Virus record (IMG/VR): IMGVR_UViG_3300035670_000771
Span: 1-34,239 of that record
DNA: 34,239 bases
Strand: one strand, 5' to 3'
Source of the DNA: a virus
Of the stretch, positions 1 through 34,239 are shown in pieces (within the stretch, counting starts at the first letter, position 1; each line of letters starts with the position of its first letter). Made by a program: the position numbers and the translations under genes. The notes under the pieces were generated by a model, which searched no databases, had not been told where the DNA came from, and saw only the letters and a list, made by a program, of their open reading frames with translations.

Positions 1-173
1 GTCGATCGTCACATGGCCGGCAGGGTCACCAGGCGCATAGATGTTGTTGTAGAAGTTGCGCACCTTGTGCTGCTGGCCGAGCATGACGCTGATGTTCTCG
101 AGCGTTGGGTTGTCCAAGATTGAGATCGCTTTGCCGATCTCGTTCAGCGAGCCCCAGCCGGTCTTGTACGCCG
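1..173. repeat. Left copy of near-identical contig-end repeat
   Basis: This 173-base segment matches 34067-34239 in the same orientation with seven mismatches, at left positions 19, 28, 147, 148, 151, 171 and 172. The interior 118 bases (29-146) are identical. Both copies encode the same part of one protein, and every difference up to position 151 is synonymous. I infer a circular genome of about 34,066 bases whose contig ends derive from slightly different variants. A true paralogous duplication is the less likely alternative. Confidence 0.9.
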
Positions 174-1551
174 CGCCAGACTGCGTCTTGCGCACGCCCA
201 TGAAATCACCCTCCGGCGACACGATCTGGTGCTCACGCGGGTTGAATGCCTGGTCGAATGTACGCAACCACAGCGCCCGCTCACCTGGGGTCTTGAGCTC
301 TGCATAGCTTTTGCCGCGCACCAGGTTGATCACCGGCTGGTACTTCGGGTCAGCCCAGATGACTGATGCGGTGTTTTCCATCGCATCATCCCAGCGTCGG
401 CCTGCTTGGTTGCGTGCGATGTCGATCACGCGCTGGCCAAGCGAGACATTCATAAACCAATCTTTTTGCGGCGACAGCACGGCAAGCACACCGGACACAG
501 CTTGATCAGGCACACCGTATTCATTGCCAAAGCGGTCGGTGATGTTGCGTGCGCCGTCGTACCACAGGCGCGATCGAGTGCGCGTTCCCTCTGGCACCTG
601 GTCGTACAGGTAGAGCAGGTTGTCCTTCACATGGCTGATGAAGTCCTCGGCCTGCTTCTCTGGCGTGCGAGCCTTTGAAACAAAATTCGGGTACTGCTTG
701 ATCAGACCCATGTTGTGAGCAAATGCGTCTGGGTCTGCCTTCGCTGAGTTGTAGTCAATGATCAGCTTGTTCTGGATCGGATCTTCGGTTGCCTTCTTTG
801 CTGTCGGCAGGCGAGTGCTGACCACGTTCGGCCCAGGCGGTGCCACGTCCATGAGCCCACCCGTCTTGCGCAGGTAGCCCTCAACCATCTCGCCAGCAGC
901 TGGTGCCAGTGCTTCACCTACTTTCTTCGCACCCTTTGCGGCAAGCGCAACACCAGGTACGGCATCCAAACTTTGAAGCACCCCGGTTCCATACTGCAGC
1001 GCGGCCTGACCATATTTGCCAGCCTCTGCCGATTCCATTGCCTCACCAGCAGAAATGCCTGCCTCCTGCCCGGCAAGCGGGATGACAAACGGCGTGACAT
1101 CAATAAGGCCGATGCCAAGCGGTGCGCCAGAACTGTCGCCACCAAACACCGTTTCAGATAGTCGGCGGGCGCGGTAGTTGTCCATGCCGAGCTGCGCCTT
1201 CAACAGCTCCTGAAAACCGCTCGACAGTTTTTGCCGCAGCGTCGGGTCTTGCGGAATGACCTGACCGCTCACGCCACGTTTCTGGTCTTCAGCAATGCGG
1301 CTCAAGATCGCCTGCGATTGAGTTTCCAATGGCATAGACCGGATCATCTGCAGCACCTCGTCCTGCGTCGGCTGCTTGCGTTTTGGCAGGCCGACACCAG
1401 CAGGCGCATCGGTGCGCGTGGCACTCGGGCCGGCTGCCAGCTGCACGCCATCCAGCGACGGCTCTTCAACCATCGGCTCGTCCACAGCCTCGGGAAACGC
1501 GGCCATCGCCAGCGTGTCCAGATACTTCTGCTCGATCGGGCTGTAGGCCAT
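1..1551 (-). CDS. Ejection/virion-associated protein, N-terminal 517 codons (gene cut by left edge)
   Basis: The reading frame is open from an ATG at 1551 to the window edge. A GGGAGAG ribosome site precedes the start, which lies 2 bases after the stop of the previous gene. The N-terminus is acidic and disordered-looking. Residues about 95-160 are hydrophobic and Gly/Ala-rich, which would suit membrane association. A compact domain follows, with segments such as FGNEYGVPDQAVSGVLAVLSP and KVRNFYNNI, and ends at HVTID on the window edge. The other window end continues the frame as THAVAAGLL, giving a 701-aa protein. VTIDTHAVA resembles the VDTH segment holding the catalytic Asp of endonuclease III/MutY-type DNA glycosylases. 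That link is inference from a short motif only. Its place after two internal-virion-like genes suggests an ejected protein. Confidence 0.85.
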   Translation of the reverse strand, partial: MAYSPIEQKYLDTLAMAAFPEAVDEPMVEEPSLDGVQLAAGPSATRTDAPAGVGLPKRKQPTQDEVLQMIRSMPLETQSQAILSRIAEDQKRGVSGQVIPQDPTLRQKLSSGFQELLKAQLGMDNYRARRLSETVFGGDSSGAPLGIGLIDVTPFVIPLAGQEAGISAGEAMESAEAGKYGQAALQYGTGVLQSLDAVPGVALAAKGAKKVGEALAPAAGEMVEGYLRKTGGLMDVAPPGPNVVSTRLPTAKKATEDPIQNKLIIDYNSAKADPDAFAHNMGLIKQYPNFVSKARTPEKQAEDFISHVKDNLLYLYDQVPEGTRTRSRLWYDGARNITDRFGNEYGVPDQAVSGVLAVLSPQKDWFMNVSLGQRVIDIARNQAGRRWDDAMENTASVIWADPKYQPVINLVRGKSYAELKTPGERALWLRTFDQAFNPREHQIVSPEGDFMGVRKTQSGAAYKTGWGSLNEIGKAISILDNPTLENISVMLGQQHKVRNFYNNIYAPGDPAGHVTID

Positions 1552-1553
1552 CG

Positions 1554-3320
1554 TTACTCTCCCGCCTGGTTCAGCAGCTGCTCAATGCGGGTCACCTCGC
1601 GCTGCTTGTTGATGTCATTGCCAGCCTTCTGTTTCAACGCAGGCAGGTTCTGCCGGGTGATCGTGCCGTTGATCCAAGGCTTCTTTGAATACACGTCGTC
1701 CAGCTGCTTGCGGGCAGCCTTCGCTCCCTCGCTGTTGCGCTGCTTGGCGATGCCCTCGTCGATCTTTTCCAAAATCATCCGCGGCGTTGGCACCTTGCCT
1801 TCGCGAATCATCTGCGCCTCGATGTCCTTGGACTGCGCCAGCAGCTCCTGGCGGCGCTTGAACTCGGCACCCTTGGGGTCGATGACGGTCACGCTGCCAG
1901 GCACCACGGGGATACCGGCACGCTTGGAGATGCCGTTGTCGAGCTCGTTCTGATCCTGCTTGTCTTCGCGGTTCAGCAGCTTCAGCGCAGCCACAGCTTG
2001 CTTGGTGCTCAAGCCCTGGCGAGTCATCGACCAGATCTGATCAGGGCTGGTGATGCGACCCTCGTAGATGCCGCGCAACAGGTTGAACTCGGCTGCCGAA
2101 TTGCCTTCACCCTTCGGCGGGTCGCGCAGGTCTTTCAGCACGCCGAGCGGCACCACGTCAGGGTTGCGCATGGCGATCGCCGCGATCTGGTTGGTCAGGT
2201 TCTTACGCTGCGCACTACCTTCCGGTGCCTGTAGCGCCTGGTCGTACAGCGGCAGAAACTGCTTGAGATCTGCCGCTTTGTTGTCAGCCTTCTGCTGCTT
2301 CTCAAGCGCCTCGCGGTTGTTGACCGCGACCATGAAGTTGGCAGTCACCTTGGCCACAGAGTCGAAGTCGGTGGCGATCATCTGCTGCAGCACCGGGCTC
2401 ATCTTGCCCACATCGCCTGCGCGGATCTTCGCCAACGTCTTCATCGGGTCGGCCAGGTAGGCGTCACCAGTGATTTCCCTGGTCACCGCGTTGATCTTCG
2501 CAGTGCGCAGCGCAGTCTCAAACTTGGTCGAGTATTCTTTCTGTAGACCAGCATCGCCCAGCAACATCGACTGCGTGTTGATGTTCTTGCGGAATACGTC
2601 AGCGAGCTCGTCGATCGAATACGCCTGACCGGTGCGAGGGTCGGTGTAGCTGCCTTGTTGCACGGTCGCCTCGAGCAGCCGCACGCTGTTGTCGAAGTCG
2701 AGATCAAACTTGGCGATGCGCTCGTTCTTTGCGCGGGTGAGCTCAGTCTGTCGCGCCTTATCAAGCACGGTCGCGCCGTGCATCTTCATGGTCGCAGTGA
2801 ACTTGAGCGCAGCTTCTGGGTCGACACTGGCCAGCGACTTCGCCAGACCATTGGTCATGGTCGAGATCTTGGTCTCCACCTGCTGCGAGTTTGCGTTGCC
2901 TGTCTCAATGTCGACCAACAGCTTGGAGAGCTCGTTGCGACCCTCGATCTCAAAATGCGATGAGAGCTCAAGGCTGCGAGCCTTGCGCACAGCGGCATTG
3001 AAAAAGCTCGGCAGGTCGCCAGAGTTCTTGCCGATGCCGCCACCCAGGCCAACAGTGACACCCTCTTTGGCGAGCTGGATGTCTTCCGGCGTCAGCGGGT
3101 TGTTGGCCACATACTCGAGGCCTTCTTTGGTGCGCAGGGTTGCGGAATAGTTGTTGATGGTCGAAGCCATCCGGTCGAGGATCTGCGCATACACGTTGCT
3201 GACATTGGCATCAGCGCGGGCAGCAGTCATGTAATCGACCTCGGTCGGCACGACCTGCTGCATCGGCACACCGCCGGCACCGCGCAGCTGTACTTGTCCT
3301 TCTGTCAGTCGCGTCGCCAT
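1554..3320 (-). CDS. Internal virion (ejection) protein, gp15-like
   Basis: This 588-aa protein is hydrophilic and mostly alpha-helical, with no signal peptide or membrane segment. AGAGGAC precedes the ATG. Stretches rich in Lys, Glu and Gln with periodic Leu/Ile (about residues 180-360 and 480-588) look like long helices. Its position directly after a 200-aa small internal-virion-like gene and before a large virion protein is that of T7 gp15-type core proteins, which leave the capsid with the DNA and help form the conduit across the cell envelope. The assignment rests on gene order, size and composition; I see no catalytic motif. Another structural role cannot be excluded. Confidence 0.7.
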   Translation of the reverse strand: MATRLTEGQVQLRGAGGVPMQQVVPTEVDYMTAARADANVSNVYAQILDRMASTINNYSATLRTKEGLEYVANNPLTPEDIQLAKEGVTVGLGGGIGKNSGDLPSFFNAAVRKARSLELSSHFEIEGRNELSKLLVDIETGNANSQQVETKISTMTNGLAKSLASVDPEAALKFTATMKMHGATVLDKARQTELTRAKNERIAKFDLDFDNSVRLLEATVQQGSYTDPRTGQAYSIDELADVFRKNINTQSMLLGDAGLQKEYSTKFETALRTAKINAVTREITGDAYLADPMKTLAKIRAGDVGKMSPVLQQMIATDFDSVAKVTANFMVAVNNREALEKQQKADNKAADLKQFLPLYDQALQAPEGSAQRKNLTNQIAAIAMRNPDVVPLGVLKDLRDPPKGEGNSAAEFNLLRGIYEGRITSPDQIWSMTRQGLSTKQAVAALKLLNREDKQDQNELDNGISKRAGIPVVPGSVTVIDPKGAEFKRRQELLAQSKDIEAQMIREGKVPTPRMILEKIDEGIAKQRNSEGAKAARKQLDDVYSKKPWINGTITRQNLPALKQKAGNDINKQREVTRIEQLLNQAGE

Positions 3321-3331
3321 TCTTGTCCTCT

Positions 3332-3934
3332 CTATTTCCCGATGATCCGCTCACCGGCAGCAACAGCACCGGATGCCAGCGTTGCGTTAGCGAGCAGCCC
3401 GCCAGACTTACGCGCTGCGCTGCCAGCCTGTTCGTACTGCGCACCCTGGCGCTCTGCGGTGAACAGGTTCAGCATGTTCTGGTACTCGGTCGACTGCACC
3501 AATGCAGTCGCGTCTTCGTAGCCCATGATGCGAGCGGTCAGCGCATTCAGGTCGGTGATGCCAACGTCGAACATGGTTGCTCTGACGTTCTCGTTCTGCA
3601 CGGCCTGCACACTGCCTTCACCCAGCACCACGCCGTTTGCAGCAGCTCGAGCGCGGATCGCAGCATTGGTCGCACGCATGTTTTTCAGCAGCGTGTTGCC
3701 AGCGATCTGATAGTTCTGCGACTCCATCTGCGACTTCTTGAGCGTGCGGCCTGCCTGGATAGCGGCATACATCTCTGCCATGTCGGCACGCACCTCGGCC
3801 ACAGCGAGGTTGTCGCGTGCTTGCAACAGATAGCCGGTCTGCTGCTGAATGCCAGCAGCGATCTGCATCTGCGATTGCGCATACGCGGTGAGAAACCCAG
3901 CGCCTGCGGTAAGTTGTCCTGGTGTAATGGCCAT
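3332..3934 (-). CDS. Small internal virion protein, gp14-like
   Basis: This 200-aa protein is Ala/Gln-rich and largely helical. It begins with a weakly hydrophobic segment (AGAGFLTAYAQSQMQIAAGI) and ends with a Gly/Ala-rich stretch (SGGLLANATLASGAVAAGERI) that could insert in a membrane. T7 gp14-type ejection proteins form the outer-membrane part of the DNA channel. Size, composition and location between the tail nozzle gene and a gp15-like gene fit this role. The start lies 2 bases after the stop of the nozzle gene and has only a weak ribosome site, suggesting translational coupling. The functional call is by context, not by a diagnostic motif. Confidence 0.7.
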   Translation of the reverse strand: MAITPGQLTAGAGFLTAYAQSQMQIAAGIQQQTGYLLQARDNLAVAEVRADMAEMYAAIQAGRTLKKSQMESQNYQIAGNTLLKNMRATNAAIRARAAANGVVLGEGSVQAVQNENVRATMFDVGITDLNALTARIMGYEDATALVQSTEYQNMLNLFTAERQGAQYEQAGSAARKSGGLLANATLASGAVAAGERIIGK

Positions 3935-3936
3935 CG

Positions 3937-5922
3937 TCAGGTTCCCGAATAAACAGCGACTCGGTAATCAAGGCCGAGCAGATTCATCTTCAGCGGCAGA
4001 CTCTGCGTCACTTCGATCGCCTGCTCGCGGCTGTAGCCGAGGATGCCGTTGACGCGCTTGATGCCGGTGAACGTCGGCACCGGGTCATCCAGCAGCGGGT
4101 TGTCCATCAGCCGGAAAGCCACTTCCTGCGCGTTGAGCAGGCAGTGCTGCGTGTCGTCCAGCACCGCGCTGATCTCGACGATGCGCTTCTTGAACGACAC
4201 ACGGCTGCCGGTCTGCAGCTTGATCTCCACCGGCATCGTCTTGGCGTACACCGTCATGGGCAGGCCGACTTCGTAGCTGGTGGTCGATGCGCGGTCAAAT
4301 GTCACCGAGCCGCCGGCGCTCACAGTCTCGTTACTCTGCGGCACGCCATCGGTGATGACGTTCAGCGCTTTGCCCACATGCGGCAGGCTGCTTGCGCTTG
4401 CTGCAGCACCGCCCGTAAATGCGCAGTCGGTATAGAGATCGTCCTTGAACTGCTCAATAAAGTACCTTGTCGTGCCATCGAACACGCGCTTGGTCACGAC
4501 ATAGATCTGCGTCACGTCGACACCGACATCGATGAAGTCACCAGCGGTGATGTACTCGCTGGGTGAGGTGATCTGCTGGCTACGCATGATCGAAAACACC
4601 GCCATCGATCCGTCGCTAGTGTTGGTCATCATCAGCAAGTCGGCTTCTTCGGTGCTCGCACCACGACGCAATGCGATGCGCTGCGGGCCTTTCAACAGAT
4701 GGCCAGACAGCAGCGAGATGCGCTGCGTGATGTAGGTCAGCTGCGTGTCGCTAAACACAAACTCGTTCAACGACTTGCCCTGACGCTGGATGTAGATGCT
4801 GCCGGATTCGACCGACTGCACTCGCGTGCCAGGCTTGATGCCGTTGCGGCTGACCTGCTTGAATGTGAACGTCAGCGGCGTGATCGGGTCGGTGCCTTGC
4901 TGCGGCACATAGAACTCACCACCGGTCGTGAACACTTGGAAGTCACGCGAGCTCACGATGTCGGTGATGACGTTCAGGTCATTGGTGTCGAGGGTCGCCT
5001 CGACTGCGTCATCGTCCAGCGATTCGCTTGGCACGAAATCGAAGAACAGATTGATCTTTGAGCCCCAGATGGTCGACGGGCGAGACTTGCTGCCGCCAAA
5101 GTACAGACGACCCTCATGGAACGTCACCGACCGCGGCCAGCCCTTGCCCGAGCTCCACACATCCTCGTAGCCAGTCTCGAGCTCCCAGCTGCCATTGGCA
5201 ACCGCTGCGGTGTTGAAAAACGGGTATTCAGTGATGGCATCGACCGAGGTCGCCGAGGTGTACCGCACGATCTTTGCTCGGCCCTGCGGGCTGGCGTTGA
5301 TGTACTGGTTGACATGGCCGCTGTTGAACACCGAGGCCGATGCGGTAATCGTGATGTTGCCGGCCACCGCAGACGGCGTGATCGTGCCGGAAGGGTTGCT
5401 TGCCGCCAGCGTGAAAGCGTACTTCGGGATGCTGTCAAACGTAATCGTGCTTGCAGTCCAGCTGGCATCGTTTGCGCCGCGCACAATCTTGACCGGCTGC
5501 AGATCTGGGTGAACGATGATCAGTGTGTCAGCAGACTGCGTCCAGCACATGTCGTCGACGATGCTGCTGCCGATCGACGTGGCCAGATAGTCGTTGCCAG
5601 ACGCATTGATGTTGGCAATGCGAGCGCCATTCTTGATGACGTGCATTCTGTTGTGCGTGAAGCACAGCATGTAAGAGTCATCGACCGAGAACTGGAACGG
5701 CACCAGGCGCACGCCGTTGCCTGCAGACTCGGTGCCGGTATGCGGCAGCTGGTGGATATGCTTCAAGCCTGGCCGGCGGCGTAGTCCACCTTGCGGCTGG
5801 ATCAGCACGTTGGTCGCCTTGGCCAGCGCGTTCGGGTAGGACTGCAGGTCAACCCGCGCACGCAGCAGCGGGTCGAGCTCCCCCGTCGAGAAGTTGGTGG
5901 CGAAGTCGACGAAGCGCGGCAT
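3937..5922 (-). CDS. Tail tubular protein B-like (tail nozzle)
   Basis: The 661-aa product starts at the ATG at 5922, which overlaps the upstream stop as TGATG. A longer frame upstream merely shadows the preceding gene. The N-terminus has the pattern typical of podovirus tail nozzle proteins: FSTGELDPLLRARVDL, then a run of small residues, then NVLIQPQGGLRRRPGL. The rest is rich in beta-strand sequence with many Thr, Ser and Gly residues. T7 gp12-type nozzles form the distal tail tube through which DNA passes. Length is somewhat below T7 gp12 (794 aa). Immediate neighbours, the adaptor upstream and a gp14-like gene downstream, agree with this call. Confidence 0.9.
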   Translation of the reverse strand: MPRFVDFATNFSTGELDPLLRARVDLQSYPNALAKATNVLIQPQGGLRRRPGLKHIHQLPHTGTESAGNGVRLVPFQFSVDDSYMLCFTHNRMHVIKNGARIANINASGNDYLATSIGSSIVDDMCWTQSADTLIIVHPDLQPVKIVRGANDASWTASTITFDSIPKYAFTLAASNPSGTITPSAVAGNITITASASVFNSGHVNQYINASPQGRAKIVRYTSATSVDAITEYPFFNTAAVANGSWELETGYEDVWSSGKGWPRSVTFHEGRLYFGGSKSRPSTIWGSKINLFFDFVPSESLDDDAVEATLDTNDLNVITDIVSSRDFQVFTTGGEFYVPQQGTDPITPLTFTFKQVSRNGIKPGTRVQSVESGSIYIQRQGKSLNEFVFSDTQLTYITQRISLLSGHLLKGPQRIALRRGASTEEADLLMMTNTSDGSMAVFSIMRSQQITSPSEYITAGDFIDVGVDVTQIYVVTKRVFDGTTRYFIEQFKDDLYTDCAFTGGAAASASSLPHVGKALNVITDGVPQSNETVSAGGSVTFDRASTTSYEVGLPMTVYAKTMPVEIKLQTGSRVSFKKRIVEISAVLDDTQHCLLNAQEVAFRLMDNPLLDDPVPTFTGIKRVNGILGYSREQAIEVTQSLPLKMNLLGLDYRVAVYSGT

Positions 5923-6536
5923 CAGTTTCTCACCGCGATCAGGGTGTAATCTTCCATCGCACGGGTCGGCTGACCCTGCGCATCGATGTTCATGGCCGTG
6001 CGGAAGTAACCACCGCGGCCATTCTCGGACGGGTCGCCAACAGCCTTGCGCTCCCAGCGCAGCGACTTGTCCTGCTGTTCGGTGATCGGCTCGGCGATGT
6101 GCCAGGCGACCATGTACTTCATCAGTTGGGTGAAATACTGCGGCCAAGCGAACTCACCAACGCTGTACTGGTAGTCGATGAAGACGGCCTCGAGATTGGT
6201 CAGCAGCTGGTCGCCTTGGATCTCCCAGTCTTTCTGCACCGCAGCGCCTGGGCTGGCGGTGTCGTACACAGCACGCGGGCCGGCCAAGCGATCACCCGGC
6301 AGCTGATAGGCGTATTTCCAGACCGATGTCGGAGCCGTCAGCAGGCGAGCGAGCTGCACCTTCTTTGTGTTGAAGCTCCACGGGTACATCACCAGCGTGG
6401 AGTCACGGATGTCTGGGTACAGACGGTCACACACCGAGCTCTCGTCGGTGCCATCGTTGAACGACGTGATGGCCTTTGCGCCGATCAGGAGCAAAGCGTC
6501 AGAGCAGATTGTGATACCGGTATCCCCAGCTGCCAT
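5922..6536 (-). CDS. Tail tubular protein A-like adaptor
   Basis: This 204-aa protein begins MAAGDTGITICSDALLLIGA, then ITSFNDGTDESSVCDRLYPD and STLVMYPWSF. That is the usual opening of head-to-tail adaptor (gp11/tail tubular A) proteins: an N-terminal helix with a small gap motif followed by a YP-x-RD-x-L segment. Such adaptors form a dodecameric ring between portal and nozzle. An AGAGG site 5 bases before the ATG supports the start. The stop overlaps the nozzle start by one base (TGATG), so the two tail-tube genes are translationally coupled. Confidence 0.88.
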   Translation of the reverse strand: MAAGDTGITICSDALLLIGAKAITSFNDGTDESSVCDRLYPDIRDSTLVMYPWSFNTKKVQLARLLTAPTSVWKYAYQLPGDRLAGPRAVYDTASPGAAVQKDWEIQGDQLLTNLEAVFIDYQYSVGEFAWPQYFTQLMKYMVAWHIAEPITEQQDKSLRWERKAVGDPSENGRGGYFRTAMNIDAQGQPTRAMEDYTLIAVRN

Positions 6537-6557
6537 GTCAACCTCTTAATGTGAGAA

Positions 6558-6587
6558 GGGGCCGATCCCTTGAAAGAGACCAGCCCC
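6558..6587 (-). promoter_or_regulatory. Stem-loop between decoration gene and tail adaptor
   Basis: GGGGCCGATC (6558-6567) pairs with GACCAGCCCC (6578-6587) over 10 positions, two of them G-U on the minus-strand transcript, around a 10-base loop. On that transcript the stem is followed by TTCTCACATT rather than a U-tract, so it is at best a weak attenuator or an RNA processing or stability element. It separates the highly expressed capsid and decoration genes from the tail genes. Confidence 0.5.
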
Positions 6588-6609
6588 TGGTACCACGTTT
6601 GACTGCCGG

Positions 6610-6888
6610 TTAGTCGCCGTCGGTAGCCGACAGAGTTGTGCCGTCAGTCACGTCGACCACGCCCGAAGCGTTGGACACGACGTAGACCAGGGTGACCACG
6701 GCGGTCGAGCCGGTCGAGGTCACGCAGTGGATCACGTCGCCAACCTCAAGGGTGTTGGCCAGTGAGTTAAAGTAGCCCGACGTGTTGACATCCGCGATGG
6801 CATCTGCGGTTTTGTAGCCATACATCGACGGTGCGTTGCCGCGCTTGGACGCGGAGTAGGCGGTAAAGCCAGCTGCATCGTATGCCAT
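6610..6888 (-). CDS. Probable capsid decoration/cement protein
   Basis: The 92-aa product lies directly after the major capsid gene and has a strong GGGAGG ribosome site. The first half is rich in Ala, Tyr and Gly. The second half alternates hydrophobic and Thr/Ser residues (EVGDVIHCVTSTGSTAVVTL), a pattern that fits a small beta-sandwich or barrel. BPP-1-like podoviruses carry a jelly-roll cement protein next to capsid, and many phages have a small decoration or head-fibre protein here. The role is inferred from position, size and strand pattern. No specific family motif was identified. Confidence 0.65.
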   Translation of the reverse strand: MAYDAAGFTAYSASKRGNAPSMYGYKTADAIADVNTSGYFNSLANTLEVGDVIHCVTSTGSTAVVTLVYVVSNASGVVDVTDGTTLSATDGD

Positions 6889-6904
6889 GATTCAGCCCTC
6901 CCTA

Positions 6905-7759
6905 TTAAGCTGCAGCCGCGGTGTCGCGGGCAGTGATCTTGACGATACCCTCGGCATCGATCGCAACCGAACCCGCCGAGAACAGAGCATTGACCAGCCA
7001 GCTCGTCTTCTCAGGGATGTAGTTGATCTCAGTCTTGGGTGCGATGCCTTCTGCGTAGCCGATGGCGTCCTTGTGGAAGGCGTACAGAGTACGATCCGAC
7101 GAACCATCGATCGGCAGGCCGCCTTCGGTGCGGTCGCCCAGGATGTGGAACTGGAAGCCCATGTACGTCGAGATCTCACCCTGCACCAGCGCCTTGACGG
7201 TGTTGAAGTCCGAGCTGGTGACCGAAGTCTGCTCGAGCATCGATGCCAAGCTGTTGGCGTGGATGATGATGTGACGGCCATCAGCCGGCACGTTCTTGGC
7301 GTTCAGGATCTTCGCGGCTTCGCGCAGCTTGGCGATGTTCATGTTGGTGTTTGCGCCACCAATCGAGTTCGCCACGGTGCCGGTGCCGGAAGCAGCAGAC
7401 AGCGCGTCGAGGATCAGCTGATCCTGGCGACGGCCAATCGCAGCGCCGACCACTTGGGCGAGCTCAGAGCGCTCGTCAAAGTTGACCTTTGCCTGCGAGA
7501 AAACATCCGAATACTCAGCAGCGTTCCAGTCGGTCAGGCTGCAGGTAACGGTTGAGAAGCCGACGTTCATCGGCGTGACATCGGTCTGGGTCACGCGAGC
7601 AGTTGCCACGCCACGACCGACCTTCGGGAATTTTACTTGGGAGCCTTCGACACCACGACGCTGACGCACAGCGCCCACCAGCATTGCCTTGCCCTGGTAA
7701 GCCTGTTTGACCTCTGCGTCGAAGAGTGTCACAAAGGCATTGCTCAGAGAGATAGCCAT
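6905..7759 (-). CDS. Major capsid protein
   Basis: This 284-aa protein follows the scaffold gene and precedes a small decoration-like gene. Segments such as LSNAFVTLFDAEVKQAYQG, QVKFPKVGRGVATAR and VGAAIGRRQDQLILDALSA fit the BPP-1-type phage capsid family, which adopts the HK97 fold. N-terminal helical region, beta-rich centre and long spine-helix-like segment are in the expected order. A CGAGG ribosome site precedes the ATG. It has its own promoter-like sequence about 145-170 bases upstream, consistent with the large amount of product a capsid needs. No cleavable prohead protease partner is visible. Confidence 0.88.
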   Translation of the reverse strand: MAISLSNAFVTLFDAEVKQAYQGKAMLVGAVRQRRGVEGSQVKFPKVGRGVATARVTQTDVTPMNVGFSTVTCSLTDWNAAEYSDVFSQAKVNFDERSELAQVVGAAIGRRQDQLILDALSAASGTGTVANSIGGANTNMNIAKLREAAKILNAKNVPADGRHIIIHANSLASMLEQTSVTSSDFNTVKALVQGEISTYMGFQFHILGDRTEGGLPIDGSSDRTLYAFHKDAIGYAEGIAPKTEINYIPEKTSWLVNALFSAGSVAIDAEGIVKITARDTAAAA

Positions 7760-7903
7760 TTGAGAACCTCGTTCGGTTGATTAGTCAGGGTTTGCGCGTC
7801 GGTGAGCCGCGTCATGCGGGCCTGTGCTTGCGACTTACGGTCGCCACTCGGCAGCATCTCGCTGCGAGTCAGGGTCGGGGAAACCCGGTGGGCCTTGTGC
7901 CGG

Positions 7904-7931
7904 ATTGTAGGCAACTGTATCCAAAATGCAA
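7904..7931 (-). promoter_or_regulatory. Sigma70-like promoter for the capsid gene
   Basis: On the minus strand, TTGCAT (7926-7931) is followed after 16 bases by TACAAT (7904-7909), a good -35/-10 pair. It lies in the only sizeable gap in the head module (7760-7966, 207 bases), just upstream of the capsid gene, leaving a leader of about 140 bases. The leader contains a small CTCG/CGAG hairpin and no convincing ORF. This would boost capsid transcription above read-through from upstream late genes. Confidence 0.6.
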
Positions 7932-7966
7932 CACAGTCGATTGCAATCTGTACAAGACCCGACCGG

Positions 7967-8737
7967 CTAGTCCTTGACGACTTGGTTGAACAGCTTCTCG
8001 ACCTTCTGCCGGTAGGCGGCGTCGGTCTTGTACTTGGGGTCGGCCACCATCTGATAGAGCTCCTCTTGGGTCGGCGCTCCTTCAATCGGTGCAGACTGGA
8101 TTGGCACCCGGCCCTCGTAGGCTTCGCGGATCTTGACCAGGGCGTTGAGCCCGCGGGCGGTGCCGCCCATGATCTTGAACTCGTCGAAGTCCTCGGCTGA
8201 CCAGACGCCCTTGTTGACCAGGCCACGCGCCCAGTCGACCATGCCGTCGACCATCGCCCGACCGTTGGGGCCGAGCTTCTTCATTTCCACGGCTGGGTCG
8301 ACAAAGTCGGCAGACATGATCTCCTTGGCCTGGGTCTGCAGCTGGCCGACCAAGTCGTCGAACTGTGCCTGCGACAGGCCGTTCTCCTTTGCCCAGCCGG
8401 ACAGGGTGTTTGCCATCGGGTTCTCGGCGTTGCCTTCACCAAAAGATGACAGGTCATACTTGCCATCTGCCGGGGCGTTGTGAGCGCCCTTGGAGATCTT
8501 GCCGCGCAGATCTCGCCAGCTCTTTGCCAGCCCCTCGAAGTCGGCGTTGCCGTCCTTCCAGAAGTTTTCCGGCAGCCACTCTGGCCGATCGGTTGGGCTG
8601 GCCGGCGCAGACGGGTCTGGCGCTTTGTGGTCGATCGCGACTTGTTGCGGATTTGGTTCTTGTTGGTTTTCGTCCGTGACTGAAACACCGTCGAGTAGGC
8701 CGGACTGACCGGGCTCGACTGCTGCGGTTTCGCTCAT
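7967..8737 (-). CDS. Scaffold (capsid assembly) protein
   Basis: The 256-aa product starts at the ATG at 8737, with AAGGAG six bases upstream; the frame extending further upstream lacks support. The first 60 residues are acidic and low-complexity, with many Pro, Glu and Gln. The middle is helical (PTDRPEWLPENFWKDGNADF then LAKSWRDL), and the C-terminus is a charged helix ending VEKLFNQVVKD. This layout is typical of podovirus capsid assembly or scaffold proteins, whose C-terminal helix-loop-helix contacts the capsid. It lies between the Bbp19-like gene (ATGA overlap) and the capsid gene, as expected. Confidence 0.87.
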   Translation of the reverse strand: MSETAAVEPGQSGLLDGVSVTDENQQEPNPQQVAIDHKAPDPSAPASPTDRPEWLPENFWKDGNADFEGLAKSWRDLRGKISKGAHNAPADGKYDLSSFGEGNAENPMANTLSGWAKENGLSQAQFDDLVGQLQTQAKEIMSADFVDPAVEMKKLGPNGRAMVDGMVDWARGLVNKGVWSAEDFDEFKIMGGTARGLNALVKIREAYEGRVPIQSAPIEGAPTQEELYQMVADPKYKTDAAYRQKVEKLFNQVVKD

Positions 8738-8997
8738 AGGCTCCTTGCTTGGTTGATCCGTGCGATCAGATCCCGCACGACATTGCGCTGCCCTTCGGCA
8801 AAGAATGCGTGCGAGGGGTCGTTGCCTGGCACGGCGACAGGCACGTCCACATACATGTCGCGCAGCCACTTGAGCAGTGCCTGGCCATCCTCATCGCCAA
8901 ACACTCTCAAGCAAAGCCGCGCTAGGTCTTCGCGCTGCTGGGTGACCTCGCGGATGTCCTCGGTCTGACCCAGCGCCTCAAGCTCATCCCAGCTCAT
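8734..8997 (-). CDS. Bbp19-like small structural protein
   Basis: This 87-aa protein overlaps both the portal stop and the scaffold start by ATGA, so it sits in a tightly coupled head cassette. The sequence features DLARLCLRVFGDEDGQALLKW near the middle and HAFFAEGQRNVVRDLIARI at the end. These match the Bbp19-type family found between portal and scaffold genes in BPP-1-like phages, where the conserved feature is an F/GxR-x-V-x-DLI segment. Its molecular role is unknown; it is assumed to be a minor head component or assembly factor. Confidence 0.75.
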   Translation of the reverse strand: MSWDELEALGQTEDIREVTQQREDLARLCLRVFGDEDGQALLKWLRDMYVDVPVAVPGNDPSHAFFAEGQRNVVRDLIARINQARSL

Positions 8998-10601
8998 GCG
9001 CCCATCCCTTCAGGTGCCGGCAGAGCGCCTTGCTGCGCCTGCATTGCCATTGCTTGCGCCATCGCCTGCTGCTGCTGGATCTGCTGGGCCTCTTCCATCA
9101 GCACGGCACGCTCTTCGCGGGTATTTCTGACGATCGCCGGCACACCCAGCTTGTCGCCAATGTAGTCGACCACGGCGTCGTTCTTGAGCGCCAGCTGGCC
9201 GTCGGAGCCGAACTGGCCGGACACCATCAGCTGCGTGTATTGCAAAATGGCGTTGACCTCTTCCATGTTCTGCGCCATCGCCAGTGGAGCGACCGGCACC
9301 ACCTTGACCTCGAGCCCGTTGACCCGCAGCGGCATGTCAATCAGGCCGCGCTCGTCCATGACCTCGAGGATCTTGGCCACCAGCGGGATCATGGTCTCGT
9401 TGATCAGGCGACCAAAGGCCGAGCCCAAGTTCTGCGCGAGCTCCTTCATGCGCTCAACGATCTCAGTCGCCGACCGCGCAGACATGTTGTCAGGCGGCAG
9501 CGACTCGTCCAGCAGGATGCGCTTGATGTTGCTGCGCAGGTCGTTGATCACCAGCTGCGACACGTTGAAGTCACCCGAGCGGGGCAGCGCCTGCAGTGCT
9601 GGGCCTTGCGGGCCACCGTTGCGAGCAACCGGGATGATCGCCCCAGGCACCAGCTTTACGGTGTTTGGGTTCAGCACACCATCGTCTGCCGCTGTGTACA
9701 CACCGGCCACAGCCAGCGAGGCATTTTTGAGCAGCAGCTCAATCGTCTTGTTCAGGGTCTTGATGTCGGGCAGGGCGGTCATCAGCGGGCCGCGACCGTA
9801 AATCTCGCCGGCTACCTTCATGTAGCGGCTGATCACCCAGGGCGATGTCTTCTTGCGGCGATAGACAATCTCCTCTTTGCCGATCTTGTCGATGACGTGG
9901 TAGCAGTAGTCACCGCGGCCAGCGTCAAAGATTGTTGCCTCGAGCAGTTCAATGTCGTCGGTCGGCTTGTCCTGAATGCGGCGCTTCAGAGAATCGGACA
10001 GCTTGGCATCCGGCCACTGGCGCTCGATCGATTCGCCCTTGATTCGCATCCGGCGGTAGACGTTGTCGACCTGGCCGTTCGCGCCTTCTTCATAGCTGAC
10101 CAGGAACAGCGGCACCGGCACAAAGTTGATCGGCGACGTGTCGTCACCAGGCTGCACCATCATGCAGGCGGTGCCGACCGCCAGATCCAGCAGGAATTCA
10201 CCGATCGCGATGTCGAAGTTGGACTGCTTCAGTACGTCGAACATCTTGTCGCTGTACGCATCGAGGATCGCTTGCGCCATCTGCTTGCGATCAAGCGGAA
10301 TCGACGGGCCAGGCTCAAGCCGTGACCACTTGCGCTGTGGCGGGAAAACAACGCTTTGCAGACGGTTGGCGAAGCGCTGGGTCGAGTTGATCGCAGTCGA
10401 GTCAAACACCCGCGCCATCTTCTTGCTGCCGGTCGCGCCTCCCTCCCAGACGCCATACAACTGACGTTGGGGCAGGGCAAACTCGTAGGCATCCTGGTAC
10501 AGCTGCTGAAACTCATCCTTCTTGGTCTGAGCTGCAGCCTGGCGCTTGATGATTTCCTCTGGCTTTAAGCGCTTGCCACCGAGTGGCGTCTTGTATTCCA
10601 T
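8994..10601 (-). CDS. Portal (head-to-tail connecting) protein
   Basis: This 535-aa protein matches the podovirus head-to-tail connecting protein family. Conserved segments include RVFDSTAINSTQRFANRLQ, VVFPPQRKWSRL, YGRGPLMTALPDIKTLNKT and DNMSARSATEIVERM. It forms the dodecameric ring at one capsid vertex through which DNA is packaged and ejected. Length is usual for the family (about 510-560 aa). The C-terminus is Gln/Ala-rich (QQIQQQQAMAQAMAMQAQQG) and probably unstructured. It starts 3 bases after the stop of the small basic protein gene and overlaps the Bbp19-like gene by ATGA. Confidence 0.95.
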   Translation of the reverse strand: MEYKTPLGGKRLKPEEIIKRQAAAQTKKDEFQQLYQDAYEFALPQRQLYGVWEGGATGSKKMARVFDSTAINSTQRFANRLQSVVFPPQRKWSRLEPGPSIPLDRKQMAQAILDAYSDKMFDVLKQSNFDIAIGEFLLDLAVGTACMMVQPGDDTSPINFVPVPLFLVSYEEGANGQVDNVYRRMRIKGESIERQWPDAKLSDSLKRRIQDKPTDDIELLEATIFDAGRGDYCYHVIDKIGKEEIVYRRKKTSPWVISRYMKVAGEIYGRGPLMTALPDIKTLNKTIELLLKNASLAVAGVYTAADDGVLNPNTVKLVPGAIIPVARNGGPQGPALQALPRSGDFNVSQLVINDLRSNIKRILLDESLPPDNMSARSATEIVERMKELAQNLGSAFGRLINETMIPLVAKILEVMDERGLIDMPLRVNGLEVKVVPVAPLAMAQNMEEVNAILQYTQLMVSGQFGSDGQLALKNDAVVDYIGDKLGVPAIVRNTREERAVLMEEAQQIQQQQAMAQAMAMQAQQGALPAPEGMGA

Positions 10602-10603
10602 GA

Positions 10604-10786
10604 TTAGCCGTCCTTGTCGATCTGGTACTCGTCCAGCATTGGGCGCTTAGACTTGCGCGTCTTGGCTGATGCCTTGAAAGCAGCATCGGTTGGCGCACCG
10701 GGCGAGCCGGGCTTCCTCATCTTTTCGCCGGAGCCTTCTTTGATGCGCTCGCGCTTGGCGTGAATGTTTGCGTATAGACCCTGCAT
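10604..10786 (-). CDS. Small basic phage protein of the portal cluster
   Basis: The 60-aa product is highly basic. It opens MQGLYANIHAKRERIKEGSG and continues with KMRKPGSPGAPTDAAFKASA, a recognisable small phage protein type often encoded near the portal in T7-like and BPP-1-like genomes. An AAGGAG site precedes the ATG. No enzymatic motif is present; the charge suggests nucleic-acid contact. Function is unknown. Confidence 0.75.
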   Translation of the reverse strand: MQGLYANIHAKRERIKEGSGEKMRKPGSPGAPTDAAFKASAKTRKSKRPMLDEYQIDKDG

Positions 10787-10787
10787 C

Positions 10788-11582
10788 TCAAGCTCCTTGC
10801 AACATGCCGCGACTCATGCGGCGCATGACGACGTTTTGTTTTGCGGCTTTACGCTCACCGACTTCGCGCTCGTATGTCCTGCCGAGCTCTTCGCGCTTTT
10901 GTTGAAACTGGCCTGTCTCAAACGTCGGCAGCTGCGGCGCTGATGGCGCAGACGGTGGCGTCGGTAGACTGAGCGTCGGCGCAGAAATGTTCGGTGCTTG
11001 CGGCGGTGCCTCGCTGAATGCGGGAACGTCGCGTGTACGAAACACCTGTTGCTCTGTGATGTCGACCGTCCGGCCTCTGTTTTGCGTTTGGCCGGTCACG
11101 ACGGTGTCAATGAAGTACCCAGACGGCAGGTTGTTCTGCGAATACAGCTGGCCACCGATGTTGTAAGTCGTGCCTGACCGCCCTTGCGATACCGCAGTGG
11201 CGCTCACTCTCTCGGTCGGGTTCGCAGAAATATTGGCCAGTGTTGCGTTGTACGCATTCAACCGCTGCTGATATGCCGCGACCTGTGCGTCGTAGTTCGC
11301 CATCGTTTGGGCGTATGCCTCCGACTGTTGTTGAAACGCAGTATTCGCGGCCAGCACTTGACTTTGGTAAGCCGGGAAGTCCTGCTGCGTGTATTTTTTG
11401 ACCGCGGCCTCGTAGGGGTCGAGCACCGCTTTGGTTTGAGCAGTCCAGTTCTTGAAACCGGTGGCCTGATCCTGGGCGACATCGAACAGACCGCTCTGGT
11501 AGGTCTTGGCCAGGCGCTCGATGTCTGCAGTCGCACGACGTGCGGCTTGCTTCTTTTGGTACATGCTTGGGCCGGTCGCCAT
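10788..11582 (-). CDS. Tail/virion protein with coiled coil and Pro-rich C-terminal region
   Basis: This 264-aa protein has a long Gln/Ala/Tyr-rich helical N-terminal half (about residues 10-125). The middle is beta-like around TTYNIGGQLYSQNNLPSGYF. A Pro/Ser/Ala-rich linker (about 195-225) and a basic C-terminal helix follow. Its start overlaps the preceding stop as TAATG. Location between an internal-virion-like gene and the portal suggests a structural or ejected protein. I do not recognise a family, and no catalytic motif is seen. Confidence 0.7.
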   Translation of the reverse strand: MATGPSMYQKKQAARRATADIERLAKTYQSGLFDVAQDQATGFKNWTAQTKAVLDPYEAAVKKYTQQDFPAYQSQVLAANTAFQQQSEAYAQTMANYDAQVAAYQQRLNAYNATLANISANPTERVSATAVSQGRSGTTYNIGGQLYSQNNLPSGYFIDTVVTGQTQNRGRTVDITEQQVFRTRDVPAFSEAPPQAPNISAPTLSLPTPPSAPSAPQLPTFETGQFQQKREELGRTYEREVGERKAAKQNVVMRRMSRGMLQGA

Positions 11583-12106
11583 TACATCATCCCCATGCCA
11601 GCGCCGAGGGTGTCTTGGGTGATGCCGAGCTCGGGCGTCAGACGTTCTTGAGAGAGCAGGGCGCGACGACCACCGCGGGTGCGAGCTTTGAGCTGGGTTG
11701 CTTGCTGCTCTGCAGCCTTGCGGCGCTCTTCATCGATCTGACCCTGGATCTCTTTGGCCTTGCGCTCCATCTCCATGCGCGAGGCCTCGTACTGCGAGAC
11801 ACCGGTCTCGTAGGCCTTGGTGTTTAGCGCCAGCTGATTCTGCGCAACCGACAGCTGCTCAGACATTGCCTTCGTCGTGGATGCAAGCTGCTCTTTGGCA
11901 AGCCTTGACTGCTCCTCGAGCGCACCAGCCTGTCTGCCAAAGACCGAAGTCTGCTCAGACAGCTTTGTTTGAAATGCCGCTTGGTCTGCAGCCTGTCGTT
12001 CAAGCGCTGCCCGCTGTTGCGATTCGGCCTGCTGACGCGACTTGCGCGATTCGTTGGCGGTGTAGGCCGCGCTGCCAATGATTGCGGCTGCAATGAAAAA
12101 GGGCAT
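11582..12106 (-). CDS. Coiled-coil virion protein with N-terminal membrane-like segment
   Basis: The 174-aa product begins with a short hydrophobic stretch (MPFFIAAAIIGSAAYTANES). About 130 residues of near-continuous helix rich in Gln, Ala, Glu and Arg follow, strongly predicted by eye to form a coiled coil. The C-terminus is GGRRALLSQERL then a Gly/Met-rich tail. This is the composition of small internal virion or ejection proteins that contact membranes. GGAGG overlaps the end of the cupin gene and supplies the ribosome site. Gene order (between terminase/cupin and portal) differs from T7, so the exact role is uncertain. Confidence 0.7.
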   Translation of the reverse strand: MPFFIAAAIIGSAAYTANESRKSRQQAESQQRAALERQAADQAAFQTKLSEQTSVFGRQAGALEEQSRLAKEQLASTTKAMSEQLSVAQNQLALNTKAYETGVSQYEASRMEMERKAKEIQGQIDEERRKAAEQQATQLKARTRGGRRALLSQERLTPELGITQDTLGAGMGMM

Positions 12107-12108
12107 GA

Positions 12109-12429
12109 CTACCTCCTAATCAGAACTTCATCCAGTTTGTCGACATCGGTCTCGTCGGTTGCGTGGATGCAAAACCAGACCGCATCTTCGAGCGCTGTGA
12201 TCTGGTGATGCGTGTTCGCCAGGATGGTCACGCACGCCGGCGCACGCAGCATTTGCACCACACCATCGGCCTCGAGCTCCACCACGCCCGCAGCAAGAAT
12301 GCTCAGATGGTCGTACTCATGCGCGTGCGTCACCGCGAAATGCCCAGCAGGCAGCAGCATCTTTCGCGCATACACCCCATCGCTGAAGTGATGCGTGATG
12401 TTTAGATCGATCTCGATGTTGTCGTCCAT
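12109..12429 (-). CDS. Cupin-fold small protein
   Basis: This 106-aa protein has a single conserved cupin barrel. Motif 1 is GHFAVTHAHEYDHLSILAAG, with an HxH pair and a third nearby His as metal ligands. Motif 2 is APACVTILANTHHQITALED, with His residues. Free-standing small cupins of this type bind a metal ion and can be enzymatic or structural. In a phage late cluster it may be a virion accessory or modify a host metabolite; neither is shown here. No strong ribosome site is visible upstream, and a 62-base gap with an inverted repeat separates it from the large terminase gene. Confidence 0.82.
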   Translation of the reverse strand: MDDNIEIDLNITHHFSDGVYARKMLLPAGHFAVTHAHEYDHLSILAAGVVELEADGVVQMLRAPACVTILANTHHQITALEDAVWFCIHATDETDVDKLDEVLIRR

Positions 12430-12472
12430 ATAGCAAGCGATTCTATTGGAAATTGGTCATGTACAAGGCGCT

Positions 12473-12495
12473 TTGATATCAGCTGGATATATCAA
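12473..12495. repeat. Inverted repeat at terminase/cupin junction
   Basis: TTGATAT (12473-12479) and ATATCAA (12489-12495) form a perfect 7-base inverted repeat around a 9-base spacer, spanning the stop codon of the large terminase. Between it and the cupin start the minus strand also has a weak TTGTAC-N15-TAGAAT promoter-like pair. It could be an operator or an RNA hairpin; no U-tract follows. Confidence 0.4.
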
Positions 12496-14045
12496 TCAAG
12501 CGGGTTGAACTCCATGCTCGCGGTCACCGGCTTGGGTGGTGCGGCACCGTAGGACAGCGAGCGGGTCATGCGGTTGTACTCGCCGCCGCCCAGCATGAGA
12601 TACCCGAACGAATCACCGATGTGCGAGTGCTCGTTCTTGTTGGGGGCATCCCTGAACCGCTCCTGGCCTGCACCGACTGCCACGCGCTTGAAGTGATAGC
12701 CCCCGCCGAGAGCCTTTCTCAGCAGCTTGCAGCTGCGGTTGACGATCAGCCCAGGCTTGCCATTGATCAGCCGCTGCATCGGGGCAGCAGAGGCCTCCCG
12801 TCGCACCTTGAAGTCGTTGCTGGCCGTCGGCTGCGCCCGGAGCCCCAGCGTGCGCAGGAACTCAAAGCTGGTGACCTCATAGATGGCATCCCGCGCCATG
12901 CCTGCCGGGTCGCCCCAGAGCATGACCTGGTGATTGGGATACCGCTGGTTGAGCTCGGCCAGCAGCTGCATCCCGAACCGCTCGAGACCCATGTCGAAGG
13001 TCACGATCTCATGGTGGATCAGCCAGCGACCGTTGGGCAGGCGCTGCCCGATCGTGGCCGCAGGCGTCAGACCGAAGTCGAGACCTACCTGGATCGGCAC
13101 GCCCGGCTCGACCTCGGTGTCGCCGGACATAGTCGAGTCTTCGTACTCAGGCCAGACCGGTCGACCTTCTTGCACATAGGTGTACAGCCCGCCGGCATAG
13201 CACCTGATCCAGTCCAGATTCTTACCCAGCAGCATCTGCGGGTAGTAGCCGCCAGGCAGGTTGTTGATGTTCTCAGCCTGCGGGTTGACCTTCCACCACT
13301 TGCCGGCAGAGAAGACATGATCGTTCGCCTCAGGGTTGTCGGGCAAATGATCAGCATCGACCTCCATGACGCCACCTGGCTGCTTCCAGAACCGCCAGGC
13401 ATACGGGCCGGTCATCTTCTCCTTCTCGGCCATGTTGTGCCACCAGTGGTCGTCATCCATCGGGTTGGTGTCCATCCAGATGCCGTGCCAGGTCGCGCCA
13501 CCGTCGCGCTTGGTCGGGTATCGTCCGACCCGGTGGGTCAGGCCGTCGATCACCGCCTTGGGCAGTTCTCGGGCTTCATTCACCCAGGCACCGGTCAGCT
13601 CGAGCGAGAGCAGTTTTCTGACGTCCTTGGGCTGGTCTAACGCCAGAAAGATGACCTCGCAGTCGATGCCGGTCGCATCCCCGCGGGCGGGTAGCCGGAT
13701 GTGATGCGTGATCGGCGGCGTCCACAGCATCGGGCCGAACGTCGCTTCAGGAAACAGATCCAGCCAGGTCTTGATCGTCGTGGTCTTCAACATCGGGTAG
13801 CTGTTTCGCACCACCGCAAAGCGGGTGTACCGGATGTTGTCGATCGGCGAAGGCTTCTGCTTGATGGCCTTCAGGAAGATCTTCGCCGCGCAGGCGTATG
13901 ACTTGCCCGAGCCCACCGGCCCCATCAGACCCTGCACAAAGGCGTTGCTCTGGATGAAGTCGTAAATCACTGGGCTCTGACTGAAGTCCAGATTCAGGCC
14001 TGCGCCTGAGACTGCTTTGTCCGACTGTTCTTTCGTTCTTGACAC
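12492..14045 (-). CDS. terL: Terminase large subunit
   Basis: This 517-aa packaging motor has both expected domains. In the ATPase domain, Walker A is GPVGSGKS (residues 42-49), the Walker B-like strand is TGAWVNEA (151-158) and the coupling motif is DTNP (192-195). In the RNase H-like nuclease domain, the metal-binding acidic residues fit D323 (GLDFGLTPA), D379 (LWGDPAG) and D478 (HSHIGDSFGY). The start is GTG at 14045 with GGAGG five bases upstream. It acts at the portal to translocate and cut DNA, working with the small terminase encoded just upstream. Confidence 0.96.
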   Translation of the reverse strand: MSRTKEQSDKAVSGAGLNLDFSQSPVIYDFIQSNAFVQGLMGPVGSGKSYACAAKIFLKAIKQKPSPIDNIRYTRFAVVRNSYPMLKTTTIKTWLDLFPEATFGPMLWTPPITHHIRLPARGDATGIDCEVIFLALDQPKDVRKLLSLELTGAWVNEARELPKAVIDGLTHRVGRYPTKRDGGATWHGIWMDTNPMDDDHWWHNMAEKEKMTGPYAWRFWKQPGGVMEVDADHLPDNPEANDHVFSAGKWWKVNPQAENINNLPGGYYPQMLLGKNLDWIRCYAGGLYTYVQEGRPVWPEYEDSTMSGDTEVEPGVPIQVGLDFGLTPAATIGQRLPNGRWLIHHEIVTFDMGLERFGMQLLAELNQRYPNHQVMLWGDPAGMARDAIYEVTSFEFLRTLGLRAQPTASNDFKVRREASAAPMQRLINGKPGLIVNRSCKLLRKALGGGYHFKRVAVGAGQERFRDAPNKNEHSHIGDSFGYLMLGGGEYNRMTRSLSYGAAPPKPVTASMEFNPLD

Positions 14046-14060
14046 GTTTCCTCCAGAGGC

Positions 14061-14228
14061 TCACTGAAATCTCATTGCATTGTGGTTTTTCTCGACCACG
14101 AAGATCGCCCGCTTCAGCGCAGCAACAATCGCGTCCCTGTCTTTTTCGTAGGTGTCAGGATCAAGATCAAAGATCGTTACACTGATCTCGTCCTCGTCGT
14201 GCTGCACCTTGATCGTGTACTCAACCAT
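14061..14228 (-). CDS. 55-aa acidic small protein between terminase genes
   Basis: A short frame begins at an ATG at 14228, overlapping the last eight bases of the small terminase gene, and stops at 14061, 15 bases before the large terminase start. GAGGGGTGAG immediately upstream is a strong ribosome site. The product alternates strand-like and helical sequence (MVEYTIKVQHDEDEISVTIF, then a helix DRDAIVAALKRAIF). Packing into an otherwise gap-free cluster supports expression. I do not recognise a family. Confidence 0.7.
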   Translation of the reverse strand: MVEYTIKVQHDEDEISVTIFDLDPDTYEKDRDAIVAALKRAIFVVEKNHNAMRFQ

Positions 14229-14643
14229 GCTCACCCCTCGGTGGTGCCACCACGTTCACATCGATCACAGACGGTTTGTCATTCTCGTCAGGGTTGTCCA
14301 ACAAGCCACTAGCCTTGGCCAGCAACCGCAGCACGCCCACCTTGTCGTACAGTTCGATGTCCAAAAAGCTGTTGCCTTCCTTGTCCGTCCTGACCGAGAC
14401 CTTCTTGATCGCCTGCAAAGCGTGTTCAGGGATCTGGTGCGCCGCCTTGACCTTGACGTTGCCGTCCTCATCCCAAGACATGATGTCCGTGATCTTGGTA
14501 TTGGCCATGCACAGCAACGCATAGCTGACCGCCTCACGGTTCTGGATCAAGGTGTTTGAGCGCTCCAACCGACGCTGAATCGAGCGAGTACCACCCCAGT
14601 TGGTCAAGGGCGGTACCACGTTGGATTGTTTCTTGGCAGCCAT
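14221..14643 (-). CDS. terS: Terminase small subunit
   Basis: This 140-aa protein lies immediately upstream of the large terminase. The N-terminal half is helical and basic (SIQRRLERSNTLIQNREAVS), suited to DNA recognition. The C-terminal half contains VSVRTDKEGNSFLDIELYDK followed by VGVLRLLAKASGLL, the D-K-x-x-x-L-x-L-L-x-x-x-x-G-L pattern common to Terminase_2-like small subunits. It would recognise the pac or cos site and load the motor. The start overlaps the preceding stop as TAATG. Confidence 0.82.
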   Translation of the reverse strand: MAAKKQSNVVPPLTNWGGTRSIQRRLERSNTLIQNREAVSYALLCMANTKITDIMSWDEDGNVKVKAAHQIPEHALQAIKKVSVRTDKEGNSFLDIELYDKVGVLRLLAKASGLLDNPDENDKPSVIDVNVVAPPRGEHG

Positions 14644-14915
14644 TAGAACGGGATGTCTTCGTCGTTCGACGGCTGCGGCTGGTAGCCATTCGCCTTCGCC
14701 TGGTTGTGCGCAGACGGCTCACCACCAGCCACCTGAGAACCGATCTTGATCGCCAACCAGGTCTCACCCGCCTTGGTCTTCTTCGGACTCGCGTCCAGCC
14801 AATGCACCGACCCATCCGGCAACATGATCCGACCCCGGTACGCCGGGTGCCAGTCCTCCGTCTTCTTGTCGTTCTTGAAAGCAGAACCTTGTCCAGGTCT
14901 CATCTCATACGCCAT
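14643..14915 (-). CDS. DUF736-like small protein with SSB-type C-terminal tail
   Basis: The 90-aa product opens MAYEMRPGQGSAFKNDKKTE and has a compact beta-rich body (YRGRIMLPDGSVHWLDA, TWLAIKIGSQVAGG), resembling DUF736-type phage proteins with an OB-like strand order. After a Gln/Asn/Pro-rich linker it ends SNDEDIPF, which is nearly the acidic C-terminal tip of bacterial SSB (DDDIPF) that recruits replication and repair proteins. I infer an ssDNA-associated or SSB-mimicking role. GGAGG sits five bases before the ATG. It is the first gene of the late block. Confidence 0.75.
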   Translation of the reverse strand: MAYEMRPGQGSAFKNDKKTEDWHPAYRGRIMLPDGSVHWLDASPKKTKAGETWLAIKIGSQVAGGEPSAHNQAKANGYQPQPSNDEDIPF

Positions 14916-15237
14916 ACAACCTCCATGAAAAAGTAGGGAAAATTTTTGTCAGTCACCCGCAACGCCACCGTGTGGGGGAGGGGGGAAAGGGTGCCTTTCT
15001 GACAACGAACATGCCAAGCTGGCAACCAGATGCGTTTGCAGAACCGCAGGCCTTGAGCTCCGGTCGGATGCAGACACGTCGCGCCACCCCCTGCCTGCCG
15101 GACACGTCCAACACGCAGACGAACGTATGGGTTTTGTACAGACCGCACAGAACGCGCTACAAGCCGTTTTCCTGCCTGACCCATGTCTGCCTATCACCTG
15201 ACCCATGATCGCGCCTTGTAGGTGCCTTCTCGTTCGT
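14916..15237. other. Intergenic region upstream of the late block
   Basis: These 322 bases separate the initiator stop from the first late gene. CCTGACCCATG occurs twice, at 15175-15185 and 15197-15207, 22 bases apart in the same orientation. A further GGCAACC iteron core lies at 15021-15027, and a GAAAGG/CCTTTC hairpin at 14987-15001. A weak minus-strand promoter-like TTGTAG-N18-TACAAA lies around 15134-15163. Short frames here have no ribosome site or protein-like composition, so I read it as regulatory. The late promoter is probably here but is not clear. Confidence 0.5.
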
Positions 15238-16206
15238 TTAAATGCCATGCCGCGCTGTCAGCTGGTCTGCATGTAGCGTGATCAGGTCGTTTGCCAGCAC
15301 CGCGCCATCGGTCGGCAGCGCCAGGCCTTCGGATGCGTAGCGTTCTGACAACCTATCGATCAGCGTTTCAACTTCAGCAACGCTTACATGTTCAACAACC
15401 GCTTCGATTATTTCTTGGTTGCTTAGAACATTAAAACCTTTATTTATAAATAACCTTAAAACCTTATCTATACCTATGTTCTTTTGTGTTCCGGCAACCT
15501 CTGGATGTAGCCGATGAGGTTGCCTATGTACTGAGTTATCCACAGGCTCAGGTTGCCTATGTGACGGCTCCTCATTGGCAACCTCTGAAGGTAGCGTATT
15601 GGACGCTTTCGACTCCTTCTTCTTGGCGATCTGTTCTTTCATCTTTGCAACGGTGACGGTGTCTCCTGACTTTGGCATCTGGTACTCCTTTGCTGGTTGT
15701 GTGACGGGTTTGACTGCACCCTTGATCATGTCGTGGATGCGTTTGAGTCCTTCTGGATCTGGTGTCAGTTCTTGCATCTGCTTCTCCTTCATTAGCGGTG
15801 TCCTGGTGTCTTCGATGCGGCTGGTGATGGCGACAGCTGTCTCGGCGTCGATGCTCTTGTCGAAGATCAACCGAATGCTGTTGGCTCGCTCGCCTCTCCA
15901 GCCTTTGCTGACTACCTCGAGGTAGCCGGCCTTGACCAGCTTGCCGACTTGCCGGGTGATGGCCTGCCTGCTGACGCCCAGGTCTTGCGCCAGGCGTGCT
16001 TGCCCGACCCAAGTGATCCCAGCTCGGTTGCAGTAGCTGGCAACCAGGAGCAGGGTGCGCATCATGCCCTCGGTCAGGCTGCGGTCGGTGGCCGCTCGGA
16101 TCGGGATGACGGCCAGCTTCCTTTGATCCGGTGCCGGCTCCTTCTCCTTGATCCGCGGCTTCTTGGGCAGCGTGAACTGCACGATGTTGTCAGGCACGGC
16201 GCTCAC
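15238..16206 (-). CDS. Replication initiator-like winged-helix protein
   Basis: The 322-aa product probably starts at GTG 16206, overlapping the preceding stop as GTGA. Residues about 40-110 form a winged helix: RTLLLVASYCNRAGITWVGQ, then LAQDLGVSRQAITRQVGKLV as the helix-turn-helix, then a wing at GYLEVVSKGWRGERANSIRL. The middle (about 125-230) is charged, Lys/Gln/Pro-rich and probably unstructured; its coding DNA contains the iteron cluster. The C-terminus (about 245-320) is helical. This mirrors lambda O, where the origin lies inside the initiator gene. It would bind the iterons and recruit host DnaA or helicase. No ATPase motif is seen, so loading must rely on host proteins. Confidence 0.75.
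   Translation of the reverse strand: MSAVPDNIVQFTLPKKPRIKEKEPAPDQRKLAVIPIRAATDRSLTEGMMRTLLLVASYCNRAGITWVGQARLAQDLGVSRQAITRQVGKLVKAGYLEVVSKGWRGERANSIRLIFDKSIDAETAVAITSRIEDTRTPLMKEKQMQELTPDPEGLKRIHDMIKGAVKPVTQPAKEYQMPKSGDTVTVAKMKEQIAKKKESKASNTLPSEVANEEPSHRQPEPVDNSVHRQPHRLHPEVAGTQKNIGIDKVLRLFINKGFNVLSNQEIIEAVVEHVSVAEVETLIDRLSERYASEGLALPTDGAVLANDLITLHADQLTARHGI
15428..15600. other. Candidate replication origin inside the initiator gene
   Basis: The core GGCAACCT or its complement occurs four times within 93 bases. Two copies read GGCAACCTC at 15493-15501 and 15577-15585, and two read AGGTTGCCTATGT at 15517-15529 and 15550-15562. A perfect DnaA box, TTATCCACA, lies at 15536-15544 in the centre. 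Beside them, 15428-15480 is markedly AT-rich and contains a repeated TAAAACCTT (within 15430-15443 and 15455-15468), as expected of an unwinding element. Iterons, DnaA box and AT-rich tract together are the standard layout of an iteron origin. Confidence 0.78.
15536..15544 (+). promoter_or_regulatory. DnaA box
   Basis: TTATCCACA matches the consensus TTATNCACA exactly. It lies midway between two inverted pairs of iterons inside the initiator gene, so host DnaA probably takes part in opening the phage origin. Confidence 0.75.
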
Positions 16207-16319
16207 TTCCAATCTGCCTCATCTTCGCCAGCAATCAGCGCAATCCAGATCCCCATCGCTGCAAGCCCTAGCAAGCCGCCGATGGTCATCAGCAGCACAC
16301 CAAACAGTGCGATCGCCAT
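16203..16319 (-). CDS. 38-aa single-span membrane protein
   Basis: A short frame starts at an ATG at 16319, overlapping the preceding stop as TGATG, and ends overlapping the GTG start of the initiator gene. The product is one hydrophobic helix (about residues 2-30, ALFGVLLMTIGGLLGLAAMG and on) with an acidic tail EDEADWK. Overlaps at both ends in a fully coupled operon support translation. Function is unknown. Confidence 0.65.
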   Translation of the reverse strand: MAIALFGVLLMTIGGLLGLAAMGIWIALIAGEDEADWK

Positions 16320-16519
16320 CACGGCCACCGCAGATGTGAGGTCAGCTTCCTGACGTGCTGGTCAGGCGTCAGTCGCCCCGTCTGGTTCCTGTACGGGCTC
16401 TCAGAGCGCTTCTCAACGCAAGGCTTGCAGACCCACCTGGCGGTGGTCTTGCCGCGCTTGTAGACGCCGCCTTCCAGATCTCGAGTGCATTGGCAACTGG
16501 TGCAGAACTTGGTCGTCAT
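16319..16519 (-). CDS. Small zinc-ribbon-like protein
   Basis: This 66-aa protein has four cysteines arranged as CTSC near residue 6 and CKPC near residue 31, about 22 residues apart, which fits a zinc ribbon. The rest is basic (KRGKTTARWV, HVRKLTSHLRWP), suggesting nucleic-acid binding. It overlaps the HTH gene by ATGA and the following membrane protein by TGATG. The specific role is unknown. Confidence 0.7.
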   Translation of the reverse strand: MTTKFCTSCQCTRDLEGGVYKRGKTTARWVCKPCVEKRSESPYRNQTGRLTPDQHVRKLTSHLRWP

Positions 16520-16713
16520 AGCAGCCCCTTAATGCGCTTGATCTCCCAGCCTGTCGCATCGTGGATCTGCAGGATGCGCTCGGCACTGACCGGCATACCG
16601 GAGCGCATCTTCGACAGCGAGCTCGGTGGCACGCCCAGGTACCGCGCCAGGGCCACGTCGTTCTTGAGATTGAACTTGCGCTTCAATGTGTCCAACAGCT
16701 TGTGTGTTTTCAT
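16516..16713 (-). CDS. Cro/YdaS-like helix-turn-helix regulator
   Basis: The 65-aa product contains a single helix-turn-helix domain: VALARYLGVPPSSLSKMRSG as helices 2-3 (about residues 20-39), then VSAERILQIHDATGWEIKRI. The length and layout match small Cro-like or YdaS-type phage regulators. AGGAGA lies upstream of the ATG despite the ATGA overlap with the preceding gene. It may control the early or late switch; its operator is not identified. Confidence 0.78.
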   Translation of the reverse strand: MKTHKLLDTLKRKFNLKNDVALARYLGVPPSSLSKMRSGMPVSAERILQIHDATGWEIKRIKGLL

Positions 16714-16958
16714 TTTTTGTATCTCCTGATCATCTCGTTGCGCAGCTTTGTTCTTGCCTCGGTGCCGCGCTGCTGTTCGACACCGTTTAGGTAATCCAGC
16801 TTGGTGATCCTGGGCTTTCGCGCCTTGTCCGGCAGCTTCAGAGCCCAGCGCACCTCACACTCAAAGCGCCAAGCCTCGCTGTAGGTGCAGAGCTCCACGC
16901 CGTCGACCATCACAGTCTTTGCCGGCGGGTGAGGGCGCTCGCAGTGCGGACACGTCAC
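16710..16958 (-). CDS. Small protein with N-terminal CxxC
   Basis: This 82-aa protein starts with GTG, overlapping the preceding stop as GTGA. It opens TCPHCERPHPPAKTVMVDGV, with a CxxC pair and a further Cys at about residue 24 (LCTYSEAW) and 34. The remainder is basic and helical, ending RTKLRNEMIRRYKK. A metal-binding or nucleic-acid-binding role is plausible from the Cys and Arg/Lys content, but I do not recognise a family. Confidence 0.65.
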   Translation of the reverse strand: MTCPHCERPHPPAKTVMVDGVELCTYSEAWRFECEVRWALKLPDKARKPRITKLDYLNGVEQQRGTEARTKLRNEMIRRYKK

Positions 16959-17155
16959 TTGATCCTGCGAACCTTGGCCGCAGCTGCAGCCTTCTGCTCG
17001 CGAATCAGCCGGCGAAACTTCTTTGCCAGGTCAGTCTTCTCTGCAGACGTGTACTTCCACTCGGGATTCCAGACCGAGGGCGTGTCGTCAGTGACGACCT
17101 TCTTTGCCTTGCTCTTCTTAGGCATGACCGGCATCAGCAATCTGTTTTGGTTCAT
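16955..17155 (-). CDS. 66-aa basic hypothetical protein
   Basis: The product is Lys/Arg-rich throughout (MPKKSKAKKVV, KTDLAKKFRRLIREQKAAAA). It has one aromatic central segment (SVWNPEWKYTSAE) and no membrane segment. AAAGGAAAA upstream of the ATG is a good ribosome site, and the stop overlaps the next start by GTGA. Composition suggests nucleic-acid binding. Function is unknown. Confidence 0.65.
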   Translation of the reverse strand: MNQNRLLMPVMPKKSKAKKVVTDDTPSVWNPEWKYTSAEKTDLAKKFRRLIREQKAAAAAKVRRIK

Positions 17156-17167
17156 TGACTTTTCCTT

Positions 17168-17500
17168 TCAAACTTTCCAAAGACTCATACCCTTCCCGAA
17201 GTTGTCAGGCCGCGGCACGTTGCGCATCTGCACCTGACCCTTGGCCATCATCTTTCGCAGCACGCTGTAGAGCGCCTCTTTGTTGGTCTCGATGTCGGCC
17301 TCGCAGACGTGCTCGAAGAGCTCCTGGGTCGACAGCTCGCCAACGTCGGTCAAGGTCTCGATCACCAGCTTGCGCAGGTCAGTGCGCACCGGCTTTGCAG
17401 CCTTGCCGTTCAGACCCATGTTGATGACCAGCCTGCCGCCGGTCTTCTTGAGCACCGTGCGCTCACCTTGCAGCTGCTTGACCACCCAGTGCCAGCTCAT
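17168..17500 (-). CDS. Small winged-helix-like protein
   Basis: This 110-aa protein starts at ATG 17500, overlapping the nuclease stop by ATGA; the longer upstream frame is an extension through that gene. After a strand-rich opening (GGRLVINMGLNGKAAKP), residues about 45-100 (RKLVIETLTDVGELSTQELF, then NKEALYSVLRKMMAKGQVQM) look like a winged helix, with the second helix after STQEL. It may be a transcriptional or replication accessory factor. No family was recognised with confidence. Confidence 0.65.
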   Translation of the reverse strand: MSWHWVVKQLQGERTVLKKTGGRLVINMGLNGKAAKPVRTDLRKLVIETLTDVGELSTQELFEHVCEADIETNKEALYSVLRKMMAKGQVQMRNVPRPDNFGKGMSLWKV

Positions 17501-17817
17501 TTCAGCTGGTCGCGCATCATCGGAATGAAGTCCTTCAACTGCAGGCACACCCGCCACGGCTGCCCATTGCGCCTGTACGCCAGCACTGGGATCTCCCCAG
17601 CCTGGGCGCACGCCTCCACTTGTTCGCTCCATTTGTCCACCTGTAGTCGTTCTTGTCGTTTCACTTCGATGCGGAACTGCTGCACGGTCAGGTCGTCGCC
17701 GCTGTCTCTGGCCTGGCCCAGGTTGCGCTTGACCACAAACCCGAGCTCGTCAGAGAGCAGGGCGGCGAGCTCTCGTTCGCCAGCGGCTCCCTTGTTGCGC
17801 TTGCCCCTGCCGTTCAT
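17497..17817 (-). CDS. Holliday-junction-resolvase-like nuclease (PD-(D/E)xK)
   Basis: The 106-aa product begins GRGKRNKGAAGERELAALLS and continues KRNLGQARDSGDDLTV, then FRIEVKRQERLQVDKWSEQ. This gives the PD-(D/E)xK arrangement of Hjc-type resolvases: E in the first helix (GERE), D in GDDL, and E-x-K in IEVKRQ. It could resolve branched DNA formed by replication or by the phage RecT system, or trim DNA before packaging. It overlaps both neighbours by ATGA. A general structure-specific endonuclease is the alternative. Confidence 0.78.
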   Translation of the reverse strand: MNGRGKRNKGAAGERELAALLSDELGFVVKRNLGQARDSGDDLTVQQFRIEVKRQERLQVDKWSEQVEACAQAGEIPVLAYRRNGQPWRVCLQLKDFIPMMRDQLK

Positions 17818-18005
17818 GCGCTGCCCAGGAGGCGCTTCAGCCGGGTCTCAGCGGTCTCGTACCGCTTGCCGTAGGCCTCGACGATCAGCTCCTCAAGGAT
17901 CGACGTGCGGCTGCGGCGCTGCTCGTCTGCAGCCAGGTCAAGCAGCTGCCTGACCTCTGGCCGCATACGCATCAGAAACATCCGGTAATGCTGGGTTGAG
18001 CTCAT
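17814..18005 (-). CDS. Ribbon-helix-helix (Arc/MetJ-type) regulator
   Basis: This 63-aa protein starts at the ATG at 18005, with GGAGA about eight bases upstream; the longer frame has no ribosome site. An N-terminal strand (TQHYRMFLMRM) is followed by two helices (PEVRQLLDLAADEQRRSRTS and ILEELIVEAYGKR), the layout of ribbon-helix-helix DNA-binding proteins, which bind as dimers through the strand. It is the first gene of the leftward early operon. A dyad at 18048-18078 in its leader is the obvious candidate operator, suggesting autoregulation and control of the divergent recombinase. Confidence 0.78.
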   Translation of the reverse strand: MSSTQHYRMFLMRMRPEVRQLLDLAADEQRRSRTSILEELIVEAYGKRYETAETRLKRLLGSA

Positions 18006-18047
18006 CTGTAAAGTCTCCAAACGGTACGATTGCAGAAAGATATATCG

Positions 18048-18078
18048 ATTCTGACGACTTCGCAACGCTTGTCAGAAT
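18048..18078. promoter_or_regulatory. Operator-like dyad in the divergent control region
   Basis: ATTCTGAC (18048-18055) and GTCAGAAT (18071-18078) are perfect 8-base inverted repeats 15 bases apart. They lie between the divergent ribbon-helix-helix and serine recombinase genes and overlap the likely leftward promoter (TTGCGA-N17-TATCTT on the minus strand). A GATATATC palindrome lies alongside at 18039-18046. Candidate ligands are the 63-aa ribbon-helix-helix protein or the recombinase. Confidence 0.55.
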
Positions 18079-18110
18079 GGATACACAACGAAAAAGATAC
18101 GTTTGGGTAC

Positions 18111-18139
18111 TTGACAGGTATTTCTTGGCGATATATTTT
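18111..18139 (+). promoter_or_regulatory. Sigma70-like promoter for the rightward recombinase operon
   Basis: A perfect -35 TTGACA (18111-18116) is followed after 17 bases by TATTTT (18134-18139). GGCGA (18127-18131) and TCGCC (18140-18144) flank the -10 as an inverted repeat, which could be an operator. The recombinase ATG is about 45 bases downstream, with AGGAGG before it. Confidence 0.65.
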
Positions 18140-18187
18140 TCGCCTTACTGCATCGCGCAGCACCCTACCGCTTAACAGGAGGATCAA

Positions 18188-18868
18188 ATGGCACCGCATC
18201 AAGGCAAGTTCGTCGCGTACTACCGCGTATCGACCGACCGTCAAGGTCAATCAGGCCTTGGCATCGAAGCACAGCAGGAAGCAGTGCGTACATTTCTCAA
18301 TGGTGGCCGCTGGTCAGTGATCGGCGAGTTCATTGAGATCGAATCCGGTACCCGTAAGCGCTTAAAAGACCGCCCTATGTTGAAGGCAGCACTCGAGCTC
18401 GCCCGCAAGCAGAAGGCCACGCTGGTGGTCGCCAAGCTCGACCGCCTGGCACGCGACGTTCAGTTCATCTCGACCCTGCTGAACGGCAAGGTGCAGTTTG
18501 TCTGCGCCGACATGCCGCAGGCCGACCGCGTTTTCCTGCAGATGGTCAGCGTGTTTGCTGAGTACGAAGCAAAGCGGATCTCTGAGCGCACCAAGGACGC
18601 GCTGGGCGCGTTGAAACGCCAGGGCAAGAAGCTCGGCAGCCCGACGCCTGAGATCGGCAGCGCCGAGGGCGTCAAGGTCATCCAGGCAAAGGCCGACGCC
18701 TACGCAGACAAGGTCGGGCCGATCGTGCGCGACATCATCAGGAAGTCCGGCGCTGAGACCCTGCGCGACATCGCTGCAGCGCTTTCAGCTCGCGGCATCG
18801 AGACACCCCGCGGCAACAATGACTGGCACCCCAGCCAGGTCAGCAACTTGCTGAAAAGGATCAAGTGA
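18188..18868 (+). CDS. Serine recombinase (resolvase/invertase family)
   Basis: This 226-aa enzyme carries the resolvase catalytic domain. The nucleophile is S15 in AYYRVSTDRQG, and the arginines are R86 and R89 in AKLDRLARD. A central region (QMVSVFAEYEAKRISERTKD) forms the long dimerisation helix. The C-terminal 50 residues (TLRDIAAALSARGIETPRGN then WHPSQVSNLLKRI) are a helix-turn-helix DNA-binding domain. Length fits small resolvases rather than large serine integrases. It could integrate the phage or resolve genome multimers; no att or res site can be confirmed. AGGAGG precedes the ATG, and the gene follows a strong promoter and faces the ribbon-helix-helix gene. Confidence 0.92.
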   Translation: MAPHQGKFVAYYRVSTDRQGQSGLGIEAQQEAVRTFLNGGRWSVIGEFIEIESGTRKRLKDRPMLKAALELARKQKATLVVAKLDRLARDVQFISTLLNGKVQFVCADMPQADRVFLQMVSVFAEYEAKRISERTKDALGALKRQGKKLGSPTPEIGSAEGVKVIQAKADAYADKVGPIVRDIIRKSGAETLRDIAAALSARGIETPRGNNDWHPSQVSNLLKRIK

Positions 18869-19089
18869 TGAACAAGTTCAAACCAGCGCTGCTGGTGCTC
18901 GGCTTCTATGCCAGCTTTTTCGGCCTGGCGTACCTGATCGGATTGAGCTGGGCGATGGCGGCTTTTGCCATCGGCCTAATTGTTGCTCTTCCAGCGCTCC
19001 GGGCGGCAAACAAACGGCGCGATCAGCGAGCCGTCATCGAACGAAACAGGCTCATCGAACAACACTTCGACGACAATATTGCTCGGTGA
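18868..19089 (+). CDS. 73-aa membrane protein
   Basis: The start ATG overlaps the recombinase stop as TGATG. Two hydrophobic helices (about residues 6-27, LLVLGFYASFFGLAYLIGL, and 29-47, AMAAFAIGLIVALPAL) are followed by a basic and then acidic cytoplasmic-looking tail (KRRDQRAVIERNRLIEQHFD). It is co-transcribed with the recombinase. Function is unknown; superinfection exclusion proteins have similar size and topology but this is speculation. Confidence 0.7.
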   Translation: MNKFKPALLVLGFYASFFGLAYLIGLSWAMAAFAIGLIVALPALRAANKRRDQRAVIERNRLIEQHFDDNIAR

Positions 19090-19091
19090 TA

Positions 19092-19111
19092 TACTGTTCA
19101 AAAATACAGTA
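19092..19111. promoter_or_regulatory. LexA (SOS) box
   Basis: TACTGT-N8-ACAGTA is a perfect 6-base inverted repeat. It has the CTGT-N8-ACAG core of beta/gamma-proteobacterial LexA sites and matches 16 of 20 positions of the E. coli consensus. A TATTAT -10-like hexamer follows at 19116-19121, so LexA bound here would cover the -35 region of a promoter serving the gene at 19136 and the recombination genes behind it. Confidence 0.78.
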
Positions 19112-19135
19112 CGAATATTATAAGGATACTAATCA

Positions 19136-19483
19136 ATGACCTACGAACCTGTGAAGCCGCTCGACGGCATGAAAGACCTAGATCGCAAGACCGTGGCCAA
19201 GTATTTCAACCGGGTTGGCCGCGGCTTGAACTGCCGGGTCGATGTGCCGCTGTTGGTCATTGATGACATTAAATGGGCAGCCAAGATCTTTGGCGAGCTC
19301 TCCAAGAATCTGACCCAGATCGCCTGGGAAGATCGGCGCACCGACATCTTGCGGGTCTTAGAGGCCCGCTACGCGATCGAGGCGTCCAAGCGTGAGCTGC
19401 ATTACCGCAACGAACGCAAGGAAACGGTGCGGATGAGCAGGAAGATGCGCGACGACCCCTATACAACCAAACACAACCTGTAG
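19136..19483 (+). CDS. 115-aa protein under LexA-box control
   Basis: The first gene after the LexA box is preceded by AAGGAT. The product is charged and helical, with an early basic segment (DRKTVAKYFNRVGRGLNCRV), a central helix (IKWAAKIFGELSKNLTQIAW) and a basic Arg-rich end (YRNERKETVRMSRKMRDDPY). It has no membrane segment, signal peptide or recognisable catalytic motif. Placement as the SOS-proximal gene suggests a regulatory or host-takeover role. I do not recognise a family. Confidence 0.75.
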   Translation: MTYEPVKPLDGMKDLDRKTVAKYFNRVGRGLNCRVDVPLLVIDDIKWAAKIFGELSKNLTQIAWEDRRTDILRVLEARYAIEASKRELHYRNERKETVRMSRKMRDDPYTTKHNL

Positions 19484-19551
19484 TGGGTGTCGACGAATTG
19501 ACCTTTTGGAAACTGTACTACAACACATGTTCTTGATGAGAGGAGAAAAAC

Positions 19552-19839
19552 ATGAGGAATCAAGCGGGTTTTAAGAAGCCGCAGCGGCATAATGTATATT
19601 TGGGTTATTGCCGTGCAAACAACTATATAGCGGGTTTGTCGCATAATTTGTATTCCGAAAATTGCGGCGGCAAACACAAGACTCTTGCAGTGCAGCACGA
19701 CTCTCTGACCCCCTGGTCAGACGACCGAATCAAAGCAACCCTCAGACCTAAACACCAGCAACCGATCGCCGAGGCGATCTTTGAAGTGATCCTTTTCGCC
19801 TTTTTTGGGGCGATGCTGGTACTCGCTTATTCCAGCTAG
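19552..19839 (+). CDS. 95-aa protein with C-terminal membrane segment
   Basis: GAGGAG stands seven bases before the ATG, a strong ribosome site. The N-terminal 70 residues are polar with several His, Asn and Tyr (RHNVYLGYCRANNYIAGLSH), and the last 25 (IFEVILFAFFGAMLVLAYSS) form a single membrane anchor. Base composition is noticeably more AT-rich than the neighbours over the first 130 bases, hinting at a separate origin. No function is recognised. Confidence 0.68.
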   Translation: MRNQAGFKKPQRHNVYLGYCRANNYIAGLSHNLYSENCGGKHKTLAVQHDSLTPWSDDRIKATLRPKHQQPIAEAIFEVILFAFFGAMLVLAYSS

Positions 19840-19848
19840 GGGGCGGCC

Positions 19849-20160
19849 ATGCAGACCGCCACCTTGGGTCGCGCCCTGCGCGACGCCCAGCTGAGTCTAT
19901 TTGAGCGCAGAGACACAGAGTTCCTAGAACGCTGTCGAGCCCTAGCTGTTGAGATCGCACGCCGACAAGGCACGGTGTGCATCAACGACATTCGGGCAGA
20001 GCTGCGCTTGCCCGCTGAAACACACCCGTCCGTCCTGGGCGCGGTTTTCAGGTCAAAAAAATTCACGGCAGTTGGGTTCACTGAAGCAACCCACAAGGCT
20101 GCCCACGCTCGCGTCGTGCGCGTGTATCAACTCACCGAGGAGGACAATAAAAATGGTTAA
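19849..20160 (+). CDS. 103-aa winged-helix-like protein of the recombination operon
   Basis: The product has a helical N-terminus (LRDAQLSLFERRDTEFLERC), then ALAVEIARRQGTVCINDIRA followed by LPAETHPSVLGAVFRSKKFT and a strand-rich end (RVVRVYQLTEED). The order helix, GTV-x-INDIRAE-type helix, second helix, then strands fits a winged-helix fold seen in small phage proteins near recombination genes. GGGGG lies before the ATG, and the stop overlaps the exonuclease start by 8 bases. DNA binding is likely but unproven. Confidence 0.7.
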   Translation: MQTATLGRALRDAQLSLFERRDTEFLERCRALAVEIARRQGTVCINDIRAELRLPAETHPSVLGAVFRSKKFTAVGFTEATHKAAHARVVRVYQLTEEDNKNG

Positions 20161-21109
20161 TAAGGTAACCCCTGACACCATGCTGTCGGCCAGCCTGCTG
20201 CCGGCACTCATGGGGCTGTCAAAGTATGGCACCCCGAACGACGTGCTTGACGGCTGCATCAACGCCATCACAGGCGAGGAGCGCGAGTTCAAGCAGAACG
20301 AATCGATGGACTGGGGCAACCAGCTGGAGCCCCTGATCCTGCGCGAGGCAGCCAAGCGGCTTGAGCTGGTCGACCTGGATGTCAACCACGACACCGCCAA
20401 GTTCCACGCCACCCTGCCGATCGCCTGCAGCCTGGACGGCACCGCAGACGGTCGCGGCCAGGTCATCCGCACCGACCCCGACAACGGCATCTTCGTCATC
20501 GGGCAGGAGTCGATCACCCTGGAGGGCGTCGGCGTGCTCGAGGCCAAGCTGACCGCAGTCTCGCCGGAGGATGCGCCAGCGCTGCACCGTGGCCCTGTTC
20601 AGCTGCAGGCGCAGATGGACATCCTCGAGGCCAAGTGGGGCGCAGTCTGCGTGCTTTACCGCGGCACCGAGCTCCGGGTTTTCCTGTTCGCTCCGCACCC
20701 GCAGACCGTCAAGACCATTGCCGAAGTAACGACAGCATTTCAGGCCAAGCTCGACAAGTTCCGCACGACCGGCGAGGTCGACTACTACCCGCCGGCGACT
20801 AGCGAAGACGCCGATCGGATGTTCCCGGTCGCCGAAGAGAAGGTCATCCAGCTGGATGTCGAGGCCGAGCTCCTGGCAGCCAAGATCATCGACGCCAACA
20901 AGCGAGCCAAGCAGGCAGCAGACGACAAGGCCGAAGCAGAGAAGGATCTCAAGGTCTTGCTGGGCGACGCCAAGGCTGCAGTCGCCGGCAGGTTTGAGAT
21001 CAAGTGGCCGATGCGCAGCTACCAGGCGCAGCCCGAGAAGATCGTGCCGGCCAAGGCAGCGTACTCAATCCGACAGTCCACACTATCCGTCAAGGAGGCA
21101 ACAGCATGA
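20153..21109 (+). CDS. YqaJ/lambda-Exo-like recombination exonuclease
   Basis: This 318-aa enzyme starts at ATG 20153, with GAGGAGG upstream and an 8-base overlap with the preceding gene; the longer upstream frame is spurious. Nuclease motifs of the PD-(D/E)xK YqaJ family are in order: LPALMGLSKYGTPNDV at the N-terminus, E59 in GNQLEP, D95 in CSLDGTAD, and E130-x-K132 in GVLEAKLT. After residue about 245 a Lys/Ala-rich helical extension follows. It would degrade one strand of double-stranded ends 5'-3' so that the RecT-like protein encoded downstream can anneal. Confidence 0.9.
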   Translation: MVNKVTPDTMLSASLLPALMGLSKYGTPNDVLDGCINAITGEEREFKQNESMDWGNQLEPLILREAAKRLELVDLDVNHDTAKFHATLPIACSLDGTADGRGQVIRTDPDNGIFVIGQESITLEGVGVLEAKLTAVSPEDAPALHRGPVQLQAQMDILEAKWGAVCVLYRGTELRVFLFAPHPQTVKTIAEVTTAFQAKLDKFRTTGEVDYYPPATSEDADRMFPVAEEKVIQLDVEAELLAAKIIDANKRAKQAADDKAEAEKDLKVLLGDAKAAVAGRFEIKWPMRSYQAQPEKIVPAKAAYSIRQSTLSVKEATA

Positions 21110-21294
21110 CACGCGAACTAACTAACCTGGAGAAGGCACACGCACGCGCTGTCGTGTCCTTGCTTAACACCATCCCGCAATGCCGCGAGGATGAGGCCGA
21201 AGAAATTGTCGAGAGCTTTACCGCCCTCGTTTTGTACACCATCCAAGCATTCCTACCGGAGGGGGAAAAGCATGACTCAGCTGACTACAACTAA
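21106..21294 (+). CDS. 62-aa acidic protein between exonuclease and RecT
   Basis: The ATG overlaps the exonuclease stop by ATGA, and GGAGG lies eight bases upstream. The product is acidic and helical (NLEKAHARAVVSLLNTIPQC, then EDEAEEIVESFTALVLYTIQ). Its 3' end overlaps the recT start by 23 bases, so the three genes are translationally linked. It may be an accessory factor of the exonuclease-annealase pair; no family is recognised. Confidence 0.7.
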   Translation: MTRELTNLEKAHARAVVSLLNTIPQCREDEAEEIVESFTALVLYTIQAFLPEGEKHDSADYN

Positions 21295-22318
21295 TCGCCA
21301 AGGCTTTGCGCCCGCCACGATGGGCGAGGCGATGGAGTTCTCAAAGATGCTGGCCGAGTCCAGCATGGTGCCGCGTGCCTACCAGGGCAAGCCGCAGGAC
21401 ATCATGGTCTGCGTGCAATGGGGCTATGAGCTCGGTCTGGCACCCATGCAGGCGCTGCAGAACATCGCCGTGATCAACGGCAAGCCCTCGGTCTACGGTG
21501 ACGCCATGATGGCCCTGGTGCAGGCCTCGCCGGTCTGCGAAGGCATCGACGAACACATCGAAAACGAAGGCACGCCTAACCCGGTGGCAGTCTGCATCGC
21601 CAAGCGCAAGGGTCGCAACCCGGTGATCGCCAGGTTCAGCGTCGAGGATGCCAAGCGGGCAGGGCTGTGGAACAAGCAGGGGCCGTGGCAGGCATACCCC
21701 AAGCGGATGCTGCAGATGCGAGCTCGAGGCTTTGCCCTGCGCGATGCCTTCCCTGATGTGCTCAAGGGTCTGATCACCGCCGAGGAGGCAGCCGACTACC
21801 CAGACGAGGCCAAGCCGCGGGAGAGGGATGTCACCCCGGTCAAGCCGGCCAACCCGCTGGATGCGATCGCACCGCCGCCCATCGACGTGGCACCCGTGGT
21901 CGCAGAGTTCCCGCCGTTCAATGACGACATACCACTACCGTCAGAGCCGCCGCCGGAGTCGATCGAGATCGAGCTCATCCACGTCGATTCGCCGAACGAT
22001 TCTGCAGAATCTGCAGAACCTGATGCAGAAGTTGTTGTGCTAGGCGACTGGCCGCTGATGGTGCCAGGCAAGGAGCAGCCGTTCTCCGTCCACGCCAGCC
22101 AGCAGGAATGGCAGCAGGCCTATGAGGATCTGGCAGACAAGACCGCCAAGGCCGGCAAGCGACCAGCTCGGGAGCGCATGACCATCCTGAAGGAGCTGCG
22201 CGAGGTCAATGAGCTGCAGCTAAAGCGCATCAACAGCATCGACCGGATGCGCCACACAGCGTCGTACAGCGGCAGGATCAACGCGCTGGGTGCCGCAGTA
22301 CCTGCCGGTGAGAAGTAA
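21272..22318 (+). CDS. recT: RecT-family single-strand annealing protein
   Basis: The 348-aa product starts at ATG 21272, with GGAGGGGG nine bases upstream. It has RecT core segments: FAPATMGEAMEFSKMLAESS, GYELGLAPMQALQNIAVING with KPSVYGDAMMAL, and QGPWQAYPKRMLQMRARGFA. After residue about 205 a Pro/Glu-rich acidic linker of about 80 residues leads to a basic C-terminal helix bundle (WQQAYEDLADKTAKAGKRPA). RecT proteins anneal complementary strands and invade duplex DNA, working with the exonuclease encoded two genes upstream. The long acidic linker is unusual relative to compact RecT (about 270 aa). Confidence 0.92.
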   Translation: MTQLTTTNRQGFAPATMGEAMEFSKMLAESSMVPRAYQGKPQDIMVCVQWGYELGLAPMQALQNIAVINGKPSVYGDAMMALVQASPVCEGIDEHIENEGTPNPVAVCIAKRKGRNPVIARFSVEDAKRAGLWNKQGPWQAYPKRMLQMRARGFALRDAFPDVLKGLITAEEAADYPDEAKPRERDVTPVKPANPLDAIAPPPIDVAPVVAEFPPFNDDIPLPSEPPPESIEIELIHVDSPNDSAESAEPDAEVVVLGDWPLMVPGKEQPFSVHASQQEWQQAYEDLADKTAKAGKRPARERMTILKELREVNELQLKRINSIDRMRHTASYSGRINALGAAVPAGEK

Positions 22319-22342
22319 AAAAAACCCCGGCACATGCCGGGG
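22317..22342 (-). terminator. Rho-independent terminator of the late/lysis operon
   Basis: CCCCGGC (22325-22331) and GCCGGGG (22336-22342) form a GC-rich stem. On the minus strand it is followed directly by eight Ts (22317-22324). It ends leftward transcription from the lysis genes and abuts the stop codon of recT on the other strand. In the rightward direction there is no U-tract, so termination there would be weaker. Confidence 0.88.
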
Positions 22343-22381
22343 AAACAACCTGCTAGGGCGCGATAGGCAGGAGTGGCCCTC

Positions 22382-22864
22382 CTAGCGGGTCGCGGGGAGT
22401 CTCAAGGCTTGGTATTGCTTGACGCATTGGGCGAGGCTGACTCGGAGCTCGTCGGCTCGGGCAGCTTCCCTTGCAAGAAATTCTGCATCCTCTCGAGAAA
22501 GCGAGTTTCCAGTGCAGACGCAGGCGGGGCATCCAACGCTGGTGGTACTGGACACGGCACTTGCCTGGGCGGTGCGCTCGGGGCGCTTGCGCAGGCTGTC
22601 AGCAAGACTGGCAGCGCGAGCACTAATCGATCGAATCTCATCATCCTTCTCCTGTCTCAAATGGTCTGCCTGGGCCTGCAGCTGCTGCTCCTTCTCACGC
22701 GCCGCAGCGACTGCCTTGGCGTGCTCCTCGGCCAGCTTCGCCTTCTCCTGATCCCAGGCCTGCTGGATCTCAGCTCGACCCGCTGACGCACCCTGGAGGT
22801 ACCCGGCGCCGCCAGCAAAGGCGGCAACCAGGACGACTGCGGCACCGGTATAGAGAAGATTCAT
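22382..22864 (-). CDS. Rz: Inner-membrane spanin (Rz-like)
   Basis: This 160-aa protein has one N-terminal membrane helix (LLYTGAAVVLVAAFAGGAGYLQG) and a long periplasmic coiled coil rich in Ala, Glu and Gln (about residues 30-95). It is the typical i-spanin layout. Four cysteines at about residues 112-116 and 147 could crosslink subunits. It would pair with the o-spanin nested in its gene to fuse the inner and outer membranes at the end of lysis. The start overlaps the preceding stop by ATGA. It is the last late gene before the terminator. Confidence 0.88.
   Translation of the reverse strand: MNLLYTGAAVVLVAAFAGGAGYLQGASAGRAEIQQAWDQEKAKLAEEHAKAVAAAREKEQQLQAQADHLRQEKDDEIRSISARAASLADSLRKRPERTAQASAVSSTTSVGCPACVCTGNSLSREDAEFLAREAARADELRVSLAQCVKQYQALRLPATR
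22402..22644 (-). CDS. Rz1: Outer-membrane spanin lipoprotein (Rz1-like), nested
   Basis: The 80-aa product is encoded entirely inside the i-spanin gene in another frame. It has a lipoprotein signal (FDRLVLALPVLLTAC) with a lipobox LTAC at residue about 18, followed by a proline-rich mature part (APSAPPRQVPCPVPPALDAP). GGAGAAGG lies upstream of the start. Nested Rz/Rz1 arrangement and Pro-rich lipoprotein are standard for two-component spanins of Gram-negative phages. Length is slightly above lambda Rz1 (60 aa). Confidence 0.87.
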   Translation of the reverse strand: MMRFDRLVLALPVLLTACASAPSAPPRQVPCPVPPALDAPPASALETRFLERMQNFLQGKLPEPTSSESASPNASSNTKP

Positions 22865-23055
22865 TTGGCTGGTACAGCTTTGCCTTCGAGCTTCTTGTGT
22901 ACCTTCACTTCGCGGCAGACTTCTTTCTCTTTGCCGGTCTTGTCCTTCTCCATCCGGCAGACCTTCTTCATCTCGCCGCCAGCGTGGACGTTGAAGGCCA
23001 GCACCAGGCTGGCGACCGCGGTCACCAACATGCGAATCAAGATAAACGTCTTCAT
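22861..23055 (-). CDS. Small exported basic protein
   Basis: The 64-aa product has a signal peptide (MKTFILIRMLVTAVASLVLA) with likely cleavage after HA in FNVHAGG. The mature part of about 40 residues is strongly basic, with two Cys (KKVCRMEKDKTGKEKEVCREV). GAGGAGG precedes the ATG. Its location between the holin-like gene and the spanins points to a periplasmic role in lysis, but no known lysis family fits. Confidence 0.72.
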   Translation of the reverse strand: MKTFILIRMLVTAVASLVLAFNVHAGGEMKKVCRMEKDKTGKEKEVCREVKVHKKLEGKAVPAK

Positions 23056-23066
23056 CTCACACCTCC

Positions 23067-23495
23067 TCAGATCTCAGGTTCAGGGGCCGGAGGAGGGGCT
23101 TTCTTGCCACCGAATCCGGTTACAACAGGCGCAGTGTCGAGCTGCGGTTCCATGCGCACGGGCGCATGAGTCGGTGCCGGTGCCTTGGGTGTAGGCGGCG
23201 GCGGGTCAGTCCAGTCGCTGGCCTTCGACACACCAGGCGGCGGGTCGATCAGCTTGGCGACACCATCCTTGCCCTTGATGGCCAGCAGGGTCGCGAGCGC
23301 CCCGAGGATGTACTTCGACATGTCGGAGAGCAGCATAAAAAACTGGCGATCCGCAGGTGCAATAGAGGTCATCGGCTGAGTGACGAAAACAACCGAGTAC
23401 ATGGCCAGGCTCGACATCATCAGCAGCACCACGCAAAAGGTCGCGCCGATGATCAGCTTGATGACTGAATCAATTTGGTCAGGAGTCCATTTCAT
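23067..23495 (-). CDS. Holin-like membrane protein
   Basis: This 142-aa protein has two probable membrane spans (about residues 14-38, LIIGATFCVVLLMMSSLAMYS, and 57-74, LLSDMSKYILGALATLLAIK). A cytoplasmic Pro-rich tail follows (PPPPTPKAPAPTHAPVRMEP). A short N-terminal segment, two spans and a charged tail in a cluster with an endolysin and spanins fit a class II-like holin. It overlaps the lipoprotein gene by ATGA. The Pro-rich tail is longer than usual. Other holin candidates exist upstream. Confidence 0.65.
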   Translation of the reverse strand: MKWTPDQIDSVIKLIIGATFCVVLLMMSSLAMYSVVFVTQPMTSIAPADRQFFMLLSDMSKYILGALATLLAIKGKDGVAKLIDPPPGVSKASDWTDPPPPTPKAPAPTHAPVRMEPQLDTAPVVTGFGGKKAPPPAPEPEI

Positions 23496-23686
23496 TTTTC
23501 ACCCTCCGGCTTAAAGTCAGCAGCTGGTACCAGCTGGTCAGGGCAAGTGCCGGTCACCGCACAGGTCGGGCGCTGACACTCGGGCTTGTTCCAGTTCTTG
23601 TTGTCCTGGCAGGGATAGCGGAAGCGGTCTTCGCAGGCACCTATCGTGATGCCGACCAGCAGGGCGATGGCTAGAGCTTTCAGCAT
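23492..23686 (-). CDS. Cysteine-rich lipoprotein of the lysis cassette
   Basis: The 64-aa product starts at ATG 23686, overlapping the endolysin stop as TGATG. A lipoprotein signal (LKALAIALLVGITIGAC) ends at the lipobox Cys at residue 18. The mature part has further Cys residues (YPCQDNKNWNKPECQRPTCA). It is a small lipoprotein type seen next to endolysins in beta-proteobacterial phages. It is not Pro-rich like the o-spanin and may instead modify the envelope or exclude superinfecting phage. Function is not shown. Confidence 0.75.
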   Translation of the reverse strand: MLKALAIALLVGITIGACEDRFRYPCQDNKNWNKPECQRPTCAVTGTCPDQLVPAADFKPEGEK

Positions 23687-24342
23687 CAGTGACCTCCCTG
23701 CATGATGGCCAGCGCGTGCTTGTAGTGCTTGATGCGGTCGTTCAGTCCGATCGTGCCGCCGTTGATGCGCTTGGTCAGGGTCAGGATGTCGCCGGTGTCT
23801 GCCCACTGGTTCAGCTTGTTGGTCTCCCAGAACCAGCAGGCCGACTGCGCTGCACCCTCAAACGTCGCCAGGTACTCAGGCACATCGTCGATGCTCATCT
23901 CGAGCGAGTCGGCAAATGCCTGGTAGTTGCTTTTGCCGGTCAGCTGAATCAACCCGCGGCCAATAAATTTTGCTGGCTCGCCCGACTCCTCTGAGCCGTT
24001 GCCCATGCGGTTTGCGTAGACGCGGTTCGCGATGGCAGCCTGCTTGTCTGGCCGGCGGCAGATAGCCTCTGCGTCTGCGTCGGTCGGAAAGTATTTGGGG
24101 AAGATCCGGCGCAGGGTAGCTGGCTTGTAGTTCAGGTTTTCTTTCAGCACCATGAAGTTGCCAGACTCATGGGCGCACTGCGCGACAAAGGCAGCGATGC
24201 GGGTGGGCGTGTTGATGTCGTAGTCATCGAGCAGGGTCGACCCGCCGAGCTCATCCTGCGGCTGCGCCAACGCCTCATGCCAGTGGTGGGCATAAGGGTT
24301 GCGCGGGATCATTTGCTTCAGCTGCGACAGTGTCAACATCAT
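23686..24342 (-). CDS. Endolysin, GH19 chitinase-like fold
   Basis: This 218-aa enzyme matches GH19-type phage lysozymes. The catalytic Glu fits E59 in AFVAQCAHESGNF, a second acidic region lies near RIFPKYFPTDADAEA, and the substrate-cleft motif is AKFIGRGLIQLTGKSNYQAF. It would cleave glycan strands of peptidoglycan after release through the holin. There is no signal peptide, so a holin is required. The start is one of two adjacent ATGs, overlapping the preceding stop by ATGA. Confidence 0.92.
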   Translation of the reverse strand: MMLTLSQLKQMIPRNPYAHHWHEALAQPQDELGGSTLLDDYDINTPTRIAAFVAQCAHESGNFMVLKENLNYKPATLRRIFPKYFPTDADAEAICRRPDKQAAIANRVYANRMGNGSEESGEPAKFIGRGLIQLTGKSNYQAFADSLEMSIDDVPEYLATFEGAAQSACWFWETNKLNQWADTGDILTLTKRINGGTIGLNDRIKHYKHALAIMQGGH

Positions 24343-24656
24343 TCGCTCCTAATGGTTTCTTGACGCCGCTCCTCTAGAATTTGACGCCTCAATTCTTTCA
24401 TCTTCTTTACCTCATGCACCGCAGCCTGGGTCGCAAACCACATGTCGTAGTACATAAACGCGAGCAGCGGCATGACGATGAAAAACATCAGCACCACAGC
24501 CATGACCGTAGCGATCAATGACCAAGGTACATTCTCATCGTCGCGCTTTTGATCACCAGCCACATTAGACCCACTGCCCACAGAATTACGAACACGACTG
24601 CCCCAATCCATACCAGCCGGCTTTTGAGTCGATTTACCGCCTGCCTTCGTTGCCAT
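24339..24656 (-). CDS. 105-aa single-span membrane protein
   Basis: The product has a polar N-terminus of about 45 residues (MDWGSRVRNSVGSGSNVAGD), one strong membrane helix (about 46-68, LIATVMAVVLMFFIVMPLLA) and a basic helical tail (VKKMKELRRQILEERRQETI). Its first 142 bases overlap the 3' end of the preceding gene in another frame. An internal ATG at about residue 15 is an alternative start but still overlaps. The ribosome site is weak (AGGCGG). It ends on the endolysin start with ATGA. A holin or antiholin role is possible. Confidence 0.68.
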   Translation of the reverse strand: MATKAGGKSTQKPAGMDWGSRVRNSVGSGSNVAGDQKRDDENVPWSLIATVMAVVLMFFIVMPLLAFMYYDMWFATQAAVHEVKKMKELRRQILEERRQETIRSE

Positions 24657-25213
24657 CTAGCCGCCTGGATCTTTCTAGTCTCTGCTGCTAACGCATCTGC
24701 CTGCTCATTCTGAATGTCAGTCCATGCCTTCTCAAACCTTGACCACACAGACCCCAGCTCTGGTGGCGTGTTGTAGACCATCTGCTCTCGCACCTGCGCC
24801 AGCATCTCGTTCAGCTTGCTCTCAAGCCGGATGCGCTCCAGCGCCCTGCGACCTACCGACAAATCGCCTCGGTAAACTTCCTTTGCTGTTGCCTCGCTCT
24901 GCACATATATCTTTGCGAGCGCCTCGTACTGGTCGATGAAGTTGCCAAGGTTTGACCAGATGTCGTTCAGCACATCATCCGGCGTGGCCTTCGCCACCTC
25001 CTGCACCCGCTTGACCTCTTCGTTGTACTGCTTCGTCTGCTCTTTACTCGGGCTGACGATCTTGTGGTACTGCTCACGCAGGTCTTTCAGTACGTCACTG
25101 ACATCCCCGCTGGTACTCTTGATCTGCTTGTAGAGCTCGACACCTTTCTTGGCCAGGTCGATTGCCGTGGTACATGCCTTGTAGGCCGCGGCAATGGTGA
25201 TCGGGTCAAGCAC
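24515..25213 (-). CDS. 232-aa helical protein with C-terminal membrane anchor
   Basis: The frame starts at GTG 25213, two bases from the previous stop. Residues about 10-190 are helical with coiled-coil character (VLKDLREQYHKIVSPSKEQT, LESKLNEMLAQVREQMVY). A membrane helix lies near the end (LVWIGAVVFVILWAVGLMWL), followed by a short tail. The last 47 codons are shared with the next gene in another frame. The protein would be membrane-anchored by its C-terminus. No family is recognised; its position suggests a lysis or envelope role. Confidence 0.72.
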   Translation of the reverse strand: MLDPITIAAAYKACTTAIDLAKKGVELYKQIKSTSGDVSDVLKDLREQYHKIVSPSKEQTKQYNEEVKRVQEVAKATPDDVLNDIWSNLGNFIDQYEALAKIYVQSEATAKEVYRGDLSVGRRALERIRLESKLNEMLAQVREQMVYNTPPELGSVWSRFEKAWTDIQNEQADALAAETRKIQAARWQRRQAVNRLKSRLVWIGAVVFVILWAVGLMWLVIKSATMRMYLGH

Positions 25214-25214
25214 A

Positions 25215-25502
25215 TCAGAACAGGTGGAGCTGCTTTTTCATGGCGATGATGTCGTCGCGCAGCGCCTCGTTGCGCTCCTCGCACCGACGGTTCTGCTCCT
25301 CGACCAGCTCGAGCCTCCGGGTCAGTCGTTCCACTTCCTCACGCAGCGTCTTGATCACCTGCTCGATCGCCTCGTCATGCAGCGTTGCAACCTTGTCCTC
25401 GCGTCGGTCTTTCTTCACCATGCGCAGAAATCCATACCAGGCCGCGCCGACCGCACCGAAGCCAGCAGCCAGCTTTGCAAAGAGATCAGCTTCCCAGCTC
25501 AT
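25215..25502 (-). CDS. 95-aa N-anchored coiled-coil membrane protein
   Basis: An N-terminal amphipathic or membrane-like segment (residues about 6-28, LFAKLAAGFGAVGAAWYGFL) is followed by a basic stretch and a long charged coiled coil (LREEVERLTRRLELVEEQNR). The start overlaps the previous stop by ATGA. Small proteins with this topology are sometimes annotated as holins or spanin-like factors in related phages. Here it is one of three consecutive membrane proteins before the endolysin. Confidence 0.68.
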   Translation of the reverse strand: MSWEADLFAKLAAGFGAVGAAWYGFLRMVKKDRREDKVATLHDEAIEQVIKTLREEVERLTRRLELVEEQNRRCEERNEALRDDIIAMKKQLHLF

Positions 25503-25960
25503 GCCGGCCTCACTAGGCAGGCTTGAAAGTAGTCGGTCACAGAGCCTGCATTAGCGACGGTCAAACTGCCGCCGCTGTTTTGGAAGCCGAACAGTTCTAT
25601 GTAATCGGTAGAGCCGTTCAGGTACACCACGCCGGCGACCGTCAGGCCGGAGAACTGGTTTGCGTCCAGGGCAATCTGACCACCCCGCAGATGCTCGCTG
25701 CCGTTCTTGTGAACCGACAGGATTGCAACACCCGACGCGGCAGTCGAAAAAGCGATGCGACCATTGACCTGGTAGTACCCAGCAACCTGCGGCGTGAACC
25801 GGTAATTGGTGGTTGAGTCAAAAGCCGATGCCGTGTCATACGTTTCAGTATCGACCTGCAGCTTGGTAAAGCTGTTGTTAGATACGCTCTGGGTCGAGCC
25901 CATGTGAGCATAAAACGCAGGAGCGTTTGGCACGTTTCCCACTTTCTGTGACTTGCCCAT
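25499..25960 (-). CDS. C1q/TNF-like jelly-roll protein (tail-associated)
   Basis: The 153-aa product has a C1q-like jelly-roll pattern: YRFTPQVAGYYQVNGRIAFS, then AILSVHKNGSEHLRGGQIAL, then VAGVVYLNGSTDYIELFGFQ, ending with YFQACLV. C1q-type domains usually trimerise and bind surfaces or sugars. Located after the tail chaperone in the tail-fibre region, it is probably a receptor-binding or decoration trimer. AAAGGAG precedes the ATG. Confidence 0.78.
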   Translation of the reverse strand: MGKSQKVGNVPNAPAFYAHMGSTQSVSNNSFTKLQVDTETYDTASAFDSTTNYRFTPQVAGYYQVNGRIAFSTAASGVAILSVHKNGSEHLRGGQIALDANQFSGLTVAGVVYLNGSTDYIELFGFQNSGGSLTVANAGSVTDYFQACLVRPA

Positions 25961-25994
25961 CGGGGGCTCCTTTCTTCTGTAGTCTTTTTCTTGA

Positions 25995-26007
25995 GCCCCA
26001 TCGGGGC
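25995..26007. promoter_or_regulatory. Short GC hairpin between tail genes
   Basis: GCCCC (25995-25999) and GGGGC (26003-26007) flank three bases in the 62-base gap between the tail chaperone and the C1q-like gene. Neither strand has a U-tract after it, so it is not a classic terminator. Confidence 0.35.
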
Positions 26008-26022
26008 GGTTGGTAATTGGAC

Positions 26023-26466
26023 TTACACTGTCGGCAGCTCCGGCCAGGTGATCTCAAACGGGAAGCCAGCCTGCGCGGTCAGATCCCGCAGTGCCTGGCG
26101 GTATGTCAGCCACGCATCACGGTTGACCGGGGCGTCAGCCAGCTGTGTCCAATCCGACTCGGACAGCCTGCGGTTGCGCTCGGCTCGGATCGAGGCCGAC
26201 TGCTGTGCATCCAGTGCAGCCTTCGCCTCGTCGGCCATGTCCACCAGGGCAAACTTGGTGAACCATTGACCGTTAATCTCCTCGACGCCGTCGCGTGCCA
26301 CGGTCTGGTACCGGCCTGCACTCGGCGTCGGCCCGTTCAGTACCGGGTCGGCGTCAAAGCCATCCAGCAGCTCAACCGTTAGCTGTTGAGGAAAACTGGT
26401 GTTGGGATGAGCAGCGCGAAACTCGCTCTCTGTCATCACTTGCCCTGTTCGTAGTCTGATTTCCAT
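26023..26466 (-). CDS. Tail fibre assembly chaperone-like protein
   Basis: The likely start is ATG 26466, with GAGG seven bases upstream; the frame extends four codons further to a TTG. The 147-aa product ends with a segment seen in phage tail assembly chaperones: RNRRLSESDWTQLADAPVNR then AWLTYRQALRDLTAQAGFPF and a Trp-Pro near the end. Such proteins assist folding of the fibre encoded just upstream. The first half resembles DUF4376-type sequence, with strands around KFALVDMADEAKAALDAQQ. Confidence 0.82.
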   Translation of the reverse strand: MEIRLRTGQVMTESEFRAAHPNTSFPQQLTVELLDGFDADPVLNGPTPSAGRYQTVARDGVEEINGQWFTKFALVDMADEAKAALDAQQSASIRAERNRRLSESDWTQLADAPVNRDAWLTYRQALRDLTAQAGFPFEITWPELPTV

Positions 26467-26474
26467 AGTTGTCC

Positions 26475-28436
26475 TCAAGCAATAGCAAGGTAAATGTAGG
26501 TCGCGGTGTTCACGTTGATCGGGAAGTTGGTCGCATTGTTGTTGACGATGAAGCCGCTGTTGTCAGGGTCGATGGCGTCGTACCCTGTTGCCTCTGCGTC
26601 TGTGGTGTTCAGCTTGAGCTGCGGATCGTTGCCGCTGACGATGCCACGCGCTGAGTCGTAAACGAACCAATCGCCAGTGCTGTCGGTGCGCTTGATCATT
26701 ACGAACCTCGCGCCAGCAGTAAAGCCACAGTTGATCGTCTGGTTGCTACCGTTGCCTGTGTAGCTACCCAATTTGCTTACGCCTGATAAAGAAGCGAAAA
26801 GATAGGCAACGTAAGTTCTGCCTGAACCGTTTACATCGCCGTCAGTCCCAAGTGAAAACACGCTTGATGTTGGCGACGTACCATTCCAGAGCATTGTTGC
26901 GTTGCTAAAGTTACTGGCAGCGTCAGCATCAAACTGTAAAAACCAGCTAATGCCGACTGCTTGACTGTATATTTGCCACGCCGTTCCTGAATTGCTTCTG
27001 CATTTCACAATTATCAATTCAGGCGCAACACCCAAGTTATGAGTGATGGTTGTATTCGAGCCCGTTCCCGTATAGCACACCTCATCAAAGAAGCCGGGAG
27101 CGCGGCTGAACGCATAGCCAATATAATTTTGCGAACCGTTTAATGAACTAATACTTGAACTGCCGCTGGTAAGTGTGTAACCCAAATTTCCATACGCAGA
27201 AACGTAACCGGCAACGTTGCTGCCTTGCGCCAACTCGGCATCCGTGTTGTTGCTCGAAATCTGACCGCCGCCTCGCAGTCGATCAAACCACACAGGCCAA
27301 AAAAGTCCACTATCTCTGGCTTTTGTAATTGTTAAATCTGGAAGATTGCTTGTTGTAATTACTCGACCGGACGTACTATTTCCTGTATAGGCCTCTGGGT
27401 CAAACACACTCGTTCCACTCGTCGGCGTTTTCATCGGGCCACGACGGATGGCGATGTAGATGTAAGTTGAATTGTAGGCGTATGGATTGCTACCACCACT
27501 TGGAGCCTTAAACCCAGTCGCCGTTAGGTCTAGCATTGAATAATCAGTTGTTTCAGCACCTGAAGTATTTCCAAGTAATCTAGCGCTGTTATTGCCGACC
27601 GGAAGCCCCCGCATATTGTCAGAGATAACCCAATTACCTGATGTGCCTACTGACGATTTTATCAACACCCACTGCGGCTCGTAACCGAGATTTACTTCTG
27701 GAACACTTGTTCCATCAGTCGTAAACGACCCACAACTAATCACATTGTCATTCCCAGACGAGCCAAAGCCCCCTGCGTCGTGAGCAAATAGGTAGGCGAC
27801 GTAAGTGCCGCTGTTAGCGTTGACGGTTGAGTCAGTGCCTAGACTGAACTCTGTGCTGGTCGGTGTCGTGCTGTTCCAGCGCGTCGTTCCAGTATCCTTT
27901 GCAGCGGTGCTATTCAGCACAAGGTATTCTGTGTTCGCAAGGCTGCGGTGATAAACCTGCCAATCAGCAGCCGTATCTGTCCGCTTAATAATGATGCACC
28001 CCGGTACAGAGCCGAGGCTGTGGGAGATGGTGCGGTTAGAACCATTCCCCGTATACGTCACCACATCAAAGAACTTTGCTTGCTTGCGGAATGTCCATGC
28101 GCAATAGGAAGAGCTAGAGGCGTTGTAGCCATTGAAAGAGTTGTTTTGCGAAAAGCCATCGGAGTTAAACGTCCAATTGGCAGAAACGCTACTTTGAGCA
28201 TCTGTCAAATAAGTATTTAGCTGATTGTTTGCTCCACGCGCCGTATCAGTCACGACGTTGAAATTGGTGGTATTCCTACGACCAATCCATACCATCCCAC
28301 CTTTACCCGACAGATTAATGCCATTTGTGATCGTCTGCGTTGAGCCGTTACCCGTGTACAAGTACGTCGAGAATACGTCCTCGATGTATTGAGGAACAGC
28401 CGCAGCAGCAGCACCTAAGAGCTTATTAGCAAGCAT
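26475..28436 (-). CDS. Tail fibre/receptor-binding protein with tandem DUF7483-like repeats
   Basis: This 653-aa protein is built of about six repeats of some 90-110 residues. Each has a YTGNGSxQTI-type strand, a PxxIIIKRTDxxxDWxVY segment and a TYIYLAIA-type end; clear copies begin near residues 25, 129, 240, 365, 468 and 575. The N-terminal 18 residues are a short helical lead. It starts on the stop of the long fibre gene with TGATG. Repeats probably form successive beta-domains of a fibre tip that binds host surface glycans. The gene is visibly more AT-rich than its neighbours, suggesting horizontal exchange of the receptor-binding module. Confidence 0.85.
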   Translation of the reverse strand: MLANKLLGAAAAAVPQYIEDVFSTYLYTGNGSTQTITNGINLSGKGGMVWIGRRNTTNFNVVTDTARGANNQLNTYLTDAQSSVSANWTFNSDGFSQNNSFNGYNASSSSYCAWTFRKQAKFFDVVTYTGNGSNRTISHSLGSVPGCIIIKRTDTAADWQVYHRSLANTEYLVLNSTAAKDTGTTRWNSTTPTSTEFSLGTDSTVNANSGTYVAYLFAHDAGGFGSSGNDNVISCGSFTTDGTSVPEVNLGYEPQWVLIKSSVGTSGNWVISDNMRGLPVGNNSARLLGNTSGAETTDYSMLDLTATGFKAPSGGSNPYAYNSTYIYIAIRRGPMKTPTSGTSVFDPEAYTGNSTSGRVITTSNLPDLTITKARDSGLFWPVWFDRLRGGGQISSNNTDAELAQGSNVAGYVSAYGNLGYTLTSGSSSISSLNGSQNYIGYAFSRAPGFFDEVCYTGTGSNTTITHNLGVAPELIIVKCRSNSGTAWQIYSQAVGISWFLQFDADAASNFSNATMLWNGTSPTSSVFSLGTDGDVNGSGRTYVAYLFASLSGVSKLGSYTGNGSNQTINCGFTAGARFVMIKRTDSTGDWFVYDSARGIVSGNDPQLKLNTTDAEATGYDAIDPDNSGFIVNNNATNFPINVNTATYIYLAIA

Positions 28437-30625
28437 CAGTTATTCCCCACTCGCGCACCGTAAACCTGAGTGCTGACCTTCCACAGCACGATTACCGTAT
28501 AACCTGTGGTATTTAACGTAGGCGCAGAACCAGAGTCTGTTTTCCACGAAACGCCAGATGTACCAAAGGTCGTATCAGTCCACGTTAGTGTGTAGGCTGA
28601 ACCATCGTCCACCATTAGGGTGACAGATTCACCAGCAGCAAAGTTAGTTGCCTTTGGAGTACGGTTAGCACCCAAGGTAATCAACTGAATTGAGCCATTG
28701 CCGGGGTCAATCTCGAAGGCTGCGCCGTCGGTGATGGTGAAGATGTCCTCGAGGATCGTGCCGACGATGGCCGGGTCGGTCAGCGTCTTGTTCGACAGCG
28801 TTTCAGTACCGCTCGGCGTCACATAGTCTGTGCCGGCCACAGCTGCAGCGATCACACCGCTTGAGGCCTTCAGCACACCGGTCGTCGTCGCCCGCTTGAT
28901 GGTCTTGCCACCGGTGCCTGAGAACAGCGCGATCTCGTTATCGACGCTCGACGCTTGACCGGCCACGTCGCCGGTACCAGGGAACGTCTGCCCACCATTG
29001 AAGGTGATGTTGCCGGTCATCGTGCCGCCGGTTGTCGGCAGAGCACCGACATCCGCAGCAGTCACCGAGCCGACGGCCTTGAAGGTGATGACGCGCACCT
29101 CGTCGTTCAAGGTCAGCGCAGTTCCGAATGTGATCGTGGTGCCGTTGGTCGCGGTGATGTCAGCGTCCGACAGCATCACGCCGTTCACCCAGACGTAGGT
29201 GAACCCTACCCGGTAGCCGCCAGTGAACGTGTAGCTGGTCTGGCCTGCCGTCGCGGTGAACTCGTACTCGACGATCAGGTCAGGCAGCGTCGCAGTGGTC
29301 TGCCAGGCCGAGCCGTTGTACACCCGCATCTCGTCGGCAACCGAGTTGAAGTACAGGTCGCCTGTCTGCAGAGCCGAACTGTCATTGCGCTGCGTCGGGT
29401 TTGCAGTCTTCGAGCCGAGGTAGACATCAGAGAAGTTGGTGATGTCTGCGACGTTGGTGGCCACCGTCGTCACGTCAGCAGAGATGCCTGCAACCGCGTT
29501 GATGTTTGTTGCGTTACCAGCGACTGCGTTGATGTTCGTCGAGTTACTGGCAACCGAGTTGATGTTGGTGCTGTTGCCAGCCACGCTGGTCACGTTCGCG
29601 CTGATTCCTGCAACCGTCGTGACGTTGGCGCTGATGCCGGCCACGGTTGTCACGTTAGCCGCAACACCGGCCACCGTGGTCACATTGCCTGAGATCCCGG
29701 CAACTGTGTTGATGTTGGTCTCGTTGCTGTCGACAGAGTTGACGTTGGCGATGTTCGCGCCGACAGCGTTGACGTTTGCGATGCTGCCGGCCACGGTGCC
29801 AATGTCGGTGAGATCCGCCGCCACCAGGGTGATGTCGCCAGACACGCCGAGCTCGCCAGCAACAGAGTTGACGTTGGCGATGCTGCCACCCACCGAATTG
29901 ACGTTGGCGATCGAGCCAGCGACCGTGTTGATGTTGGCCGAGTTGGAGTTGACCGAATTGATGTTCGACGAATTGCTGTTGACCCCGGTCACTGCGGAGC
30001 TGATCGCAGCCACACCAGACACTGCGGAACTGATACCAGCAACGGTGGTGATCTCGGTGTCGATGCCGGCCACAGTCGTGACTTCGGTGTCGATTGCAGC
30101 GACGGCCTGCACCTCGTCGGCGATCGCCGCGATGGCAGCCACCTCAACCGCGGTGTCACCAGGCTGCGGGTTACCGTTGGCATCAAAGGCCAGATACTTG
30201 TTGGCGCGAAGCGACGCTCGAGGCAGCGTCATGTTGATCGTGGTCGGGTCAGTCTGCGGTGCGGTCAGCGCACGCGCCAGACCCTCGGCATTCTGCTGCG
30301 CGAAGATGGTCTGCTGATCCAGCTCGTCGTTCAGCGTGTTGGCGAAGAAGTCGCCACCGGTCACAAAGTCAGTGGTGCGCTGGATCGTCCTGTTGCCGAC
30401 GATGGCGATCTGCGTCGCACCGGTCGGCGCTGCAGTCAGCGTCACACTGCCGGTGCCGTTGGCGTTGATCGTCACCGTGTAGTTGGTGGTCAGCGTCAGC
30501 AGGGTGTCGTCGCGGTAGACCGCGATGTCGGTCGCCGCTAGGATCTCGAACGTGAACGCATACGGGCCTGTGCCTGAAGCGGCAAAGACCACACGCCTTG
30601 TCACATTGTTAATTGGTACGCCCAT
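28436..30625 (-). CDS. Tail fibre protein with T7-like N-terminal anchor
   Basis: The 729-aa product starts at ATG 30625, with GGAAGGA upstream. Residues 1-130 match the T7-type fibre N-terminal domain that docks to the tail (ITDIAVYRDD-like strand, GDFFANTLNDELDQQTIFAQ). Residues about 161-400 are a 10-residue repeat array. Residues about 405-520 form beta-rich modules (ATAGQTSYTFTGGYRVGFTY and on). From about 540, GNITFNG is followed by LSNKTLTDPAIVG, and the C-terminal domain opens with FEIDPGNGSIQLITLGANRT, a frequent phage fibre domain. Fibre trimers attach to the host, and the following protein may form the tip. Confidence 0.92.
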   Translation of the reverse strand: MGVPINNVTRRVVFAASGTGPYAFTFEILAATDIAVYRDDTLLTLTTNYTVTINANGTGSVTLTAAPTGATQIAIVGNRTIQRTTDFVTGGDFFANTLNDELDQQTIFAQQNAEGLARALTAPQTDPTTINMTLPRASLRANKYLAFDANGNPQPGDTAVEVAAIAAIADEVQAVAAIDTEVTTVAGIDTEITTVAGISSAVSGVAAISSAVTGVNSNSSNINSVNSNSANINTVAGSIANVNSVGGSIANVNSVAGELGVSGDITLVAADLTDIGTVAGSIANVNAVGANIANVNSVDSNETNINTVAGISGNVTTVAGVAANVTTVAGISANVTTVAGISANVTSVAGNSTNINSVASNSTNINAVAGNATNINAVAGISADVTTVATNVADITNFSDVYLGSKTANPTQRNDSSALQTGDLYFNSVADEMRVYNGSAWQTTATLPDLIVEYEFTATAGQTSYTFTGGYRVGFTYVWVNGVMLSDADITATNGTTITFGTALTLNDEVRVITFKAVGSVTAADVGALPTTGGTMTGNITFNGGQTFPGTGDVAGQASSVDNEIALFSGTGGKTIKRATTTGVLKASSGVIAAAVAGTDYVTPSGTETLSNKTLTDPAIVGTILEDIFTITDGAAFEIDPGNGSIQLITLGANRTPKATNFAAGESVTLMVDDGSAYTLTWTDTTFGTSGVSWKTDSGSAPTLNTTGYTVIVLWKVSTQVYGARVGNN
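29426..30145 (-). repeat. 30-base (10-residue) tandem repeat array in the tail fibre gene
   Basis: About 24 units of 10 codons run in register, with consensus like ISANVTTVAG or NSTNINSVAG. V/I at positions 5 and 8 and A/G at 9-10 are constant. One stretch around residues 256-280 departs from consensus but keeps the phase. Such a repeat should form an extended trimeric beta-helix or coiled shaft. Antisense frames through the array are long only because of its base periodicity. Confidence 0.88.
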
Positions 30626-30659
30626 GTCTCAATCCTTCCGGTTGGAAATTGTACTTACG

Positions 30660-33512
30660 TCAATCGGGTTTGTAATACAGTCCGTTTGCTTTGCGCAGCT
30701 CCTCGAGCTCATCGATCTTGATCTGCAGCGTCGGGTCTTCCTGCAATAGTTGTTTCTTGGCCATGTCCATGAACTGCGAGTGGACGCGCTGAATGGTCTT
30801 CTGCTGGTCATCCAGCGTCATCAGGTCAAAGCCTGGCGTCAGGATGGTCTGCAGGATGGCGTCCTTGGCCGGCATCTCTTTGCCGTAGATGGTCAGCAGC
30901 CGGTTGTACTGCACCGCATCCATCTCCACGCCCTGCAGCTTGCGCTCCGGCATACCGACCGGCGAGCCCAGGCGCACCAGGGCATCGTCCACCTCGCTGA
31001 ACTGAGCAGGGCTGACCTTGGTCGGCAGCACGATCTCGAGCGGGTTGCCGCGTGACTGCAGCACCGGGTCACCCCACAGGTTGAGCTGCTCGGGCAGTGC
31101 CTCGCTGAAGTAGGGCAGGCGGCTGCGGTACTTGTTGAAAGCCTCGGCAAAGCCACGCACGCCCATCGGGAGCTCGGGGCTGGCACGCGGGTCACGCGCT
31201 GCCGGGTCGTACAGGCGCTCAATGCCGGCCACGATCGAGCTCGTTCCAGGCATGGGCGAGCCGCCGATCGCAAACGCGCCGAACTGCTTGGCCAGACCGT
31301 CGACGATCTTCTTGCCGTCCACCTGGCCCTGCTGGTTGGTGCCGATCAGCTTGGCTACATCGGCCACGCCCTGCAGATACGGCTGCTCCTTCAGGTACTC
31401 GTACAGGCCATACGTTCCACCAAGGAAAACCTCCTCGACCTTGCTTGCGTCCGGCTCATGCTTGGCGTACTCGGCATAGTCGGCAGCGATTGCCATCAGC
31501 GCCGAGACCGGCTCCATGCCGCTGTAGCTGTACCAAGTGTCGCCGACCTTCATGCTGTACGGCTGCCAGCCGTCGCGCATCGCAGCCTCGCGGTCTGCCT
31601 TGCGCTCTGGGCCGCGCCCGGTCAGATGACCCTCGGATGCAAGCATGGCAAAGACTGTCAACATGCTTGAGCCCAGCGTCACCTTGGCCAGCGCCATGTC
31701 GCGCTGGATGCCGCCGGCTGCGATCTCGTCGCGGAAGCGGGAGGAGAGCGGGGCGAACGGCGTGCGCTCGACTACGTTGAGCCCGATGTTGGCCGGCGTC
31801 TTGAAGAATGGCACCACGACCTTGAGCGCCGGGTGGTTGAAGACATTCTGCAGCTTGGCTAGGGCAGGGGGCAGGTCGGCAGTGAACGTGCCGCGCTTGG
31901 CAAACTCCAGCGCTGCTTCGTCCAGATCCCGCGGCGGGTTGGCCAGCAGGCTGGCAGCTTCCACCTCGGCCTTGGCGATCGCCTCGGCCTCAGTCAGGCC
32001 GGCGTCCAACGCATCCCGGTAAGTCGACTTGGCACGGCGGGTCACCTGGGCGTTGATCTCCATGCGGTACATCACGCCTTTGAAAAACTCATCCTCGGAC
32101 ATGAGCGCACGGCCAGGCAGGGTGACAGCGGTGCCGTAGTAGTCCAGCCCCTTGCCAAACCATGAGCTCTGGTCTGCACCGGTCATGCGCTGCAGGGTCT
32201 CGCCCAGGCCTTCGGTCGGCGCACGATCCAGCTCAACCTTGCTGGCCAGATCCATCTGCGGCTGGTTCTTGCGGAAGGCAGTCGACGCCAGGTCGAAGCC
32301 TTCGATCAGACCGTTGCGCAGCGACTGCACCATCGTCAGCGCCTCGTCCATCGCCAGCTTCTCATCAGCTGCACCAGGCACCAGCGACTTCCAGCTGCGC
32401 ACGCCAGCCGGCAGGGTGTTGGAATAGATCGATGCGATCAGCCGCTCGGGGATTTGGTACGCACCGAACATGGCATTCGAGACAATGTTCTTGGCGTGCG
32501 AGACCGGCGAGGAGAGCAGGCCGTTGATGTAGGTGGTGAACCAGACATCCTTGACGCCGGACATCATCGAAGCCTCGACCAGCTTGTTCTTGCCGGCACG
32601 GGTCTCGATCGACAGGTACGAACGCGCCAGGTCGGTCAGCGACTGGTCGCCACCGTACTCATCCAGCGTCTTGCGGATGATGTCGGCATTGCCCTCACGC
32701 GGGATGCGGAACACAGCCAGAGCTCGAGCAGTCTCGGTCTGGATACCCTTGACGCCTTTCTGAATCAGCCCGTGCAGGGCGATCTGCTGCCGCAGCTTCA
32801 GCTTGTCGATGTCGGTGGCAGCGCCCGAGTCGACCAGCTTGAACAGCTTGTCGAGCTCGTTGGCCGACGACTCCAGCACCTCGAGCGCCTTGTAGGTCTC
32901 GACAGCGTTGGCCATCATCTTGCCGTCGGTGCCGATCAGCCGGTTTAGAAATACTTCATCGATGCCAGAGTCGGCAGCCTTGGCCTTGATCTCGTCGAAC
33001 GTGACCGCCTTGGTCTTGATCTTCAGCGCATCAGCCACACCACCGATGACAGCAGCTGCGTCGTCGGTCTGGTAGCGGGCAAGGTTGAATGCTTCCTCCG
33101 GCACGCCAGCGGCTCTCTCAGCTGCGTTGGGGCTCGGCTTGCCGATGGTATTGCCCGTCGCCTTGCGGGCTGCTGTGGCCTGTTTAACGGCGTCTGTGAG
33201 GGTCTGGCTGGCCTCGGGGATCAGGGTATTGCTTCCGACCTTGCCGGTCGGCGGCAGGGCATCGTCAGCAGCGCGTGCTGCCTCCGGCACCAGGTTGCGC
33301 GTGGCCTTCGGGCTTGCTTCGCGCAGGGTCTTGCGGATGACGGAAGCCAAGCCGGCAACCTGCATCCCGTCCATCGACGGCGTGCCAGGCTCTACTGCAG
33401 TCTGAAGATCTGGGGTTGCCATGCCCTCGGCGGGCATCGGCTCAAGCGGTAGCTGTCCAGTCGGAGCTGGTGGGATCAGCTGGTCAAGGCGCTGGTCTAG
33501 GTTGTCGGCCAT
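30660..33512 (-). CDS. Large virion protein (ejection/LPD-type, 950 aa)
   Basis: The ATG at 33512 overlaps the preceding stop as TGATG, with AGGAGC upstream. The N-terminal 120 residues are Pro/Ala-rich. The central part contains WFTTYINGLLSSPVSHAKNI then VSNAMFGAYQIPERLIA, a frequent segment in large phage virion proteins. The C-terminal part has VVPFFKTPANIGLNVVERTP and DGWQPYSMKVGDTWYSYSGM followed by EPVSALMAIAADY, with hydrophobic stretches suited to membrane contact. It probably enters the host envelope with the DNA. No lytic transglycosylase motif was seen. The LPD family name is inference. Confidence 0.8.
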   Translation of the reverse strand: MADNLDQRLDQLIPPAPTGQLPLEPMPAEGMATPDLQTAVEPGTPSMDGMQVAGLASVIRKTLREASPKATRNLVPEAARAADDALPPTGKVGSNTLIPEASQTLTDAVKQATAARKATGNTIGKPSPNAAERAAGVPEEAFNLARYQTDDAAAVIGGVADALKIKTKAVTFDEIKAKAADSGIDEVFLNRLIGTDGKMMANAVETYKALEVLESSANELDKLFKLVDSGAATDIDKLKLRQQIALHGLIQKGVKGIQTETARALAVFRIPREGNADIIRKTLDEYGGDQSLTDLARSYLSIETRAGKNKLVEASMMSGVKDVWFTTYINGLLSSPVSHAKNIVSNAMFGAYQIPERLIASIYSNTLPAGVRSWKSLVPGAADEKLAMDEALTMVQSLRNGLIEGFDLASTAFRKNQPQMDLASKVELDRAPTEGLGETLQRMTGADQSSWFGKGLDYYGTAVTLPGRALMSEDEFFKGVMYRMEINAQVTRRAKSTYRDALDAGLTEAEAIAKAEVEAASLLANPPRDLDEAALEFAKRGTFTADLPPALAKLQNVFNHPALKVVVPFFKTPANIGLNVVERTPFAPLSSRFRDEIAAGGIQRDMALAKVTLGSSMLTVFAMLASEGHLTGRGPERKADREAAMRDGWQPYSMKVGDTWYSYSGMEPVSALMAIAADYAEYAKHEPDASKVEEVFLGGTYGLYEYLKEQPYLQGVADVAKLIGTNQQGQVDGKKIVDGLAKQFGAFAIGGSPMPGTSSIVAGIERLYDPAARDPRASPELPMGVRGFAEAFNKYRSRLPYFSEALPEQLNLWGDPVLQSRGNPLEIVLPTKVSPAQFSEVDDALVRLGSPVGMPERKLQGVEMDAVQYNRLLTIYGKEMPAKDAILQTILTPGFDLMTLDDQQKTIQRVHSQFMDMAKKQLLQEDPTLQIKIDELEELRKANGLYYKPD

Positions 33513-34239
33513 CACTTAGCTCCTGAAGCAGGAGCGCGACGGCCCCGCGTTACGCTTGTCTGATTTGCTCCGGCAGGCTGGACTCGTCCAGATCCTCCGG
33601 CACCCCCTCCGGGTACGCCAGCCCCAGGTAGTTCTCCCGCGTTAGCGGCAGGCCCGCCTGCTTCAGCAGATCCAGAACGTAGTCCGGCTCGCTCCCACTC
33701 GGGGGGCTGGATTCCACCTGCTGTTCGGATGACTTCATTGCGTGCCTCTTCAAGGGAGAGTTTGCCCTTCCTATATTTTACCCAAATGTCGTCAATGACT
33801 TGCACATTTTTTGCTGTCTTGAAAGTATCTGGGAACAGGCCGCGGACAGCCTCCCAGGTGATTGACTGCATCTCACGCGGCAGCACGCCGCGCTCTGCGG
33901 CTGCACGCCGGTAGGCCTCGGCAAACAGGCCATAGGTTCCCTGCACGCCGCTGATTGAACTGTTCTTCGGGCCGACTTCGCCGGCCACATTCGATCCGAA
34001 GTTATGCAGCACCTCGCGGCTGTTGCCAGACAGCGGGCGCAGCAGGCCTGCAGCGACTGCGTGCGTGTCGATCGTCACATGGCCCGCAGGGTCGCCAGGC
34101 GCATAGATGTTGTTGTAGAAGTTGCGCACCTTGTGCTGCTGGCCGAGCATGACGCTGATGTTCTCGAGCGTTGGGTTGTCCAAGATTGAGATCGCTTTGC
34201 CGATCTCGTTCAAAGATCCCCAGCCGGTCTTGTACGGTG
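33512..34239 (-). CDS. Ejection/virion-associated protein, C-terminal part (gene cut by right edge)
   Basis: The frame is open at the right edge and encodes 241 residues ending at 33512. Its first part repeats residues also encoded at 1-173. Beyond position 34066 it adds THAVAAGLLRPLSGNSREVL, then SGVQGTYGLFAEAYRRAAAE and LPREMQSITWEAVRGLFPDT. Joined to the left part it completes a 701-aa protein. The core ends around IQPPEWERAG. The last 60 residues are Gly/Ala/Pro-rich and low-complexity, and they coincide with the out-of-frame 62-aa gene at 33550-33738. The apparent start at 34213 is an internal TTG, not a true start. Confidence 0.85.
   Translation of the reverse strand, partial: PYKTGWGSLNEIGKAISILDNPTLENISVMLGQQHKVRNFYNNIYAPGDPAGHVTIDTHAVAAGLLRPLSGNSREVLHNFGSNVAGEVGPKNSSISGVQGTYGLFAEAYRRAAAERGVLPREMQSITWEAVRGLFPDTFKTAKNVQVIDDIWVKYRKGKLSLEEARNEVIRTAGGIQPPEWERAGLRSGSAEAGGPAANAGELPGAGVPGGGAGGSGRVQPAGANQTSVTRGRRAPASGAK
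33550..33738 (-). CDS. 62-aa protein encoded out of frame within the virion gene
   Basis: An ATG at 33738 with GAGG seven bases upstream opens a frame fully inside the 3' end of the larger gene. The product has a natural composition: an acidic, Ser/Pro-rich start (SSEQQVESSPPSGSEPDY) and then LLKQAGLPLTRENYLGLAYP with EGVPEDLDESSLPEQI. The GLPLTRENYL-x-LAYP-EG-P pattern recurs in small phage proteins I know from other genomes. In contrast, the main frame is low-complexity here, so the small frame is probably the constrained one. Function is unknown. Confidence 0.72.
   Translation of the reverse strand: MKSSEQQVESSPPSGSEPDYVLDLLKQAGLPLTRENYLGLAYPEGVPEDLDESSLPEQIRQA
34067..34239. repeat. Right copy of near-identical contig-end repeat
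   Basis: This is the partner of 1-173, same orientation, seven mismatches in 173 bases. Identical sequence runs from 34095 to 34212, and mismatches lie at both flanks. Differences near 34213-34217 change GGC-TCG-CTG into GGA-TCT-TTG on the coding strand without changing Gly-Ser-Leu. Confidence 0.9.

Follow-up and report, generated by a model that had tools for sequence, protein, structure and literature searches.

The window analysed here, a stretch of 34,239 nucleotides of viral DNA, has one gene cut by both of its ends. The product had been described in a preliminary description as a virion-associated protein with a DNA-glycosylase-like motif, encoded among ejection proteins. Two questions follow: whether the protein carries such a domain, and what an enzyme of this kind might do on entering a host cell with the phage genome.

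A split gene among ejection genes

The contig is a circularly permuted one from a podovirus, and its ends interrupt the gene, which is whole in relatives. The contig ends overlap by 170 nt (165 of 170 positions identical), and the five mismatches are silent for the peptide encoded at both ends. Merging the two partial reading frames, of 517 and 241 codons, through this overlap gives a protein of 701 aa (Table 1). Two relatives (L003 and L004, 97-98% identical) carry one uninterrupted 700-aa ORF across the junction, so the junction is correct, and the earlier statement that the window ends divide a 701-aa protein holds.

Table 1. Features of the split gene and its neighbours in the window.
Feature	Position	Strand	Basis or remark
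N-terminal 517 aa of the 701-aa protein	1..1551	-	start codon 1549-1551; leaves window at base 1; whole in L003/L004
C-terminal 241 aa (residues 461-701)	33512..34237	-	stop codon 33512-33514
"Carrier" region, residues 1-240	832..1551	-	common to relatives with different C-terminal domains
Predicted HhH-GPD-type domain (DUF7178), first part, residues 241-517	1..831	-	Pfam PF23802 E 1.6e-14; structure model
Predicted HhH-GPD-type domain, second part, residues 461-649	33671..34237	-	PF23802 E 3.4e-14; residues 461-517 duplicated in left copy
Lys496 codon (KVRNFYNNI), invariant	34130..34132, left-end copy 64-66	-	conservation in relatives
Asp517 codon (VTIDTH), invariant	34067..34069, left-end copy 1-3	-	conservation in relatives
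Low-complexity C-terminal tail	33512..33670	-	low pLDDT in L004 model
Terminal overlap with window 1-170	34067..34236	.	165/170 identical: contig permuted or with terminal redundancy
gp16-like internal virion protein, 951 aa, next gene	30660..33515	-	phrog_6651 "internal virion protein" E 1.2e-32
gp15-like protein, 588 aa, previous gene	1554..3320	-	named by position and weak similarity to MEP301 gp26
gp14-like protein, 200 aa	3332..3934	-	named by position and weak similarity to MEP301 gp27
Tail tubular protein B-like	3937..5991	-	phrog_376 E 4.4e-118; MEP301 gp28 58.9%

The 701-aa gene occupies the slot between a gp15-like and a gp16-like gene. Its placement among ejection proteins is upheld by this gene order and by the phrog_6651 match of the next gene; MEP301 gp27, to which the gp14-like protein is weakly similar, itself matches phrog_418 internal virion protein. 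Among viral loci that extend far enough, a gp15-like gene lies upstream in 65 of 72 and a gp16-like gene directly downstream in 58 of 67. We consider it probable that the domain protein is delivered by the virion. The product could instead be left unpackaged, as that of a late-operon gene acting, or building virions, within the producing cell, and stand-alone homologues in several phages are indeed separate small genes apart from annotated structural genes. But the position between internal virion protein genes is conserved, and in relatives the domain sits inside large polyvalent proteins, which makes this alternative quite improbable.

Predicted fold and invariant residues of the domain

Both motifs named in the preliminary description lie on the minus strand at the right end of the window (KVRNFYNNI at 34106-34132 and HVTIDTHAVAAGLL at 34040-34081), and in the reconstruction their Lys and Asp are residues 496 and 517. 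On its own the motif is weak evidence, since the pattern G-x(0,3)-K...[VIL]D[TGVR][HNW] matches twice in the six window frames against 0.52 matches expected from shuffles. The bare motif was accordingly dropped as evidence, and the case rests on conservation, fold and profile similarity. Lys and Asp are kept in 178 of 180 aligned segments, a count that includes loci retrieved with patterns containing the Lys; the remaining two segments stop short of those columns, and no homologue that extends far enough for a call lacks either residue. A separate genome scan used patterns that included neither Lys496 nor Asp517. Stand-alone proteins of the same family have both residues in 10 of 10 cases.

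The region spanning residues ~241-648 belongs to a Pfam family of unknown function, PF23802 (DUF7178), with scores of 54.7 and 53.6 bits for its two halves exceeding the curated cut-off of 27 bits, and also matches phrog_3842. An AlphaFold model of the domain has a pLDDT of 93.2 and a pTM of 0.91. In the model, helices 243-250 and 254-264 form a helix-hairpin-helix, with Lys255 (model numbering) starting the second helix, and Asp276 (model numbering) follows this element directly ahead of helix 277-284.

Structure comparisons with VIA-align returned 24 rows with Z of at least 4.9, all of them Qng1 (4 rows) or HhH-GPD entries (20 rows). Best scores were 8.6 for Qng1 (219 residues aligned, 4.4 Å), a level that, as the tool cautions, may reflect a common helical arrangement, then 7.8 for AGOG, 7.6 for EndoIII-3, 7.0 for OGG1 and 5.1 for MutY. 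The row after these was PaMx11 gp46 (Z 3.8), and unrelated rows reached at most 2.8. With the full-length model, ranks 1-20 were all DNA glycosylases, followed by a row at 3.8. Sequence identity in the structural alignments with HhH-GPD glycosylases is ~10%, and Foldseek against the PDB gave no significant match for either model (best for the domain, AGOG 1xqp, E 0.31, probability 0.57).

Profile comparisons point the same way for the stand-alone members of the family. These align with an Ogg-HhH profile (85.7%, score 45.4; shuffle maximum 23.4) and with a broad HhH-GPD profile (82.3%, score 42.6; shuffle maximum 34.0), and in alignments with bacterial HhH-GPD profiles the Lys and the Asp each fall on their counterpart. 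The stand-alone alignment was drawn from 11 of 99 matched phage records, with cyanophage NATL2A-133 (split gene) omitted. Among the other alignments, A1 omits L021 and L044 from the 43 cluster representatives, leaving 41, with L082 trimmed to the domain, and A2 holds 18 hand-picked sequences (truncated L091 and L093 omitted). The polyvalent-type alignment A3 gave no significant hhalign match to the HhH-GPD profiles (0.5% and 0.4%); a mixed profile gave 12.6% and 27.5% in -M first mode and no result in -M 50, and the first small EndoIII and MutY profiles gave ~3% or less. The window protein has no PF00730 (HhH-GPD) match at E<=1, so the DUF7178 domain is not filed in that family. PDB sequence searches returned nothing, apart from a single chance-level match (E 1.3) for stand-alone DUF7178, and an NCBIfam scan returned no useful family.

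Because structure model, invariant Lys and Asp, and stand-alone profile matches agree, we are confident that residues ~241-648 adopt an HhH-GPD-type fold. The suggested likeness to the catalytic-Asp segment of these enzymes thus stands, and neither outcome named beforehand as speaking against it was seen: the predicted fold is related to HhH-GPD, and homologues of sufficient length keep the Asp, together with a Lys that opens the second helix of the helix-hairpin-helix.

HhH folds bind DNA, and the domain could be catalytically dead and contribute to the ejected core by binding DNA or as a structural element. The invariance of Lys and Asp across very divergent sequences, stand-alone proteins included, is hard to explain otherwise than by catalysis, and we regard a dead domain as highly improbable. 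A different chemistry on the same fold, either Qng1-like nucleotide N-glycosylation or DNA-base modification like that of phage amino acid:DNA transferases, would fit the leading position of Qng1, the presence of the 5-PmdU glycinyltransferase PaMx11 gp46 among the structural matches, and the thymidylate synthase near the stand-alone gene in phages SIO1 and P12053L. We nevertheless find it unlikely: Lys and Asp align with the DNA-glycosylase catalytic pair, gp46 scores well below the glycosylases, and among the subset of window proteins scanned no thymidine-hypermodification genes were seen. A scan of 398 genomes for Qng1 (PF10343) gave no match and its controls were silent too, making it uninformative. 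That the domain acts on an N-glycosidic bond in DNA is a proposition we hold with middling confidence.

A shared carrier with probably exchangeable payloads

Stand-alone DUF7178 members of ~190-230 aa include SIO1 gp9, S-CRES3 gp63, Cece gp22 and gp85 of mycobacteriophage ResDef, and in several podovirus records such genes are among the first. A phage of Streptomyces lividans also has a homologue. A few are already labelled in GenBank as an "N-glycosylase/DNA lyase" (S-CRES3 gp63) or "glycosylase" (Cece gp22, ResDef gp85, Popcicle 87). In giant polyvalent proteins the domain is also fused to ART-PolyVal, LPD22, LPD38, RadC and methyltransferase domains and to a vRNAP-like region. Some relatives (L084, L086, L092, L095, L096 and L097) combine a number of effector domains in a single long chain; the window protein has one recognised domain and its carrier. 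In a plasmid scan, DUF7178-like matches appeared in 2 of 72,556 records, both partial.

Relatives retain the ~240-aa N-terminal carrier with other C-terminal domains: an ADP-ribosyltransferase, as in L242 (carrier E 1e-21, ART-PolyVal E 4e-20), or two or three further divergent families with the same K...D...W signature. These unnamed families B, C and D share motifs K-x3-F, D-x-[HW] and Q-x3-W, and their alignments hold 60 of 80, 29 of 36 and 7 of 9 loci, respectively, after removal of identical or short rows. Family D is linked by motif alone, with no significant match to other profiles, and the payload of L250 had no match in the PDB. The Methylophilales phage MEP301 lacks the domain. Its gp25 was considered as a carrier without payload and rejected, its homology not being significant; only its position was used.

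Since related viruses attach other enzymes to the same carrier, an exchangeable injected toolkit is suggested. The slot is best read as exchangeable and its effectors as probably ejected; HhH-GPD-type enzymes dominate it in a sample biased towards payloads, loci having been fetched mostly by payload queries and by only two payload-independent searches. More broadly, and with some hesitation, we propose that small podoviruses akin to MEP301, and more remotely to pelagiphages, have an exchangeable capsid slot whose carrier may deliver, at genome entry, either one of several mutually divergent base-excising enzymes of HhH-GPD fold (DUF7178 or the three unnamed families) or an ADP-ribosyltransferase, with payloads traded among relatives as weapons or counter-defences would be in an arms race.

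Light-exposed waters damage DNA, and an injected repair enzyme might clear oxidised or damaged bases from the incoming phage genome before replication. The nearest DNA-acting folds are the 8-oxoguanine glycosylases AGOG and OGG1 and also EndoIII, and Ogg-HhH is the best profile match. But in relatives the same slot carries an ADP-ribosyltransferase, co-domains are conflict-type modules, and the turnover of very divergent families in one slot would resemble an arms race more than housekeeping; we find repair somewhat unlikely. "DNA-repair-like" is a label for the fold; the setting appears to favour a host-directed effector over repair, a direction of action we adopt tentatively.

Proposed mechanism and known systems

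We envisage cargo of the ejection module with a DNA-base-excising, host-directed HhH-GPD domain, an overall explanation that we judge about as apt to be right as wrong. In the protein, the ~240-aa carrier would be followed by the HhH-GPD-superfamily domain (~241-648), and this by a disordered tail; the whole would most likely be packaged with the gp14/15/16-like internal proteins and enter the host with the genome. Judging from fold and invariant residues, the domain may attach to DNA, flip out a base and use Asp517 to cleave its N-glycosidic bond, with Lys496 as Schiff-base nucleophile of a glycosylase/AP lyase. In the most speculative steps, its target would most likely be host DNA or a base important for host defence, and the enzyme would be an effector that acts early, in takeover of the cell or against its defences.

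On this evidence DUF7178, whose members range from podoviruses, cyanophages and actinophages to giant polyvalent proteins, gains a testable identity, and a group of aquatic phages is indicated to have a modular payload slot. Since the payload can be separated from its carrier, the purpose of each payload can be addressed by comparing close phage relatives. If the enzymes act, phages would bring DNA-base chemistry in with their genome. We found no paper on the DUF7178 domain or its ejection; a literature search on polyvalent proteins and DNA glycosylases gave one review, which in its accessible part deals with polyvalent domains of other kinds and with T4 endonuclease V.

The ejection proteins of T7 are gp14-gp15-gp16, and the window shares this gene order and a gp16-like neighbour; T7 is not known to encode an additional payload of this kind between the last two of them. 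Stand-alone DUF7178 phage proteins have the same domain by HMM and the same Lys and Asp, but are separate genes, whereas the window domain contains an inserted segment and is joined to a carrier within the ejection block. With AGOG, OGG1/Ogg, EndoIII and MutY it shares the predicted fold, the helix-hairpin-helix and a catalytic-type Lys and Asp, and differs from them in its low identity, missing PF00730 match and phage ejection context. Qng1 (DUF2419), the top structural match, is a queuosine-5'-monophosphate glycosylase, whose substrate is a nucleotide and not DNA; DUF2419 resembles 8-oxoguanine DNA glycosylases, according to the accessible part of its description (PMC11592518). Relatives' DUF7178 fusions are like polyvalent proteins, whereas in the window a carrier with one payload forms a separate protein; the accessible portion of the polyvalent protein survey names no DNA glycosylase domain (Iyer et al. 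2017, PMC5512222). Like the window domain as we envisage it, the bacterial anti-phage enzymes Brig1 and Brig3 are DNA glycosylases in phage-host conflict, but, as set out in the available sections of their reports, they belong to the uracil-DNA-glycosylase superfamily and act on phage DNA (PMC11078745, PMC13160076).

The split gene and its neighborhood

The two ends of the window, a single IMG/VR virus record of 34,239 bases, share a 170-nt overlap with five mismatches that leave the peptide unaffected. The gene for the 701-aa protein, described in the preliminary description as split by the window ends, is therefore interrupted where a permuted contig begins and ends, and its relatives in loci L003 (98%) and L004 (97% identity, C-terminal part) are single, uninterrupted 700-aa ORFs. 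When rejoined, the protein contains Lys496 within KVRNFYNNI and Asp517 within VTIDTH.

The phage is a T7-like podovirus, with terminase, connector, T7-type scaffold and capsid, tail tubular proteins, internal proteins and fiber; it additionally encodes a YqaJ-type nuclease and a RecT-family protein. Given its serine recombinase, it is possibly temperate. Judged by terminase, the named phage closest to it is Methylophilales phage MEP301 (74.8%), which also provides the top match to the tail tube protein (58.9%; pelagiphages second). The terminase of Dunaliella viridis virus SI2 (HQ332136.1, hit H49; algal host by name) is 40.6% identical to the window's, and that record looks like a bacteriophage.

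The gene has a gp15-like neighbor upstream in 65 of 72 viral loci of sufficient extent and a gp16-like one downstream in 58 of 67, and the product of the gp16-like gene has a match to phrog_6651, “internal virion protein”, at E 1.2e-32. These data place the gene among those for ejection proteins, as first suggested. From this setting, the protein would be packaged in the virion and then ejected into the host, with a non-packaged role as a possible alternative.

Features and their coordinates in the window and in loci of relatives
Location	Feature	Observation
Window, 1-170 and 34067-34236	End overlap
Window, 18188-18868	Serine recombinase	Resolvase, E 1.9e-27
L082:1488-2798	867-aa DUF7178 protein	Additional N-terminal region with HHELTHGIQG
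L084:1194-9809 (Pseudofulvimonas contig)	2872-aa protein	Virion-RNA-polymerase-like region, GGDEF, RadC and DUF7178
L097:1744-7899 (virus Rctr197k)	DUF7178 fusion	InPase and 2',5' RNA ligase-like domains beside DUF7178
L223:2968-3590 (cyanophage NATL2A-133)	Stand-alone DUF7178 gene	Annotated as two CDS (N- and C-terminal pieces), Asp segment outside both
L234:14031-17130 (MEP301)	gp23 and gp24	Corresponding gp16-like protein is a single 1031-aa ORF in L236, L237 and L239
L244:2538-5684	1049-aa slot protein	Adjoins gp16-like gene; no Pfam match
L250:5001-6179	393-aa slot protein	Window-type carrier plus unrecognized ~150-aa C-terminal domain; no PDB match for the latter

Invariant residues and predicted fold of the DUF7178 domain

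Both halves of the window protein match Pfam PF23802 (DUF7178; 54.7 and 53.6 bits, over cut-off) and phrog_3842 (function unknown). The pattern K...DxH occurs in 80/80 viral relatives retained (the best 80 of 447), a partly circular count, since the script looked for that very pattern and some scan patterns include the Lys. A genome scan with patterns lacking both Lys496 and Asp517 found 11 loci; the region is present in ten, all with both residues, and the eleventh (L093) ends before it. Lys, Asp and the next His are invariant in a hand-picked 18-sequence alignment reaching down to 23% identity, and Lys and Asp are found in 178 of 180 profile-aligned segments, the other two stopping short of those columns. 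Stand-alone DUF7178 proteins of phages keep Lys and Asp in 10/10 and His in 9/10 (Trp in ResDef gp85). The Asp singled out in the preliminary description is thus conserved among homologs. The split in the NATL2A-133 gene is either a genuine disruption or an artifact of sequencing, and HHELTHGIQG in the L082 protein resembles, by eye, a zinc-metallopeptidase motif.

We modeled L004 at full length (overall pLDDT 64.5, poor, with the domain part good) and as residues 241-648 alone, using a 50-sequence alignment of polyvalent-type proteins (pLDDT 93.2, pTM 0.91). Foldseek by itself gave no significant match for either model; VIA-align, which only re-ranks Foldseek's list, placed DNA glycosylases at ranks 1-20 for the full-length model (EndoIII-3 top at Z 6.3, followed by OGG1 and Clostridium Ogg; next row 3.8). 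For the domain model, the 24 rows at Z>=4.9 comprise four Qng1/DUF2419 and 20 HhH-GPD entries, among them one titled “conserved hypothetical” (1xg7), presumably an AGOG. Qng1/DUF2419 is the best row (Z 8.6, 219 residues, 4.4 Å), and the HhH-GPD rows include AGOG (7.8), EndoIII-3 (7.6), OGG1 (7.0), Clostridium Ogg (6.3) and MutY (5.1); for proteins built of helices, a Z of 7-8 counts as modest. The DNA-base-modifying transferase PaMx11 gp46 reaches 3.8 and unrelated entries at most 2.8; nucleotide or base-modification chemistry, as in Qng1 or PaMx11 gp46, is possible for the domain. In the HhH-GPD superfamily, a Lys is expected at the start of the second HhH helix and an Asp before the next helix. 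In the domain model, Lys255 (Lys496) starts the second helix of the helix-hairpin-helix and Asp276 (Asp517) directly precedes the following helix. The predicted fold is thus of the HhH-GPD type, in line with the resemblance first noticed in VTIDTH.

Profile comparisons agree for the stand-alone proteins. A profile of ten stand-alone DUF7178 proteins matches six bacterial Ogg-HhH sequences (85.7%, score 45.4; shuffled-target maximum 23.4), pairing GQK with GPK, IDGH with LDRH and ITW with AIW, and 39 HhH-GPD sequences (82.3%, score 42.6; maximum 34.0); a positive control, MutY/Nth against Ogg, scored 54.8. The polyvalent-type alignment alone reaches 0.4-0.5% against HhH-GPD profiles, far under the stand-alone level, and is connected to them because it links to the stand-alone set (99.8%). 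Some depositors label stand-alone homologs “glycosylase” or “N-glycosylase/DNA lyase”, and the glycosylase-fold reading is therefore not wholly new. The literature searched, outside which most subscription papers fall, held no mention of “DUF7178” and no DNA glycosylase joined with ejection or internal virion proteins.

An exchangeable slot

MEP301 lacks the DUF7178 domain, and a 161-aa gene occupies the slot between its gp15- and gp16-like genes; its gp16-like protein seems to be divided into two pieces, gp23 and gp24. Scanning with an internal virion protein from MEP301 yielded 11 loci. The slot proteins of L242, L243 and L245 share the N-terminal region, or carrier, of the window protein (blastp E 1e-21) and have, instead of DUF7178, an ADP-ribosyltransferase (ART) domain (ART-PolyVal, E 4e-20, tested on L242). 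A payload-blind scan with the window protein's N-terminal 238 aa found eight loci: three with DUF7178, two each with further payload families B and C, and L250, whose C-terminal domain appears by eye ADP-ribosyltransferase-like. A fourth family, D, is borne on an L242-type carrier in L259 and L260, and the L244 slot protein carries an unknown payload. C-terminal domains are thus exchanged on a common N-terminus.

The loci in hand (209, with 140 distinct slot proteins) carry DUF7178 in 63 proteins (carrier at E<=1e-5 in 49), B in 37 (33), C in 27 (23), D in 6 (2), ART in 1 (1) and no recognized payload in 6 (2), proportions skewed by the choice of queries. No slot protein in this census matches the DUF7178 profile together with B, C or D at E<=1e-5. 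All four families share K-x3-F, D-x-[HW] and Q-x3-W: Lys and Asp occur in 60/60 rows of B and 7/7 of D, which has a canonical GVG[APQ]K hairpin, and C has Lys in 29/29 and Asp in 28/29 (one row gapped there). By hhalign, stand-alone DUF7178 matches B (94%, score 56.8; shuffle maximum 39.0) and C (59%, 38.9; 24.5), and B matches C (89%, 52.6; 33.1). We infer that B and C are divergent members of DUF7178's superfamily; D, for which hhalign was not significant, is likely a member on its motif. A C-like sequence also lies inside a 3,126-aa protein of Limnohabitans phage DC33, whose 39-kb record (L397, PQ492659.1) is classed under Inoviridae, a placement that looks mistaken.

Fusion partners and proposed role

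Apart from the L084 protein, DUF7178 occurs within proteins of 2684 aa and 1405 aa (each with ART-PolyVal and LPD22), 3839 aa (LPD38 and ART-PolyVal) and 3103 aa (methyltransferase). The Rctr197k protein appears to hold two copies (~1122-1314 and ~1400-1628). Stand-alone DUF7178 is encoded by one of the first genes in the records of Lentibacter phage ICBM2, Celeribacter phage P12053L, Anabaena phage A-4L and Synechococcus phage S-CBP2, which suggests that it acts early.

The domain would act by N-glycosidic chemistry and may work as a host-directed early effector, or it could possibly repair the phage's own genome. We favor the host-directed effector because the other cargo found in the slot, like the partners in the fusions, consists of conflict-type enzymes. 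According to PMC5512222, polyvalent proteins are conflict proteins with multiple domains that phages and conjugative elements encode. The large DUF7178 fusion proteins bear the marks of this class, and the likeness to its multi-effector fusions is a feature of these large proteins among the relatives.
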